The translations under genes were made by a program, and so were the position numbers. Of a stretch of 64,000 bases of DNA, positions 1 to 64,000 are shown in pieces; position 1 is the stretch's first letter; each line of letters starts with the position of its first letter. A model generated the notes under the pieces. That model saw nothing but the letters and a program-made list of their open reading frames with translations. It made no database searches and was not told where the DNA came from. Source of the DNA: Streptomyces sp. NBC_01465 (GTDB lineage: Bacteria; Actinomycetota; Actinomycetes; Streptomycetales; Streptomycetaceae); NCBI RefSeq assembly GCF_036227325.1, contig NZ_CP109467.1:7564001-7628000 (forward strand), given 5' to 3'.

Positions 1-470
1 CCCTCCTCCAGGCCGTGGCCGACCACGTCATCGCCCGTCTGGAGCCCGACCCCCTGGCCGGCGACACCTGGCAGGAGCAGGTACGCCACTGGATGCGCGC
101 CAGCCGCGAACGGCTGCTGCCGTACGCCCAGTTGCTCCCCTACATGGCGGCCACCCGACAGCCGGTGGGCCTGCGCACCCTGGGCCGCCTCGCGGAGGTG
201 CTGCGCCCGCTCGGCCTGAGCGACGAGGACCTGACCCTGGCGGTCGTCCTCATCGGCTCGACCACCATGGGCTTCGCCAGTTACGAATCCCGCCGCAGCC
301 CCGCCGAGGAGATCGCGGCCGTACTCCAGGAGGGCCTCGCGCTGCGCCCGGAGGAGGAACGCCGCACCACGGCACCGCTCCTCCCGCACCTCCCCGCGGC
401 CCACGCGCGCCTCTACGAGACGGTCCTCGACCAGACCGTCGCCGCGATCGAATCGCTCAATTGCCGTTGA
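1..470 (+). CDS. TetR/AcrR-family regulator, C-terminal part (5' end outside window)
   Basis: The reading frame is open from the first base, so the gene starts upstream of the window. The visible 150-odd residues are helical and rich in Leu, Ala and Arg, and fit a TetR ligand-binding/dimerisation domain (WMRASRERLLPYAQLLPYM..., VVLIGSTTMGFASYE). The DNA-binding helix-turn-helix would lie upstream and is not visible, so the family call rests on the C-terminal pattern alone. Its last 14 nt overlap the end of the convergent signal peptidase gene, so no terminator separates them. Confidence 0.6.
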   Translation, partial: LLQAVADHVIARLEPDPLAGDTWQEQVRHWMRASRERLLPYAQLLPYMAATRQPVGLRTLGRLAEVLRPLGLSDEDLTLAVVLIGSTTMGFASYESRRSPAEEIAAVLQEGLALRPEEERRTTAPLLPHLPAAHARLYETVLDQTVAAIESLNCR

Positions 471-1182
471 TGCCCGCCTGGTCGAACGTGTCGGGGACCG
501 GCAGCGTGGACCAGTTCCCGAGCGGCCACGCGATCACGATCGCCCGCCCGATCACGTCCTTCACCGGGACCGCACCGCCGCCGGGCCCGCGCTGGTGGTA
601 GCGCGAGTCCGCCGACGCCTGGCGGTGGTCGCCCATCACCCAGATCGAGTCCTTTGGCACGGTGATCTTGAACTGGCCATCCGGGTCCGTGCTGCACGGG
701 GTGTTGCCCTTGAAGACGTACGGCTCGTAGAGCGCCTTGCCGTTGACCTTCACCGGACCCGTGCCCTTGCACTCCACGGTGTCCCCGGCGACCCCGATGA
801 CCCGCTTGATGAGGTCCTTCTCGTCGGCCGACGGCATCAGCCCGATGAAGCTGAGCGCCTTCTGCACCGAGTTCGGATGCGGAGTCGGCTCGTCCTTCAG
901 CCAGTTGCCGGGGTCCTTGAACACCACGACCTCCCCGCGCTCCGGTTTCGAACCGAACCACGGAGTCAGCTTGTCGACCAGCACGCGGTCGCCCACCTGC
1001 AGCGTGTTCTGCATCGATCCGGAGGGGATCGAGAAGGCCTGCACCAGGAAGGTCTTGATCAGCAGGGCGAGCACCAGCGCGATGCCGATGAGAATCGGCA
1101 GTTCTTTCCACCAGGAACGCTGCTTCTTGACCTTGGTACCCGACACGTCGCCCGCTCCTCGCTCCGAACTGCGCCCGCCCAT
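457..1182 (-). CDS. lepB: Signal peptidase I
   Basis: A 241-residue type I signal peptidase that cleaves signal peptides from exported preproteins at the outer face of the membrane. One N-terminal membrane anchor (about residues 28-50, ILIGIALVLALLIKTFLVQAF) is followed by box B with the catalytic serine (SIPSGSM, Ser56), box D with the general-base lysine (KRVIGVAGD, Lys126) and box E (GDHR.ASADSR). The ATG at 1182 has no close ribosome site. A GTG at 1146, 8 nt after GAGGAG, would remove 12 residues and is a credible alternative start. The gene is convergent with the TetR gene, overlapping it by 14 nt. Streptomycetes usually carry several lep paralogues; this one is not in an obvious lep cluster. 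Confidence 0.93.
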   Translation of the reverse strand: MGGRSSERGAGDVSGTKVKKQRSWWKELPILIGIALVLALLIKTFLVQAFSIPSGSMQNTLQVGDRVLVDKLTPWFGSKPERGEVVVFKDPGNWLKDEPTPHPNSVQKALSFIGLMPSADEKDLIKRVIGVAGDTVECKGTGPVKVNGKALYEPYVFKGNTPCSTDPDGQFKITVPKDSIWVMGDHRQASADSRYHQRGPGGGAVPVKDVIGRAIVIAWPLGNWSTLPVPDTFDQAGINGN

Positions 1183-1233
1183 GATCGGGACGGGCCACCA
1201 CCTCCCTAACGAGCGGGAGTTCCCGATGGACGT

Positions 1234-2193
1234 TCAGCCTCGCGCGAAACGGTCCAGTGCCGCGACGACCTGCTCGCTCGTCGCGTCGCTCCCCTTGTGC
1301 CCGGCGTCCTCGATCACGGTGAGTTCGGCGTCGGGCCAGGCGCGGGCCAGCTCCCACGCGGTGTCCAGCGGACTGCTCAGATCCAGTCGGCCGTGGATCA
1401 GCACTCCGGGAATCCCCTTCAACCGCCCCGCGTCGCGCAGCAGGACGCCCTCCTCCAGCCAGGCGCCGTGGGAGAAGTAGTGGGAGCAGATACGGACGAG
1501 CGCGGCCCGTGCCGCCGACGGCCGGTCGCCGTACGGATGCGCCGCCCCGTGCGGCTCCCCCGAGAGCACCGCGTCCTCCCAGGCGCACCAGTCGGCGGTC
1601 GCCCTCGCCCGTACGTCGGGATCGGGATCGGCGGCCCTGCGCGCATACGCGCCCACGACGTCCCCCTCCCGCCCCGCCTCCGGAACACCGGCGGCGAACC
1701 GGTCCCAGGCCTCGGGGAAGAACCGCCCGACACCCCGGTAGAGCCAGTCCGTCTCCGAGCGCCGGGTCGTGGTGACACTCGCGATGACGATCTCCGACAC
1801 CCGCTCCGGGTGCGCCTCGGCGTACGCGAGGATCAGCGTCGACCCCCACGAACCGCCGTGCAGCAGCCACCGCTCGATGCCCAGATCCTCGCGCAACTGC
1901 TCCATGTCGGCGACGAGTTGATGTGTGGTGTTGTGCGTCAGATCCGTCTCCGGGTGGGCTGCGTGCGGGGTGGAGCGCCCGCAGTTGCGCTGGTCGAAGA
2001 GGACGACGCGGTACCGCTCGGGGTCGAAGAGCTGCCGCCACCCGGCCGAGCAGCCGGACCCCGGGCCCCCGTGGACGACCAGCGCGGGCTTGCCCTCGGG
2101 GTTGCCGCAGGCCTCCCAGTACACGAGGTCGCCGTGGCCCACATCGAGCATTCCGTGCGCGTACGGCTCGATCGGCGGATAGCGGTCGGCCAT
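1234..2193 (-). CDS. pip: Proline iminopeptidase (alpha/beta hydrolase, peptidase S33)
   Basis: A 319-residue cytoplasmic serine peptidase that releases N-terminal proline from peptides. The family's oxyanion motif HGGPGSGCS lies near residue 42. The nucleophile elbow is GGSWGS, and the catalytic Asp and His are seen in HGRLDLSSP and EDAGHKG near the C-terminus. DQRNCGRS(T)PHA is the hallmark Pip segment. Length and motif order match the prolyl aminopeptidase family. It is divergent from the MarR gene across a 50-nt gap holding a 12-bp palindrome, so the MarR protein probably controls both. Confidence 0.93.
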   Translation of the reverse strand: MADRYPPIEPYAHGMLDVGHGDLVYWEACGNPEGKPALVVHGGPGSGCSAGWRQLFDPERYRVVLFDQRNCGRSTPHAAHPETDLTHNTTHQLVADMEQLREDLGIERWLLHGGSWGSTLILAYAEAHPERVSEIVIASVTTTRRSETDWLYRGVGRFFPEAWDRFAAGVPEAGREGDVVGAYARRAADPDPDVRARATADWCAWEDAVLSGEPHGAAHPYGDRPSAARAALVRICSHYFSHGAWLEEGVLLRDAGRLKGIPGVLIHGRLDLSSPLDTAWELARAWPDAELTVIEDAGHKGSDATSEQVVAALDRFARG

Positions 2194-2219
2194 GACCAGG
2201 ACCCTTTCGACGGAGATAC

Positions 2220-2231
2220 AACAGCGCTGTT
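2220..2231. promoter_or_regulatory. Palindromic operator between pip and marR
   Basis: AACAGCGCTGTT is a perfect 12-bp palindrome in the 50-nt intergenic space. It directly abuts a TACATT -10-like element (2231-2236) placed about 8 nt before the MarR ATG. Position and symmetry fit autoregulation by the MarR protein. Inferred only. Confidence 0.5.
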
Positions 2232-2243
2232 ACATTAGCAGTC

Positions 2244-2723
2244 ATGTCCTCCTCAGCCCCCGGCCCCGAACTCCTGGGAACCCGGCTGCGCCACCTCCTC
2301 GACCAACTCGACGGAGACGTCGCGGCCGTCTACGCCGACCGGGGACTGGAGTGGTTCCGGCCCCGGTACGCCCCGGTCGTAAGGGAGTTGGCGGCCTCGG
2401 GCCCCAGCTCCATCCGTGACCTCGCCCGGGCGACCGGAGTGACCCACTCGGCGGCCAGCCAGACCGTGGCGCAGATGGTGAAGGAAGGCCTCGTGGTGCT
2501 GGAACCGGGCGCGGACGCCCGCAGCCGCATCGCCCGCCCGACGCCGAAGGCCGAGGCCCTCCTGCCGGTGCTGGACGCGGAATCGGCCGCCACGACCGCA
2601 GCCGCCGCCGAGTTGGAGGCCGAACTCGGCTACCCCCTGAGCCGCCTCGTCGGCGAGGCGCTCGACGCCCTCGCCCGGCGTCCGATGCGCCGGCGGATCG
2701 CCGACGCCATGATGGACACTTGA
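2244..2723 (+). CDS. MarR-family transcriptional regulator
   Basis: A 159-residue winged-helix regulator. The recognition region reads SIRDLARATGVTHSAASQTVAQMVKEGLVVLEPGADARSRI, with the recognition helix around residues 65-82 followed by the Asp/Arg wing. Helices on either side give the usual MarR dimer interface. No Shine-Dalgarno precedes the ATG, and a TACATT -10-like hexamer ends 7 nt before it, so the message is probably leaderless, as is common in actinomycetes. It is followed 39 nt later by a hydrolase, possibly its regulated partner. Confidence 0.85.
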   Translation: MSSSAPGPELLGTRLRHLLDQLDGDVAAVYADRGLEWFRPRYAPVVRELAASGPSSIRDLARATGVTHSAASQTVAQMVKEGLVVLEPGADARSRIARPTPKAEALLPVLDAESAATTAAAAELEAELGYPLSRLVGEALDALARRPMRRRIADAMMDT

Positions 2724-2762
2724 TCCGATCGGCATGCGGGCGGACGGCACAGGGAGTTGAGC

Positions 2763-3557
2763 ATGGGGGAGTACGGGACCTTCAACGGTCTGCGCACCTA
2801 CTACGAGGCGTACGGCGCGGGCGACCCGGTCCTGCTCCTGCACGGCGGCGGCGTCACCGCCGACAGCTGGTGGGGGCAGATCCCGGCGCTGTCCGAGCAC
2901 TACCGGGTGTACGCCCCCGAGCGGCGCGGTCACGGCCGTACGCAGGACCTCGAAGGCCCCATCACCTCACGCCTGATGGCCGCCGACACGGCAGCCCTCA
3001 TCGAGACACTCTGCGACGGACGACCCGCCCATGTCATCGGCTGGAGCGACGGAGCGAAAGTCGCCCTGCGCCTCGCGCTCGACCGGCCCGAACTCGTCCG
3101 CAAACTGGTCGTGATCGGGCTGAGCGTCTCCCGCGACGGCGACACCCCGGCCGCCGCCGAGCTCATGCACGGACCGGGCTCGGAGCAGGCGCTCGAGGAG
3201 ATGTTCCGCCCCCAGTACGAGCCGCTCTCCCCGGACGGTCCCGGTCACTTCCCCGTGGTCTTCGCGAAGCTCCTCGAGATGTGGCGCACGGAGCCGGACC
3301 TGGCGTTCTCCGAGCTCGCCGCGCTGCCGATGCCCACGCTCGTGATGCAGGGGGACGACGACGGCGTACGCGTCGAGCACAGCGCGGCTCTCGCCGCCGC
3401 CGTGCCCGGCGCCCAGCTCGCCGTCGTCCCCGGCACCTCGCACGCGCTCCCGCTGGAGAAGCCCGCGCTGGTCGGTCAGTTGCTGCTGGACTTCCTGGCC
3501 GACGAACAGACCAGGAAGCTCATGCCGCTCGGCTCAGGTGCTCAGAGCGCCGGGTAG
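2763..3557 (+). CDS. Alpha/beta-fold hydrolase
   Basis: About 264 residues of the alpha/beta hydrolase fold: oxyanion HGGGVTADSW, nucleophile elbow GWSDGAK, a late Asp in QGDDDGVRV and the catalytic His in GTSHALP. The nucleophile position is Ser in the G-W-S-D-G motif, so a serine esterase/lyase type is expected; the substrate is unknown. I chose ATG 2763, with AGGGAG six bases upstream, over the in-frame TTG at 2757. The 3' end overlaps the GH6 gene on the other strand by 16 nt. It is likely cotranscribed with the MarR gene. Confidence 0.85.
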   Translation: MGEYGTFNGLRTYYEAYGAGDPVLLLHGGGVTADSWWGQIPALSEHYRVYAPERRGHGRTQDLEGPITSRLMAADTAALIETLCDGRPAHVIGWSDGAKVALRLALDRPELVRKLVVIGLSVSRDGDTPAAAELMHGPGSEQALEEMFRPQYEPLSPDGPGHFPVVFAKLLEMWRTEPDLAFSELAALPMPTLVMQGDDDGVRVEHSAALAAAVPGAQLAVVPGTSHALPLEKPALVGQLLLDFLADEQTRKLMPLGSGAQSAG

Positions 3558-5314
3558 GCGTTCTTCAGGAGCTCCTGGAACTGGGCCGAGAACCAGTGGC
3601 CTGCCAGCGGCGCGTTCGGCAGCGCGCCCGACATGCTGTTGCCGTTACGGACGTTGCCCGTGTACGTCGGGTCGCACATCCGGTCGAACCCCTTGCCCTC
3701 GTCATTGGCGATGGCGCTGCTCGCGCCGTCCGACTGGCCCGGAGGCTTTACCCACACATAGGCGTCGATGCCCACGGCGGGCGCCGCCTTGGGCCGCTCC
3801 CCGATGCCCGCGCCGGACTGGTTGCACCAGTTCCCGAGGTGGAACCGGCGATCGGTGCGGCTGCCGTCGACGTATCCGTCGAGGGTGGTCTTGGCCGCCG
3901 GTCCCGTGGGCCGGTTCGCTCCGCCCCAGCCGTTGCGCGAGGTGTCGATGAGCGCGCCGACCGAGGAGTTGAAGCCCGCGGTCACCATCGCGGTACGGAA
4001 GGCCTGCGCGTAGGTCTGTTCGTCGACGTAGCGGTTCCAGTCGACCCACTTGGACTGGCGCACCGAGGTGCCGTTCACCGTGTCGTCGATGGTGAAGTAC
4101 GGCTCGGTGGTGGCCCCGTAGTTGGCGGTGTTGGCGATGACCCCCTGGACGTCGTCGACCGTGGCGCCCGAAGTGGTGGCCGCCTGGTGCATCAGCTGGG
4201 CGGTCGGGGCGAAGTTGTCGTCCCAGCCGATCCAGCCGTGGTGTCCGGCGTCGAGGTAGTTGTAGACGTTGCCGACGCCGCCCAGGTGGGCCAGCGCGTA
4301 CCCGACACCGGTGACGTAGTTGCCGTTCGCCTTCATGACGTCGCAGGCAGGGGTGGCCGTTGGCCGCGGGCTGACGTTGGTCACGAGGTTGGGGAGCGAG
4401 TCCGGCTCGATCGTGTTGACGATCCGCAGGTCCTTGTAGGCCGGGTCGGAGAGGATCGTGGCGATCGGGTCGATGTACTCGTGCTCGTAGCGGTCGATGT
4501 CCGTCGGGCCGAGCTCACCGTTGGAGGCGAGCGCGGAGCAGTCGCGGCCCGGCAGGTCGTAGATGACGAGTTGGACGACGAGCGGCTTGCCCGCGGCCTG
4601 CTTGACCGCCTCGTCCAGGTGAGCTCGCAGGCCCATGGAGCCGTTCGCCCCGTTGATCGCGGCGATCCGGTCGAGCCACACGGCGGTGGGCTGGTTGGAG
4701 ATCTTGGTGCCGCTGGGTTCGGCCGCGGCCTTGGCCGACCACTCGGGGTCCACATAGACCCCGGCCCCGACGTAGGGGTTGTCGACGAGGTCACCGGTGG
4801 CGGGAGGCGTCGAGGTGGAGGGGCTGGGGGAGGGGCTCGTGCTGTCCGTGGGCGTCGGCGTGGGGCTGCCCGTCGACGTACCGCCGTTGCAGGGCGTGCC
4901 GTTGACCGCGAAAGCGGTCGGTGCGGTGTTCGTGCCGCTGTAGTTGAAGTTGCCGCCGAAGGACGTGGACCCGCCGGGGGCGAGGGTCTTGTTCCAGTCG
5001 AGGTTTGTGACGGTGACGTTCTTGCCCGACTGGGTCCAGTTGGCGCTCCAGCCGCTGGTGAGCGTCTGGTTGCCGGAGTACGCGTAGGTCAGGGCCCAGC
5101 CGTCGATCGCCGTCGTGCCGGCATTGGTGACCGAGACGTTCGCGGTGAACCCGCCGCCCCAGTCGTTGACCGAGTACCCGACGCTGCACTGCAGGCCGGC
5201 CGCGGAGGCGGGGGACTGCATGACCGACACGGCGCCGAGGCCCGCCAGGACCAGGGCTCCGGCGGCGAGCAGTGCCGTACGGGCACGTCGGGGTGGTACG
5301 GAAGTGCGGCTCAT
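3542..5314 (-). CDS. Secreted GH6 cellobiohydrolase with N-terminal CBM2
   Basis: A 590-residue exocellulase acting outside the cell on crystalline cellulose. An Arg-rich signal peptide cleaves near residue 38 (SPASA|AG). A family 2 cellulose-binding module (about 40-142) is bounded by two cysteines and carries the surface Trp residues W-G, G-W and NW. A Thr/Pro/Ser linker (about 143-172) leads into the GH6 domain. GH6 signatures are YDLPGRDCSALASNGEL, NTIEPDSLPNL (proton-donor Asp) and VKPPGQSDG (putative base region). The ATG follows AAGGAAG. It lies 15 nt downstream of the GH5 gene and is probably cotranscribed with it from the CebR-controlled intergenic region. Its CBM2 is strikingly like that of the GH48 enzyme. 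Confidence 0.95.
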   Translation of the reverse strand: MSRTSVPPRRARTALLAAGALVLAGLGAVSVMQSPASAAGLQCSVGYSVNDWGGGFTANVSVTNAGTTAIDGWALTYAYSGNQTLTSGWSANWTQSGKNVTVTNLDWNKTLAPGGSTSFGGNFNYSGTNTAPTAFAVNGTPCNGGTSTGSPTPTPTDSTSPSPSPSTSTPPATGDLVDNPYVGAGVYVDPEWSAKAAAEPSGTKISNQPTAVWLDRIAAINGANGSMGLRAHLDEAVKQAAGKPLVVQLVIYDLPGRDCSALASNGELGPTDIDRYEHEYIDPIATILSDPAYKDLRIVNTIEPDSLPNLVTNVSPRPTATPACDVMKANGNYVTGVGYALAHLGGVGNVYNYLDAGHHGWIGWDDNFAPTAQLMHQAATTSGATVDDVQGVIANTANYGATTEPYFTIDDTVNGTSVRQSKWVDWNRYVDEQTYAQAFRTAMVTAGFNSSVGALIDTSRNGWGGANRPTGPAAKTTLDGYVDGSRTDRRFHLGNWCNQSGAGIGERPKAAPAVGIDAYVWVKPPGQSDGASSAIANDEGKGFDRMCDPTYTGNVRNGNSMSGALPNAPLAGHWFSAQFQELLKNAYPAL

Positions 5315-5329
5315 CGATGGTGCTTCCTT

Positions 5330-6817
5330 TCAGCTCAGGGCGCGCAGGTGGTCGCGCAGCCCGGTTCCGTATGCGGTGGGGGTGCCGTCGTAGTTGCTGA
5401 TCAGGGACGGGCCCGAGGAGCAGTCCCAGGTGTTCCAGGTCCAGCCGAGGTACGAGGCGTCGTGCGCGTCCAGCCAGGCCATGACCTGGTCGGTGTAGCC
5501 GTGCGCGCACGTGTTCTCGCCGATCTCGCCCGCGACGAGGGGGACTTGGGCGGCGACGGGTGCGAGCTGGGAGTCCCAGCAGCTCGCGGAGGAGCAGGTG
5601 TTGAAGTTGTACGAGTGCCAGGCCGCGGCCAGGTTCCCTGCCGGGTCCGTCGGCTTGTGGTCGAGCCACTGCCTCAGGTCGTTGGAGTACGCGATGCCCG
5701 GGACCAGCACGAGGTTCTGGGCGCCCGTGCCCCGAACCGCGTCCAGCAGGTCCTGCATTCCGGCCACCTCGTAGCCGATGCCCGGGCAGGTCCCGCCGTC
5801 GCGCCAGCAGGCCCACGCCTGGTCGAGCGTGGAGGTGGCGCGGTCCGGATAGGGCTCGTTGAACAGGTCGAAGGCGACCGCGGGGTCGTCCTTGAAGGTG
5901 GAGGCGACCGAGGTCCAGAACGCCGGTGCGTACTGGGCGTCGGGCATCGGCTTCTGGCAGCTCGCATGGAGGTCGGCGCAGCCCGAGGAGTTGCCGGTGT
6001 ACTGGCCGTAGCTCCAGTGCATCTCCAGGAGCGGGGTGATGCCATGGGCCTCCAGCCGGGTCACGAACCCCTTGATGGCGTTGATGTAGTTGGTGCCACC
6101 GTAGGCCGGGTCGATGTTCGAAGTGCCCAGCCAGCACTCCTCGTTGAGCGGAATGCGGACCGTGTTGGCCTTCCAGTCCGCGATCGCGGCGATCGAGGCG
6201 TCGTCGACGGGGCCGTCGAAGACGCCGTAGCCCTGGACGCACATGAACTCGGCACCGGAGCGGTTGACGCCGTACAGATGGCGCTCGGCGCCGGCCGCGT
6301 CGACGAGCTTGTTGCCCGAGACGTGGATCGCGGACGCGGGTCCCGGATCGGTGGGTGTGCCGGTCGGGGTCGGTGTCGGCGTGGGGGGCGGATCCGTCCC
6401 TGAATCCACGTTGCAGGTGACGCCGTTGAGCGTGAACGTGGCGGGTGCGGGGTTGGAGCCCGACCAGGAGCCGAGGAACCCGGCGGTGACGGATCCGCCC
6501 GTCGCCAGCGAGCCGTTGTACGACTCATTGACGGCGGTGACGGTCGTGCCGGACTGGGACCACTTGGCGTTCCAGCCCTGGGTCACCTTCTGGGTGCCCG
6601 GGAAGTCGAACGACAGCTTCCAACTGCTCATGGAGGCCGCGTTGTTGGTGATCGTCACGCTGCCCTGGAAGCCGTTGTCCCACTGGTTCGTGACGGTGTA
6701 GGCGACGGAGCAGGCGGGGGTGGCCCCGGAGGCGCTGAGCATGGGGAGCAGGGCTGCCGCCGCCGCCACGAAGAGCGTGGAGGCGGCGGCGAAAAGAGGT
6801 AAGCGGGGTGGGCTCAT
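5330..6817 (-). CDS. Secreted GH5 endoglucanase with N-terminal CBM2
   Basis: A 495-residue endo-beta-1,4-glucanase. The signal peptide ends near residue 31 (LSASGA). A CBM2-like module (about 33-140) is followed by a PTPTPTPTGTPTDP linker and a GH5 TIM barrel. The acid/base Glu is in FDLFNEP and the nucleophile Glu in LVAGEIGE; HGITPLLEMHW and WHSYNF are other family landmarks. I chose the ATG at 6817 because AAGGA lies upstream and the signal peptide begins there; the frame stays open further upstream without a signal. It is the first gene of a GH5-GH6 unit, divergent from GH48. Its CBM2 is more distant from the other two, so it was acquired separately. Confidence 0.94.
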   Translation of the reverse strand: MSPPRLPLFAAASTLFVAAAAALLPMLSASGATPACSVAYTVTNQWDNGFQGSVTITNNAASMSSWKLSFDFPGTQKVTQGWNAKWSQSGTTVTAVNESYNGSLATGGSVTAGFLGSWSGSNPAPATFTLNGVTCNVDSGTDPPPTPTPTPTGTPTDPGPASAIHVSGNKLVDAAGAERHLYGVNRSGAEFMCVQGYGVFDGPVDDASIAAIADWKANTVRIPLNEECWLGTSNIDPAYGGTNYINAIKGFVTRLEAHGITPLLEMHWSYGQYTGNSSGCADLHASCQKPMPDAQYAPAFWTSVASTFKDDPAVAFDLFNEPYPDRATSTLDQAWACWRDGGTCPGIGYEVAGMQDLLDAVRGTGAQNLVLVPGIAYSNDLRQWLDHKPTDPAGNLAAAWHSYNFNTCSSASCWDSQLAPVAAQVPLVAGEIGENTCAHGYTDQVMAWLDAHDASYLGWTWNTWDCSSGPSLISNYDGTPTAYGTGLRDHLRALS

Positions 6818-6844
6818 GGAGCGCGTCCTTACGTTCCCGACGAA

Positions 6845-6858
6845 TGGAAGCGCTCCCA
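6845..6858. promoter_or_regulatory. CebR-type operator (imperfect) for the GH5-GH6 unit
   Basis: TGGAAGCGCTCCCA matches the established Streptomyces CebR box TGGGAGCGCTCCCA in 13 of 14 bases. It is 28 nt upstream of the GH5 start. CebR is the cello-oligosaccharide-responsive LacI repressor of cellulase and cebEFG genes, which explains cellulose induction here. Confidence 0.82.
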
Positions 6859-6986
6859 CTGGTTGTTCGGAGGTTAGCCACAACAACCCCTTTCGTACAG
6901 GGGAGTTGAAAAACTTCTCAATCGAATGAGTTCGACACCTGCATCGCTGTGCGAGCCCTTGACACTCTTTCGCCTCGCCTGCACCT

Positions 6987-7000
6987 TGGGAGCGCTCCCA
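6987..7000. promoter_or_regulatory. CebR operator (perfect) for the GH48 gene
   Basis: TGGGAGCGCTCCCA is the exact 14-bp CebR palindrome, 59 nt upstream of the GH48 start. Together with the imperfect copy 142 nt away it brackets the divergent promoter region, so one repressor can gate three complementary cellulases. No cebR gene is in the window. Confidence 0.9.
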
Positions 7001-7058
7001 CTGGTTCAAGAGTTGTCCAATGACGTCCCCCACCAAGAACCGCGAGGAGGCCCTCCCC

Positions 7059-9995
7059 ATGGCTGCCTTACGAAGACCACGCTCGCGAAGTCCCCGTACG
7101 AGAAGAGCCAGACGGCTCTTCACCGCACTGATCGCAGCACTCTCCCTGCCGCTGGCGATGACCGCCGCCGGCGGCAGTCCGGCCCAGGCCGCGACGGTCC
7201 AGTGCAGCGTCGACTACACGGTGAACGACTGGGGCGGCGGCTTCACCGCCAACCTCGCCGTCACCAACCGCGGCACCACGGCGGTCGACGGCTGGACCCT
7301 GACCTACGCGTACGCCGGAACCCAGACGCTCACCAGTGGGTGGAGCGCCAACTGGACCCAGTCGGGCAAGAACGTCACGGCGAAGAACCTCGACTGGAAC
7401 AAGACGCTCGCCCCCGGAGCCGGGACCTCCATCGGTGCCAACTTCAACTACACCGGCACCAACACCGCACCGACCGCCTTCGCCATCAACGGCACCCCCT
7501 GCACCGGCGCCCACCAGCCCCCCATCACCGTCCTGACCAGCCCGGGAGCCGGCACCGTCTACACCGCGGGCGCCACCGTCCCGATGGCCGCCACCGCGGC
7601 CGCGGCCGACAGCGCGACGATCAGCAAGATGGAGTTCTACAGCGACACCACCCTGCTGGGCACCGACACCACAGCCCCCTACACCTTCGACTACGCGAAC
7701 GTCCCGGCCGGCAGCTACTCCCTCTACGCGAAGGCGTACGACAGCCTGGGAGCCTCCGCCGAGTCGACTCCGGTCGGCATCACGGTCGCAGCCGGCCCGT
7801 CCCTGGTCGCCACCCCGTCCCAATTCGGCGTCCAGCAGGGCAAGTCGGCCACCTTCGACGTGAAGCTCTCCTCCCAGCCCACCGCCAACGTGACGGCCGC
7901 GGTCGCCCGCACCTCGGGCAACACCGGCCTCTCCGTCACCTCGGGCGCCTCCCTCACCTTCACGTCCGCCAACTGGTCGACCGCCCAGAAGGTGACCGTC
8001 ACCGCCAATGCTTCGGGCACGGGAGCCGCCACCTTCACGGTGACAGCCCCCGGCTACACCAAGGCCGACGTCACGGCGACCGAGCTGGCCGCCACCAAGG
8101 CGTACGACGCGCGCTTCCTCGACCTCTACGCCAAGATCACCAACCCGGCGAACGGCTACTTCTCGCCCGAGGGCATCCCGTACCACTCCGTCGAGACCCT
8201 GATCGTCGAGGCCCCGGACTACGGCCATGAGACGACGTCCGAGGCGTACAGCTATCTCATCTGGCTGCAGGCCGTGTACGGCAGGATCTCCGGCGACTGG
8301 ACCCAGTTCAACGCCGCGTGGGCGACCATGGAGAAGTACATGATCCCCACCCACGCGGATCAGCCGACCAACAGCTTCTACAACGCATCGAAGCCCGCGA
8401 CGTACGCCCCCGAGTGGGACCTCCCCTCGCAGTACCCCGCGGCGCTCGACACCGGCGTCTCCGTCGGCAGCGACCCGATCGCCGGTGAGCTGAAGAGCGC
8501 GTACGGCACCGACGACGTCTACGGGATGCACTGGATCCAGGACGTCGACAACACCTACGGCTTCGGCAACGAGCCCGGAAAGTGCGAGGCGGGCCCGACC
8601 GCCACGGGACCCTCCTACATCAACACCTTCCAGCGCGGCCCCCAGGAGTCCGTCTGGGAGACCGTCCCCCAGCCGACCTGCGACAACTTCACGTACGGCG
8701 GCAAGAACGGCTATCTGGACCTCTTCACCGGGGACTCCTCGTACTCCAAGCAGTGGAAGTACACGGACGCCCCCGACGCGGACGCCCGCGCCGTCCAGGC
8801 CGCCTACTGGGCCGACGTCTGGGCCAAGCAGCAGGGCAAGGACAGTCAGGTCACCGCGACCGTCGCCAAGGCGGCCAAGATGGGCGACTACCTGCGCTAC
8901 GCCATGTACGACAAGTACTTCAAGAAAATCGGCAACTGCGTCGGCCCGACGACCTGCCCGGCCGGCACCGGCAAGAACAGCTCCAGCTACCTCCTCTCCT
9001 GGTACTACGCCTGGGGCGGCGCCACCGACACCTCGGCGGGCTGGGCCTGGCGCATCGGATCCAGCCATGTCCACGGCGGCTACCAGAACCCCATGGCCGC
9101 CTACGCGCTGAGCAGTTACGCCGACCTCAAGCCCAAGTCCGCGACCGGGGCGGCCGACTGGAACACCAGCCTCGGCCGTCAGCTGGAGTTCTACCGCTGG
9201 CTGCAGTCGTCCGAGGGCGCCATCGCCGGCGGCGCGACCAACAGCTGGCAGGGCAGGTACGCCACCCCGCCGACAGGGACGCCGACCTTCTACGGGATGT
9301 ACTACGACGAGGCACCCGTCTACCAGGACCCGCCGTCGAACCAGTGGTTCGGCTTCCAGGCCTGGTCGATGGAGCGCGTCGCCGAGTACTACCAGCAGAC
9401 GGGCAACGCGAGCGCGAAGGCCGTGCTCGACAAGTGGGTCGCCTGGGCGCTCTCCAAGACGACCATCAACCCCGACGGCACTTACCAGATCCCCTCGACG
9501 CTGAAGTGGTCGGGCGCGCCCGACAACTGGAACGCCACAACTCCGGGCGCCAACACGGGACTTCACGTCACCGTCGCCGACTACACCAATGACGTGGGTG
9601 TGGCCGCCGCGTACGCCAAGACCCTGTCCTACTACGCGGCCAAGTCCGGCAACGCGGCCGCGAAGACCACGGCGAAGGCGCTGCTCGACGGCATGTGGGA
9701 CCACAACCAGGACGCTCTGGGCATCGCGGTGCCCGAGACCCGTACCGACTACAGCCGCTTCGACGACCCGGTCTACGTGCCGAGCACCTGGACCGGCACC
9801 ATGCCCAACGGCGACAAGGTGAACTCCACTTCCACCTTCGAGTCGATCCGCTCCTTCTACAAGAACGACCCGGCCTGGTCCAAGGTCGAGGCCTATCTGC
9901 AGGGCGGCGCCGCGCCGACCTTCACGTACCACCGGTTCTGGGCCCAGGCCGACATCGCCATGGCCATGGGCTCGTACGCGGAGCTCCTCGAATAG
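7059..9995 (+). CDS. Secreted GH48 reducing-end exocellulase with CBM2
   Basis: A 978-residue cellulase. The signal peptide cleaves near residue 44 (PAQAA). CBM2 (about 47-150) is followed by an Ig-like beta-sandwich (about 155-245, [21 protein letters not shown]) and a second beta-rich module (about 250-340, [18 protein letters not shown]). The GH48 catalytic domain fills the rest, from [13 protein letters not shown], with [10 protein letters not shown] (acid/base Glu region) and [14 protein letters not shown]. The ATG at 7059 sits 8 nt after GAGGAGG and is preferred to the in-frame ATG at 7020. GH48 enzymes attack cellulose from reducing ends, complementing GH6 (non-reducing end) and GH5 (endo). 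A perfect CebR box is upstream and a strong terminator follows. Confidence 0.95.
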
Positions 9996-10018
9996 CCCCG
10001 CTGGGCTCCGTGTTCGGG

Positions 10019-10060
10019 GCCGGGCAGGACCGCCTCCCCGCGGTCCTGCCCGGCTTTCGT
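10019..10060 (+). terminator. Rho-independent-like terminator after GH48
   Basis: A perfect 14-bp inverted repeat (10019-10032 with 10041-10054; arm GCCGGGCAGGACCG) with an 8-nt loop is followed by CTTTCGTTG. It lies 23 nt after the GH48 stop. Confidence 0.85.
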
Positions 10061-10088
10061 TGTCCCAACTTTCGCCGTCACACCAGTA

Positions 10089-10100
10089 GAAAGCGCTTGC
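10089..10100. promoter_or_regulatory. LacI-family-like operator upstream of the pectin acetylesterase
   Basis: GAAAGCGCTTGC holds the 8-bp palindrome AAGCGCTT. It lies 62 nt before the acetylesterase start and resembles sites bound by LacI/GalR-type sugar repressors. It differs from the CebR box, so a different regulator is implied. Confidence 0.45.
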
Positions 10101-10161
10101 CCGCACGCGGTACGGTCCGCCTCTGAAACCTTTCAATCGGGTCGATCAGAGGAGCTTCGCC

Positions 10162-11208
10162 ATGCGCCGAGCCGGTACCGCACTGCTGGCCGCCATCACC
10201 GCGGCAGCCGCACTGACCGCTGTCCCCGCCCAGGCCCATCCCCGGCCGGACGGTCTCGAACACTGCACCGCGACGGCCCCGTACGTCTGCCACTTCGACG
10301 TCGCGCCCGGCACGTACCGCGTCTCGGCCCTCCTCGGCGGCGGTACGGAAGCCGGCTCCACCCGCGTCACCGCCGAGACCCGCAGAGCCGTGCTCGCCGA
10401 GACCCCGAACGCGGCGGGCGAGAGCGTGCGCCGCAGTTTCACCGTCGACGTACGCACCCCCGAGGGTGAGCCCACCGGCCCCGACGGAACCCCGGGACTC
10501 GACCTCACCTTCGACGGCGCAGCCCCGCAGCTCGCGGGCCTCCGCGTCAACCGGGTCCGTACGCCGCAGATCCTGCTCGCCGGCGACTCGACCGTCTGCG
10601 ACCAGCCCGGCGACCCCTACGTCGGCTGGGGCCAGGAGCTCCCGCAGTACTTCACCGACCGCATCTCCGTCGCCAACTACGCGGACTCCGGCGAGAGTTC
10701 GCAGACCTACCTCGACAACCCCCTCCTCTTCGCCACCCTCCGGACGCGCATCCACCACGGCGACCTCGTCCTCATCCAGCTCGCCCACAACGACAAGCAG
10801 ACCGACCGCGACACCTACCGGGCCAACCTCACCACCATGATCGAAGGCATACGGGCGAAGGGCGGCCGCCCGGTCCTGGTCACCCCGATCGTCCGCCGCT
10901 GGTTCACCGCGGGCACCCTCGACAACGGCATCGCCCTGATCGTCAACGGCCTCGGCGTCGACCTCCCCGCCGAGATGCGCACCCTCGCCGCAGAACAGCA
11001 CACCCCGCTCGTCGACCTCACCGCCCTCAGCAAGGCCCGCGTCGAGTCGCTCGGCCCCGAGGGCTCCAAGGCGTACTACCTCTACAACGAGAAGAAGGAC
11101 AACACCCACACCTCCGCCACCGGCGCGGCCGCGTTCGCGCAGCTCGTCCTGGGTGAGCTGCGCGCCCAGCACCTGGTTCCGGACCGCGCCGTGCGTCCGG
11201 CTTCGTAA
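10162..11208 (+). CDS. Secreted rhamnogalacturonan acetylesterase-like SGNH esterase (CE12)
   Basis: A 348-residue secreted esterase. The signal peptide ends near residue 25 (VPAQAH). An N-terminal beta-rich domain (about 26-135) precedes an SGNH hydrolase domain. Block I is LLAGDSTVCD (nucleophile Ser), block II lies around YADSGESSQT, block III is LAHNDKQ and block V is DNTHTS, holding the Asp-x-x-His dyad. These match rhamnogalacturonan acetylesterases, which deacetylate pectin and make it available to lyases. The ATG follows a GAGGAG ribosome site. Neighbouring cellulases place it in a plant-cell-wall island, but its operator suggests separate control. Confidence 0.88.
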   Translation: MRRAGTALLAAITAAAALTAVPAQAHPRPDGLEHCTATAPYVCHFDVAPGTYRVSALLGGGTEAGSTRVTAETRRAVLAETPNAAGESVRRSFTVDVRTPEGEPTGPDGTPGLDLTFDGAAPQLAGLRVNRVRTPQILLAGDSTVCDQPGDPYVGWGQELPQYFTDRISVANYADSGESSQTYLDNPLLFATLRTRIHHGDLVLIQLAHNDKQTDRDTYRANLTTMIEGIRAKGGRPVLVTPIVRRWFTAGTLDNGIALIVNGLGVDLPAEMRTLAAEQHTPLVDLTALSKARVESLGPEGSKAYYLYNEKKDNTHTSATGAAAFAQLVLGELRAQHLVPDRAVRPAS

Positions 11209-11298
11209 CCATCGGGTACCCAAACGTCGCACAGCGAGAGGTCCGGGCCCGAGCCGGGTAGCGTAGTAACGCCCAGGGCTTCGGCCCCTCCTCCCGCT

Positions 11299-11736
11299 GT
11301 GCGAGGCACTGTGGACTCCAACCGGCTGGCCGCGGCCGTCGTCGTCGACGACGGCCTGGTCCTTGTCGTACGACGAAGCAAGACCGAGCGGTTCCTTCCC
11401 AATGTGTGGGGGGTGCCCTGCGGGAAGCTCGATCCCGGTGAGACGCCCGCGGCCGCCGTGCTGCGCGAGCTGGAAGAAGAGACGGGGATCCGCGGCGAGG
11501 TCGTACGGCTCGCGGGGACCTCGGACTTCGACAGCGAGTACCGGGGCCGCCCGGTGAGGAACCACCAGTCGAACTTCCTGGTGCGCCCGCTGACCACCGA
11601 GGTGCGGCTGCCCCACGCGGATCAGAAGGCCCTCTGGGTGAAGCCCGACGAGCTCGACTCGGTCCCCGTGGACGCCTACAACCGCACTGTCATCCAGCAG
11701 GTGCTCGACACGGACTCAGGGCTCCAACAGCTCTGA
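11299..11736 (+). CDS. Nudix hydrolase
   Basis: A 145-residue Nudix protein. The full 23-residue Nudix box is visible from GKLDPGE to REL-EEETGI, with the catalytic metal-binding Glu residues in the EE pair. Family members hydrolyse nucleoside diphosphates linked to another moiety; the substrate cannot be predicted, although VVRRSKTERFLPNVWGVPCG resembles MutT/8-oxo-dGTPase-like proteins. It starts at GTG 11299; GTG 11311 is an alternative. The 3' end overlaps the convergent cupin-like gene by 21 nt. Confidence 0.88.
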   Translation: MRGTVDSNRLAAAVVVDDGLVLVVRRSKTERFLPNVWGVPCGKLDPGETPAAAVLRELEEETGIRGEVVRLAGTSDFDSEYRGRPVRNHQSNFLVRPLTTEVRLPHADQKALWVKPDELDSVPVDAYNRTVIQQVLDTDSGLQQL

Positions 11737-12423
11737 CAGGGCGTCCAGTTCGGCCAGATACTCCTTCACCGACAGGACCGACTTCGCCGTGCGTCCCGTC
11801 TGGCCGGGGCTCGCCGCGGTCCTGAACACCTGGGTCCTGTCCCGTACGTTCTCGGTCTCCAGGAACAGCGTCACCGCGGTGCCGTCCCCGCCGTTGTGCG
11901 CCCGGTGCAGCATGTGCGGCGCCAGGGCGTAACCGCTGCCCGTCGCATGGTGGGCGGAGTACAGCCGCCGCAGCCGCGCCTCACCCGTGGGCTGCAGGCG
12001 CCAGTCCTCATCGGGACCCTCCAGGGTCTCCAGGAAGCCGGTCGCGGCGATTCCCCGGTCGGCCTGCTCGTACAGCTCCATCCGCACCCCGCCGAGTGCC
12101 ACGTACGAGGCGATCGCGCACCGGTGGTTGTGGATGTCCTCGGGCGCCTCGCCGTCCGGTGCGCGCCAGATGTGGGCGCGCAGCATGAAGTGCGGTTTCC
12201 CCGGCAGGAGCAGCAGCTTGTCGAAGCCGAGGGCGTGGCGGTACGAGAGCCGGGCGCACTGCTCCAAGTCACCGTCCCCGTCGGCTAGTTCACGTAAGAG
12301 GGGGAGCAGGAGTTCGGGCCGGGCCAGCTCGGCCAGGATCTCCCGGGCGGTGTCCTGCGGAGGAAGGGTCCGGCCGGGGCCGAGAGCGGAGTGGAGCAGG
12401 TCGAGCGCGGCGGCCACGTGCAT
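11716..12423 (-). CDS. Uncharacterised cupin-like protein
   Basis: A 235-residue cytoplasmic protein with no family name I can give with certainty. An N-terminal helical part is followed by a cupin-like beta-barrel. Possible metal ligands are the closely spaced histidines of DIHNHRC (about residue 100) and PHMLHRAH (about residue 172), separated by an inter-motif stretch as in cupins. It ends in a short helix rich in Leu and Glu. It lies 18 nt downstream of the membrane-anchored toroid-like gene and is almost certainly cotranscribed with it. A dioxygenase or sensor role is conceivable but not shown. Confidence 0.7.
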   Translation of the reverse strand: MHVAAALDLLHSALGPGRTLPPQDTAREILAELARPELLLPLLRELADGDGDLEQCARLSYRHALGFDKLLLLPGKPHFMLRAHIWRAPDGEAPEDIHNHRCAIASYVALGGVRMELYEQADRGIAATGFLETLEGPDEDWRLQPTGEARLRRLYSAHHATGSGYALAPHMLHRAHNGGDGTAVTLFLETENVRDRTQVFRTAASPGQTGRTAKSVLSVKEYLAELDALSELLEP

Positions 12424-12441
12424 GGGGACTCCCGGGAGCGG

Positions 12442-13773
12442 TCAGGGGTGCGGCCGGTAGACCAGGAGGGCGTGCCGACGCAGTACGGAAAGGCCTTGAT
12501 ACGTCATCCACAGCGGGCGGTCCAGATCGCCGTCGGACCACCGCCATATCCCCTCCTGCTGCTGCGCCCACACCGCGGCGACCGCGCCGGTCAGCTGGCG
12601 CTGCCAGACGTCCTCGCGCTGGTCCGCGGCGGCCAGCTCGCGCGCGCCGGTGCTCATCAGGGCGCGGGCGACCCAGGCCGCGCCGAAGTGACGTACCGTC
12701 AACTGCTCGCGCTGGTCCGGGTCATGGGGGCTGCGGCGGCGCACCACCCCGTACTTGTTCGCGAGATCGGAACAGTCGGTGTGCTCGGCCGCCGGGCAGC
12801 TGAGCAGCCAGCGGATGCCGTCCTCGCGCACCAGGCGGGTGTGCGAGTCCTCTCCGAGGGTCTTCGCCGCGCGCTCCAGCGCCACGATCGCCTGCGCCGT
12901 GTGCACGGCGGTCGGCGTGAGGGTCTCGCCCCGGGGCGTGGTCAGCCGTGAGCCCCAGGCGTGCAGATGGCGGCGGTCCGGGTCGACGACGGCGCCGTCC
13001 ACCAGGGCGTCGCGCAGCCGGGGGAGTGCGGCCGCGGACGGGGCGGCCTTGAGCAGTCCGCGGATCACGGTCGACACGACGAAACTGACGTCGTAGCCGG
13101 ACGGGTCGCGGTCCTGGGTGAGGAGCGTCTCGCAGACGGCGGCCTCCTCGGCGAGACGTACGGGATCGGCGCCCGCCCGTGCGAGCGCGCCCAGGACCAG
13201 CGAGGTGAGCTCGGCCCGCGCCATCGCCCCCTGTGACCTGGCCGCCCAGCCGCCGCCGTCGAGCCGCAGCCGCCACAGGGTGTCGACCAGCTCGGGCGCC
13301 TTCAACCGGGCGTCGGGCAGGCCGAGTTCGAGACTGATGAGCAGGCCGTAGACGGTGCCGTACGCGGTCGGCCGTACGGGAGGATCGCTCTCGCCCAGCG
13401 AGTGCGGCCACCCCGTGAGATGCCCGCGCCCGGGATCGTCCACGGTGACCAGCTCTGCGGCGAGCCCCGTGCAGGCGGCTTCGATCACGGCGGGCAGCGG
13501 CCCCGGCGCCTCGCGCGCCGCCTCCACCGCGGCGGCGGCAGTCGTACGCGCCCTCAGCAGCGATCCGGAGAGAAAGGCGACGGAGCCGACGGCGATCCCG
13601 GCCAGCCCGGCGATGCAGTAGCGGGAGACGGCCCCGGAGAGGTCGTCGGGCAGGACGCCGACAAGAGCCTGGAACACCGCGTAGGCCGCGGCAAGCGACC
13701 CGAACCGCCCCAGCCAGCCGAGGAGTTGAAAGGGAACGGGCTCCGGCTGCCCGGGCAGCGGCGATCGCGTCAC
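12442..13773 (-). CDS. Membrane-anchored protein with alpha/alpha-toroid (prenyltransferase/terpene-cyclase-like) repeats
   Basis: A 443-residue protein. Two membrane segments lie at about residues 15-37 and 50-70. The rest is a soluble helical domain with toroid-type repeats: TAYGTVYGLLISLELG, then LRLDGGGWAARSQG with AELTSLVLGALARAG, and HTAQAIVALERAAK. The DGGGW plus helix pattern is typical of the squalene-cyclase/protein-prenyltransferase fold, but no DXDD or DXDDTA catalytic motif is seen, so it is probably not a cyclase. I start it at GTG 13773, just after a GGGGGAGGTGGGG ribosome site. It is the first gene of a pair with the cupin-like protein. Function unknown. Confidence 0.7.
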   Translation of the reverse strand: MTRSPLPGQPEPVPFQLLGWLGRFGSLAAAYAVFQALVGVLPDDLSGAVSRYCIAGLAGIAVGSVAFLSGSLLRARTTAAAAVEAAREAPGPLPAVIEAACTGLAAELVTVDDPGRGHLTGWPHSLGESDPPVRPTAYGTVYGLLISLELGLPDARLKAPELVDTLWRLRLDGGGWAARSQGAMARAELTSLVLGALARAGADPVRLAEEAAVCETLLTQDRDPSGYDVSFVVSTVIRGLLKAAPSAAALPRLRDALVDGAVVDPDRRHLHAWGSRLTTPRGETLTPTAVHTAQAIVALERAAKTLGEDSHTRLVREDGIRWLLSCPAAEHTDCSDLANKYGVVRRRSPHDPDQREQLTVRHFGAAWVARALMSTGARELAAADQREDVWQRQLTGAVAAVWAQQQEGIWRWSDGDLDRPLWMTYQGLSVLRRHALLVYRPHP

Positions 13774-13849
13774 AGATTCCCCACCTCCCCCGGTGTGCCG
13801 TCGGACACCAAGTGTAGTTGGCGGCGGGGGAGTTGATCGGGTGGCCCCG

Positions 13850-14755
13850 TCAGCCCACCTGCCGCGCCAACTCCGCGATCGCGCCCGGCCCCACCCGGCA
13901 GCATCCACCGATCAGCCGCGCGCCGGCCCGCTCCCAGCCCGCCACCCGTCCCGCCGAGAAGCTCGACTCCCCGCGCCACGCCCGCGCCTGCGCGTCCCAG
14001 CTCTCCCCGCTGTTCGGGTACACCACCACCGGTTTGCCGGTGACACGGGCCGCCAGCTCCACCGCACGGTCGGCGTCCTCGGGAGCGCAGCAGTTCACCC
14101 CCACCGCGACGATCTCCTCCACGTCCGCGGCGAGCGCGAAAGCCTCCTCCAGAGGCTGCCCGGCGCGCGTGAACTCCCCGGCCACGCTGTACGAGAGCCA
14201 CGCCGGCACCCCGAGGCCCCGCACCACCCGCAGCAGCGCCCGCGCCTCGTCCGCGTCCGGCACGGTCTCCAGCGCCAGCACGTCGGGCCCTGCGGCCGCC
14301 AGCACCTCGAGCCGGGGCCGGTGAAAGGCCTCCAGCTCTGCCACGCTCAGCCCGTACCGCCCCCGGTACTCCGAACCGTCGGCCAGCATCGCCCCGTAAG
14401 GACCGACGGACGCGGCCACCCACAACGGCCGCCCGCCCCCGGCCCGTTGCGCCGCCTCCCGCCCCAACTCCACACTCAGGCCGATCAGTTCGCCGGCCCG
14501 CCCCCGGCCGATCCCGCGCCGAGCGAACCCCTCGAAGGTGGCCTGATAGCTGGACGTGATGGCGACACTCGCCCCCGCCTCGTAGTAGGCGAGGTGTGCC
14601 GCGACGATCGCCTCCGGTTCCTCGGCGAGCAGCCGCGCCGACCACAGCGCGTCGCTGAGATCGTGCCCTGCGGACTCGAGCTGGTTGGAGAGCCCGCCGT
14701 CCAGGACGACGGTGCCTTCGGCGAGGGCGCGGGAGAGATCCGGTGTGCTGGTCAT
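13850..14755 (-). CDS. mmuM: Homocysteine S-methyltransferase
   Basis: A 301-residue cytoplasmic enzyme that transfers a methyl group from S-methylmethionine (or SAM) to homocysteine, making methionine. Zinc-binding cysteines are seen in GVNCCAP and in the terminal IGGCCRVGPGAI; the N-terminal VLDGGLSNQLE is the family opening. I chose ATG 14755 because homology-like sequence begins there; the frame stays open further upstream through unrelated residues. It stands alone, divergent from a hydrolase gene. Confidence 0.9.
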   Translation of the reverse strand: MTSTPDLSRALAEGTVVLDGGLSNQLESAGHDLSDALWSARLLAEEPEAIVAAHLAYYEAGASVAITSSYQATFEGFARRGIGRGRAGELIGLSVELGREAAQRAGGGRPLWVAASVGPYGAMLADGSEYRGRYGLSVAELEAFHRPRLEVLAAAGPDVLALETVPDADEARALLRVVRGLGVPAWLSYSVAGEFTRAGQPLEEAFALAADVEEIVAVGVNCCAPEDADRAVELAARVTGKPVVVYPNSGESWDAQARAWRGESSFSAGRVAGWERAGARLIGGCCRVGPGAIAELARQVG

Positions 14756-14859
14756 GGCGACGACGCTACCTCGGGGAAACGGTGCGGAAACCCGCCCGAA
14801 CCCGGCCCTTCCTACACTCGGAATCGGTGGTACCGGTGGCCGCCACAGGGAGGCCGTCC

Positions 14860-15891
14860 ATGGCACTGATCCTGCCGTTCCGTACCCAGCAGCCACGCCC
14901 GGCCGCCGAGGAGACCGCACTGCGCTTCCGTACGGTCCATGGCTACCGCCGCGCCTTCCGGATCGCCGGGGAGGGCCCGGCCGTCCTCCTGGTCCACGGC
15001 ATCGGCGACTCCTCGGCGACCTGGTCCCGTCTCGTCGGCCCCCTCGCCCGGCACCACACGGTCATCGCCCCCGACCTCCTCGGTCACGGCCACTCGGACA
15101 AACCGCGCGCCGACTACTCGGTGGCGGCCTACGCCAACGGCGTCCGCGACCTCCTGGGCGTCCTCGGCATCGACCGGGTGACGCTGGTCGGGCACTCCTT
15201 CGGGGGCGGTGTGGCGATGCAGTTCGCCTACCAGTTCCCCGAGCGCGTGGACCGCCTGGTACTGGTGAGCACCGGCGGTGTGGGACGCCAGGTCACCCCC
15301 GTACTGCGGGCGGCGACCCTGCCCGGCGCCGACCTCGTGATGTCCCTGCTGAAGCTCCCCGGCTCACGCCTGCAGGTGCGCCTCGCCGTAAGAGCGCTCC
15401 AACTCCTCGACACCGGCCTGGGTTTGGACGCCCCCGATCTCATCGGCCTGGTCGACGCCCTGCCCGACGCCCGCTCCCGCAGCGCCTTCACCCGTACTCT
15501 GCGGGCGGTCGTCGACTGGCGCGGCCAGGTCGTCACCATGCTGGACCGCTGCTATCTGACCCAGGGGATCCCGACGCTGCTGGTCTGGGGTGCCAGGGAT
15601 TCCGTCCTTCCCGTACGGCATGCGCACACGGCGTACGAGGCGATGCCCGGCAGCCGGCTGGCGGTCTTCCAGGGGGCGGGCCACTTCCCGCACCACAGCG
15701 AACCGGACCGCTTCCAGGCCCTGATCGAGGAGTTCATCGCCTCCACGGCCCCGGGCGACTGGAGCGTCGAGGAGTGGCGGCGCCTGCTGCGCGACGGCCG
15801 CCCGGGAACGGAGGTCGGGCAGCCCGACGACGCGTTCAACCGGTCGGTGGAGCGCGACTACCAGGAGGCGAGCGAGCGCAGCGCCACCTGA
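14860..15891 (+). CDS. Alpha/beta-fold hydrolase
   Basis: A 343-residue hydrolase with HGIGDSSATW (oxyanion), GHSFGGGVA (nucleophile Ser), an Asp in GARDSVLPV and the catalytic His in GAGHFPHH. The C-terminal tail of about 45 residues is charged and longer than in typical family members. ATG 14860 follows AGGGAGG. No membrane segment is present. The spacing to the GT2 gene (78 nt) does not prove an operon. Substrate unknown. Confidence 0.87.
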   Translation: MALILPFRTQQPRPAAEETALRFRTVHGYRRAFRIAGEGPAVLLVHGIGDSSATWSRLVGPLARHHTVIAPDLLGHGHSDKPRADYSVAAYANGVRDLLGVLGIDRVTLVGHSFGGGVAMQFAYQFPERVDRLVLVSTGGVGRQVTPVLRAATLPGADLVMSLLKLPGSRLQVRLAVRALQLLDTGLGLDAPDLIGLVDALPDARSRSAFTRTLRAVVDWRGQVVTMLDRCYLTQGIPTLLVWGARDSVLPVRHAHTAYEAMPGSRLAVFQGAGHFPHHSEPDRFQALIEEFIASTAPGDWSVEEWRRLLRDGRPGTEVGQPDDAFNRSVERDYQEASERSAT

Positions 15892-15969
15892 CCTGCGGGT
15901 TCAGGACTCTCCGCGAATTCCCAGCATTCTCCCCGCTGTTCCTCCGACGGGGGCGACAGTGTCGCCGTC

Positions 15970-17223
15970 GTGACTCCAGCCACCGGCACCACCGACCGGG
16001 CCCGCGGCTTCCAGCCCGCGAGCCGTCCCCCCGCGGCGCCGGGTGCGGCGACCGTCGAGGTCGTCGTCCCCGTCCACAACGAGGAGCGTGCGCTCCCCGG
16101 CTGTCTGCGCACCCTGCACGCCCGGCTGAGGGAGCAGTGCCCCTTTCCCTGGCGGATCACCGTGGCCGACAACGCCAGCACCGACGACACACCTCTGCTG
16201 GCCCGCCGCCTCGCGGCCGAGCTGGCCGGAGTCGGCGTCGTACGCCTGGACCGCAAAGGCCGCGGTCTTGCCCTGCGTACGGTCTGGGCGGCCAGTGACG
16301 CGGACATCGTGGTCTACATGGACGTGGACCTCTCCACGGGCCTGCAGGGGCTGCTGCCGCTGATCGCGCCCCTCGCCAGCGGCCACTCCGACCTCGCCGT
16401 CGGCACCAGGCTCGCGCCCGGGGCCCGTACCGTACGAGGCCCCCGCCGCGAACTGATCTCCCGCTGCTACAACACCCTGATCAGGCTCAGTCACGGCGCC
16501 CGGTTCAGCGACGCCCAGTGCGGATTCAAGGCGGCCCGCACCGACGTGCTGCGCCCGCTGCTCCAAGTGACGCGCGACGACGGGTGGTTCTTCGACACGG
16601 AACTGTTGCTCCTGGCCGAGCACAACGGTCTGCGCATCCACGAGGTGCCGGTCGACTGGGTGGAGGACCTGGACACGCGGGTCGACGTCGCCGCCACCGT
16701 CCGCGCCGACCTCAAGGGCCTGTGGCGCATCGCCCGCCTCAAGGCGTCGGGGGCGGCGAAGGTCGCACTGCCCCGCCGTCCGGGGCCGGCCGCCGAGCAC
16801 CCCGACGCGGTCCTCGCGCCCGCCCGTGCGCGGCTGACCTGGGAGCTGATGTGCTTCGCGACGATCGGTGTCCTGTCGACCGCCGGGCAGGCAGGTGCGT
16901 ACTGGCTGCTCAGGCAGTGGTGGCAGCCCGTCCTCGCCAACGCCCTCTCGCTGCTGGTGCTCACCCTCCTCAACACCGAGGCCAACCGCAGGCTCACGTT
17001 CCGCCACACCGCGACCCGCGCCCGGCGTGCGCACCTGGGCGCGGGCGTGCTGTTCCTCCTGGGCTATCTGGTCACCTCCGCCGCGGTCCTGCTGCTGCGC
17101 AGGGCCGATCCCACCGCCTCGCATGCCGCCGAGGCCGCCGTCCTGACCGCCGCCTCCGTGCTGGTGACCGTCGTCCGGTTCGCCGTACTGCGGCGGGCCG
17201 TCTTCACCGATGAGAGCGAGTAA
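15970..17223 (+). CDS. GT2 glycosyltransferase fused to a GtrA-like membrane domain
   Basis: 417 residues. An N-terminal family 2 glycosyltransferase (about 25-260) carries VVVPVHNEERALPG, DNASTDDT and the metal-binding YMDVDLSTGL. A C-terminal GtrA-like four-helix membrane domain (about 285-415) follows. The architecture fits polyprenyl-phosphate sugar synthases that make a lipid-linked donor at the inner membrane face. The next gene, a GT39-type transferase, overlaps or abuts it and would use that donor outside. GTG start. Confidence 0.88.
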   Translation: MTPATGTTDRARGFQPASRPPAAPGAATVEVVVPVHNEERALPGCLRTLHARLREQCPFPWRITVADNASTDDTPLLARRLAAELAGVGVVRLDRKGRGLALRTVWAASDADIVVYMDVDLSTGLQGLLPLIAPLASGHSDLAVGTRLAPGARTVRGPRRELISRCYNTLIRLSHGARFSDAQCGFKAARTDVLRPLLQVTRDDGWFFDTELLLLAEHNGLRIHEVPVDWVEDLDTRVDVAATVRADLKGLWRIARLKASGAAKVALPRRPGPAAEHPDAVLAPARARLTWELMCFATIGVLSTAGQAGAYWLLRQWWQPVLANALSLLVLTLLNTEANRRLTFRHTATRARRAHLGAGVLFLLGYLVTSAAVLLLRRADPTASHAAEAAVLTAASVLVTVVRFAVLRRAVFTDESE

Positions 17224-17227
17224 CACC

Positions 17228-19306
17228 ATGACCGAACAGCCCGACGTGCTGTCCCCGCCCCTCTCCTCCGCCCCGCCGCCGCCCGTCAACACCCCTCGCA
17301 CGACGCCCCGTTGGGCCGCACCCCTCGCCCTCTCCGCGATCCTGCTCGTGACCGCGGTCCTCTACGGGTGGGCGATCACCTCCCTGGGCTGGGGCAACGA
17401 CTACTACGCGGCCGCCGTGAAATCCATGGGCCGCAACTGGACCAACTTCCTCTTCGGCGCCTACGACCCGGCCGGCGTCGTCACCGTCGACAAACCCCCT
17501 GCAGCCCTGTGGCCGCAGGTGCTCAGCACCAAGATCTTCGGCATGCACGGCTGGGCGCTGATCCTGCCCCAGGTCATCGAGGGCGTCGCCACGGTGGCGC
17601 TGCTGCACCGCACCGTACGACGCTGGGCAGGCGAGGGCGCGGCGCTGCTCGCCGCACTCGTCCTGGCCCTCACGCCCATCACCGTCGCCATCAACCGCGA
17701 CAACAACCCCGACACCCTGCTGGTCCTGCTGCTCGTGGCGGCCGCGTACGCGCTGACCCGCGCACTGCAGAGCGACCGGGGCCGGGAGGCGACCTGGTGG
17801 CTGTGCGCGAGCGGCTTCCTCATCGGCGGCGGCTTCCTCACCAAGATGCTGGCCGCCTGGATGGTGGTACCCGTCTTCGCCGCCGCCTGGCTGATCGGCG
17901 CGGGCGGACCGTGGCTCACGCGCCTCCGGCGGCTCCTCGCGGCAGGGGCGGTACTCGCCGCCTCCTCCCTGTGGTGGGTGGCCCTGGTCGCCCTCTGGCC
18001 GGGCGACCACCCGTACATCGGGGGCAGCAAGGACGGCTCCGCCTGGGACCTGGTGATGGGCTACAACGGGCTCGGCCGGATCTTCGGCGAGGGCGACGGC
18101 CCCGCCAACAGCAACGGCTCCACCTTCGGCGGCCCTGCCGGTCTCTCCCGGCTCTTCAACGACCAGAACGCCGGCCAGATCAGCTGGCTGTTCCCGGTGT
18201 GCGCGGCGGCCCTGCTGGTCGCCGTCGCCACCGCGGTCCTGCGCAGGCGCGGCGGTACGGCGGGCGAGCCCCTCGCCGCGGCGGGCTGGGTGCTCTGGGG
18301 CGGCTGGCTGCTGATCTGCGCCGCGGTCTTCTCCACCCAGCGGGGCATCTTCCACCCGTACTACTCCACTCAACTCGCCCCGGCCGTCGGCGCATTGGCA
18401 GGCGGCCTCCTGGCGCAGCTGGTGCGGGCACACCGGGCGGGCGCGCGGTGGCCCGGCGCCGTCGGGGCGGTGACCGTGCTCGGGACGGCGGCCTGGGCGG
18501 CCGTCGTGATCCGGCGTGTGCCGACCTGGCACGGCTGGCTGGTGTGGCCGGTCGCCGCAGCGGGCGCCGCCGCCGGAATCCTGCTGATCCTCGCCGCCTG
18601 GCGCTGGACCCGGCTGCTTCCTTCCGCGCTGGGCACCGCGGTCGTCGCGGTCCTCCTCGCCCCCGGAGTCTGGTCGGCGATCGTGCCCTTCGGCAGCAAC
18701 GCGGCGGCCGCAGGCGGCGCCCTGGTGAACGCGGGCCCCCTCCAGTCGGGAGGCGCAGGGATGATCGTCGAAAAGTTGCCCGGCGGAACGCCCAAGGTGG
18801 TGCAGATCGAGCCCGGCGCGAAGGGCGGCGCAGCCACAGGCCCGCAACCCGCACCCCAGGGCGACAAGCCGGGCAAGTCGGTGACCGCCAACGGAGGACC
18901 GGCCGGCGGTGAAGACCAGAGCAGAATCCTCAACTACGTACGCACGCAAGCCCCTTCGGCCCGCATCGCCCTCGCCGTCGGCGACGGCGGAAACGCCACC
19001 GAGCTCATCCTGAGCACCGACCTCACCGTCATCGGCATGGGCGGCTTCGGCGGCACCGACGACGCACCGTCCGTCGAGCAACTCGCCCGATGGGCCGCGA
19101 ACGGCGAGCTGCGCTACGTCCTCCGCCCCGACCGGGCCATGTCCCCGGGCACCGGTGCGGGCGCGGTGCGCATGAGCCCTACCGGTAAGCCCGTGGGCAC
19201 GGCCGCCGCGCGCTCCGCCTGGATGGACAAGCACTGCACGAAGGTGCCCGCCTCCGCCTACGGTGGCACCTCCGACAGCACGCTCTACGACTGCGCCCCC
19301 AAGTAG
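17228..19306 (+). CDS. GT39-type polyprenyl-phosphate-dependent glycosyl/mannosyltransferase, integral membrane
   Basis: About 692 residues. Some ten to twelve membrane segments fill the first 490 residues, with the extracytoplasmic GWGNDYYAAAVKSMGRNWTNFLFG loop and the acidic loop VDKPPAALWPQ typical of ArnT/PMT-like enzymes. The C-terminal 190 residues are soluble, Gly/Ala-rich and probably outside. The ATG at 17228 is 4 nt after the GT2 stop; an ATG at 17210 would overlap it. It probably decorates cell-surface glycans or proteins with the sugar supplied by the GT2 partner. Residues 515-565 form a low-complexity Pro/Gly/Lys linker. Confidence 0.87.
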   Translation: MTEQPDVLSPPLSSAPPPPVNTPRTTPRWAAPLALSAILLVTAVLYGWAITSLGWGNDYYAAAVKSMGRNWTNFLFGAYDPAGVVTVDKPPAALWPQVLSTKIFGMHGWALILPQVIEGVATVALLHRTVRRWAGEGAALLAALVLALTPITVAINRDNNPDTLLVLLLVAAAYALTRALQSDRGREATWWLCASGFLIGGGFLTKMLAAWMVVPVFAAAWLIGAGGPWLTRLRRLLAAGAVLAASSLWWVALVALWPGDHPYIGGSKDGSAWDLVMGYNGLGRIFGEGDGPANSNGSTFGGPAGLSRLFNDQNAGQISWLFPVCAAALLVAVATAVLRRRGGTAGEPLAAAGWVLWGGWLLICAAVFSTQRGIFHPYYSTQLAPAVGALAGGLLAQLVRAHRAGARWPGAVGAVTVLGTAAWAAVVIRRVPTWHGWLVWPVAAAGAAAGILLILAAWRWTRLLPSALGTAVVAVLLAPGVWSAIVPFGSNAAAAGGALVNAGPLQSGGAGMIVEKLPGGTPKVVQIEPGAKGGAATGPQPAPQGDKPGKSVTANGGPAGGEDQSRILNYVRTQAPSARIALAVGDGGNATELILSTDLTVIGMGGFGGTDDAPSVEQLARWAANGELRYVLRPDRAMSPGTGAGAVRMSPTGKPVGTAAARSAWMDKHCTKVPASAYGGTSDSTLYDCAPK

Positions 19307-19334
19307 CGCTGAGGAAAGGGGACTTCGGCCCGCC

Positions 19335-20081
19335 ATGACCGAGCAGCCCGCCGCCGGCGCCCGCCACACCATCCTCGTGGTGGAGGACGACCCCGGCATC
19401 CGTACCCTCCTGGAATCCACCCTGAGGCTCGCCGGATACCAGGTCCTCGCGGCGGGCACCGGGCAGCAGGCCCTGCGCGAGGCCGAGCGCTCGGCCCCCG
19501 ACCTGCTGCTGCTCGATGTGATGCTGCCCGACCTGGACGGCATCGAGGTGACCCGCACCCTGAGGGCCGCCGGGGTGCGCACCCCGGTCCTGTTCCTCAC
19601 CGCCCGCGCCGAGGTCGGCGACCGGATCGCCGGGCTCAGCGCGGGCGGCGACGACTACGTGACCAAACCGTTCAGCATCGAGGAGGTACTGCTGCGGGTA
19701 CGCGCCATCCTCCGCCGCACCGACCCCGCAACCCCCGCCGGGTCGAGCGGCGGCACCATACTGCGCTACGCCGACCTGGAGTGGGACGAGGCCGCGCACG
19801 AAGTGCACCGCGCAGGCCAGTACATCCAGCTCTCGCCCACCGAGTTCAACCTGCTCGGCTACCTCCTGGCCAACCCCCACCGGGTCCTGAGCAAATTCCA
19901 GATCCTGGACCACGTGTGGCGCTACGACTTCAACGGCGACGCCCGGATCGTCGAGACGTACATGAAGTACCTGCGCCGCAAAGTGGACTGCTACGACCCT
20001 CCGCTCATCCACACCGTGCGCGGCGTCGGCTACTGCCTGCGCCTGCCGCGCGAGAGCGGCGGCCGGACGGGCGAGCGGTGA
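19335..20081 (+). CDS. OmpR/PhoB-type response regulator
   Basis: 248 residues. The receiver domain (about 11-125) has the acidic pair VVEDDP, the phospho-acceptor Asp61 (LLLLDVMLPD) and the conserved Lys111 (VTKPF). A winged-helix DNA-binding domain follows (ELSPTEFNLLGYLL-like segment, VETYMKYLRRKVD, HTVRGVGY). ATG 19335 follows GGAAAGGGGA. It lies 29 nt after the GT39 gene and overlaps the kinase start by 4 nt (GTGA), so it forms a tightly coupled two-component system possibly tied to the glycosyltransferases. Confidence 0.95.
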   Translation: MTEQPAAGARHTILVVEDDPGIRTLLESTLRLAGYQVLAAGTGQQALREAERSAPDLLLLDVMLPDLDGIEVTRTLRAAGVRTPVLFLTARAEVGDRIAGLSAGGDDYVTKPFSIEEVLLRVRAILRRTDPATPAGSSGGTILRYADLEWDEAAHEVHRAGQYIQLSPTEFNLLGYLLANPHRVLSKFQILDHVWRYDFNGDARIVETYMKYLRRKVDCYDPPLIHTVRGVGYCLRLPRESGGRTGER

Positions 20082-21484
20082 CGCTGCGCCGGCGCCTGGT
20101 CCTGGGCGTCACCCTGCTGGCCGCCGCAGCCGTGCTCGCCGCGCAGACCATCGGTTTCCTCACGCTGCGCGGCTGGCTCCTCGACCGCGTCGACCAGCAG
20201 CTCATCACCTCCGTCCCCGCCCAGCTCGGGCTGGTGGAACAGATGGCGGCCGGAGGACTGCCCGGCCTGGACACCTCCGACAGCCTCCCCTCCGACTTCC
20301 GCCTGCTGATCTACGACGCGACGAACCGGACGCGGGCCACCATCTCCACGGGCGACAAGCCGGGCCCCCGGCTCCCGGAATCCGCCACGGACCTGAATCT
20401 GCGGCACGGCCGCCCGTTCACCGTCCCCGCCGTCTCGGGGGCCGGCCGCTGGCGGGTCCTGCTCGCCACCGCTCCCTCGGGCGCCGTCTTCGCGGTGGCG
20501 CTTCCCCTGGACACCGTCGACGGGGCCACCTCCCGGCTGCTCTGGCTGAACGGGACGGTCCTCGCGGCCACCGTCCTGGCCCTCCTCGCGGCCGGCGCCT
20601 GGGTCGTACGCCTGGGCCTGCGCCCGCTGACCCGGATGGAACGCACCGCCCAGGACATCACCGCAGGCGACCTGGACCTGCGGCTCGTGGACACCGACCC
20701 CCGTACCGAGACCGGCCGGCTCGGCCAGGTGCTCAACACCATGCTGGAGCGGTTGCAGGGGGCGCTGCTCGTACGAGAATCCTCCGAGGCCCGCCTGCGC
20801 CGCTTCGTCGCCGACGCGGGCCACGAACTGCGCACCCCGCTGACCACCGTCCAGGGCTTCGCGGAGCTCGCCCTGCTCCACGACGACCTGCCGAAGGACC
20901 AGCGCGACGAGGCGAACCGGCTGATCGCGCAGAACGCGGAGCGCATGGCCCTGCTCATCGACGATCTGCTGCTCCTCGCCCGGCTCGACGAGGAGCCCGG
21001 CTACCGCGCACACCCCGTCGACCTGGCGCTTCTCGCGGCCGACACGGTCAGCGAGGCGGTGGTGAGGCAGGCCGACCACCCGGTGGACCTGGGCCCGCTG
21101 GGCCCGGACGCCGACGCGGAGGTTCCCTCCGTACCGGCCGACGGCGACCCGCACCGGCTGCGCCAGATCCTCGACAACCTCCTCGCCAACGCGCTCACCC
21201 ACACCCCGCCCGGCACTCCGGTACACGTTCGGGTGGGAAGCATCGACGGGACAAGTGTGGTGGAGGTCGCCGACGAGGGCCCGGGGCTGGGCGCACAGGA
21301 CGCCGAGCGTGTCTTCGAGCGCTTCTACCGGGTGGACCCCGCACGCTCCCGCGATCACGGCGGCAGCGGCCTCGGGCTGGCCATCGCGGCCGCGATCGCC
21401 CAGGGCCACGGCGGCAGGCTCGAGCTGGAGACCCGGCCCGGAGCGGGCTGCACCTTCCGCCTGCTGCTCCCCGCAATCGGGTGA
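20078..21484 (+). CDS. Two-component sensor histidine kinase
   Basis: 468 residues. A first membrane helix (about 8-30), an extracytoplasmic sensor region (31-150), a second helix (about 153-178), a HAMP domain and a DHp helix with the phospho-acceptor His249 (DAGHELRTPL) are seen. The ATPase domain has the N box (DNLLANALTHTPP), G1 (DEGPGL), F box (FERFYR) and G2 (GGSGLGLAI). GTG start overlapping the response regulator by 4 nt. The signal is unknown. Confidence 0.95.
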   Translation: MTLRRRLVLGVTLLAAAAVLAAQTIGFLTLRGWLLDRVDQQLITSVPAQLGLVEQMAAGGLPGLDTSDSLPSDFRLLIYDATNRTRATISTGDKPGPRLPESATDLNLRHGRPFTVPAVSGAGRWRVLLATAPSGAVFAVALPLDTVDGATSRLLWLNGTVLAATVLALLAAGAWVVRLGLRPLTRMERTAQDITAGDLDLRLVDTDPRTETGRLGQVLNTMLERLQGALLVRESSEARLRRFVADAGHELRTPLTTVQGFAELALLHDDLPKDQRDEANRLIAQNAERMALLIDDLLLLARLDEEPGYRAHPVDLALLAADTVSEAVVRQADHPVDLGPLGPDADAEVPSVPADGDPHRLRQILDNLLANALTHTPPGTPVHVRVGSIDGTSVVEVADEGPGLGAQDAERVFERFYRVDPARSRDHGGSGLGLAIAAAIAQGHGGRLELETRPGAGCTFRLLLPAIG

Positions 21485-21555
21485 GTACATGCCGTGCCCG
21501 GACGCTTGCGCCGTGCTACTGTCGAGGCAGTTGCAGTTGTGGTTCCCATAGACTT

Positions 21556-21592
21556 CAAGTGCCTTGATGGGAGTTCTCCATCAGGCGCTTTT
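21556..21592 (+). promoter_or_regulatory. Hairpin with U-run in the cold-shock gene leader
   Basis: A 15-nt arm (21556-21570, ending GCCTTGATGG) pairs imperfectly with 21578-21592 around a GAGTTCT loop and is followed by TTTTGTTTTT. It lies about 90-120 nt before the csp start. It could terminate upstream transcription or act as an attenuator or thermosensitive leader; sequence alone cannot decide. Confidence 0.55.
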
Positions 21593-21674
21593 GTTTTTCC
21601 GGGGCAATCACGAGGCAACGCCGGAGTTCCGCACAGTGCGGACTCTGGGGCACAGCCCCGAAGGAGAATTTGAC

Positions 21675-21878
21675 ATGGCTACTGGCACCGTGAAGTGGTT
21701 CAACGCGGAAAAGGGCTTCGGCTTCATCGAGCAGGAGGGTGGCGGCCCCGACGTCTTCGCCCACTACTCGAACATCGCCACCCAGGGCTTCCGTGAGCTT
21801 CAGGAAGGCCAGAAGGTGAACTTCGACGTCACCCAGGGTCAGAAGGGCCCCCAGGCGGAGAACATTGTTCCCGCCTAA
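21675..21878 (+). CDS. Cold-shock domain protein
   Basis: 67 residues, a single OB-fold cold-shock domain binding single-stranded RNA/DNA. RNP1 KGFGFIEQ and RNP2 VFAHYS are intact, as are the N-terminal GTVKWFN and the PQAENI end. AAGGAG lies 8 nt upstream. It is followed by a strong UUCG-loop hairpin and then a DEAD-box helicase; this csp/helicase/small-protein order recurs in Streptomyces and suggests a shared role in RNA remodelling. Confidence 0.97.
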
Positions 21879-21896
21879 GGCTTGACCGCTCAACGC

Positions 21897-21932
21897 AGCT
21901 GGGGCACGCACCTTCGGGTGCGGGCCCCAGCT
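21897..21932 (+). terminator. Strong hairpin between csp and helicase
   Basis: A 16-bp stem with one mismatch (21897-21912 with 21917-21932) is capped by a TTCG tetraloop and followed by CGCTGTTTCTGG. It may terminate or attenuate, letting csp message exceed helicase message. Confidence 0.75.
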
Positions 21933-22036
21933 CGCTGTTTCTGGAAAGAAACCCGGTTCGTTCTTGCAATTCCCCGGCCCGCTGTTCTCGGCCCGGAATT
22001 CCTCGATACGTGCCATATCGAGGAAGGGTTCTTGAA

Positions 22037-23500
22037 ATGAACCGCCCCACTCGCACGAACAGCCGTTATCCCGGTGCCCGCAGGTCCGGTCAGGGCGGCG
22101 CAGGGCGGCGTCCCGCCGCACCGCAGGGAGAGTTCGCGCTCCCCGTCACCGTCACCCCCGGGCTTCCCCCGGCCGCCACCTTCGCCGATCTGGACATGCC
22201 CGCGCCCCTGCTGGCCGCGCTCACCGTCGAAGGCGTGACCACGCCGTTCCCGATCCAGGCCGCCACCCTGCCGAACGCCCTCGCGGGCCGCGACGTCCTG
22301 GGCCGTGGCCGTACCGGCTCCGGCAAGACCCTCGCCTTCGGGCTCGCGGTGATCAAGCGGACCGCGGGGCAGCGCGCCGATGCCAAGCAGCCCCTCGCCC
22401 TGATCCTCGTCCCCACGCGGGAGCTCGCACAGCAGGTCACCGACGCGCTCACCCCGTACGCACGGGCACTGAAGCTGCGCATGGCGACCGTCGTCGGCGG
22501 GATGTCGATCGGCCGGCAGGCCGGTGCGCTGCGCTCCGGCGCCGAGATCGTCGTGGCGACCCCGGGCCGTCTCAAGGACCTCATCGAGCGCCGCGACTGC
22601 AAGCTCGACAAGGTCGCCATCACCGTCCTCGACGAGGCCGACCAGATGGCCGACATGGGGTTCATGCCGCAGGTCACCGAGCTGCTCGACCTCGTACGTC
22701 CCGGAGGCCAGCGGATGCTGTTCTCCGCGACCCTGGACCGCAATGTCGACCTGCTGGTCCGCCGCTACCTCAACGACCCGGTGGTCCACTCCGTCGACCC
22801 CTCCAAGGGCGCGGTCTCCACGATGGAGCACCACGTCCTGCAGGTGCACGGCACGGACAAGTACGCCGTCGCCACCGAGATCGCGGCCCGCGACGGACGG
22901 GTGATCATCTTCCTGGACACCAAGCACGCCGTGGACCAGCTCACCCGCCACCTGCTCGCCAGCGGGGTGCGCGCAGCGGCGCTGCACGGCGGCAAGTCGC
23001 AGCCGCAGCGGACCCGTACGCTCGCGCAGTTCAAGTCGGGGAGCGTCACCGCGCTGGTCGCCACCAACGTCGCCGCCCGCGGTATTCACGTCGACAACCT
23101 CGACCTGGTCCTCAACGTCGACCCGCCGAGCGACCACAAGGACTATCTGCACCGCGGCGGCCGGACCGCCCGGGCCGGCGAGTCCGGAAGCGTCGTCACC
23201 CTCGTCACCACCGGCCAGCGCCGCGACATGACCCGGCTGATGTCCGACGCCGGGATCAGGCCGACCGTCACCCAGGTCCGTTCCGGCGACGCGGAACTGA
23301 GCCGTATCACCGGCGCCCAGGCGCCCTCGGGCGTCCCCGTCAGGGGCAGCGCACCTGTCTCCGACGACCGGCCCAAGCAGCGCGGCGGCACGCCGTTCCG
23401 CGGCCGGGGTACCCGGTCGGGCGGCGAGTCGCGCAAGGCCACCGAGGCACGCCAGACTGCGGAGGCGCGCAAGGCGGCCCGCATCCGCCGCGCCGCATGA
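22037..23500 (+). CDS. DEAD-box RNA helicase
   Basis: 487 residues. Motifs are GRTGSGKT (I), PTRELA (Ia), the segment with VLDEADQM (II), SAT (III), the ATNVAARGIHV region (V) and HRGGRTARAGESG (VI). A basic Arg/Gly-rich C-terminal tail (about 415-487) fits RNA binding. ATG 22037 follows GGAAGGG; the frame stays open 9 codons upstream without a ribosome site. The adjacent cold-shock gene suggests a role in unwinding structured mRNA in the cold. Confidence 0.95.
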   Translation: MNRPTRTNSRYPGARRSGQGGAGRRPAAPQGEFALPVTVTPGLPPAATFADLDMPAPLLAALTVEGVTTPFPIQAATLPNALAGRDVLGRGRTGSGKTLAFGLAVIKRTAGQRADAKQPLALILVPTRELAQQVTDALTPYARALKLRMATVVGGMSIGRQAGALRSGAEIVVATPGRLKDLIERRDCKLDKVAITVLDEADQMADMGFMPQVTELLDLVRPGGQRMLFSATLDRNVDLLVRRYLNDPVVHSVDPSKGAVSTMEHHVLQVHGTDKYAVATEIAARDGRVIIFLDTKHAVDQLTRHLLASGVRAAALHGGKSQPQRTRTLAQFKSGSVTALVATNVAARGIHVDNLDLVLNVDPPSDHKDYLHRGGRTARAGESGSVVTLVTTGQRRDMTRLMSDAGIRPTVTQVRSGDAELSRITGAQAPSGVPVRGSAPVSDDRPKQRGGTPFRGRGTRSGGESRKATEARQTAEARKAARIRRAA

Positions 23501-23546
23501 GCACCGTTCCCCCTCCTGTTCCTTCCTGTCACTGAAGCGAGGCTCC

Positions 23547-23861
23547 ATGCGTTTCGTCATCGCCCGTTACCCCTTCGAATTCACCAAGCTCGAGGTGGAG
23601 ACGGCCATGAAGGGCGTGAAGCCCGAACCGGTCACCGGGGAGTCCGTGATCATCAACCGGCGTACGTACCCGGTCAAGCAGGTCGGTGAGGTCATCACCC
23701 GGCAGGACCGCCGTGACTTCACCGCCGCTGAGGTGACCCGGGCGATGACGAGCCTCGGCTTCACCTGCCGTTCGGCCGCCGCGTCCGTTCCGGCCCCCGC
23801 TCCCGCGCTCAGCCCGGTCGAGGCCGCGTCGGCGATGCTCGGGGCCCCGGACCAGCTCTGA
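23547..23861 (+). CDS. Small conserved actinobacterial protein (SCO5918-like)
   Basis: 104 residues, with no enzymatic motif. The first 75 residues (RFVIARYPFEFTKLEVE...VITRQDRRDFTAAEVTRAM) are well ordered and charged, and end in a Pro/Ala-rich linker and a helix. I recall a S. coelicolor protein of this type beside a csp/helicase pair (SCO5918-SCO5921 region), but cannot check it. ATG with GAGGC upstream, 46 nt after the helicase; probably cotranscribed. Confidence 0.75.
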   Translation: MRFVIARYPFEFTKLEVETAMKGVKPEPVTGESVIINRRTYPVKQVGEVITRQDRRDFTAAEVTRAMTSLGFTCRSAAASVPAPAPALSPVEAASAMLGAPDQL

Positions 23862-23871
23862 CCCAGCGGTC

Positions 23872-24825
23872 TCAGCCGGCCGGCGGCCCGTAGAGGGAGG
23901 CGAGCTCGTACGCGAGGCGTGCGAGCCGCTCCCGGGCCGCCGGGGGCTCCAGAATCTCGACGCGCGCCCCGAGCCCCGCGAGCTGCGCCGCCACGATCTC
24001 CGGCGAGGGACCGTCGATCTCGATCTCCCTCCAGCCATCGGGTTGTGTACTTCCGGTCCGCAGCCGCCCGCCGAACAGCCCCTCCAGGATCCGCTCCGTG
24101 CCCCGGCCCGCCCGTGCCCGGACCGTCGCGGCCAGCATTCGGTCCTCCATCCGCGCGGCCAGGGAGCGCCAGGCCGTGGCGAGATCAAAACCCTCAGGGC
24201 GTTCGACCCGCTCGCCCGTCGCCTCGACCGAGGTGACACGGCTCAGCCGGAACGTCCGCAGACCCTTGTCGGTCCCCGCGACGAGATAGCCGGTGCCCGC
24301 CTTGGAGGCGAGGCCGAGCGGATGGACCGTACGTTCACCGGTGGGTTGTCCGGGTCTGACGTATCCCAGCCGCACCTGCACCCCGTCCACCACCGCCCGC
24401 TGCAGCGCGGCGAGATGGGGAGTGTCCGCGGCGAGCGCGGACCCCGACCAGTCCGTGGCGTCGGCCACCCCCGCCTTCGACGCCGCCTCGGCGTCTTCGC
24501 GCAGGGTGGCGGGCAGGGCGCGCACCAACTTCCGTAGCGCTGTGCGCAGTTCGGGTGTCGCGGAGGAGGGGCCCGCGGCCAGGAACAGCGCCCTGGACTC
24601 GCCTGCGGTCAGTCCCGTCAGATCGGTACGGGCCCCGCCGACCAGCGCCCAGCCTCCGCCGCGCCCGGCCTGCGAATAGACGGGGATGCCCGCGGTCGCG
24701 AGCGCTTCGAGGTCGCGCCGGGCGGTCCGCGCGGACACCTCGAGCTCGGCCGCGACCTCCGCCGCGGTCACCTGCCCGCGCGTCTGCAGGAACAGCAGCA
24801 CGGCCACCAGACGATCAGCTCTCAT
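23872..24825 (-). CDS. YafY-type WYL-domain transcriptional regulator
   Basis: 317 residues. The N-terminal DeoR-like helix-turn-helix (TAAEVAAELEVSARTARRDLEALATAGIPVY, about 18-50) precedes a WYL-type ligand domain (about 140-210, HPLGLASKAGTGYLVAG, FRLSRVTSVE) and a C-terminal WCX-like segment. I chose ATG 24825, where the DNA-binding domain begins; the frame stays open further upstream. It diverges from the NmrA-like reductase gene (95 nt gap) and probably represses it. A direct repeat of TGGCCA sits in the gap (TGGCCAGAAGATGGCCA). Confidence 0.88.
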   Translation of the reverse strand: MRADRLVAVLLFLQTRGQVTAAEVAAELEVSARTARRDLEALATAGIPVYSQAGRGGGWALVGGARTDLTGLTAGESRALFLAAGPSSATPELRTALRKLVRALPATLREDAEAASKAGVADATDWSGSALAADTPHLAALQRAVVDGVQVRLGYVRPGQPTGERTVHPLGLASKAGTGYLVAGTDKGLRTFRLSRVTSVEATGERVERPEGFDLATAWRSLAARMEDRMLAATVRARAGRGTERILEGLFGGRLRTGSTQPDGWREIEIDGPSPEIVAAQLAGLGARVEILEPPAARERLARLAYELASLYGPPAG

Positions 24826-24920
24826 GGCAGTCGATTCTGCTCCGGAAACTGGCCAGAAGATGGCCACTTTGGCTTCCAGGATGGTCACAGAGCTCAACGG
24901 AAACCACCTGGGAGACAGTG

Positions 24921-25754
24921 ATGATCGTTGTAACGGGAGCCACCGGAAACGTCGGACGCCCGCTGGTGCAGGCGCTGTTGGCGGCGGGCGAGGAGGTGAC
25001 GGCGCTGTCGCGGCGTCCGGACCGTGAGGAGGCGGGCGTACGGTACCGGCAGGCGGATCTCGCCGACCCGGCGAATCTGAAAGCCGTGCTGGACGGGGCC
25101 GACGCGCTCTATCTGCTGATTGCCGGTGACGGCGGGGAGCTGGATCCGAAGGAGATCGTGGAGGCCGTGCGGGCGGCGGGGGTGCGGCGTATCGTGCTGC
25201 AGTCCTCGCAGGGGGTCGGGACGCGGCCGCAGTCCGTCGTCCACGCACAGCTGCGGGCGTTCGAGGAGGCGGTCCAGGGGTCCGGTCTTGAGTGGACGGT
25301 TCTGAGGCCGGGCGGCTTCGCCTCCAACGCCTACCTGTGGGCGGACTCGGTGCGCGAACAGCGGGCCGCTGCAGCGCCGTTCGGGGATGTGGGGCTGCCC
25401 GTCGTCGACCCGCAGGACATCGCGGACGTTGCGGCCGCCGTGCTGCTCGGGGGAGGGCATGCGGGCCGTACGTACGTCCTCACCGGTCCGGCTCCCGTCA
25501 CCCCGCGCGAACAGGTGCAGGCGATCGCGGACGCCGTCGGCGAACCGGTGCACTTCGTGGCGCTGGGCCGCGCCGAGGCGCGGGAGCAGATGGTGCGGTT
25601 CATGCCCGAGGCGGCGGTGGACACGACGCTCTCCATCCTGGGCGAGCCGACGGACGACGAACTGCGGGTGAGCCCTGCGGTTGAGGACGTGCTCGGCCGG
25701 GCACCGCGCCCGTTCGCCGCGTGGGCCGGGCGCAGTGCGGCCGCCTTCAGGTGA
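24921..25754 (+). CDS. NmrA/SDR-type NAD(P)-binding oxidoreductase
   Basis: 277 residues. The N-terminal Rossmann motif is VTGATGNVGRPLV, and RRP follows the second strand as an NADP-binding feature. The absence of a YxxxK active site makes it an atypical SDR of the NmrA/isoflavone-reductase-like group, either a quinone/aldehyde reductase or a redox sensor. ATG 24921 follows GGGAGA. It is divergent from the YafY regulator and convergent with the sulfurtransferase, overlapping it by 8 nt. Confidence 0.85.
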   Translation: MIVVTGATGNVGRPLVQALLAAGEEVTALSRRPDREEAGVRYRQADLADPANLKAVLDGADALYLLIAGDGGELDPKEIVEAVRAAGVRRIVLQSSQGVGTRPQSVVHAQLRAFEEAVQGSGLEWTVLRPGGFASNAYLWADSVREQRAAAAPFGDVGLPVVDPQDIADVAAAVLLGGGHAGRTYVLTGPAPVTPREQVQAIADAVGEPVHFVALGRAEAREQMVRFMPEAAVDTTLSILGEPTDDELRVSPAVEDVLGRAPRPFAAWAGRSAAAFR

Positions 25755-26583
25755 CCGGCAGGTCCGAGGGCAGGCCCCACTCGCTCCAGGAGCCGTCGTA
25801 CACGGACAGGTCGCGGTAGCCCGCAAGCTCCGCGCCGAGCGCCAGGACGCAGGCGGTGACGCCCGAACCGCAGCTGAACACCAGTCTCTTGCGGTCCTCG
25901 GCGAGCGCGGCGAAGGCGGTACGCAGTTCCTCCGCCGGGAGCATCAGCCCCTCGCGCTGGATCTCGGTGAAGGGGAGGTTCACGGCCCCGGGCATGTGGC
26001 CGCCGCGCAGCCCGGGGCGCGGCTCGGGTGCCGTACCGGCGAACCGGTCGCGGGAGCGCGCGTCGAAGACGGCGGCGGAGGGGTCGGCCAGGGCCTTCAC
26101 CACCTCGGTGCTGTCGACGATCAGTCCGGGGCGGGGCCGGGCGGTGAAGTCGCCGCGCGGTGCCGGGTGTTGGGCGGTGTTCTTCTCCACGGGGTGCCCG
26201 GCCGCGGACCAGGCGGGCAGGCCGCCGTCGAGTACGGCCACCCGGTCGAAGCCCGTCGCGCGCAGCATCCACCAGGCGCGGGCCGCCGAGTAGAGGCCCA
26301 CGGTGTCGTAGACGACGACGGTGGAGGTGTCGTCGACGCCGAGCGCGCGCATCTCCTCCGTGAACCGGTCGGCGTCGGGCATGGTGTGGGGGAGCGGCGA
26401 GGTGTGGTCGGACAGGGCCCCGTCCAGATCAAAGGCGCGCGCTCCTGGGATCCGCAGACCGGCGCCCCGGTGCGCGCCGACCGAGGCGTCGAGGAGGACG
26501 AGCCCCGGCTCGCCGAGCCGGGGCGCGAGCCAGGACGCCGGGACCAGCGCCGGAATGCTCCCGCGGTGACTGTCGGTTCCCAT
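25747..26583 (-). CDS. sseA: Thiosulfate / 3-mercaptopyruvate sulfurtransferase (two rhodanese domains)
   Basis: 278 residues in two rhodanese modules. The N-terminal one is inactive (VVVYDTVGLYSAARAWWMLR). The C-terminal one has the active cysteine in CGSGVTA, a loop typical of mercaptopyruvate-type enzymes. HMPGAVNLPF is the rhodanese hinge motif. The enzyme transfers sulfane sulfur to thiophilic acceptors in the cytoplasm. It overlaps the convergent NmrA-like gene by 8 nt. Confidence 0.92.
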   Translation of the reverse strand: MGTDSHRGSIPALVPASWLAPRLGEPGLVLLDASVGAHRGAGLRIPGARAFDLDGALSDHTSPLPHTMPDADRFTEEMRALGVDDTSTVVVYDTVGLYSAARAWWMLRATGFDRVAVLDGGLPAWSAAGHPVEKNTAQHPAPRGDFTARPRPGLIVDSTEVVKALADPSAAVFDARSRDRFAGTAPEPRPGLRGGHMPGAVNLPFTEIQREGLMLPAEELRTAFAALAEDRKRLVFSCGSGVTACVLALGAELAGYRDLSVYDGSWSEWGLPSDLPVT

Positions 26584-26626
26584 GGCTCTCCTCGCTCGCG
26601 CCGATCTGCCAGCGGATCCTACGGCC

Positions 26627-26956
26627 TCACCCCTTCAGGCTGATGACCAGGAGCGAGGCCCCCGTCTCGGTGTGCGGCCGGTGGCTGGTCCCGGCGGCCA
26701 TCACCACGTAGTCGCCCGCCCGGTGGAGGCGGTCGCCGTCGACGAGTTCGCCACTGAGGACGTAGAAGTGCTCCTCCGTCACATGGTGGTCGACCTCCAT
26801 CCACCGGCTGCCGGGGGCGAAGTCCAGGACCCAGGAACTCGCCTGAGCGGTCGCGGGGAGCGTGCGGACCGACAGGCCCTCGCCCGGTGAACTGCGCCTG
26901 GCATCCTCGATGTTGACGTACTGGACGGGGGGCTGTGTGTGCTCCGTTGTTGTCAT
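26627..26956 (-). CDS. Small cupin-domain protein
   Basis: 109 residues forming one cupin barrel. Motif 1 is HHVTEEHFYVLSGEL with His, His and Glu metal ligands, and motif 2 is HRAGDYVVMAAGTSHRPHTE. ATG 26956 was chosen because the frame upstream lacks the fold. It is divergent from the GlxA-type regulator across 70 nt with a small palindrome and is probably its target. Function unknown. Confidence 0.85.
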   Translation of the reverse strand: MTTTEHTQPPVQYVNIEDARRSSPGEGLSVRTLPATAQASSWVLDFAPGSRWMEVDHHVTEEHFYVLSGELVDGDRLHRAGDYVVMAAGTSHRPHTETGASLLVISLKG

Positions 26957-26996
26957 GTGCCCAGCCTGGACGGGCGCGGACCACCGGCCCAGTGAC

Positions 26997-27010
26997 ACGA
27001 TTGACATCGT
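26997..27010. promoter_or_regulatory. Inverted repeat between cupin and GlxA genes
   Basis: ACGAT and ATCGT flank TGAC. The 14-bp element lies in the 70-nt divergent promoter region. It is weak evidence for GlxA-type control. Confidence 0.35.
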
Positions 27011-27026
27011 TGAGTACTTTCGTGCC

Positions 27027-27998
27027 ATGAGCCCCCGCCACCGGGTCGTCGCCCTCGTCCTTCCGCCGCAGTCGACCTTCGAACTCGGCTGCGCCGCCGA
27101 GGTCTTCGGCGTCGCGACCCCCGGCATCCCGGAGGCGTACGACTTCCGCGTCTGTACGGAACACCCCGGTCCGGTCCCCACGCTCGCGGGCTACGACATG
27201 AACGTCACGCACGGTCTCGAAGCCCTCGACTCCGCAGACACCGTCGTCGTCCCCGGCAAGAACGAACCCACCGCCCCCGCGTCGCCCGCCGTCCTCGACG
27301 CCCTGCGCCGCGCCCACGCCCGGGGTGCGCGCATCGCCGCGATCTGCTCCGGAGCCTTCCTCCTCGCCGAGGCCGGGCTCCTCGACGGGCGCCGCGCTGC
27401 CACCCACTGGCGCCTGGCGGACGCCCTCGCCCGGCACGCCCCGCAGGTCCGGGTCGACCCGGACGTCCTCTACATCGACCACGGCGACGTCGCCACCAGC
27501 GGCGGCAGCGCCGCCGGGATCGACCTCTGCCTCCATCTGGTCCGCGCCGACCAGGGCGCCGCCTACGCAGCCCAGATCGCCCGCAACATGGTGATGCCGC
27601 CGCACCGTGAGGGCTGCCAGCTGCAGTACGTGGACCTGCCGCCGTACGAGGGCCGGGTCCCCGACTCGCTCGCCCCGCTCCTGGCCTGGGCCGCCGACCG
27701 GCTGGGCGGGCAGCTCGGTGTCGAGGAGCTCGCCGACCACGCCGGGCTCTCGCCGCGCACCCTGGCGCGGCGCTTCAACGACCAGCTCGGTGTCAGCCCG
27801 GGGCGCTGGGTGCTCGACCGTCGTATCGCCGCCGCACAGGCACTCCTCGAACAGACCGATCTGCCCGTCGAGACGGTCGCCACCCGCGTCGGCCTGCACT
27901 CGGCGATCAACCTCCGGCGCCACTTCCACCGGGCCCTGCGCACCACACCCGCCGCCTACCGGAGGGCATTCCAGGAGCCGGCACGGCAACCTTCCTGA
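27027..27998 (+). CDS. GlxA-family (DJ-1/AraC) transcriptional regulator
   Basis: 323 residues. The N-terminal DJ-1/PfpI-like domain (about 5-170) has the elbow AICSGAFLLAEAG; its cysteine is retained. The C-terminal AraC-type double helix-turn-helix (about 215-310) has LGVEELADHAGLSPRTLARRFNDQLG and ETVATRVGLHSAINLRRHF. ATG 27027 was chosen as the homology start. It is divergent from the cupin gene. The 3' end is 21 nt from the secreted protein gene. Confidence 0.92.
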   Translation: MSPRHRVVALVLPPQSTFELGCAAEVFGVATPGIPEAYDFRVCTEHPGPVPTLAGYDMNVTHGLEALDSADTVVVPGKNEPTAPASPAVLDALRRAHARGARIAAICSGAFLLAEAGLLDGRRAATHWRLADALARHAPQVRVDPDVLYIDHGDVATSGGSAAGIDLCLHLVRADQGAAYAAQIARNMVMPPHREGCQLQYVDLPPYEGRVPDSLAPLLAWAADRLGGQLGVEELADHAGLSPRTLARRFNDQLGVSPGRWVLDRRIAAAQALLEQTDLPVETVATRVGLHSAINLRRHFHRALRTTPAAYRRAFQEPARQPS

Positions 27999-28019
27999 GG
28001 CCGGCGGCGACCGGAAGGC

Positions 28020-29564
28020 ATGAGACACGCCAGACGGAAACCCGCTCGCGCCAAGGGCCGTACGGCGGCGATCGCCGCCGGGGCCGTCGCTCTGGCCGCG
28101 GTGGTGTACGGGACGGCCGACGCGTTCAGCGGTGCCGGTGGATCAGGGGCGCCGCAGGCAGCGGCGTCCGCGACGGCGTCGGGGAGCACGTCCCCGAGCG
28201 CGGCTGCCCGTGCGGGCGCGAGTGTCCCGCCGTCCGTATCGGCAGCGGCGAGCGCCACCGCCAGGGCCGCGGCGACGCCCACCGCCAAGGCCCCGGCCAC
28301 GGCCTCGCTCGCCTCCCGGCTGACGACCACGAGCCTTGCCCTGTCCGCGAAGTTCCCCTATCTCTCCGCGGGTTACAACAACACCCGCGAATGGAACCGC
28401 ATCGACACGGCCGTCGCACCCAACGGCACCCTGCGCATCGCCTGGCCCGCCGCCGACGGCATCCACGTCACCCCGCTCTCCGCCGCAGGCAGGCGTGTGG
28501 CGGCAGACACGGTCGTCCCGGGTGCCAAGGAGGTCGGCGGGCTCGTCGCGCACCATGACGGCTTCGCCGTGCTGACCCGGGTGAAGGACAGCAACAAGTG
28601 GGGCGAGACAGCGGCCGCGATCATCCGCTACAGGAACGGCGGCCGCGCCTTCACCCGGAAGCTGACCGGTACCTCCAGCCATGACACGGCGCCCCTGCTC
28701 GACGGTCAGCTGAAGTGGAACGGCACCAAGTACGGCGCGTACTTCGTCGTGCACGGCGCGGGCGGGTTCGCCGACGGGCACTTCGGCGACAAACTCTCCT
28801 ATGTGAGCGCCAACGGGGCCGCGCTGTCGGGTGGTTGGAGCTGGGGGTGCAGTCACAACGAGGGCATCGCGCTGGGCGCCGAGCCCTCGGGTGCGTTCAC
28901 CTCGCTCTGTTTCGACGACTGGCGCTCGGGGCTCTTCGTCTCGACCGGCATCGGCGCCCCCGACACCGCCCCCGTCGTACAGCGCGAGCAGTGCTGGGCC
29001 GGGTACTGCGGCGGCACCTTCTCCGGCCGTACGGGACAGATCGTGAAGTCCGCCACCGGCCGCTACGCCACCGCGTTCGCCTCACGCGGCGCGGCCTCGG
29101 CCAAGAAGAACGCCGCCGACACCAGCGGCCGGGGCTGGACGGTGAAGGCGAAGACCCCGACCCACCAGGTGGCGGTCGCCTTCCTGAAGAACCGGTCCAC
29201 GCCCTCGGGGAAGCCGGTCCTCCTGACCGGCGCGGCGGGCACGGAGAACGTCAATGTGCACATCGCCCCGTACGGGAAGAGCAAGCTGCTGGTCTCCTGG
29301 GAGTCCCTGTCCCACGCGAAGTGCGCGAGCGGCACGTGCACGGGCACCTTCACCGGCACTCATCTGCGGCTGATCGACTGGACAGGGAAGGCCCAGTCGC
29401 CCGACACCGTCGTCCGGGCGCGGATCGCCGGGGACATCGCGGTCCTGCCGGGCGGGGATCTGACGTGGGCCTACGCCCCGGTCGCTCCTTCGTACGCCGG
29501 TCCCCTCAGCGGATCGTCCCCCACGACGGCCACGCTCGGCGTCGCGCGAATCCGCATCTCCTGA
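28020..29564 (+). CDS. Secreted or membrane-anchored protein of unknown function
   Basis: 514 residues. A Lys/Arg-rich start and one hydrophobic helix (about 15-35) fit a signal peptide or anchor. A low-complexity Ala/Ser/Pro/Thr stretch (40-105) follows. The rest (about 110-514) is beta-rich, with repeated Trp/Gly-Asp blades such as GTLRIAWPAADGIHVTPLS and GGDLTWAYAPV, compatible with a beta-propeller. Cysteine pairs (CSHNE, QCWAGYCGG, CASGTC) suggest disulfides outside the cell. I do not recognise the family. Good ribosome site GGAAGG before ATG 28020. Confidence 0.75.
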   Translation: MRHARRKPARAKGRTAAIAAGAVALAAVVYGTADAFSGAGGSGAPQAAASATASGSTSPSAAARAGASVPPSVSAAASATARAAATPTAKAPATASLASRLTTTSLALSAKFPYLSAGYNNTREWNRIDTAVAPNGTLRIAWPAADGIHVTPLSAAGRRVAADTVVPGAKEVGGLVAHHDGFAVLTRVKDSNKWGETAAAIIRYRNGGRAFTRKLTGTSSHDTAPLLDGQLKWNGTKYGAYFVVHGAGGFADGHFGDKLSYVSANGAALSGGWSWGCSHNEGIALGAEPSGAFTSLCFDDWRSGLFVSTGIGAPDTAPVVQREQCWAGYCGGTFSGRTGQIVKSATGRYATAFASRGAASAKKNAADTSGRGWTVKAKTPTHQVAVAFLKNRSTPSGKPVLLTGAAGTENVNVHIAPYGKSKLLVSWESLSHAKCASGTCTGTFTGTHLRLIDWTGKAQSPDTVVRARIAGDIAVLPGGDLTWAYAPVAPSYAGPLSGSSPTTATLGVARIRIS

Positions 29565-29621
29565 CCCGTTGACCTCCTCCTGACCCGCCCTTACCGTTTC
29601 GGCGTTCGGTCCAACAGATGA

Positions 29622-29639
29622 CGTTCGGAATGCCGAACG
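29622..29639. promoter_or_regulatory. Palindromic operator upstream of the GH43 gene
   Basis: CGTTCGGAATGCCGAACG is a perfect 7-4-7 inverted repeat 35 nt before the GH43 start. A half-site (GCGTTCGG) precedes it at 29602-29609. The spacing is typical of a dimeric sugar regulator. Confidence 0.6.
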
Positions 29640-29673
29640 CACGTCTCTGTCCTGTCCTTCACGGGGAGACTGT

Positions 29674-31095
29674 ATGAGCCGTATACGCAGACTGCTTCTC
29701 GTCCTCTGTGCCGGCCTCGCGGGGATGCTCCTCTTCCCCGTGGGCGCCGCGCAGGCCGCCACCGGTCCGGTGACCGTCACGAGCGGCACACAAGTCACCG
29801 ACACCAGCGGGGCGTTGGTGCAGGCGCACGGGGGCGGGGTCATCAAGGTCGGTACGTACTACTACTGGTTCGGCGAGGACCGCAACACCGACAACACCTT
29901 CAAGTACGTCTCCGCCTACCGCTCCACGGACCTCAAGAACTGGGAGTTCCGCCACCACGTCCTGACCCAGGCCACCGATCCCGAACTGGCCACGGCCAAC
30001 ATCGAGCGCCCGAAGGTCGTCTACAACGCCACGACCGGGCAGTTCGTGATGTGGATGCACAAGGAGAGCGCCACCGACTACAGCGAGGCGAGGGCTGCCG
30101 TCGCCACCTCGTCGACCGTCGACGGCAACTACGCCTACAAGGGCAGCTTCCGGCCGCTCGGCACCCATATGTCGCGCGACATCACTCTCTTCACCGACAC
30201 CGACGGCACCGCCTACATGGCGTCCGCCGCCAACGAGAACTACGACCTGCAGATCTACCGCCTCACCGCCGACTACACGGCCATCGCGAGTCTGGTCGCC
30301 AACCCCTGGCCCGGCGGCCACCGCGAGGCCCCGGCGCTCTTCAAGCGGGGCAGCGTGTACTTCATGCTGACCTCCGGCGCGACGGGCTGGAGCGCCAACC
30401 AGCAGCAGTACGCCACCGCTACCTCGCTCGCCGGGCCGTGGAGCGCCATGCAGAACGTGGGCGACTCGACGGCCTTCAACTCCCAGACGGCGTACGTCCT
30501 TCCGGTCCAGGGGACATCGGGGACCTCGTACCTCTACCTGGGCGACCGGTGGGGCAACTCCTTCGGCCGGACCGTCAACGACTCGCGCTATGTCTGGCTG
30601 CCGCTGACCTTCCCGACCTCGACCTCGATGGCCATGAGCTGGTACCCGCAGACCACCGTCGACACCGCGGCCGGCACAGTCGCCGGGGTGAGCGCCGCCT
30701 ACGAGACGCTGACCGCCCGGCACAGCGGCAAGTGCGTGGACGTCCCCGACCAGTCGATCCTCTACGGCGTCGCGGTCGGCCAGTACACCTGCAACAGCGG
30801 TGCGAACCAGAAGTTCTGGTTCCAGGACACCGGTGACGGCTACGTCCGGCTGATGGGCCGGCAGAGTTCGCTCTGCCTCACCGAGACCTCGACCGCCGTC
30901 GTGCAGCAGGCCTGCGCGGGTACCACCGACCAGCAGTGGAAGGTGACCACGAACTCCGCCGGATATGTGGCACTCGCCGCCCGGGTGAGCGGCGAGTGCC
31001 TCGATGTGTCCGGAGGCTCCACGGCAAACTCCGCCGCGATCATCACGTACGCCTGCTCGGGCGCCACCAACCAGCAGTGGAAGCGCGCGGGTTGA
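29674..31095 (+). CDS. Secreted GH43 enzyme with C-terminal CBM13 (ricin-type), likely exo-beta-1,3-galactanase
   Basis: 473 residues. Signal peptide (cleavage near AAQAAT, residue 30). The GH43 five-blade propeller (about 32-335) has AHGGGVIKVGTYYYWFGEDR, ERPKVVYN and MSRDITLFTD, typical of the galactanase-like GH43 subfamily. The C-terminal CBM13 (about 340-473) shows QxW repeats (NQKFWF, DQQWKV, NQQWKR). I infer activity on the beta-1,3-galactan backbone of arabinogalactan. The next gene, convergent by 6 nt, starts the beta-galactosidase/MFS operon, so galactan use is plausible as a theme. Confidence 0.85.
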   Translation: MSRIRRLLLVLCAGLAGMLLFPVGAAQAATGPVTVTSGTQVTDTSGALVQAHGGGVIKVGTYYYWFGEDRNTDNTFKYVSAYRSTDLKNWEFRHHVLTQATDPELATANIERPKVVYNATTGQFVMWMHKESATDYSEARAAVATSSTVDGNYAYKGSFRPLGTHMSRDITLFTDTDGTAYMASAANENYDLQIYRLTADYTAIASLVANPWPGGHREAPALFKRGSVYFMLTSGATGWSANQQQYATATSLAGPWSAMQNVGDSTAFNSQTAYVLPVQGTSGTSYLYLGDRWGNSFGRTVNDSRYVWLPLTFPTSTSMAMSWYPQTTVDTAAGTVAGVSAAYETLTARHSGKCVDVPDQSILYGVAVGQYTCNSGANQKFWFQDTGDGYVRLMGRQSSLCLTETSTAVVQQACAGTTDQQWKVTTNSAGYVALAARVSGECLDVSGGSTANSAAIITYACSGATNQQWKRAG

Positions 31096-31101
31096 CCTCT
31101 C

Positions 31102-36337
<5,236 letters not shown>

Positions 36338-36413
36338 GGCGGTTCCCCCTGTCGTGCCCCCGTCGGTCCATGGCGGCGGGACGCCAGGTTATGGCGTCCG
36401 TACGGCTTTCGAC

Positions 36414-36445
36414 AAGGGGTTCGGAAAGGGGTTGTGAAAAGGGGT

Positions 36446-36446
<1 letters not shown>
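36414..36446. repeat. Three AAGGGGTT direct repeats upstream of the ROK operon
   Basis: Copies of AAGGGGTT start at 36414, 36426 and 36439 (about 12.5 nt period). They read AACCCCTT on the ROK strand. The last copy touches the aldO stop codon. They may be binding repeats. Confidence 0.5.
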
Positions 36447-38570
<2,124 letters not shown>

Positions 38571-38618
38571 GATCGCTCTCCTCGGTCGGGGGGTGATGTG
38601 GTCCGACCGTAACCGGCG

Positions 38619-39557
38619 TCAGCTGCCGGTCTCGCCCTGGGCCGTCTCGACGCTGCTGTGGAGATCGGTCGCGGCGTCGAGGGCGGCGCCCGCGGACATC
38701 ACCAGACAGGCCAGGAGCACGCCCGCGAGAACGCGTGCGGTACGGCCGCGGCGCGGGGCGGCGGCGGGGCCTCGGCCGAGCAGGGCGGCGACGCGGCGGG
38801 GGACCGGGCCGGCTGCCGCGGCGAGTGCGGCGCCGGGGCGGGAGGGGGGTGCGTTGCGGGCGGCGAGGGCTGCCCGGCCGATCGCGCGGGCTGCGAGGGA
38901 CCGGTCGCCGACGGCGGCCGCGGCCGACTCGTCCGCCCAGCGCTCCAGGGCGTATCCGATGGAGGGGCGCAGCGAACGCAGCGAGGGGTGGCAGAGGGCG
39001 GCGAGCTCGGCGGCGGCGAGGAACAGGTGGTGGCGGCCGGTGAGATGGGCCCGCTCATGGGCGAACAGGGCTTCGCGCTCGGCCGGTTCGAGGGCCTGGA
39101 GCATGCCGGTGGTGACGACGATCCGGCCGGGGCGGCCGGGGAGCGCGTAGGCGTCGGGGCGGCCGTCGCGCAGGACGGACAGATCGCCCGCCTTCGGCCG
39201 GCCCATGAGGGCTCTGGCCTCGCAGAGTTCGGCGACCCGGCGCCGGACGGCCCGTACGAGCACGGCGGTTGAGACGCAGAGCAGCGCCGCGGCGGCGCCC
39301 GCGGCGAGTCCGGTGAGCGGCGCGTCGCCGACGGCCGGGGGCCGGATCAGGTCGCCGAGGGCGGCGACCGGCGGGAGGAGCAGCGCTCCGGCGACGACCA
39401 GGAGTCCGAGAGCGGCCGTACTGCAGACGGCCAGGGTGAGGGTGGTGGCGGTGAGCAGCCAGGCGGCCGGTCGCGGCGTCAGCGCTTCGGCGATGCGCCG
39501 GGCCGCGGGGGCGGCGATCAGGGGCAGCAGGAGGGGCAGCCACACCGCGTAGATCAT
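38619..39557 (-). CDS. M56-family (BlaR1-like) membrane metalloprotease
   Basis: 312 residues with several membrane helices (about 5-25, 35-58, 90-113 and a C-terminal one near 270-292). The zinc motif ALFAHERAHLTGRHH carries HExxH. It has no penicillin-binding sensor domain, unlike classical BlaR1. ATG overlaps the BlaI stop by 4 nt. The pair is expected to sense a cell-envelope signal and to inactivate BlaI. Confidence 0.9.
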   Translation of the reverse strand: MIYAVWLPLLLPLIAAPAARRIAEALTPRPAAWLLTATTLTLAVCSTAALGLLVVAGALLLPPVAALGDLIRPPAVGDAPLTGLAAGAAAALLCVSTAVLVRAVRRRVAELCEARALMGRPKAGDLSVLRDGRPDAYALPGRPGRIVVTTGMLQALEPAEREALFAHERAHLTGRHHLFLAAAELAALCHPSLRSLRPSIGYALERWADESAAAAVGDRSLAARAIGRAALAARNAPPSRPGAALAAAAGPVPRRVAALLGRGPAAAPRRGRTARVLAGVLLACLVMSAGAALDAATDLHSSVETAQGETGS

Positions 39558-39925
39558 GACGAGTCGCCGTCCAGGAGCTCGCGGAGCAGGCGCTCGTCGT
39601 GGTCGCTGAGCTGGGAGACGAAGCGGGCGAGCACCGTGGAGCGGTCCTCCTCCTTCTCCAGCTCGGTGTGCATCCGTCGGGCGGTGAGTCCTGGCGAGTC
39701 CTCGGTGGGTGTGTACGCGAAGCCGCGACCGGCGCGGGTGCGGGCGACGGCGCCCTTCTCGTGCAGCCGGCTGAGGATCGTCGTCACGGTCGTCCGGGCG
39801 AGACCGCCGGGCAGGGTGTGCTGGACCTCGGCGGGGGTCATCGGGCCCTGGGCGGCCCAGAGCGCGGCGAGCACGCTGGCCTCGAGCTCGCCGGCGGGCC
39901 TTCGCTCGGAATGCGCGTCGGGCAT
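39554..39925 (-). CDS. BlaI/MecI-family repressor
   Basis: 123 residues with a winged helix (MTPAEVQHTLPGGLARTTVTTILSRLHEKGAV, about 30-60) and a C-terminal dimerisation helix rich in Glu/Leu. The linker between them is the usual proteolysis site. It is translationally coupled to the M56 protease and divergent from dedA. Two BlaI-type operators lie in the 115-nt gap. Confidence 0.93.
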   Translation of the reverse strand: MPDAHSERRPAGELEASVLAALWAAQGPMTPAEVQHTLPGGLARTTVTTILSRLHEKGAVARTRAGRGFAYTPTEDSPGLTARRMHTELEKEEDRSTVLARFVSQLSDHDERLLRELLDGDSS

Positions 39926-39950
39926 GGGGAACTCTCCTCCCGAATCCTTC

Positions 39951-39987
39951 GTCTACAGTGTTGTAGACCGTCTACATCGCTGTAGTC
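39951..39987. promoter_or_regulatory. Tandem BlaI-type operators between blaI and dedA
   Basis: Site 1 (39951-39968) is the perfect 7-4-7 palindrome GTCTACAGTGTTGTAGAC. Site 2 (39970-39987) is GTCTACATCGCTGTAGTC, one base off. TACA/TGTA half-sites are the established BlaI/MecI operator core. A single base separates the two, so cooperative binding could repress both the blaI-M56 and dedA-PAP2 sides. Confidence 0.9.
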
Positions 39988-40040
39988 ATACGGGGTGCGG
40001 CAGCACGCACTCCCGCGACCATTATGGGAGGGCTGACCGC

Positions 40041-40661
40041 ATGGCCGTAAACGTGCTCGACGCGGGCTCCCTGCTGTCCGCCTTCGGGGCGCTCGGTATC
40101 GCCGTGGTCCTGTTCGCCGAGACGGGGCTGCTCGTCGGTTTCTTCCTGCCGGGCGACTCGCTGCTCTTCACGGCGGGGCTGCTCTGCGTTCCGGGCGTGC
40201 ACGGCTCCGTGCACCTCACCCTGTGGCAGGTGCTGATCGCCTCCGTCGCGGGCGCCCTTCTCGGCGCGCAGACCGGATTCTGGATCGGGCGGCGCGGGGG
40301 CCGGCCGCTGCTGGAGAAGAGCAGATCCAGAAAGATCCAGGAGGGCGCGGCCAGGGCCGAGGAGTTCCTCGGGAAGTACGGCCACGCCAAGGCCGTGGTC
40401 CTCGCCCGCTTCGTGCCCGTCGTCCGTACCGTGCTCAACCCCCTGGCCGGAGCGCTCAACGTCCCGACCCGCACGTTCACGCTCTGGCAGACGGTCGGCG
40501 GCGTGGTCTGGACGGTCGGCCTGGTCCTCGGGGGATACGCACTGGGCTCCTCCGTGCCGAACGTCGACCGCTATCTGCTCCCGGTCGTCGCGCTCGTCGT
40601 ACTGATCTCCCTGACCCCGCTCGCCCTGGAACTCGTCCGCTCCCGTGCCCGTACCAACTGA
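40041..40661 (+). CDS. DedA-family (SNARE-associated/VTT) membrane protein
   Basis: 206 residues with five or six membrane segments. Key motifs are ETGLLVGFFLPGDSLLF, GALLGAQTGFWIGRRGG and the membrane-embedded FVPVVRTVLNPLAGAL, in which the Arg is the conserved DedA residue. These proteins act in undecaprenyl-phosphate or lipid flipping. ATG follows GGGAGGG. It heads a dedA-pap2-pap2 unit, opposite the BlaI operators. Confidence 0.92.
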   Translation: MAVNVLDAGSLLSAFGALGIAVVLFAETGLLVGFFLPGDSLLFTAGLLCVPGVHGSVHLTLWQVLIASVAGALLGAQTGFWIGRRGGRPLLEKSRSRKIQEGAARAEEFLGKYGHAKAVVLARFVPVVRTVLNPLAGALNVPTRTFTLWQTVGGVVWTVGLVLGGYALGSSVPNVDRYLLPVVALVVLISLTPLALELVRSRARTN

Positions 40662-40674
40662 GGAGAGAACCGCC

Positions 40675-41262
40675 GTGTCCACCTTCGACGGCGGGCTGTA
40701 CACCCGGATCACTGATCTCGCACAGCACGCACCGCACTGGCTCGACAACGTCATCACCTACTGGTCCACCTACGGACTTGCCCTCTTCGCCGTCCTCATG
40801 CTCGTCGCCTGGTGGCGTGCGAGGAACGAGAGCGCCGAGCGCATGGCGACAGCGCTGGCCATCCCCGTGATCGTCGTCGTGGCCTACTTGGCCAACGACG
40901 TGATCAAGTCGCTCTTCCACGAACAGAGACCGTGCCGGACGCTCCACACCGTCACCCTCGACGCCTGCCCGGCGCTGGGCGACTGGTCGTTCCCGAGCAA
41001 CCACTCGGCGATCGCGGCGGCAGCGGCCGTGGCCCTGGTCGTCGCCTGGCACCGCCTGGCGGTGATCGCGATCCCCGCCGCACTGCTGATGGCGGCGTCG
41101 CGGGTCTGGGTCGGAGTGCACTACCCGCACGATGTGGCAGTCGGCCTGCTGACCGGAGCCCTGGTGGCGTGGCCGCTGGCACTGCTGGCCCGACGCGCGG
41201 CCCCGGCGGTGGAGCGCCTCCGCGACACCCGCCTGAAGCCCTTGCTGGTGGCGACGGCATGA
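40675..41262 (+). CDS. PAP2-family phosphatase (short)
   Basis: 195 residues. Motifs KSLFHEQRP (KxxxxxxRP), PSNHSA and SRVWVGVHYPHD are in the right order, giving a polyprenyl- or lipid-phosphatase of the membrane. GTG 40675 follows GAGGAGAG. The last 4 nt overlap the next PAP2 gene (ATGA). Together with dedA it suggests undecaprenyl phosphate recycling. Confidence 0.92.
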   Translation: MSTFDGGLYTRITDLAQHAPHWLDNVITYWSTYGLALFAVLMLVAWWRARNESAERMATALAIPVIVVVAYLANDVIKSLFHEQRPCRTLHTVTLDACPALGDWSFPSNHSAIAAAAAVALVVAWHRLAVIAIPAALLMAASRVWVGVHYPHDVAVGLLTGALVAWPLALLARRAAPAVERLRDTRLKPLLVATA

Positions 41263-42152
41263 GCGCACCGGCCCCCGCCCGTACGTCGGCCACGGCCGCT
41301 GCTGTGGCCGTGGCACTCGGCTGTGCCGCGCTGCTGGCGCTGCTGACGGCGGTAGTCGTCGTACGGAACGGGACGCCGCTCCCCGGCGACCTGGCCGCAC
41401 ACAACTGGAGCCTCGCGCACCGTCCACCGGTCGGTCTGGCCGTGGCACGGGCGGTGACGGCGACGGGCACGGGCGTCCTGCCGTACGCCATGGTGCTTGT
41501 GGCGGGGCTGGTGGCAGCGGCCGGCCGAACTGCAGGTGCGCTCCCTGCCGGAGGGGCTGAGGGCGAGGCCATGGACGGCGCTCGCCGCACCGATGCGCGT
41601 GATGCGGCAACTGGGCTCCTCCCGACTGAGCGGGTGGCAGCAACCCGCGCTTCGGGTTCCGATGTTGATGCGCACGCACCGCGTCGTCCGGTCCGGAGGG
41701 TGTCTGGCCTGGCGCGCGGGGTCAGCGGGGCGCCGGTCCGCTCCGCCCTTGCCGCGCTTGCCTTTCTCCTGCTTGGGCAGGTCTTGCGGTACGGGCTCAT
41801 GGAGGCCGTCGGGCGCGAGCGGCCGCCGCTCGCCGACTGGGCCACCCATGCGTCCGGTTACTCCTTCCCGTCCGGGCACGCCGCCACCTCCGCCCTGGTC
41901 GCCGGGATCCTCGGGTGGGCGCTGCTCCGGCGGGTCCGGCGTGCCGCCCTGCGCCGTGCTGTCTGCGTGGTCCTCGTCTGCTGGGCCCTTGCCGTCGGGC
42001 TCAGCCGTGTCTATCTCGGCGTGCACTGGGCCGGTGACGTGGTCGCGGGTTGGCTGTTCGCCGCGTCCTTCATCGCCGTCGCGATCGCCTGCACACCCCT
42101 CCTCCGTACCTCCATACGTCTCCCGGAAGTCGCTGCCCTCCGTAGCCGCTGA
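41259..42152 (+). CDS. PAP2-family phosphatase (with 70-residue hydrophilic insertion)
   Basis: 297 residues. KxxxxxxRP is degenerate (EAVGRERPP), but PSGHAA and SRVYLGVHWAGD are intact. Residues 90-160 (41526-41738) form a charged, Gly/Ala/Arg-rich insert between two membrane helices, which PAP2 proteins do not normally carry. The insert keeps frame. The start overlaps the preceding stop by 4 nt. Confidence 0.87.
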   Translation: MSAPAPARTSATAAAVAVALGCAALLALLTAVVVVRNGTPLPGDLAAHNWSLAHRPPVGLAVARAVTATGTGVLPYAMVLVAGLVAAAGRTAGALPAGGAEGEAMDGARRTDARDAATGLLPTERVAATRASGSDVDAHAPRRPVRRVSGLARGVSGAPVRSALAALAFLLLGQVLRYGLMEAVGRERPPLADWATHASGYSFPSGHAATSALVAGILGWALLRRVRRAALRRAVCVVLVCWALAVGLSRVYLGVHWAGDVVAGWLFAASFIAVAIACTPLLRTSIRLPEVAALRSR

Positions 42153-42176
42153 TCCAGAGAGACGGGACGCCAGGCC

Positions 42177-43253
42177 ATGCACGCCACCCTCGCCGGGCGG
42201 GCACTCGCCCTCGTCCAGCGCAGGCTCACCCTGACCATGCTCGTCGCCTACGCGGCAGCCGTTCTGGTCCCCGTTGTCGGGCTCGCCGCGCGCCACACTC
42301 GGCTCGGGTCGGTGCCCGCACCGGGCGGGCATCCCACGCCCGTCACTCTGCCCTCGCTGCTGCTCGCCTTCGTCCTGTTCACTGCGTCCGTGCAGATCTC
42401 CGCCCGCCAACTGCCCGCCCTGGCACGGCGACCGCTGCCGCTGCTCACGGGGACCGTCGCCAACACCGTCGTGCCGCTGGTGCTGCTGCCGGTGATGGCC
42501 GGTGTCCTCGGGCTGCTCCCCGACAGTGACGGCTGCAGCGGGCTGCTCACCGGGATGGCGCTGATCGGCGCGATGCCGGTGGCGGGCGGTGCGACCGTGT
42601 GGGGCGACCGGGCCGGCGGCAACCACAGCCTGGTCGTCGGGATCGTCCTCACCTCCACCCTGATCAGCCCTCTCACCATCCCGCTGACCCTGCACGCCGC
42701 CTCCGCCGTGACCAGCGGTCACTACTCCACCGATCTGACCCGGATGGCGCGCACCGGGGGAGGGGCCTTCGCCGTGGCGGGTGTCGTCGCGCCGTGTCTC
42801 GCGGGGCTGCTCGTACGGGCGGCCGCTCGCGGCCGGGGTCTCGAACGAGTCGTCCCCTGGCTGAAGTTGATCAGTCTGGCCGCAGCCGTGTTCCTCACGT
42901 ACAGCAATGCCTCCGGCGCCCTCGGCGGATTCCTCCACGACCCGAGGCCCGCGCTCCTGATCGCCTCCGTCGCCACCGCCGCAGCGATGTGCGCGGCGTC
43001 CTTCGCTGTCGGCTGGGGCCTCGCCCGCATCCTGCGCGCCACCCACGCCGACACGGTCGCGATCACCTTCGCGTCGGGCATGAACAACAGCAGCGCGAGC
43101 GCGGTCCTGGCGGCGACTCGCCTCCCCGACTACCCGCAGGTGCTCCTGCCCGTCCTCGCGTACAGCCTGCTGCAGAAGCTTCTCGCCGGGCTCACCGACA
43201 CCGCCCTCCTGCGCGCCCGCCGCACCAACTCGCCACCGGTCAAGCAGACTTGA
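42177..43253 (+). CDS. BASS-type (bile acid:Na+ symporter-like) transporter
   Basis: 358 residues with 9-10 membrane segments. The conserved crossover regions are LTGMALIGAMPVAGGATVWGDRAGGN and ITFASGMNNSSASAVLAA, which hold the substrate and Na+ ligands. The C-terminus overlaps the convergent TetR gene by 14 nt. The substrate is unknown; an organic anion such as pantothenate or a keto acid is possible. Confidence 0.8.
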   Translation: MHATLAGRALALVQRRLTLTMLVAYAAAVLVPVVGLAARHTRLGSVPAPGGHPTPVTLPSLLLAFVLFTASVQISARQLPALARRPLPLLTGTVANTVVPLVLLPVMAGVLGLLPDSDGCSGLLTGMALIGAMPVAGGATVWGDRAGGNHSLVVGIVLTSTLISPLTIPLTLHAASAVTSGHYSTDLTRMARTGGGAFAVAGVVAPCLAGLLVRAAARGRGLERVVPWLKLISLAAAVFLTYSNASGALGGFLHDPRPALLIASVATAAAMCAASFAVGWGLARILRATHADTVAITFASGMNNSSASAVLAATRLPDYPQVLLPVLAYSLLQKLLAGLTDTALLRARRTNSPPVKQT

Positions 43254-43953
43254 AAGTCTCCAGTCGCGCACCCGCAGCCGACAGCAGCAGATCCAGTGCC
43301 GTCGGATAGGCGCTGGGGGTCATATCGGCCACCAAGTGGCGCGCGGTCGCCGCGATGTGCGGATGGCTCTCCGCCGGCAGCCGCGCGTACGTGGACTGCC
43401 ACATCTCCTCGTCGGCCCTGCGCGCCTCGGGAGGCAGCGACCCGGCCGCCGCGTCCAGGGCCGCGAAGGCCAGCGCCTGGTCGACGAAGGCGTGATAGAT
43501 CCGCACGGCCTCCGGGTCCGGGAACCCGGCGTCGCGCAGCACCCCCAGGATCGTCTCCACCGACTTGATCTCGTTCGTCCGCCCCGTGACCCGGCAGGAG
43601 CCGAGGACCGCCGCCTGCGGGTGGGTCAGTGCGCCCGCATGGATACGCAGCCCCAGTTCCCGCAGGTCCGCGCGCCAGTCGCCGGTGCGTCGCCACGCCC
43701 GCAGCGTACGGCCGATGAGTTCGTCCGCGATGGCCAGCAACAGATCGTCCGTGTCGCGGAAGTACCGGTACAGCGCACTCGGATCCGCCCCCAGCGCCGC
43801 ACCGAGACGGCGCACCGTCAGCGCCGCCGCCCCGTGCTCCTTGAGCAGCCGCAGCGCCGTCTCGACGATCAGCTCCTCGGAGAGCACGACCCCCGTCTTG
43901 GTCGGCCGCCTGCGCCGCCGCGAGCCGGGCGCGGGCACCACTCGTTCGCTCAT
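43240..43953 (-). CDS. TetR-family transcriptional regulator
   Basis: 237 residues. The N-terminal helix-turn-helix (ALTVRRLGAALGADPSALYRYFRDTDDLL, about 48-76) is followed by a helical ligand domain ending near KSA. Divergent from the APC permease gene, with a palindrome between them; it is a probable repressor of that gene or of the BASS transporter. Confidence 0.92.
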   Translation of the reverse strand: MSERVVPAPGSRRRRRPTKTGVVLSEELIVETALRLLKEHGAAALTVRRLGAALGADPSALYRYFRDTDDLLLAIADELIGRTLRAWRRTGDWRADLRELGLRIHAGALTHPQAAVLGSCRVTGRTNEIKSVETILGVLRDAGFPDPEAVRIYHAFVDQALAFAALDAAAGSLPPEARRADEEMWQSTYARLPAESHPHIAATARHLVADMTPSAYPTALDLLLSAAGARLETFKSA

Positions 43954-43966
43954 GACGGCACCTTAT

Positions 43967-43981
43967 GTCAACGCCATTGAC
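43967..43981. promoter_or_regulatory. Inverted repeat, possible TetR operator
   Basis: GTCAA and TTGAC flank CGCCA (15 bp). It lies 14 nt before the TetR start and about 83 nt before the permease start. Size and position match a TetR operator. Confidence 0.55.
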
Positions 43982-44063
43982 GTGTTAAGACCTCCGGCAG
44001 TTTCATATCCAGCCATCGGGCCGGTTACGGCCCCCGGTGAGAGTGAAGAGCGGAGAAAGCGCT

Positions 44064-45584
44064 GTGACACCCGACAACAAGACGCCCTACGGAACCGACC
44101 CGCCCCAGCAGTCCCTGAACCGGTCGATCGGCGTACTCGACACCGTCGCCATCGCCGCATCCAGCACGGCGGCGACCACCAGCATCGGCATCGGACTCGG
44201 CGCGACCGCCATGGTCGTCGGCCTCCATCTGCCCGCCATCATGCTGCTCTCCTTCCTCCCCATCCTCGGCATCGCCGGAGCCTTCGTCCGCCTCAACAAG
44301 GTCGAGCCCAACGCGGGCAACGGCTATGTCTGGGTGGGCCGTTCACTCAGTCCCTGGCTCGGCTTCCTCACCGGCTGGGTCAACATCGTCGGCACCGTCG
44401 TCTTCCTCGCGTACACCACCGCCGTCACCGGATCCGCCCTGCTGCAGCTCATCGGCAAGGCAGGCCTCCACCACGCACTCGGCCTGACCCTCGACCCCAA
44501 CTCCACCGCCCAGACCACCGTCCTGGGCATGCTGGTCCTCGCCGCGGTCACCCTCACCGCCGTCTCCGGCATCCACACCGCCGCCCGCTTCCAGACCGGT
44601 CTGCTGATCTTCGAGTACGCCGTCCTCATCGGCTTCTGCGGCTACGGACTCATCGCCGGAAGCCACCCCTTCAGCCTCGACTGGTTCAACCCCTTCGCCA
44701 TCCCCTCCCTCAGCGGCCTCGCCCAGGGCATGCTGCTCTCGGTCTTCGCGTACTGGGGCTTCGACGCCGCCTTCACCGTCACCGAAGAGGTCCGCGACCC
44801 GCGCCAGGCCTCCCGCGGCGGAATGATCACCCTCTTCACCATGCTCGGCCTCTTCCTCCTCGGCTCCACCGCCTTCCAACGCGTCCTCTCCCAGGACGAG
44901 TTGGCCGGACACGGCGCCGAGGCCCTCACCTACTTCGGCGACCGCCTCGCCTCCGAACCCCTCGCCACCCTCCCCCTCATCGCCCTGATGTTCTCGGCCG
45001 TCGCCTCGCTCCAGTCCGGCGTGATCCCCACCGTGCGCGGCATGTTCGCCATGAGCCGCGACCGCACACTCGGCCCCGTCTGGGGTCGCATCAGCCCCAA
45101 GTACCAGACCCCCGCGGCCGGCACCCTGCTCCTCGGCGCCTGCGCGGCCGCCGTCGCCTTCCTCGCGATGATCATCCCCACGCTCAGCGACATGATCCTG
45201 GCGGCGGTCAACGCGATCGGCGTCGTCGTCTCCCTCTCGTACGCACTCACCGCGCTCGCCGCGGCGGTCCGATTCCGCGGCCTGCTCCGCGAGGACTTCA
45301 AACAGGGCGTGCGCGCCGTGATCCTCCCGACCCTCAGCGCAGCCGTCCTGCTCGGCCTCGGCGGCTACCTCTGCCGCACCTACTACCTCTCCACCGACCA
45401 CTTCGAGGCCAGCCCCGACAACGGCTGGTTCATGCTGCTCTGTCCCGGCCTGATGATCGGCACCGGAATCGTGGCCGCCGCCTGGGCCAAGTGGGTAAGG
45501 AAATCACCTTACTTCCGCACCGGCCACGGCACGGACGCGGACGAGCTCTTCGCACCCGACTCGACCGAACCCACCACCGTCTGA
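44064..45584 (+). CDS. APC-family amino acid/amine permease
   Basis: 506 residues with about 12 membrane segments. ASSTAATTSIGIGLG in the first segment replaces the usual unwound GxG, and NAGNGYVWVGRSL is the second-segment signature. GTG 44064 is chosen because CGGAGAAAG is upstream; the frame opens at 44037. Followed 21 nt later by an amidohydrolase gene, so the unit may import and hydrolyse an amide or amine. Confidence 0.87.
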   Translation: MTPDNKTPYGTDPPQQSLNRSIGVLDTVAIAASSTAATTSIGIGLGATAMVVGLHLPAIMLLSFLPILGIAGAFVRLNKVEPNAGNGYVWVGRSLSPWLGFLTGWVNIVGTVVFLAYTTAVTGSALLQLIGKAGLHHALGLTLDPNSTAQTTVLGMLVLAAVTLTAVSGIHTAARFQTGLLIFEYAVLIGFCGYGLIAGSHPFSLDWFNPFAIPSLSGLAQGMLLSVFAYWGFDAAFTVTEEVRDPRQASRGGMITLFTMLGLFLLGSTAFQRVLSQDELAGHGAEALTYFGDRLASEPLATLPLIALMFSAVASLQSGVIPTVRGMFAMSRDRTLGPVWGRISPKYQTPAAGTLLLGACAAAVAFLAMIIPTLSDMILAAVNAIGVVVSLSYALTALAAAVRFRGLLREDFKQGVRAVILPTLSAAVLLGLGGYLCRTYYLSTDHFEASPDNGWFMLLCPGLMIGTGIVAAAWAKWVRKSPYFRTGHGTDADELFAPDSTEPTTV

Positions 45585-45605
45585 CCGCCAACCGAACGGA
45601 CCCCC

Positions 45606-47291
45606 ATGCACCACCCGCACGCCGACCTCGTCCTCACCGGCGGCCCCGTCCTGACCCTCGACTCCGCCCTTCCCCAAGCTCTCGGCTTCGCTCGAGCAGG
45701 GGAGACCCCATTCCGCGCCACCACCGTCGCGGTCACCGGCGGACGCATCACCGCCGTGGGCCACGACGAGGTGCGCGAACTGATCGGCCCGCAGACCGAA
45801 GTCGTCGACCTGCACGGCCGGTTGCTGATCCCCGGCTTCCAGGACGCGCACATCCACCCCGTATCGGCGGGCCTCGAACTCACCCAGTGCGACCTCACAA
45901 CGGCCAAGACGGCCGACGAAACCCTCGAAGCGGTACGCACCTACGCCCAGGCCCACCCCGACCGCCCCTGGATCACCGGCGGCGGCTGGTCCATGGAGGC
46001 CTTCGACGGCGGCACCCCCACCAAGGAGCTCCTCGACCGCATCGTCCCCGACCGCCCCGTCTACCTCCCCAACCGCGACCACCATGGCGCCTGGGTCAAC
46101 TCCCGCGCCCTGGAACTCGCCGGAGTCACCCGCGACACCCCCGACCCCGCCGACGGCCGCTTCGAACGCGACGCCCACGGCGAGCCGACCGGCATGCTCC
46201 AGGAAGGCGCGATGGAAGTGGTCGGCCGCCACACCCCGGCCTCCACCCCCGCCGACCGCCTCCAAGCGCTGCTCCACGCCCAGCGCCTCCTCCACTCCTA
46301 CGGCATCACCGCCTGGCAGGACGCCCTCGTCGGCTCCTCCCTCGGCATGGACGACCCGTCCGACGCCTACCTCACCGCCGCCCGCGACGGATCCCTCACC
46401 GCCCGCGTCAACGGCGCCCTGTGGTGGGACCGCGACCGCGGCGCCGAACAGATCCCGGAGCTCGTGGAGCGCCGCGCGGCCCTGCGCCACGGCCGGTTCC
46501 GCGCCGACTCCGTCAAGATCATGCTGGACGGAGTCGCCGAGACCGGCACCGCGGCCCTCCTCGCCCCCTACCTCGACCACTGCGGCTGCGCCACCGCCAA
46601 CACCGGCACCAGTTTCATCGACCCGGCCCAACTCCCTTCCTACGTCACCGCATTGGATGCCGTCGGCTTCCAGGTCCACTTCCACGCCCTCGGCGACCGC
46701 GCCGTACGCGACGCCCTCGACGCCGTCGAAGCCGCCCGCAAGGCGAACGGCCCCAGCGACACCCGCCCGCACCTCGCCCACCTCCAGGTCGTCCACCCCG
46801 ACGACATCCCCCGCTTCCGCGCCCTCGGCGCGACCGCCAACATGCAGCCCCTCTGGGCGGCCCACGAACCGCAGATGGACGAGCTCACCATCCCGTTCCT
46901 GGGTGCGGAACGCGCGGCACAGCAGTACCCCTTCGGCGCGCTCCTCCGCTCCGGCGCCACCCTCGCCGCAGGCAGCGACTGGCCCGTCAGCAGCGCCGAC
47001 CCCCTGGACGGCATCCATGTCGCGGTCAACCGCATCGCCCCCGGCTCCACGGCACCCGCCTTCCTCCCGGAGCAACGCATCGACCTCACCGCCGCGTTCG
47101 CCGCGTACACGGCCGGATCGGCGTACGTGAACCACCTCGACGACACCGGCAGCATCCGCCCCGGCGCGCTCGCAGACCTGGTCGTCTTCGACCGTGACCC
47201 GTACGAAGGCGCCCCGGAGGCCATCGCCGAGACGAATGTCGCGCTCACCTATGTCGCGGGAGAGCGTGTGTACGCCGCTGCCGGTAGCTGA
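45606..47291 (+). CDS. Amidohydrolase family 3 (YtcJ-like) metal-dependent hydrolase
   Basis: 561 residues. The composite fold has beta-sandwich ends and a TIM barrel with DAHIHP (HxH metal ligands) near residue 80, then FHALGDRAV, HLAHLQVVHP and AGSDWPVSS with the terminal Asp. These match amidohydrolase superfamily members like YtcJ and isoguanine or cytosine-type enzymes. It follows the APC permease by 21 nt. Substrate unknown. Confidence 0.9.
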   Translation: MHHPHADLVLTGGPVLTLDSALPQALGFARAGETPFRATTVAVTGGRITAVGHDEVRELIGPQTEVVDLHGRLLIPGFQDAHIHPVSAGLELTQCDLTTAKTADETLEAVRTYAQAHPDRPWITGGGWSMEAFDGGTPTKELLDRIVPDRPVYLPNRDHHGAWVNSRALELAGVTRDTPDPADGRFERDAHGEPTGMLQEGAMEVVGRHTPASTPADRLQALLHAQRLLHSYGITAWQDALVGSSLGMDDPSDAYLTAARDGSLTARVNGALWWDRDRGAEQIPELVERRAALRHGRFRADSVKIMLDGVAETGTAALLAPYLDHCGCATANTGTSFIDPAQLPSYVTALDAVGFQVHFHALGDRAVRDALDAVEAARKANGPSDTRPHLAHLQVVHPDDIPRFRALGATANMQPLWAAHEPQMDELTIPFLGAERAAQQYPFGALLRSGATLAAGSDWPVSSADPLDGIHVAVNRIAPGSTAPAFLPEQRIDLTAAFAAYTAGSAYVNHLDDTGSIRPGALADLVVFDRDPYEGAPEAIAETNVALTYVAGERVYAAAGS

Positions 47292-47319
47292 CCGCGTCCC
47301 GAAGGCATACCTTCGTGGC

Positions 47320-47373
47320 ATGACCCGCGAAACCCTCACCGGACCAGACCGCACCACCCGGAGCCGACGATGA
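47320..47373 (+). CDS. Possible 17-codon leader ORF overlapping the flavoenzyme start
   Basis: ATG 47320 opens a 17-codon frame that stops at TGA 47371-47373, overlapping the ATG of the next gene (ATGA). A GAAGG/CCTTC hairpin lies just before it. It may couple translation; it could equally be chance. Confidence 0.25.
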   Translation: MTRETLTGPDRTTRSRR

Positions 47374-48464
47374 TCGCCGTCGTCGGCTCCGGCCTGATGG
47401 GTGCGGCCACCGCCTGGCAACTGGCGCGCGGCGGACACGAGGTGACCCTGATCGAGGCGTACAACCCCGGTCACCAGCACGGGAGTTCGCACGGCAGCTC
47501 CCGCATCTTCCGCCGCGTGTACGACGACCCCTTCTACATCGACCTCACGGGCAGCGCCGCCGACGCCTGGAAGGAACTCGAAGGCGACACCAGGACGGAC
47601 CTCCTCCGTACGACGGGAGGCCTCGACCTCGGCGCCCAAAGAGACCCCGAACACCTCGCCGAACTCCTCGCCACGGCCGGCGTCCCGCACGAACTCCTCA
47701 CCGCCGAAGCCGCGTCCGAGCGCTGGCCGGGCATCCGCTTCACGGGCCCCGCGCTGTACCACCCCGAGGCGGGCGTGATCGACGCCGACGCCACGGTCGC
47801 CGCCTGCGTACGGCGGGCGACGGAGCTGGGCGCCCGTGTCCTGCCCCGCGTACGCATCGAATCGGTCGAACCACTGGGAGCAGCAAGGGTGTTGCTCCGT
47901 ACGGAACAGGGCGGCGCCATCGTCGCCGACTCCGTGGTCGTCGCCGCGGGCCCCTGGCTCCCCGAGCTCGGCCTGCCCAGGTCCCTGACCCTTCCCGAAC
48001 TGCGCGTCACCCAGCAACAGGTCTTCCACTTCCGCCAACAGGACCCGGAAGCCGACTGGCCGACCCTGGTCTCCCAGGACGACCTCTCCCTCTACGGACT
48101 GCCCTCCGGCTCCGACGGCGGCCCGGCCCCCGCCTTCAAACTCGCCGAGCACAACAACGGCACCCCGACCACCGCCCGCACCCGCACCGGCACCCCGGAC
48201 GCGGACTCCCGCCTCCGGGTCTCCGGTTTCGTACGCGACCGACTGCCCGGCCTGGACCCGGACCCGGTGGGCGAGGCGACCTGCCTCTACACCACGACCC
48301 CCGACGAGGACTTCGTCCTGGACCGCCGGGGACCGCTGGTGATCGTCTCCCCGTGCTCGGGCCACGGCGCCAAGTTCACCCCGCTCATCGGCGCCATGGC
48401 CGCCGCTCTCGCCACCGGCGAGAGCGAACCGCACCCCCGGTTCTCGCTCGCCCGCTTCGACTGA
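47370..48464 (+). CDS. Sarcosine-oxidase-like FAD-dependent amine oxidase
   Basis: 364 residues. The N-terminal dinucleotide motif is VGSGLMGAATAWQLARGGHEVTLIE. Near the C-terminus CLYTTTPDEDF corresponds to the covalent-flavin cysteine of monomeric sarcosine oxidase (CMYTxTPDE), and SPCSGHGAKF follows. It should oxidise N-methyl amino acids such as sarcosine or N-methyltryptophan with release of formaldehyde and H2O2. ATG 47370 has GGAG 6 nt upstream. Confidence 0.88.
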   Translation: MIAVVGSGLMGAATAWQLARGGHEVTLIEAYNPGHQHGSSHGSSRIFRRVYDDPFYIDLTGSAADAWKELEGDTRTDLLRTTGGLDLGAQRDPEHLAELLATAGVPHELLTAEAASERWPGIRFTGPALYHPEAGVIDADATVAACVRRATELGARVLPRVRIESVEPLGAARVLLRTEQGGAIVADSVVVAAGPWLPELGLPRSLTLPELRVTQQQVFHFRQQDPEADWPTLVSQDDLSLYGLPSGSDGGPAPAFKLAEHNNGTPTTARTRTGTPDADSRLRVSGFVRDRLPGLDPDPVGEATCLYTTTPDEDFVLDRRGPLVIVSPCSGHGAKFTPLIGAMAAALATGESEPHPRFSLARFD

Positions 48465-48471
48465 GGGCGCC

Positions 48472-49923
48472 TTACTCCAACGGGTCGACGGGCGGGGCCT
48501 GTTCGGCGCTTGCGATGCCGTTCACCCGGTCGCGCACCAGGAACCAGCCGAGAGTGAGGACGGCGGCGATCGGGACGGTGAGCAGCACCGTGTTGCGTCC
48601 CGGTCCGTCCCGGTCGAACCACATCATCACGATCACACCGGCCAGGAACGCGATGGTGGCCAGCTCGATCCAGGGCGAGGCCCAGAGCCGGAAGTCGGGA
48701 CGCTCTGCCAGCCCCTGCTTGGAGCGCTGCACGAACACCAGATGGCAGACCATGATCATGGTCCAGCTGGAGATGACACCTAGGGCGGCGACATTGGTGA
48801 CGATCGCGAACGCGTCGTCGGGCAACCAGGCATTGAGCGCGACGCCCAGCAGTGCCACGGACGAGGTCAGCAGGATGCCCGCGTACGGGACGTGGCTCCG
48901 GCTCATCCGCGCGGTGAAGCCGGGTGCCGAGCCCGCCATCGCCATCGAGCGCAGGATGCGGCCCGTGGTGTAGAGCCCGGAGTTGAGGCTCGACATGGCG
49001 GCGGTGAGCACCACCAGGTTCATCACGCCGCCGGCCGCGGGCACGCCGAGCTTGGACAGGACCGTGACGAAGGGGCTCTCGCCGGCGGAGTAGACGGTCC
49101 AGGGGAGCAGCAGGGTGAGGACGAGGACCGAGCCGATGTAGAAGATCGCGACCCGCCACATGATGGAGTTCACGGCCTTAGGCACGATGGTGTGCGGATC
49201 GGCGGTCTCGCCCGCGGTGACGCCGACCATCTCCACACCGGAGAAGGCGAAGATCACTGACTGTCCGACCAGGATGACGGGAAGCACGCCGAGCGGGAAG
49301 AAGCCGCCGTTGTCGGAGATCAGCGAGAAGCCGGGTGTGTGACCGTCGACGGGATGGCGTGTGACCAGCAGCCAGATCCCGATCAGCATGAAGACCACGA
49401 TGGCCGCGACCTTCACGATGGCGAACCAGAACTCCATCTCGCCGAACAGTTTCACCGAGATCAGGTTGATCGTCAGCACGACCATCAGGGCGATCAGCGC
49501 AAGCAGCCACTGGGGGATGGAGGTGAACATCGACCAGTAGTGCACGTACAGCGCGATGGCGGTGATGTCGGCCATGCCGGTGGTGGCCCAGTTCAGGAAG
49601 TACATCCAGCCGGCGACGTACGCGCCCTTCTCGCCCAGGAACTCGCGCGCGTAACTCACGAAGGACCCCGACGACGGCCGGTGGACGACGAGTTCGCCCA
49701 GCGCCCTGACCACGAAGAAGGCGAAAACACCGCAGACCGCGTACGTGAACGCGAGGCCGGGCCCCGCCTTGGCGAGGTTGCCGCCCGTCCCGAGGAAGAG
49801 CCCGGTGCCGATCGCGCCGCCGATCGCGATCATGCTCACATGGCGGGGCTTGAGTCCCTTGTCGTATCCGGCGTCCCCCGCGTCCGTGACTTCGCGGGGG
49901 TCTTCGATCAGGTCCTTGCTCAC
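48472..49923 (-). CDS. ansP: Amino acid permease of the APC superfamily (L-asparagine/GABA-like)
   Basis: 483 residues with 12 membrane segments. GAIGTGLFLGTG (segment 1), GELVVHRPSSGSF and AGWMYFLNWATTGMADITAIALYVHYW in segment 3 resemble AnsP-type L-asparagine permeases. It is convergent with the sarcosine-oxidase-like gene (7-nt gap). ATG start; the symbol is by resemblance only. Confidence 0.8.
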   Translation of the reverse strand: MSKDLIEDPREVTDAGDAGYDKGLKPRHVSMIAIGGAIGTGLFLGTGGNLAKAGPGLAFTYAVCGVFAFFVVRALGELVVHRPSSGSFVSYAREFLGEKGAYVAGWMYFLNWATTGMADITAIALYVHYWSMFTSIPQWLLALIALMVVLTINLISVKLFGEMEFWFAIVKVAAIVVFMLIGIWLLVTRHPVDGHTPGFSLISDNGGFFPLGVLPVILVGQSVIFAFSGVEMVGVTAGETADPHTIVPKAVNSIMWRVAIFYIGSVLVLTLLLPWTVYSAGESPFVTVLSKLGVPAAGGVMNLVVLTAAMSSLNSGLYTTGRILRSMAMAGSAPGFTARMSRSHVPYAGILLTSSVALLGVALNAWLPDDAFAIVTNVAALGVISSWTMIMVCHLVFVQRSKQGLAERPDFRLWASPWIELATIAFLAGVIVMMWFDRDGPGRNTVLLTVPIAAVLTLGWFLVRDRVNGIASAEQAPPVDPLE

Positions 49924-49969
49924 AGGTGTGCGGTCTCGCCTTCGGGCCGGGTACGGGACGGGGTGAGGG

Positions 49970-52039
49970 TCAGGAACCGACGGCTGCGGGCTGCTTGTAC
50001 TCCGGCAGGCCGTGCGCGAGGTCCTCGGCGAGGAGCCGCTTGGAGATGGTGTCCACGGCGGCCCTCAGCTCGGCGGAGCGCGGGCGCCCGGTGTCCTCCT
50101 CCAGCTGCTGGTTGAGCCAGTCCGACCAGGCGGTCGTGATCGTGGCGGCCTCGCGGCGGCCGGCCTGGGTGTGTTGGTAGAGACTGCCGCCGCGCGTCAG
50201 ATAGCCCTCGTCGACCATCCGCTCGAAGACCGGCACCAGCACCTCGGGCGGCAGCCGGTGACGGCCGGCGATCAGCCCGATCGACGTGTGCCCGACCATG
50301 CGCGTGTAGAACTCGACCTGCATCACCGCCCAGGCTCCCGCCATGTCGAGACGGGTGTCGGACTCGGCGACGATCTGCCGTGCCGTCTCCGGCCCCTTGG
50401 CGAGAAGGATCTTGGCGACGGCCAGCTCCAGCAGGCGCGCGGAGTCCCCGGAGGAGGGGGAGGCGAAGCCCTCGCCCATGTCGGTGGAGCCGGCGCGTGC
50501 GGTGTCGCGCAGCTTGACCTGCTTGAGGAAGAGCGCGACGACGAACCCGACGACCGCGACGGGCACGGTCCACAGGAACACGGTCTGGATGGTGTCGGCG
50601 TACGCGTCGATGATCGGCTGGGCCGCCTTGGCGGGGAGCGTGTGCAGACCTTCGGGGCTGGTCGCCGCCTTGGCGATCTGCTCGGGCGGCAGTCCCGAGG
50701 CCTTGGCGGCCTCGGCGACACCTGAAGTGAGGTTCGGCTTGAGGGAGTTGGCGTAGATGGTGCCGAACACCGCGGTGCCGAAGGAGGAGCCGAGCGTACG
50801 GAAGAAGGTGACGCCGGAGGTGGCGGTGCCGAGGTCCGTGTAGTCGACGGTGTTCTGCACGGCGATCGTCAGCACCTGCATGCACAGACCGATGCCGAGA
50901 CCGAGGACGAACATGTACAGCGACTCGAGCCAGGCGCTGGTTTCCGCACCCATGAGCGACATCAGGAAGAGCCCGATGCCCATGACCAGGGAGCCGACGA
51001 TGGGGAAGATCCGGTACTTGCCGGTCTTGCTGACGACGTTGCCGCTGAAGATCGAGGCGATCAGCAGACCGACGACCATGGGGAGGGTGCGGACGCCGGA
51101 GATCGTGGCCGAGTCCCCGTCGACGTACTGCAGATAGGTCGGCAGGAACGTCATCGCGCCGAGCATGGCGAAGCCGACGACGAAGCTGAGGACCGAGCAG
51201 ACGGTGAAGACCGGATTGCTGAAGAGGCGCATCGGCAGCATCGGCTCGGCCGCCCGTGTCTCCACGACACAGAAGAGTGCGAGCGCGATGATGCCGCCGA
51301 CGAACAGCCCGATGATGGTGCCGGAGGTCCAGGCGTACTCGTTGCCGCCCCAGCTGGTGCCCAGGATCAGGGCGCTCGCACCGATCGCCACCAGGGCGAT
51401 GCCCAGATAGTCGATGACCGGCTTGATCGCCGACTTGACCGCCGGGATGTTACGGGCGGCGGCGATGACCACGACGATGGCGATCGGGACGTTGACGTAG
51501 AACGCCCAGCGCCAGGTCAGATGGTCGGTGAACAGACCGCCGAGCAGCGGCCCGATGACCGTGGCCACACCGAAGACCGCGCCGATCGCACCCTGGTACT
51601 TGCCGCGCTCGCGCAGCGGGATCACGTCGGCGATGAGCGCCATCGAGGTGACCATCAGACCACCGGCGCCGATGCCCTGCATGGCGCGCCAGGCGATGAG
51701 CAGCGACATGTTCGTCGCCAGGCCGCAGAGGAAGGAGCCGGTGATGAAGACGATCGCGGAGACCTGGAAGACCAGCTTGCGTCCGAAGAGGTCACCGAAC
51801 TTTCCGACCAGGACGGTGGCGACGGTCTCCGCGAGGAGGTACGACGTGACCACCCACGACATGTGCGCCGCACCGCCCAGGTCCGAGACGATCGTCGGCA
51901 GGGCGGTGCCGACGATCGTCTGGTCCAGTGCGGCCAGGAGCATGCCCAGCATGATGGTGCCGAAGACGATGTTCCGCTGCCGTGGGTCGAGGACGGGCGG
52001 TGCGGCGGGGGCCGTTGCGGTGTCGCTGGCTGTGGTCAC
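49970..52039 (-). CDS. DHA2-family MFS drug exporter with C-terminal winged-helix-like domain
   Basis: 689 residues. Fourteen membrane segments in the first 525 residues show [18 protein letters not shown] (motif D1) and [10 protein letters not shown] (motif A). The extra about 150 residues have helices and a wing ([34 protein letters not shown]) that look like a MarR-type winged helix. Such exporters pump drugs with proton exchange. The domain may sense substrate or act as a regulator. It follows a small HhH gene (57 nt). Confidence 0.9.
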
Positions 52040-52096
52040 ACTGGCACCCTCACACCGGCGCTGGGGGGCCGCATGCGGGGTGGTCCGGACTGGTGA

Positions 52097-52291
52097 TCAT
52101 TCGTCAGCGAAGCTCAGCCCTTCGGCTGCAAGCGCTTCGCGCAGGATGCCGAGGGCCTTGGGGCCCATGCCGTGCAGCTTCTTCAGCTCCTTCTCGCTGA
52201 CGCCTGCGAGCTGCGCGAGGCCGGTGTATCCGGCGTTTGCGAGGGCGCGCTCGGCGGGTGCGCCGATCTTGGGGAAGCCTTCTGTCGCCAT
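52097..52291 (-). CDS. Small helix-hairpin-helix protein
   Basis: 64 residues. IGAPAERALANAGYTGLAQLAGVSEKELKKLHGMGPKALGIL is a helix-hairpin-helix DNA- or RNA-binding fold with the hairpin HGMGPKA. Similar small proteins exist in many actinomycetes. The ATG at 52291 (ccatgac) was selected by length and ribosome site AGGAGCAG. It is upstream of the DHA2 exporter on the same strand. Confidence 0.85.
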   Translation of the reverse strand: MATEGFPKIGAPAERALANAGYTGLAQLAGVSEKELKKLHGMGPKALGILREALAAEGLSFADE

Positions 52292-52356
52292 GACTGCTCC
52301 TGGGGTGGGGTCGTCCGGTGGTCCTCCGGCCGGAGGACCACCGGACCAGTCAATCG

Positions 52357-52698
52357 CTAGCAGTCGAGGTAGGCGATGTAGATCCAGACGCCGGTGGTCC
52401 CGCCCCACAGATCGCCCATGATCCAGTCGCCGGTCCGGCCGCGGTAATTGAGGTTCTGGCCCCTGTTGACCTGGCCGAGGACCGGGTATTGCGAGCCGGG
52501 GCCGCCCCGGAAATTGACGCCGTTGTCATTGACCGTGCAGACCAGGGCAGGAGCCTGGACGGCGGGCGCGCGGTGCGCGGGTGCGGGGGCAGGGGCGGCG
52601 GTGGCGACCGTGGAAGCGGCCAGGGCGAGGACGCCGACGGTGGCGGCTACGGCGGCGGTCAGGGTGCGTGCGGTCCGGGACATGGTGGTTGATCGCAT
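52357..52698 (-). CDS. Secreted SH3b-domain protein
   Basis: 113 residues. Signal peptide (cleavage after TVATAA, near residue 35), a Pro/Ala linker and a bacterial SH3 domain (NGVNFRGGPGSQYPVLGQVNRGQNLNYRGRTG, W at WIMGD). It probably binds peptidoglycan outside the cell. ATG follows GGAGATTCC; a second in-frame ATG lies at 52683. Confidence 0.85.
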   Translation of the reverse strand: MRSTTMSRTARTLTAAVAATVGVLALAASTVATAAPAPAPAHRAPAVQAPALVCTVNDNGVNFRGGPGSQYPVLGQVNRGQNLNYRGRTGDWIMGDLWGGTTGVWIYIAYLDC

Positions 52699-52765
52699 GG
52701 AATCTCCTCAACTGAACGTGCAGAACTGCCGGTTGACGGGTCGTCGCACCTGCGGGTCATCACCT

Positions 52766-52780
52766 TGGGTGCGACACCCA
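52766..52780. promoter_or_regulatory. Small inverted repeat upstream of the SH3b gene
   Basis: TGGGTG and CACCCA flank CGA. It lies 68 nt before the SH3b start. Confidence 0.3.
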
Positions 52781-52889
52781 TGACCAAGAGTGACCTAGCG
52801 TGTCCAGATCAGAAGGGGCCCGGAGGGACGGCAACCTGATCGAGTGAGGGAGCCGGAACAAACCCCGGACCGAAGCACGAATAGGGCTG

Positions 52890-53345
52890 TTACGTGCGCC
52901 GTAGCGCGATCGGGAAGACCAGCTCGGGCCGGTCCCACGCCACCGCGGGCGGACTGGCGGGCACGGTGCCGACCCTTTCCGCGCCCACACTGCGGTAGAA
53001 GCCCTCGGCGGGCGGGTGCGAGACCACCCGGACCCGGTCGAGACCGGCGGCGTACGCCTGGCTCACCATGTGCTCGACGAGCTGCCGGCCGATACCGAGC
53101 CCCTGCGCGGAGTCCGCGACGAACATCAGGTCGAGTTCGGCGGCTTCGAGCAGCAGGGCGTAGAAGCCGAGCACCTGCCCGTCCTCGCCGACGGCGACGT
53201 ACACCTCGTGGATCTCGATGTAGTCGGACCCGATCCGGTAGCCGGCGACCATCGACGCGTACGGCTCCCGGTAGGCGCCCGAAGTGCGCACCAGCCGGGT
53301 CAGCCGCTTGGCGTCCCGGGCGGTCGCCCGCCGGATCTCTGTCAT
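52890..53345 (-). CDS. GNAT-family N-acetyltransferase
   Basis: 151 residues. Acetyl-CoA-binding motif A is ADSAQGLGIGRQLVEHM, and motif B follows around GFYRSVGAERVG. ATG 53345 was chosen for the compact GNAT length; the frame is open 18 codons upstream. Divergent from the ornithine-cyclodeaminase-like gene (43 nt). Substrate unknown. Confidence 0.9.
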   Translation of the reverse strand: MTEIRRATARDAKRLTRLVRTSGAYREPYASMVAGYRIGSDYIEIHEVYVAVGEDGQVLGFYALLLEAAELDLMFVADSAQGLGIGRQLVEHMVSQAYAAGLDRVRVVSHPPAEGFYRSVGAERVGTVPASPPAVAWDRPELVFPIALRRT

Positions 53346-53388
53346 ACGGGGAGTATCGCGTATGCGCCGAGCTGTGATCATGGGGCGC

Positions 53389-54330
53389 ATGACGCGCATC
53401 CTGACCCGCAGCGACCTCCTGGCGGCGCTCGACCCCGAGTCCTGCGCCGCAGCCCTGCGGGACGGTTTCCGCAGGGCCGACTCCGTGGCCGTACCCGGTC
53501 AGCGGATCCGCACCGACCTCCCCTTCCCCGGTACGGCGACGGCGCTGATCCCCGGGCTCCTGCCGGGGATCGACGCGTACACGGTCAAGGTCAACGCCAA
53601 GTTCCCCGGCGCGAGTCCCGCCTTGCGCGGCGTGATCTGCCTGCACAGCGCCCGCGACGGCGAACTCCTCGGCCTCCTGGACTCGGCCACGATCACGGCC
53701 TGGCGGACCGGCCTCGCGGCGGCGCTGGGCACGCACCTCCTTGCCGTGCCCTCGGACGGTACGGTCGTCGGGGTCATCGGCGCGGGTGCCCAGGCGGAGC
53801 TGATGGTGCGGGGGCTGCGGAGCCTGCGTCCCTTCGCGGGCCTCGTCGTGTACGACACCGACCCGGACCGAGCCGCCACCTTCGCCTCCGCCCACGGCGG
53901 CCGCGCCCTCGCCTCCGCGCCCGAGGTCGCCGCAGCCGCCGACATCGTGCTGCTCGCCACCTGGTCACGGACCCCGCTCCTCGGCCTCGCGGACGCCCGG
54001 CCGGGACAGCACTTCACCACCCTCGGCGCCGACGAACCCGGCAAGCAGGAGCTGGCCGCGGACCTCCTCGCCTCGTCGCTCCTCGTGGTCGACAACCGCG
54101 AACTGGCTGCATCCATGGGCGCATTGGCCGCAGCAGGTCTCCCCGCCACCGCCGCGGACGCGACCCTCGGCGAGATCCTCCGCGCCGAGCACCCGGGCCG
54201 CACCGACGCGTCGTCGGCCACGGTCTACGCCCCCGTCGGCCTCCCCTGGCAGGACCTCGCGCTGTCCTGGCTCGCGTACCGGCAGGCGGAGGAGCAGGGG
54301 CTCGGCACGGAGATCGACCTGCTCGCGTAG
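53389..54330 (+). CDS. Ornithine cyclodeaminase / mu-crystallin family protein
   Basis: 313 residues. The NAD-binding Rossmann motif is GVIGAGAQAELMVRGL and the substrate loop has KVNAKFPGA. No ocd-typical full set of ligands is claimed; other members reduce imines or dehydrogenate amino acids. ATG 53389 (alternative 53380). Unit of its own; upstream gene is divergent. Confidence 0.88.
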   Translation: MTRILTRSDLLAALDPESCAAALRDGFRRADSVAVPGQRIRTDLPFPGTATALIPGLLPGIDAYTVKVNAKFPGASPALRGVICLHSARDGELLGLLDSATITAWRTGLAAALGTHLLAVPSDGTVVGVIGAGAQAELMVRGLRSLRPFAGLVVYDTDPDRAATFASAHGGRALASAPEVAAAADIVLLATWSRTPLLGLADARPGQHFTTLGADEPGKQELAADLLASSLLVVDNRELAASMGALAAAGLPATAADATLGEILRAEHPGRTDASSATVYAPVGLPWQDLALSWLAYRQAEEQGLGTEIDLLA

Positions 54331-54371
54331 AGGCGGAGGCCCTTGCCCGGAACATGACTGTACGCCCTGTG

Positions 54372-54377
54372 TATAGT
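54372..54377 (+). promoter_or_regulatory. Possible -10 element of the NodB gene
   Basis: TATAGT at 54372-54377, 70 nt before the GTG start, is the best -10-like hexamer of the gap. No convincing -35 seen. Confidence 0.3.
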
Positions 54378-54446
54378 CCATGTGAGTTAACGTCTGCGAT
54401 CTTCGCCGGATCGCCGACCCACACCGCCCGACCTGGGGGAACCGCT

Positions 54447-55223
54447 GTGCCGCACCACCTGTCCACGTCCCGAATGAAAACTCTGGCCGGGGCGGCGACA
54501 GCCGTGTTCCTGGCGGCGGCACTCGCGGGCTGCAGCTCGCTCCACGGGGTCACCTCGCCGCGCAGCGAGCGCGAGAGCGCACCGAAGGACGCCAAGGTCG
54601 CGGCAGGAGAGGTCGACTGCCGCAAGGCCAAGTGCGTCGCGCTCACCTTCGACGGCGGCCCGAGCGCCCCCACCCCCAAGCTGCTCGACATCCTGAAGAA
54701 GGAGAAGCTCCACGCGACCTTCTTCCTGCAGGGCAAGGGCCACATCGACACGTACCCGGAGACGGTCCGCCGCATGGCGGCCGACGGGAACGAGATAGCC
54801 AACCACACCTGGTCGCACGCGGTCCTGACGGACATCAAGCCGGCGCAGGTACGCGAAGAGCTCGCCAAGGTCCAGGACCCCATCGAGAAGCTCACCGGAA
54901 AGAAGCCCACGCTGATGCGCCCGCCGCAGGGCCGCACCAACGACGACGTCTCGAAGATCATGCGCGAGATGGGCCTCGCGCAGATCCTGTGGAGCGTCAC
55001 CGCCAAGGACTACGAGACGACCGACACCGCGCTCATCACCAAGCGGGTCCTCGACAAGACCGAGCGCGACGGCATCATCCTGCTGCACGACCGCTACAAG
55101 GGCACGATCCCCGCTGTCCCGGGGATCATCGCGGAGCTGCGCAAGCGCGGCTACACGATCGTCACGGTCTCCCAGCTGATAGCCCCGTCGAAGCCGGAGC
55201 CGGGCAAGGTCTACCGTCCCTGA
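54447..55223 (+). CDS. Polysaccharide deacetylase (NodB/CE4) lipoprotein
   Basis: 258 residues. Signal peptide with lipobox LAGC (Cys29) and NodB domain (about 60-250). TFDGGP replaces the common TFDDGP, so the second Asp, a metal ligand, is Gly70; the histidine ligands HTWSH (His120, His124) and RPPQG are present. It should act on peptidoglycan or chitin-like glycans outside the membrane. GTG 54447 follows GGGGGA; ATG 54474 is an alternative start. A 9-bp hairpin follows 31 nt after the stop. Confidence 0.92.
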   Translation: MPHHLSTSRMKTLAGAATAVFLAAALAGCSSLHGVTSPRSERESAPKDAKVAAGEVDCRKAKCVALTFDGGPSAPTPKLLDILKKEKLHATFFLQGKGHIDTYPETVRRMAADGNEIANHTWSHAVLTDIKPAQVREELAKVQDPIEKLTGKKPTLMRPPQGRTNDDVSKIMREMGLAQILWSVTAKDYETTDTALITKRVLDKTERDGIILLHDRYKGTIPAVPGIIAELRKRGYTIVTVSQLIAPSKPEPGKVYRP

Positions 55224-55254
55224 CCGATCGCTGCGTTCGTGGGGAGGTAACGGT

Positions 55255-55279
55255 AACTCCCCTCTGAACCAGGGGAGTT
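55255..55279. terminator. 9-bp hairpin, likely bidirectional terminator
   Basis: AACTCCCCT (55255-55263) pairs perfectly with AGGGGAGTT (55271-55279) around a 7-nt loop. It follows the NodB gene on the plus strand and lies just beyond the 3' end of the permuted tRNA structure on the minus strand. It has no U-run. Confidence 0.65.
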
Positions 55280-55289
55280 GACCGCACGC

Positions 55290-55302
55290 GTGAGGTGTCC
55301 AG
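55290..55302 (-). other. Outer helix A, 3' strand of the permuted tRNA precursor
   Basis: On the minus strand CTGGAC, A, CC and TCAC read in order; they pair with 55429-55442 (GTGA, C, GG, C, GTCCAG) in 12 pairs, with one mismatch and one bulge. It encloses helix B. Confidence 0.55.
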
Positions 55303-55313
55303 AGATCAGAGTC

Positions 55314-55325
55314 GGCTGCGGAGAC
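55314..55325 (-). other. Outer helix B, 3' strand of the permuted tRNA precursor
   Basis: GTCTCCGCAGCC (minus strand) pairs with GGCGGCGGATAC (55410-55421) in 10 of 12 positions. It lies 4 nt after the D arm. Confidence 0.6.
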
Positions 55326-55329
55326 ATAG

Positions 55330-55408
55330 ATGCTGGGCCGCTGCACCACAGACCGGCCGGAGCCGGTCCGCCGGGATTCGAACCCGGGTCCTCTTTTTGA
55401 AAGAAAGA
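55330..55408 (-). tRNA. Circularly permuted tRNA-Glu(UUC)-like gene
   Basis: Reading the minus strand: anticodon arm 55408-55392 (5-bp stem TCTTT/AAAGA, loop CTTTCAA, U33, anticodon UUC at 55401-55399); variable loop GGAC 55391-55388; T arm 55387-55371 (5-bp stem, loop TTCGAAT); 3' acceptor strand CGGACCG 55370-55364; 8-nt joint 55363-55356; 5' acceptor strand CGGTCTG 55355-55349 (7 bp with one G-U); U8-G9 at 55348-55347; D arm 55346-55330 (GTGC, loop AGCGGCCCA with A14, GG and A21, GCAT). Joined at position 26 these make a normal 73-nt tRNA. The Glu identity rests on anticodon and a D arm resembling actinobacterial tRNA-Glu. No encoded CCA. A split-half remnant of two tandem tRNAs is less likely. 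See findings. Confidence 0.7.
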
Positions 55409-55409
55409 A

Positions 55410-55421
55410 GTATCCGCCGCC
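55410..55421 (-). other. Outer helix B, 5' strand
   Basis: GGCGGCGGATAC on the minus strand, one base upstream of the anticodon arm. It pairs with 55314-55325. Confidence 0.6.
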
Positions 55422-55428
55422 TGCGCAC

Positions 55429-55442
55429 CTGGACGCCGTCAC
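55429..55442 (-). other. Outer helix A, 5' strand
   Basis: GTGACGGCGTCCAG on the minus strand, pairing with 55290-55302. Beyond it I see no clear promoter. Confidence 0.55.
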
Positions 55443-55538
55443 CGTAGCCCGGCCGTGGCCCGGGAGGCATCTGGATTTTCTCGCCCGTATGCGGCCGTGT
55501 GGCGTGCGGGAGCCGTCGGAAAGTCGCAGTCTGGAGTT

Positions 55539-55748
55539 ATGAGCGCGCCGATAACCGTCCACCCGCCCAGCCCGTCCGGCGGCCGCAGGGTCACCGCCCA
55601 GGGGCAGATCCTCGGACTTGCACACTCCGACCGCGACGTCACCGAGTTCCTGAGACGGGCCGGGATCGAGGACGCCGAGCTCGTCCTGGACGACCGGGCA
55701 TGGGTGGAGTGGCGGGGTGGTCGGGCGCACCGGTACGAGGCGGCATGA
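55539..55748 (+). CDS. Small uncharacterised protein (69 aa)
   Basis: 69 residues (SAPITVHPPSP...), acidic-basic mix, no signal peptide. The central VTEFLRRAGIEDAELVLDD segment fits a compact domain. GGAG lies only 2 nt before the ATG, which is unusually close. The final 4 nt overlap the next small gene (ATGA). It runs away from the permuted tRNA. Confidence 0.55.
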   Translation: MSAPITVHPPSPSGGRRVTAQGQILGLAHSDRDVTEFLRRAGIEDAELVLDDRAWVEWRGGRAHRYEAA

Positions 55749-55960
55749 CGCACGGCACCCCGCCCGCCGAGGGTCCCTACACCGTCGCGACGGTGGACAC
55801 CGACGACCCGAACAGACTCCAGATGTTCGAGACGTACGGCATCAGGGCGGGTGCGGAGTTCCAGGTCATCAGGGCGATGCCCATCACGATCCTCACCGCG
55901 ACCCATCTGCAGGTCATGCTGACCCATGACGACTGGGACACCCTGACCTTCGAGTCATGA
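55745..55960 (+). CDS. Small uncharacterised protein (71 aa)
   Basis: 71 residues, acidic (TVDTDDPNRLQMFETYGIRAGAEFQVIRAMP...), probably beta-rich. Coupled by ATGA to the preceding small gene, suggesting a two-protein module. No family recognised. Confidence 0.6.
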   Translation: MTHGTPPAEGPYTVATVDTDDPNRLQMFETYGIRAGAEFQVIRAMPITILTATHLQVMLTHDDWDTLTFES

Positions 55961-56019
55961 TCTCCGCATGACGAAGCCCCCCGCCGCGCGAGCGGCGGGG
56001 GTGTTGCCGTGGGGCTGGG

Positions 56020-56208
56020 TCAGGCCTGCGGGGGGTCCTGGGACTTGCTGCCGAGCTGGTCCTTGACCTTGTCCTGTACGGAGTCGACCTGGCTGCTGTA
56101 CTTCCCCTGCGTCTTGTCGTCGACGAAGTCGCCCGCCTTGTCGACTGCCTGCCCGGCCTGGTCCTCGTGACCCTTGAGCATCTGCTTGAGCTTGTCCATG
56201 ACTGACAT
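56020..56208 (-). CDS. Small Lys/Asp-rich antitoxin-like protein (Rv0909-like)
   Basis: 62 residues, highly charged: MDKLKQMLKGHEDQAGQAVDKAGDFVDDKTQGKY. It resembles the Rv0909-type putative antitoxin family of actinobacteria, which lacks a proven toxin partner. ATG 56208 follows GGAAGG; MDK at 56199 is an alternative. No toxin gene is adjacent. Confidence 0.7.
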   Translation of the reverse strand: MSVMDKLKQMLKGHEDQAGQAVDKAGDFVDDKTQGKYSSQVDSVQDKVKDQLGSKSQDPPQA

Positions 56209-56306
56209 GGGGCACCTTCCTCTCCGTGCACCCCCCACATCCAGAGTCGCAGTGTGCGGTGCGGGCCGCATCCGGGGGCGTGCGGCGCTGGCGGAGGGGG
56301 CCGGCC

Positions 56307-57521
56307 TCAGCGGATGTGGCGGCCCGAGATTGCTCGTGCGATGACCAGGCGCTGGATCTCGCTCGTGCCCTCAAATATCGTGTAGATCTTCGCGTCGCGG
56401 TACATCCGCTCCACCGGGTGCTCCCGGCTGTAGCCCGCACCGCCCAGGATCTGGATCGCCTTCTCCGTTGCGGAGACGGCCAGTTCGCCCGCCCGGAGCT
56501 TCGACATCGAGCCCTGGGCCGCGTCGAAGGTCTTGTCGTTCCGCGCCATCCAGGCCGCCTGCCAGATCAGCAGCCGCACCGACTCGATCTCGGTCCGCAT
56601 GTCCGCCAGCGCGAAGGCGATCGACTGGTTCTCGATGATGGGGCGACCGAAGGCCTCGCGGTCGCCCGCGTAGTCGAGGGCGTATTCGTACGCGGCCCTC
56701 GCGATCCCCAGCGCCTGCGCGCCGACCGTCGGGCGGCTGACCTCGAACGTGGCCATCGCGGCCTGGCCCTTCGCGCGGCCGCCCTCGCGGGCCCTGGCCA
56801 GACGGCGGTCCAGCCTCTCCTTGCCTCCCAGCAGACAGTGGCCGGGGACCCGGACGTCGTCCAGGAAGACGTCCGCCGTGTACGAGGCGCGCAGGCCCAG
56901 CTTCTTGATCTTGCGGTTGCCTGCCAGGCCCGGCGTTTCCGGCGGGACGATGAAGGCCGCCTGGCCGCGTGCGCCGAGTTCGGGGTCGACCGAGGCGACG
57001 ACCACGTGGACGTTGGCTATGCCGCCGTTGGTGATCCACGCCTTCTGGCCGTTGATCACCCACTCGTCCTTCGCCTCGTCGTAGCGTGCGCGCGTGCGCA
57101 GCGACGAGACGTCCGAGCCCGCCTGGGGCTCCGAGACGCAGAACGCCGCGAGCTTCGGGTCGGTCTCGTCGCCGAAGCACTGGGGGACCCACTCCGCCAG
57201 CTGGTCCGGCGTACCCGAGGAGAAGATGCCGGCGACCGCGAGGGACGTACCGAACAGGGCCATGCCGATGCCCGCGTCGCCCCAGAAGAGCTCCTCGTTG
57301 GCGATCTGCAGGGAGAGTCCGCTGGGGTCGCCGTACATGTCGGCGAGGGACTCGAATCCGTACAGGCCGATCTTGGCCGCCTCCTGGATGACGGGCCAGG
57401 GGGTCTCCTCGCGTTCGTCCCACTCGGACGCCGCCGGGCGGACCACGTCGGCCGCGAAGCCGTGGATCCACTCCTTCAAGTCCCGCTGTTCCTCGGTGAG
57501 TTCGAGGGAGAAGCCGCTCAT
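56307..57521 (-). CDS. Acyl-CoA dehydrogenase
   Basis: 404 residues. FAD and substrate segments are FCVSEPQAGSDVSSL, WITNGGIAN, LGIARAAYEYALDYAGDREAFGRPI, and the C-terminal ILGGAGYSREHPVERMYRDAKIYTIFEGTSEIQRLVIAR, in which the Glu of FEGTSEI is the catalytic base position. It oxidises acyl-CoA to enoyl-CoA. It lies 17 nt after the SCP2 gene, probably in one unit. Confidence 0.95.
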   Translation of the reverse strand: MSGFSLELTEEQRDLKEWIHGFAADVVRPAASEWDEREETPWPVIQEAAKIGLYGFESLADMYGDPSGLSLQIANEELFWGDAGIGMALFGTSLAVAGIFSSGTPDQLAEWVPQCFGDETDPKLAAFCVSEPQAGSDVSSLRTRARYDEAKDEWVINGQKAWITNGGIANVHVVVASVDPELGARGQAAFIVPPETPGLAGNRKIKKLGLRASYTADVFLDDVRVPGHCLLGGKERLDRRLARAREGGRAKGQAAMATFEVSRPTVGAQALGIARAAYEYALDYAGDREAFGRPIIENQSIAFALADMRTEIESVRLLIWQAAWMARNDKTFDAAQGSMSKLRAGELAVSATEKAIQILGGAGYSREHPVERMYRDAKIYTIFEGTSEIQRLVIARAISGRHIR

Positions 57522-57538
57522 GTCCGGTCTCCCTCCCC

Positions 57539-58000
57539 TCAGGCCTTGGGGATGTCGAAGTAGCGGGTGAGGCCCGAGGCCAGGCCCACGTCACCCGCGA
57601 TCTTGAGCTTGCGCATCATGAACATCGTCACGGGGTTGCCGTTGCCGGAGACCAGCTTGAGGAAGTCCGCGTCGGCCATCATCAGGGTCACGCGCGGCTC
57701 GGCGTTGGAGCGGCCCTCGGTGACCGTGCAGGTGCCGTTCGCAATCGCCGTCTCGTAGACCGCTTCGGTCTCGCCCGCGACCTTCCAGCGGATCATGGCG
57801 TTCAGCGATCCCGTGGCCTCGGGGCGGAACTGACGCTCCATCCGCCCGAAGACCTCCGCCAGGACGCGCGTCCGCAGCTCGCCGTGGGCGATCTCCTTGA
57901 TCTGGGACGCCGAGAGCCCCTTGACGATCTTCGCGAACTCCTGCGGGGACACCGAGGAGAAGTCCAGGGCGGCCAGGTCGTCGATGGAATGGTCTGCCAC
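57539..58000 (-). CDS. SCP2 sterol-carrier-like protein
   Basis: 153 residues. A C-terminal SCP2 domain (about 40-150) has RWKVAGETEAVYETAIANGTCTVTEGRSNAEPRVTLMM and the terminal GDVGLASGLTRYF. It probably binds or presents acyl lipids. Divergent from the acyl-CoA ligase gene, with two operator-like repeats between. Confidence 0.9.
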   Translation of the reverse strand: MADHSIDDLAALDFSSVSPQEFAKIVKGLSASQIKEIAHGELRTRVLAEVFGRMERQFRPEATGSLNAMIRWKVAGETEAVYETAIANGTCTVTEGRSNAEPRVTLMMADADFLKLVSGNGNPVTMFMMRKLKIAGDVGLASGLTRYFDIPKA

Positions 58001-58010
58001 AGCTGCTTCC

Positions 58011-58040
58011 TTACTCTTGAGTAATCTTACTCTGGAGTCA
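58011..58040. promoter_or_regulatory. Tandem TTACTC-type operators in the lipid cluster
   Basis: TTACTCTTGAGTAA (58011-58024) has 6-bp arms and a TT centre. TTACTCTGGAGTCA (58027-58040) is a degenerate second copy, starting 16 nt later. They lie between SCP2 and the ligase, so a TetR/FadR-like lipid regulator may control both sides. Confidence 0.7.
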
Positions 58041-58087
58041 GATTATGGGTGGACGCGTGTACGGGCAAGAGTCGAACTGGAGCCGAC

Positions 58088-60007
58088 ATGGGCGTTCGCA
58101 GAGATCTGAAGCAGGCCAAAAGACACGGAGACCTGGCGCGGCGCGCCACCGTCGACGTCGTCCGCAGGGACGGTGACGGCGCCGTACGGGAAGTGCGCGT
58201 CGCACCCCTCGCCGCACCACCCCTCAGCGGCAGCATCGCCGACATCCCCTTCACCAACGCTGCCGAAGCCCCGGACGCCGTCGTCCTGCGCCGCAAGCAC
58301 CGCGGTCAGTGGCGCGACGTCACCGCTGCCGACTTCGCCCGCCAAGTCACCGACCTGGCCAAGGGGTTGATCGCCGCAGGCCTGGAGCCCGGCGGACGCG
58401 TCGCGCTCATTTCCCGTACGCGCTACGAGTGGACCGTGCTCGACTTCGCCATCTGGGCCGCAGGCGGCCAGAGCGTCCCCGTCTACTCCACCTCCTCCAG
58501 TGACCAGATCGAGTGGATCCTGCGCGACTCCGGCGCCCGCTTCCTCATCACCGAGGGCGGCGAGAGCCCCGCGACGGCCACCGCGAGCTACGCGGACGGG
58601 CTGCGACGCTGGCGCATCGACTTCAACGCCGTCGAGGAACTCACGGCATTAGGGCGGGAGTTGGAGGATGCCGTGGTGACCAAACGGCGCACCGCCCTCA
58701 CCCCGGACACCATCGCCACCGTCTGCTACACCTCCGGCACCACGGGCCGCCCCAAGGGCTGCGCCCTCACCCACGGCAATCTGCACGCCGAGGCCGCCAA
58801 CACCGTCGAGCTCCTGCACCCCCTCTTCAAGGAAGTCACCGGACAGGCCGCGTCCACGGTCCTCTTCCTCCCGCTCGCGCACATCCTCGGCCGCACCATC
58901 CAGATCGCCTGCCTGATGGCCCGCATCGAACTCGGCCACTGCCCCAGCATCAAGCCCCAGGAACTCCGCCCCGAACTCAAGAGTTTCCGGCCCACCTTCA
59001 TCGTCGGCGTCCCGTACCTCTTCGAGAAGATCCACGACACCGGCCGCGCGACCGCCGAGAAGATCGGCCGCGGCGCCTCCTTCGACCGCGCCGACCGGAT
59101 CGCCGTGCGCTACGGCGAGGCGGCCCTCCGCAAATTCACCGGCACGGGCCCCGGCCCCGGACCCCTCCTCACCGCGGGCTGGGCGCTCTACGAACTGCTC
59201 GTCTACCGCCAGATCCGCGCCGAGCTCGGCGGCCGCCTCCGCTACGCCATCAGCGGCGGCTCCCCGCTGGACCGCCGCCTCAACCTCTTCTTCTACGCGG
59301 CAGGCCTGCTCATCTTCGAGGGCTACGGACTGACCGAGACGACCGCCGCAGCCACCATCACCCCACCCCTCAGCCCCCGCCCCGGCACGGTCGGCGTGCC
59401 CGTCCCCGGCACCGCGATCCGCGTCGCCGACGACGGCGAGATCCTCATCAAGGGCGGCATCGTCTTCACCTCGTACTGGAACAACTCGGCAGCCACCGAC
59501 GCCGTGCTGAGCGACGAGTGGTTCGCGACGGGTGACCTCGGCGCGCTCGACGCGGACGGCTACCTCACCATCACCGGCCGCAAGAAGGACATCCTCGTCA
59601 CGTCCGGTGGCAAGAACGTCTCGCCGAGCATCCTGGAGGACCGCCTGCGCAGCCGCCCGCCGATCGGCCAGTGCATGGTCGTCGGCGACAACCGCTCGTA
59701 CATCGCGGCGCTCATCACGCTGGAGCCGGACGCGGTCCGCCACTGGCTGTCCGTACGCAAACGCCCCACCGACACGCCCTTCGCCGCTCTCGCGAAGGAC
59801 CCCGAGCTCCTCGCCGACGTGCAGCGGGCCGTCGACTACACCAACCGGGCCGTCTCGCGCGCCGAGTCGATCCGCAGATTCGCTCTGATCGAGGGGGAGT
59901 TCACCGAGGAGAACGGGCTCCTCACGCCCTCCCTCAAGGTCAAGCGCCAAGCCGTGTCCGCCGCCTACGCCGAAGAGATCGAGGCTCTCTACCATGACCG
60001 CGACTGA
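58088..60007 (+). CDS. Long-chain fatty acid-CoA ligase
   Basis: 639 residues of the ANL superfamily. The P-loop is TVCYTSGTTGRPKGCALTH, A5 is YGLTE, A7 is ATGD, and A8-type KKDILVTSGGKN is followed by the final Lys. It activates fatty acids with ATP and CoA. ATG 58088 was taken over an in-frame upstream codon. It overlaps the GMC oxidase by 14 nt. Confidence 0.92.
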   Translation: MGVRRDLKQAKRHGDLARRATVDVVRRDGDGAVREVRVAPLAAPPLSGSIADIPFTNAAEAPDAVVLRRKHRGQWRDVTAADFARQVTDLAKGLIAAGLEPGGRVALISRTRYEWTVLDFAIWAAGGQSVPVYSTSSSDQIEWILRDSGARFLITEGGESPATATASYADGLRRWRIDFNAVEELTALGRELEDAVVTKRRTALTPDTIATVCYTSGTTGRPKGCALTHGNLHAEAANTVELLHPLFKEVTGQAASTVLFLPLAHILGRTIQIACLMARIELGHCPSIKPQELRPELKSFRPTFIVGVPYLFEKIHDTGRATAEKIGRGASFDRADRIAVRYGEAALRKFTGTGPGPGPLLTAGWALYELLVYRQIRAELGGRLRYAISGGSPLDRRLNLFFYAAGLLIFEGYGLTETTAAATITPPLSPRPGTVGVPVPGTAIRVADDGEILIKGGIVFTSYWNNSAATDAVLSDEWFATGDLGALDADGYLTITGRKKDILVTSGGKNVSPSILEDRLRSRPPIGQCMVVGDNRSYIAALITLEPDAVRHWLSVRKRPTDTPFAALAKDPELLADVQRAVDYTNRAVSRAESIRRFALIEGEFTEENGLLTPSLKVKRQAVSAAYAEEIEALYHDRD

Positions 60008-61742
60008 CCTCACCTACGACTACGACGTGATCGTCGTCGGCTCCGGCTTCGGCGGCTCCGTCTCCGCTCTGCGCCTCACGGAGAAGGGCTACAAGGTCGC
60101 CGTCCTCGAAGCCGGCCGCCGCTTCACCCCCGCCACCCTCCCCAAGAACTCCTGGGACCTGCGCAACTACCTCTGGGCGCCGCGCCTCCGCATGTACGGA
60201 ATCCAGCGCATCCATCTCCTCCGCAATGTCATGGTCCTGGCGGGCGCAGGGGTCGGTGGCGGCTCCCTCAACTACGCCAACACCCTCTATGTCCCGCCGC
60301 CCGCCTTCTTCCAGGACGCCCAGTGGGCCCACATCACCGACTGGGAGGGTGAGTTGAAGCCGTACTACGACCAGGCGCGCCGCATGCTCGGCGTCCGCCT
60401 CAACCCGACCGTCACCGAGGCGGACCGCTACCTCGCCACGACCGCCGAGAAGATGGGCGTCGGCGACAGCTTCCACCTCACTCCGGTCGGAGTTTTCTAC
60501 GGAGACGGCGAGGACGCCGACGGCGAGACGAAGGCCGACCCGGGCGCCACGGTCCCCGACCCGTACTTCGGCGGCGCGGGCCCCGACCGCAAGGCGTGCA
60601 CCGAGTGCGGGGAGTGCATGACGGGCTGCCGCCACGGCGCCAAGAACACCCTCAACGAGAACTACCTCTACCTAGCCGAAAAGGCGGGCGCGGCCGTCCA
60701 CCCGCTCACCACCGTCACCGGGGTCAGGGAGGACGGGCAGGGCGGCTTCGAGGTCACCGTCGTACGGACCGACAAGAAGCGACGCCGCCCGAAGGTGCTG
60801 CGCAGCCGCCGAGTTGTGCTCGCGGCCGGTACGTACGGAACGCAGACGCTGCTCCACCGCATGAAGGACACCGACGCGCTGCCCGCGATACCCGACCGGC
60901 TGGGCGCACTCACCCGCACCAACTCCGAAGCTCTGGTAGGGGCGTTGACGTTCCCGCGCTGCTTCGGAAGCCAGCCCGACTTCACCAAGGGCGTGGCGAT
61001 CACCTCGTCCATCCACCCCAACGCCACCACCCACATCGAGAACGTCCGCTACGGCAAGGGCTCCAACCTGATGGCGCTGCTCTGCGTCCCCCAGTACTCC
61101 CAGAACATCCCCAAGCCGCTCGCCGCGGCCCTCGCCTTCCTCCGCCACCCCGTGATGGTCGCGCGCACGGCCGCGACGCACCGGTGGTCGGAGCGGACCA
61201 TCATCGGGCTCGTCATGCAGACCCACGACAACTCCCTCACGACCCGCCTGCACCGGGGCCGCCTCACCGCCGACCAGGGGCACGGAGCCCCCAACCCCGT
61301 TCACATACCGGAGGGTTGGGAGGCATCACGACTCCTCGCGGCCGAGATCAACGGCTTCGCGGGGACGAACCTGGGTGAGCTCATCAACAAACCGCTGACC
61401 GCGCACTTCCTGGGCGGCTGCCCGATCGGCGCGACCCCGGAGGAGGGCGTCATCGACCCGTACCACCGCCTCCACGGCCACCCGGGGATCTCGGTGGTCG
61501 ACGGCTCGGCGATCTCCGCCAACCTCGGCGTGAACCCCTCGCTCACCATCACCGCGCAGGCCGAGCGCGCGATGTCGCTCTGGCCCAACAGGGGCGAGGA
61601 GGACCGCCGCCCGGACCAGATGGCCCCCTACGCCCGGCTGACGGCGGTCGCGCCGCACACCCCGGCCGTCCCGGACCATGCGTACGGCCGGCTGCTGCTG
61701 CCCATGCCGAAGGTGCGGCGGATCCAGCCGGAGGGGGAGTAG
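59994..61742 (+). CDS. GMC-family oxidoreductase (cholesterol-oxidase-like) with cysteine cluster
   Basis: 582 residues. FAD motif VIVVGSGFGGSVSALRL, GMC signature AGAGVGGGSLNYAN, and the C-terminal SVVDGSAISANLGVNPSLTITAQAERAM with the His-Asn region (HFLGGCPIG). Residues ~203-214, CTECGECMTGC, form a CxxCxxCxxxC cluster that can bind iron-sulfur and is shared with mycobacterial ChoD-like proteins. It overlaps the ligase by 14 nt. Sterol use is only suggested by family. Confidence 0.88.
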   Translation: MTATDLTYDYDVIVVGSGFGGSVSALRLTEKGYKVAVLEAGRRFTPATLPKNSWDLRNYLWAPRLRMYGIQRIHLLRNVMVLAGAGVGGGSLNYANTLYVPPPAFFQDAQWAHITDWEGELKPYYDQARRMLGVRLNPTVTEADRYLATTAEKMGVGDSFHLTPVGVFYGDGEDADGETKADPGATVPDPYFGGAGPDRKACTECGECMTGCRHGAKNTLNENYLYLAEKAGAAVHPLTTVTGVREDGQGGFEVTVVRTDKKRRRPKVLRSRRVVLAAGTYGTQTLLHRMKDTDALPAIPDRLGALTRTNSEALVGALTFPRCFGSQPDFTKGVAITSSIHPNATTHIENVRYGKGSNLMALLCVPQYSQNIPKPLAAALAFLRHPVMVARTAATHRWSERTIIGLVMQTHDNSLTTRLHRGRLTADQGHGAPNPVHIPEGWEASRLLAAEINGFAGTNLGELINKPLTAHFLGGCPIGATPEEGVIDPYHRLHGHPGISVVDGSAISANLGVNPSLTITAQAERAMSLWPNRGEEDRRPDQMAPYARLTAVAPHTPAVPDHAYGRLLLPMPKVRRIQPEGE

Positions 61743-61745
61743 CGG

Positions 61746-62954
61746 TTACGAGGGCCTGCGGCGCTCTTCGAGCTCCGTGGCGCGCAGCACGAGCTCGGTC
61801 GCGAACCGCCGGTCCGGGTCGGAGAGTTGCTCCCCGAAGATGTCCTCCAGAGCGCGCATCCGATAGCGCACGGTCTGGGCGTGGACGCTGAGGTGCTCAC
61901 CGATCTGGGCGGCGGTTCCGCGCGTCGCCAGCCAGGCGTGCAGGGTCTCGACGAGGCGGTCTCGGCGGCTGGGGGTGAGATCGGCGACGGGGGCCAGTTC
62001 GCGCTGGGCGAGCTGGGCGAGGAGGGCCGGGTCGGAGAGCAGCCAGAGGGTGACCATGTGGTCTTCGCATCGGGCTGTCGGCTCGTCTTCGATGATGCCG
62101 GTCTCGATGAGGTCGAGCACCTGCCGCGCCCAACGGAGCGAGTCCGAAGCGCCGGTGAGGGGCACGGAGAGGCCGACGGCCACGTGCACACCGGGGAAGG
62201 ATGCCTCCAGCATCAGCTGTCTTCGCTCGTCGAAGGGGCCGGGAAAGAGGAGGTGGGGCAGCGGTTCGGCGAGGTCGGCCAGGACATCGTTGTCCAGATT
62301 GACCTGGGGTACGCCGCAGGGGGTGCGCAAGGAGACCAGCGTGACCTGCGAGGGGAGTTCCCAGCCCGCCTGCTCGGCGAGGTCGGCGATGGCGTTACGG
62401 GGGACGGGCGACCCGGCGAGGATGAGGTGGAGGAGGCGGCGGCGCAGGGTGTCGGTGTGATCCCCGTCGGCGGTCTTCACCTCCAAGTACCCCTCGCGGG
62501 AAAGGGTTTCGAGCTCGTCGACATAAGTGAGAAGGGCGTCGGCAAAAGTGAGCATCAGGGTGGGGGAGAGGTTGTAGCGCCGGCCGACCTTCTTTGCCCG
62601 GCGCAGGGCGATGCGGGCGCCGAGCCTATAGGCGCCGTGGAGCTGTTCCAGACTGCGTCCCTCGTAAGCCTCGAACCGTCCGAAGCGCCGGCACATCTCG
62701 TCGCGCAGGGTGGAGGGGGCTGTGGGCTCGGCCACCTGGTCCACGAAGACGGAGATGGACTGCTCGACGCCGACACGGATTCCCTGCCCGTACGGCCCTT
62801 CGAGGAGCCGTGCGTACTCGGGGTACGCGCGCGTGACCTCCAGCCCGATCTCCTTGATGAGACTGGGCAGTTCGGGCCGCATGACAGCCGCGAACTCCTG
62901 CGGAAGCGGTCCCAACGGCTCTTCGATGTCCGAGGGTTGTGCAACTCCCGGCAT
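61746..62954 (-). CDS. PucR-family transcriptional regulator
   Basis: 402 residues. The C-terminal PucR helix-turn-helix (LATRGTAAQIGEHLSVHAQTVRYRMRALEDIFG, about 330-365) is preceded by a GGDEF-like/RsbR-type N-terminal region (about 20-300). The end of the GMC gene is 3 nt away (convergent). ATG 62954 has no strong ribosome site; an upstream in-frame ATG would add about 25 residues. The long region upstream holds a CebR-like half-site. Confidence 0.9.
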   Translation of the reverse strand: MPGVAQPSDIEEPLGPLPQEFAAVMRPELPSLIKEIGLEVTRAYPEYARLLEGPYGQGIRVGVEQSISVFVDQVAEPTAPSTLRDEMCRRFGRFEAYEGRSLEQLHGAYRLGARIALRRAKKVGRRYNLSPTLMLTFADALLTYVDELETLSREGYLEVKTADGDHTDTLRRRLLHLILAGSPVPRNAIADLAEQAGWELPSQVTLVSLRTPCGVPQVNLDNDVLADLAEPLPHLLFPGPFDERRQLMLEASFPGVHVAVGLSVPLTGASDSLRWARQVLDLIETGIIEDEPTARCEDHMVTLWLLSDPALLAQLAQRELAPVADLTPSRRDRLVETLHAWLATRGTAAQIGEHLSVHAQTVRYRMRALEDIFGEQLSDPDRRFATELVLRATELEERRRPS

Positions 62955-63001
62955 ACCTAAAACCCCTTGCTCTCCGGCGCCCGGTGGGGGGTGGCCCGAG
63001 G

Positions 63002-63015
63002 GGAGAGCGCTCCCA
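63002..63015. promoter_or_regulatory. CebR-like imperfect site upstream of the PucR gene
   Basis: GGAGAGCGCTCCCA matches the CebR box in 12 of 14 positions; the right half-site is perfect. It may be fortuitous. Confidence 0.3.
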
Positions 63016-63449
63016 TCGGCCGTCAGGTGCATACCAACTTGGGCTGCTGAAGATAGACCAAGCCGGGGCTGGTGGACACAGCTGTGACAGGGCGATGTGC
63101 ATGGGGCATGTATTCGGCCAGGGGCGACCCACCCGGCCGGGAGGGTCCGGGGGAGGGGACCCGGCTTGTCACGCGGCGACAAGAAAATCGTCCCGGTCCG
63201 GGAAAACATGTCACGCGGCAAACAAATACGCCTATGGCATCCTGCGTCCCTTGAGATGAATAGTCGACCGCCCCGACTGTCCTATGTCAAGGGGTTGGCG
63301 GGGGATGATGCGCACTCGATCTACGCCCTTGGGCGAGACGCTCCATCGCAGGTCAGAGGCGAGCGAGGTCGCCAATGACTCGGAGGTTGTTGATCGTTCA
63401 GCGTGAATCGTGCGAGGTGTGTGGGGTTGCCGGGTGAAGAGTGTTCGGT

Positions 63450-63467
63450 GAGTGAAATGTTTCACTC
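63450..63467. promoter_or_regulatory. Perfect 8-2-8 palindrome in the PucR/secreted-protein gap
   Basis: GAGTGAAATGTTTCACTC has 8-bp arms around TG. Operator-like, midway between divergent or same-strand starts; its regulator is unknown. Confidence 0.5.
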
Positions 63468-63635
63468 GATGTGGCAGCGACGGAATGGGGGCGAGGGAAA
63501 TGGTCGGGCGCGGTCGTCGTCCCGAGACCGCAGACGGCAGGTACGCCGGAACGACCGCTGGAGTCCCGGAAGTTGGCGGGATCGCTCCGGTTGTGAAACT
63601 TCGGGCTGCCGAGGCGGAGCGGCGGCCGGCCTAGT

Positions 63636-63917
63636 TCAGGTGGTAGGTGCCGGTGAAGGGGACGACGTGGGGTCGTAGTGTCCCGGCGCCGACCCGGAGA
63701 CGGTGACGGTGCATCCGACGCCGCTGAAGTGCAGAGAGACCCCGGTGATGGAGATGCCCACACCGTTGGGGACCGCGGAGGTGGAGTGGATCGCCGCATC
63801 GTCCGAGTGAGCGGTGAAGGCCGTGCTCGCGGTGGCCGAGGCCGAAGGCATCGCGAGCCCAACAGCGGCGGCGAGCAGAGCACTTACCAGTGCGGCTCTG
63901 CGTGTGGCTTTTGGCAT
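63636..63917 (-). CDS. Small secreted protein of unknown function
   Basis: 93 residues. Signal peptide (ALVSALLAAAVGLAMPSASATAS, cleavage near residue 30), then a Ser/Thr/Gly-rich beta-type mature part (STSAVPNGVGISITGVSLHFSGVGCTVTVSGSAPGHYDP) with one cysteine. Good ribosome site AGGGGA before ATG 63917. It may be a cell-surface or aerial-hyphae protein, but is not a chaplin. Beyond 63917 I see no gene. Confidence 0.65.
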   Translation of the reverse strand: MPKATRRAALVSALLAAAVGLAMPSASATASTAFTAHSDDAAIHSTSAVPNGVGISITGVSLHFSGVGCTVTVSGSAPGHYDPTSSPSPAPTT

Positions 63918-64000
63918 GAGAGTCCCCTCGCGTAATGGTTCTGGTGCATGGCTTCCATGAGAGACGAGCGTGACTGCAGAGACGCTACAAACGTGCTGCA

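Follow-up and report, generated by a model that had tools for sequence, protein, structure and literature searches.

Within the window, the 64,000-nucleotide stretch of contig NZ_CP109467.1 from Streptomyces sp. NBC_01465 analysed here, the minus strand from 55408 to 55330 carries the parts of a tRNA in permuted order: an anticodon arm, a variable loop, a T arm, the two acceptor strands and a D arm. This order, put forward in the original prediction, was confirmed, and when the piece is joined in tRNA order ARAGORN calls it tRNA-Glu(UUC). The feature had been given a length of 79 nt, but conserved flanks that base-pair with one another extend it to ~140 nt. An outer stem (P1), an internal loop of conserved bases and an inner stem (P2) lead into the tRNA-like part. 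From upstream to downstream, the locus reads as follows:

55441..55446, minus strand: -10-like promoter hexamer TACGGT, a TANNNT motif whose position is conserved in most copies
55296..55436, minus strand: full length of the predicted Y RNA (137.7 bits with covariance model R1, over model positions 1-138 of 138)
55428..55434, minus strand: outer stem P1, 5' strand (99.8% of cells paired, double changes in 5/7 pairs)
55422..55427, minus strand: UGCGCA on the 5' side of the internal loop, most of it invariant or close to it
55410..55421, minus strand: inner stem P2, 5' strand (95.7% of cells paired, double changes in 7/10 pairs)
55392..55408, minus strand: anticodon arm of 5 bp with loop CUUUCAA, read from the sequence
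55399..55401, minus strand: anticodon UUC (positions 34-36), which varies between relatives
55388..55391, minus strand: variable loop GGAC (per-copy parse)
55371..55387, minus strand: T arm with loop UUCGAAU (100% of cells paired)
55362..55370, minus strand: 3' acceptor strand, 9 nt (minimum-energy fold)
55358..55361, minus strand: UCCG tetraloop capping the acceptor hairpin (parse and minimum-energy fold)
55349..55357, minus strand: 5' acceptor strand, 9 nt (alignment and minimum-energy fold)
55330..55346, minus strand: D arm with GG in its loop, preceded by U8-G9 (sequence and ARAGORN)
55314..55325, minus strand: inner stem P2, 3' strand (covariation alignment of 79 sequences)
55304..55313, minus strand: internal loop, 3' side, GACUCUGAUC, with a conserved GAUC end
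55297..55303, minus strand: outer stem P1, 3' strand (covariation alignments)
55255..55279, minus strand: terminator-like hairpin with a 9-bp stem, from a stem search downstream of the element

The two sides of the internal loop (55422..55427 and 55304..55313) form what we take, by likeness to Y RNA, to be the putative Ro60-binding region. Folded as one RNA, 55436-55296 reached -61.5 kcal/mol (z = -2.30), and this minimum-energy fold shows the anticodon, T, acceptor and D arms. The acceptor is drawn there as nine pairs closed by UCCG, so that two joint bases on each side are paired in the window copy, and the "8-nt joint" once placed between the acceptor strands resolves into two further base pairs and a tetraloop.

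We next asked how well this structure is supported across homologous elements. Covariance model R1 was trained on 16 sequences, the window copy among them. Of 184 listed matches at 100 loci, 150 were aligned and 77 carry an anticodon arm ("armed" copies). In the 16 sequences, double changes occurred in 24 of 38 pairs, with 117 double-change cells against 44.5 after shuffling and a covariation score of 0.537 against 0.190 for shuffled and at most 0.121 for slid registers. The score exceeded all 500 shuffles and all slid registers, which supports selection acting on the permuted tRNA fold. An alignment of 79 sequences, which was fitted to the covariance model and is thus biased towards the structure, gave 297 double-change cells against 74.0 and a covariation score of 0.336 against 0.122, with double changes in 12 of the 17 pairs of the end stem (P1 and P2); here too the score was higher than in every shuffle and every slid register. 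When each sequence was parsed singly, all seven acceptor pairs formed in 75/79 copies and all four D-stem pairs in 76/79. Pair counts in the alignment were low for the anticodon helix (65.0%) and the D helix (73.1%), in our opinion because arms of different register share alignment columns. An anticodon arm of 5 bp and 7 nt with U33 was found in 74/77 armed copies, and the same rule found a 5-bp/7-nt arm in 3 of the 68 other full-length rows. The parse gives a small bonus to U33 and A37, and base counts at positions 32-38 were identical without it; for two copies (L057 and L010) the parse gave loops of 11 and 10 nt, which are probably wrong.

Rotated to tRNA order, 78/79 homologous elements were called tRNA by ARAGORN, compared with 0/790 shuffles. 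In a weaker control, with halves swapped between elements, ARAGORN still called 336/395, so ARAGORN alone is no test of the acceptor match. Without rotation, the window itself yields an ARAGORN tRNA-Glu at 55362-55430 and a match to the Rfam tRNA model of 26.6 bits, below the cut-off of 29, as might be expected of an ordinary linear tRNA gene or pseudogene. This call takes part of the end stem as an acceptor, with non-standard pairs there, and only 17/79 copies are called unrotated against the 78/79 called in rotated form. We rejected it for this misuse of the end stem and consider a linear tRNA to have a negligible probability. Other origins for the unit were also set aside. A recent copy of a host tRNA would not fit an identity of at most 66% to 27 host tRNA sequences, a set drawn from 71 genomic matches to the Rfam tRNA model; a tandem pair of tRNA halves, or a relic of an attachment site, would not fit flanks that are conserved and paired, nor homologues that show the same unit; and self-splicing or self-cleaving ribozyme flanks were dismissed because no Rfam ribozyme matched near the element.

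Further tRNA calls lie in and near the window. ARAGORN reports an 81-nt tRNA-Ala(GGC) at 41477-41557, which lacks Rfam support at the gathering cut-off and is likely a false call. Approximately 38-44 kb past the window end, at G000:C1:7666044-7666201 (L138) and 7672088 (L139), low-scoring or unusual genes for tRNA-Ala(GGC), tRNA-Glu(CUC) and tRNA-Trp were observed, possibly from a mobile element.

The original prediction had gone further and interpreted the element as a permuted tRNA-Glu gene, which would give a working tRNA once its transcript is cleaved at the joint and ligated at position 26. The fold is in keeping with this in that it is a complete tRNA fold in permuted order whose reversed halves form a cloverleaf, and the genome encodes RtcB (C1:3539005-3540111), a ligase that could perform the joining. 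Acceptor stems can also be cut by bacterial RNase P, which we counted in favor of this reading. In the permuted tRNA genes of algae and archaea the 3' half likewise precedes the 5' half, and, according to the excerpt of the source available, these RNAs are joined at a bulge-helix-bulge (BHB), cut by RNase P and tRNase Z, and receive an added CCA (PMC3978253). In contrast, no BHB was seen here: by eye, P2 in the minimum-energy fold contains single mismatches, with no 3-nt bulges around a 4-bp helix. The window-copy acceptor is, moreover, a 9-bp closed hairpin with a UCCG loop of the UNCG type and no CCA, leaving production of a translating tRNA-Glu unsupported. A check suggested with the prediction turned up an ordinary tRNA-Glu(UUC) gene elsewhere in the genome (L147), which counts against this reading.

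The acceptor end was also compared across copies. A loop of 3-8 nt caps the acceptor in 77/79 copies, and the stem extends beyond 7 bp in 39/79 copies and in 10 of 17 orphan copies, as copies far from a Ro60 gene are called here (the window copy, itself an orphan, has 9). The triplet directly after the 3' acceptor strand is CUC in the window copy and most commonly CAA (16/79). It is CCA in 13/79 copies, one orphan among them, which lends the permuted-tRNA reading some support; this CCA could be mimicry of a tRNA end or could be chance. In copies such as L047, L048, L055 and L089, the CCA triplet sits inside the capping loop. Against the permuted-tRNA reading, the two ends of the element are part of a conserved stem, interrupted by an internal loop, that is common to Ro60-linked RNAs, its flanks are conserved with those RNAs, and the anticodon varies while the body hardly does (GCA in the nearest orphan relative identified). 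Altogether, we regard a permuted tRNA gene as very improbable. The permuted two-piece tmRNA (RF04321) resembles the element in having a permuted tRNA-like domain in bacteria and differs in that its model scores the window copy at 11.2 bits, below the cut-off of 47; an ARAGORN run over the window found no tmRNA.

Linkage was examined between the family and Ro60, the TROVE-domain protein that binds Y RNAs. Across 150 genomes of the same genus, 146 had a model match at E<=0.001, many of which are background near 1e-4, and 75 had one at E<=1e-8. TROVE was present in 74 of these 75 genomes compared with 7 of the other 75 (Fisher p = 5e-33, a value that ignores the kinship of the genomes), and three of the seven TROVE genomes without such a match have weaker ones at E values of 1e-8 to 1e-6. 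Among the matches of at least 100 bits, 55/72 have their start at a distance of 0.94-1.35 kb from that of a TROVE match, and the remaining 17, the window copy included, are also in TROVE-bearing genomes. The one matching genome (E<=1e-8) of the 75 without a TROVE match, G149, holds a match of the class that lacks the anticodon arm (C2:137818-137957, L116), adjoined by a short unit.

A single TROVE (Ro60) match lies in the genome of the window, at C1:1556376-1556558, and 875 bp from it is another copy of the element (C1:1557433-1557571), with anticodon CAU. The protein resembles the solved TROVE-domain proteins 9kop (E = 4e-29) and 9l5y (E = 5e-29); it covers only part of the TROVE profile (289-351 of 442) and had no match among NCBIfam models. 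The window copy lies 6.06 Mb from this Ro60 gene and so is not adjacent to it. We did not count adjacency, which is usual, as defining, since binding in trans is possible.

At several Ro60-adjacent loci the armed RNA is accompanied by two others, one that has no anticodon arm and a short one of ~70 nt that lacks a tRNA part. The short Y-RNA-like unit has the same outer stem and was observed near the armed and the unarmed units at L013, L026, L028, L012 and similar loci.

Among known RNAs, the element most resembles YrlA (Rfam RF02553; structure 6CU1). In the portions of the sources available, YrlA has a large end stem, to which the Ro60-type protein Rsr binds, and a tRNA-like domain whose D, T and acceptor arms are in circularly permuted order; it is modified by DusA and TruB and links Rsr to PNPase (PMC8394870). 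The structure of a bacterial Y RNA is likewise described, in the accessible part of that paper, as superposing on tRNA with a circular permutation, so that the permuted tRNA-like domain of bacterial Y RNA is already known (PMC11472068). T, acceptor and D arms follow one another in the Rfam YrlA consensus as they do here. Unlike the armed copies, which have a 7-base loop and 19 anticodons, YrlA is described without mention of an anticodon arm in the text available, and much of the L010 anticodon arm is an insertion in the alignment to the YrlA consensus. Animal and Deinococcus Y RNAs also carry a Ro60-type protein on a stem with a conserved internal loop. To our knowledge, the other domain of these RNAs does not form a full tRNA.

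Similarity to RF02553 was detectable at the level of the family. The model matched 6 of 9 loci given to it, of which L034 and L039 hold the same copy, with a best score of 50 bits (L010, E = 1e-8), and 2 of 4 loci in a further set, one of them again the L034 copy. The best scores were 50 for an armed copy (L010) and 56.2 for one of the unarmed class (G080), and the cut-off of 69 was never reached. The window copy, unlike these, was unmatched at E<=10, as were L003, L004 and L025 at E<=1 and the orphans L088 and L101 at E<=0.05. The element has the bacterial Y RNA end stem with its conserved internal loop, belongs to a family found with a Ro60/TROVE gene, and shows permuted D, T and acceptor arms as in YrlA. 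From its sequence, we would classify it as a YrlA-like Y RNA that is not a member of RF02553. We conclude that the element is, with a probability of roughly 85%, the gene for a bacterial Y RNA, which would bind Ro60 (TROVE) by its end stem and present a complete permuted tRNA look-alike with a closed acceptor.

Since the window copy is far from Ro60, it might be a Ro60-linked Y RNA copy that has moved to this locus and is now dead or decaying, and among nine orphan loci compared, flanking sequence was clearly common to only two (L005 and L061), as such a history might produce. The gene-like signals argue otherwise. TANNNT starts 10 or 11 nt before the element in 67/79 copies, and falls within -16..-8 in 69/79 copies compared with 1/79 in a control window, while a perfect stem of at least 8 pairs lies within 90 nt downstream of 12/17 orphan copies compared with 1/17 after one shuffle each. 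Both the promoter-like and the terminator-like signal are intact in the window copy, and from these sequence signals we predict a transcript of its own that would start just before the outer stem and end at the downstream hairpin. The window copy also has the second-highest model score among the matches listed (137.7 bits, as a member of the training set), and by eye its differences from L050, the nearest orphan relative identified, with 91% identity across the element, are compensated in P1 (three pairs), P2, the T stem and the acceptor. Decay is, in light of these data, improbable.

Orphan copies are not restricted to this genome. An unannotated armed copy with anticodon GUC was observed on a 678-kb Streptomyces plasmid (NZ_CP109366.1, 298578-298713), where the 11 features annotated within 6 kb of it, in a gene table that is incomplete by design, include no Ro60 gene. 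From this, it would seem that Ro60 RNAs can lie at a distance from Ro60, even on a Streptomyces megaplasmid. When 61 genomes (the window's own and 60 relatives) were searched at the DNA level, 22 matched, some through short chance stretches, and the longer matches show the same permuted order with flanks conserved on both sides. Matches of at least 100 bits were found in the genus and in one other family of the order. At the level of the order, 77/147 genomes matched at E<=1e-8, and at that of the phylum 11/396 matched at E<=1e-6, eight in the same genus and three elsewhere (46-53 bits). A narrow-pattern scan of genome contigs, from which records near the window's genome may be left out, gave 0 matches, and a phage search found no element.

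We also examined the anticodon arm that sets the element apart. In the seven-base loops (n = 78), U33 is present in 78/78, C32 in 76, A37 in 69 and A38 in 75, while positions 34-36 hold 19 different triplets. The window copy and L050 differ at all three anticodon bases (UUC versus GCA) and share the other four loop bases. In 48 pairs that are at least 95% identical outside the positions compared, and that overlap one another, position 34 varies in 42% and position 35 in 38%, compared with 11% for the capping loop, 7% for the internal loop, 4% for the D loop, 3% for other unpaired columns and 2% for paired ones. Base 36 tracks the body of the RNA: among seven-base loops it is U in 54/59 copies with a GCUC D stem and C or A in 19/19 others. 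U36-A37 is the setting for t6A modification.

Two explanations of this turnover were weighed. In the same Y RNA, the triplet could be unconstrained, the arm serving as a structural element or a handle for tRNA enzymes while positions 34-35 drift freely. In a tree built from 51 Ro60-adjacent copies, position 34 changes 15 times and position 35 14 times, counts reached by 2 of 119 other columns; two capping-loop columns change 16 times each, as free drift would allow. In a tree of 78 copies the counts for 34 and 35 are 27 and 24, which 0 and 1 of 118 columns attain; both trees were built from the short element itself. The capping loop has also caught up in pairs of 80-85% identity, where it differs as much (0.55 versus 0.43 and 0.59 at 34 and 35), and nothing links an anticodon to a partner. 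Against drift, in 25 disjoint pairs of at least 90% identity, positions 34-35 differ in 26/50 cells compared with 35/160 for the capping loop (Fisher p = 1.3e-4), and U36 occurs in 54/59 copies with the GCUC D stem and 0/19 of the others, a tie that means the triplet is not free as a whole. The turnover at 34-35 fits either diversifying selection or a constraint-free site, and the close pairs lean to the former; we hold an unconstrained triplet at about even odds.

By analogy with known Y RNAs, Ro60 would hold the end stem of the Y RNA, and the tRNA-like domain would recruit a tRNA-recognizing partner, which in studied cases is PNPase or tRNA enzymes. The RNA could thus act as an adapter that never becomes a tRNA, and the window copy, far from the Ro60 gene, would act with Ro60 in trans. 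Hughes et al. (PMC7790460) raise, in the text available, the possibility that YrlA is a competitive inhibitor of an anticodon nuclease, and the armed copies would fit this idea. We tentatively consider that the anticodon loop might be bait for enzymes that attack tRNA anticodons, which would account for continued change at 34-35 alongside largely stable bases 32, 33, 37 and 38. A broader and rather doubtful version is that of a Ro60 Y RNA family whose anticodons are under diversifying selection: closed, uncharged decoys might be tuned to the anticodon-cutting enzymes of rivals, phages or the cell itself, Ro60 might tether them to RNA decay or repair, and orphan copies might widen the set of anticodons.

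A clade of Y RNAs with a full anticodon arm, a canonical loop and changing positions 34-35 looks new. Our literature search on permuted tRNA in bacteria, YrlA and Ro60/Y RNA found no anticodon-armed Y RNA by title or opening of the abstract, with key Y RNA papers lying outside the search. Bacterial Y RNAs are known tRNA mimics, and a canonical loop in which positions 34-35 change at least as fast as nearly all other columns directs attention to the anticodon loop as a site of interaction, for which dozens of natural anticodon variants provide direct test material. There is also a practical consequence for annotation, since a tRNA finder may list a Y RNA of this kind as a tRNA, here as a tRNA-Glu and, across the family, in 17/79 unrotated copies. 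One armed relative (L010:1447-1580, minus strand), whose rotated form drew no ARAGORN call, has an 8-base anticodon loop, CUUCCUAA, the sole such loop among the 79.
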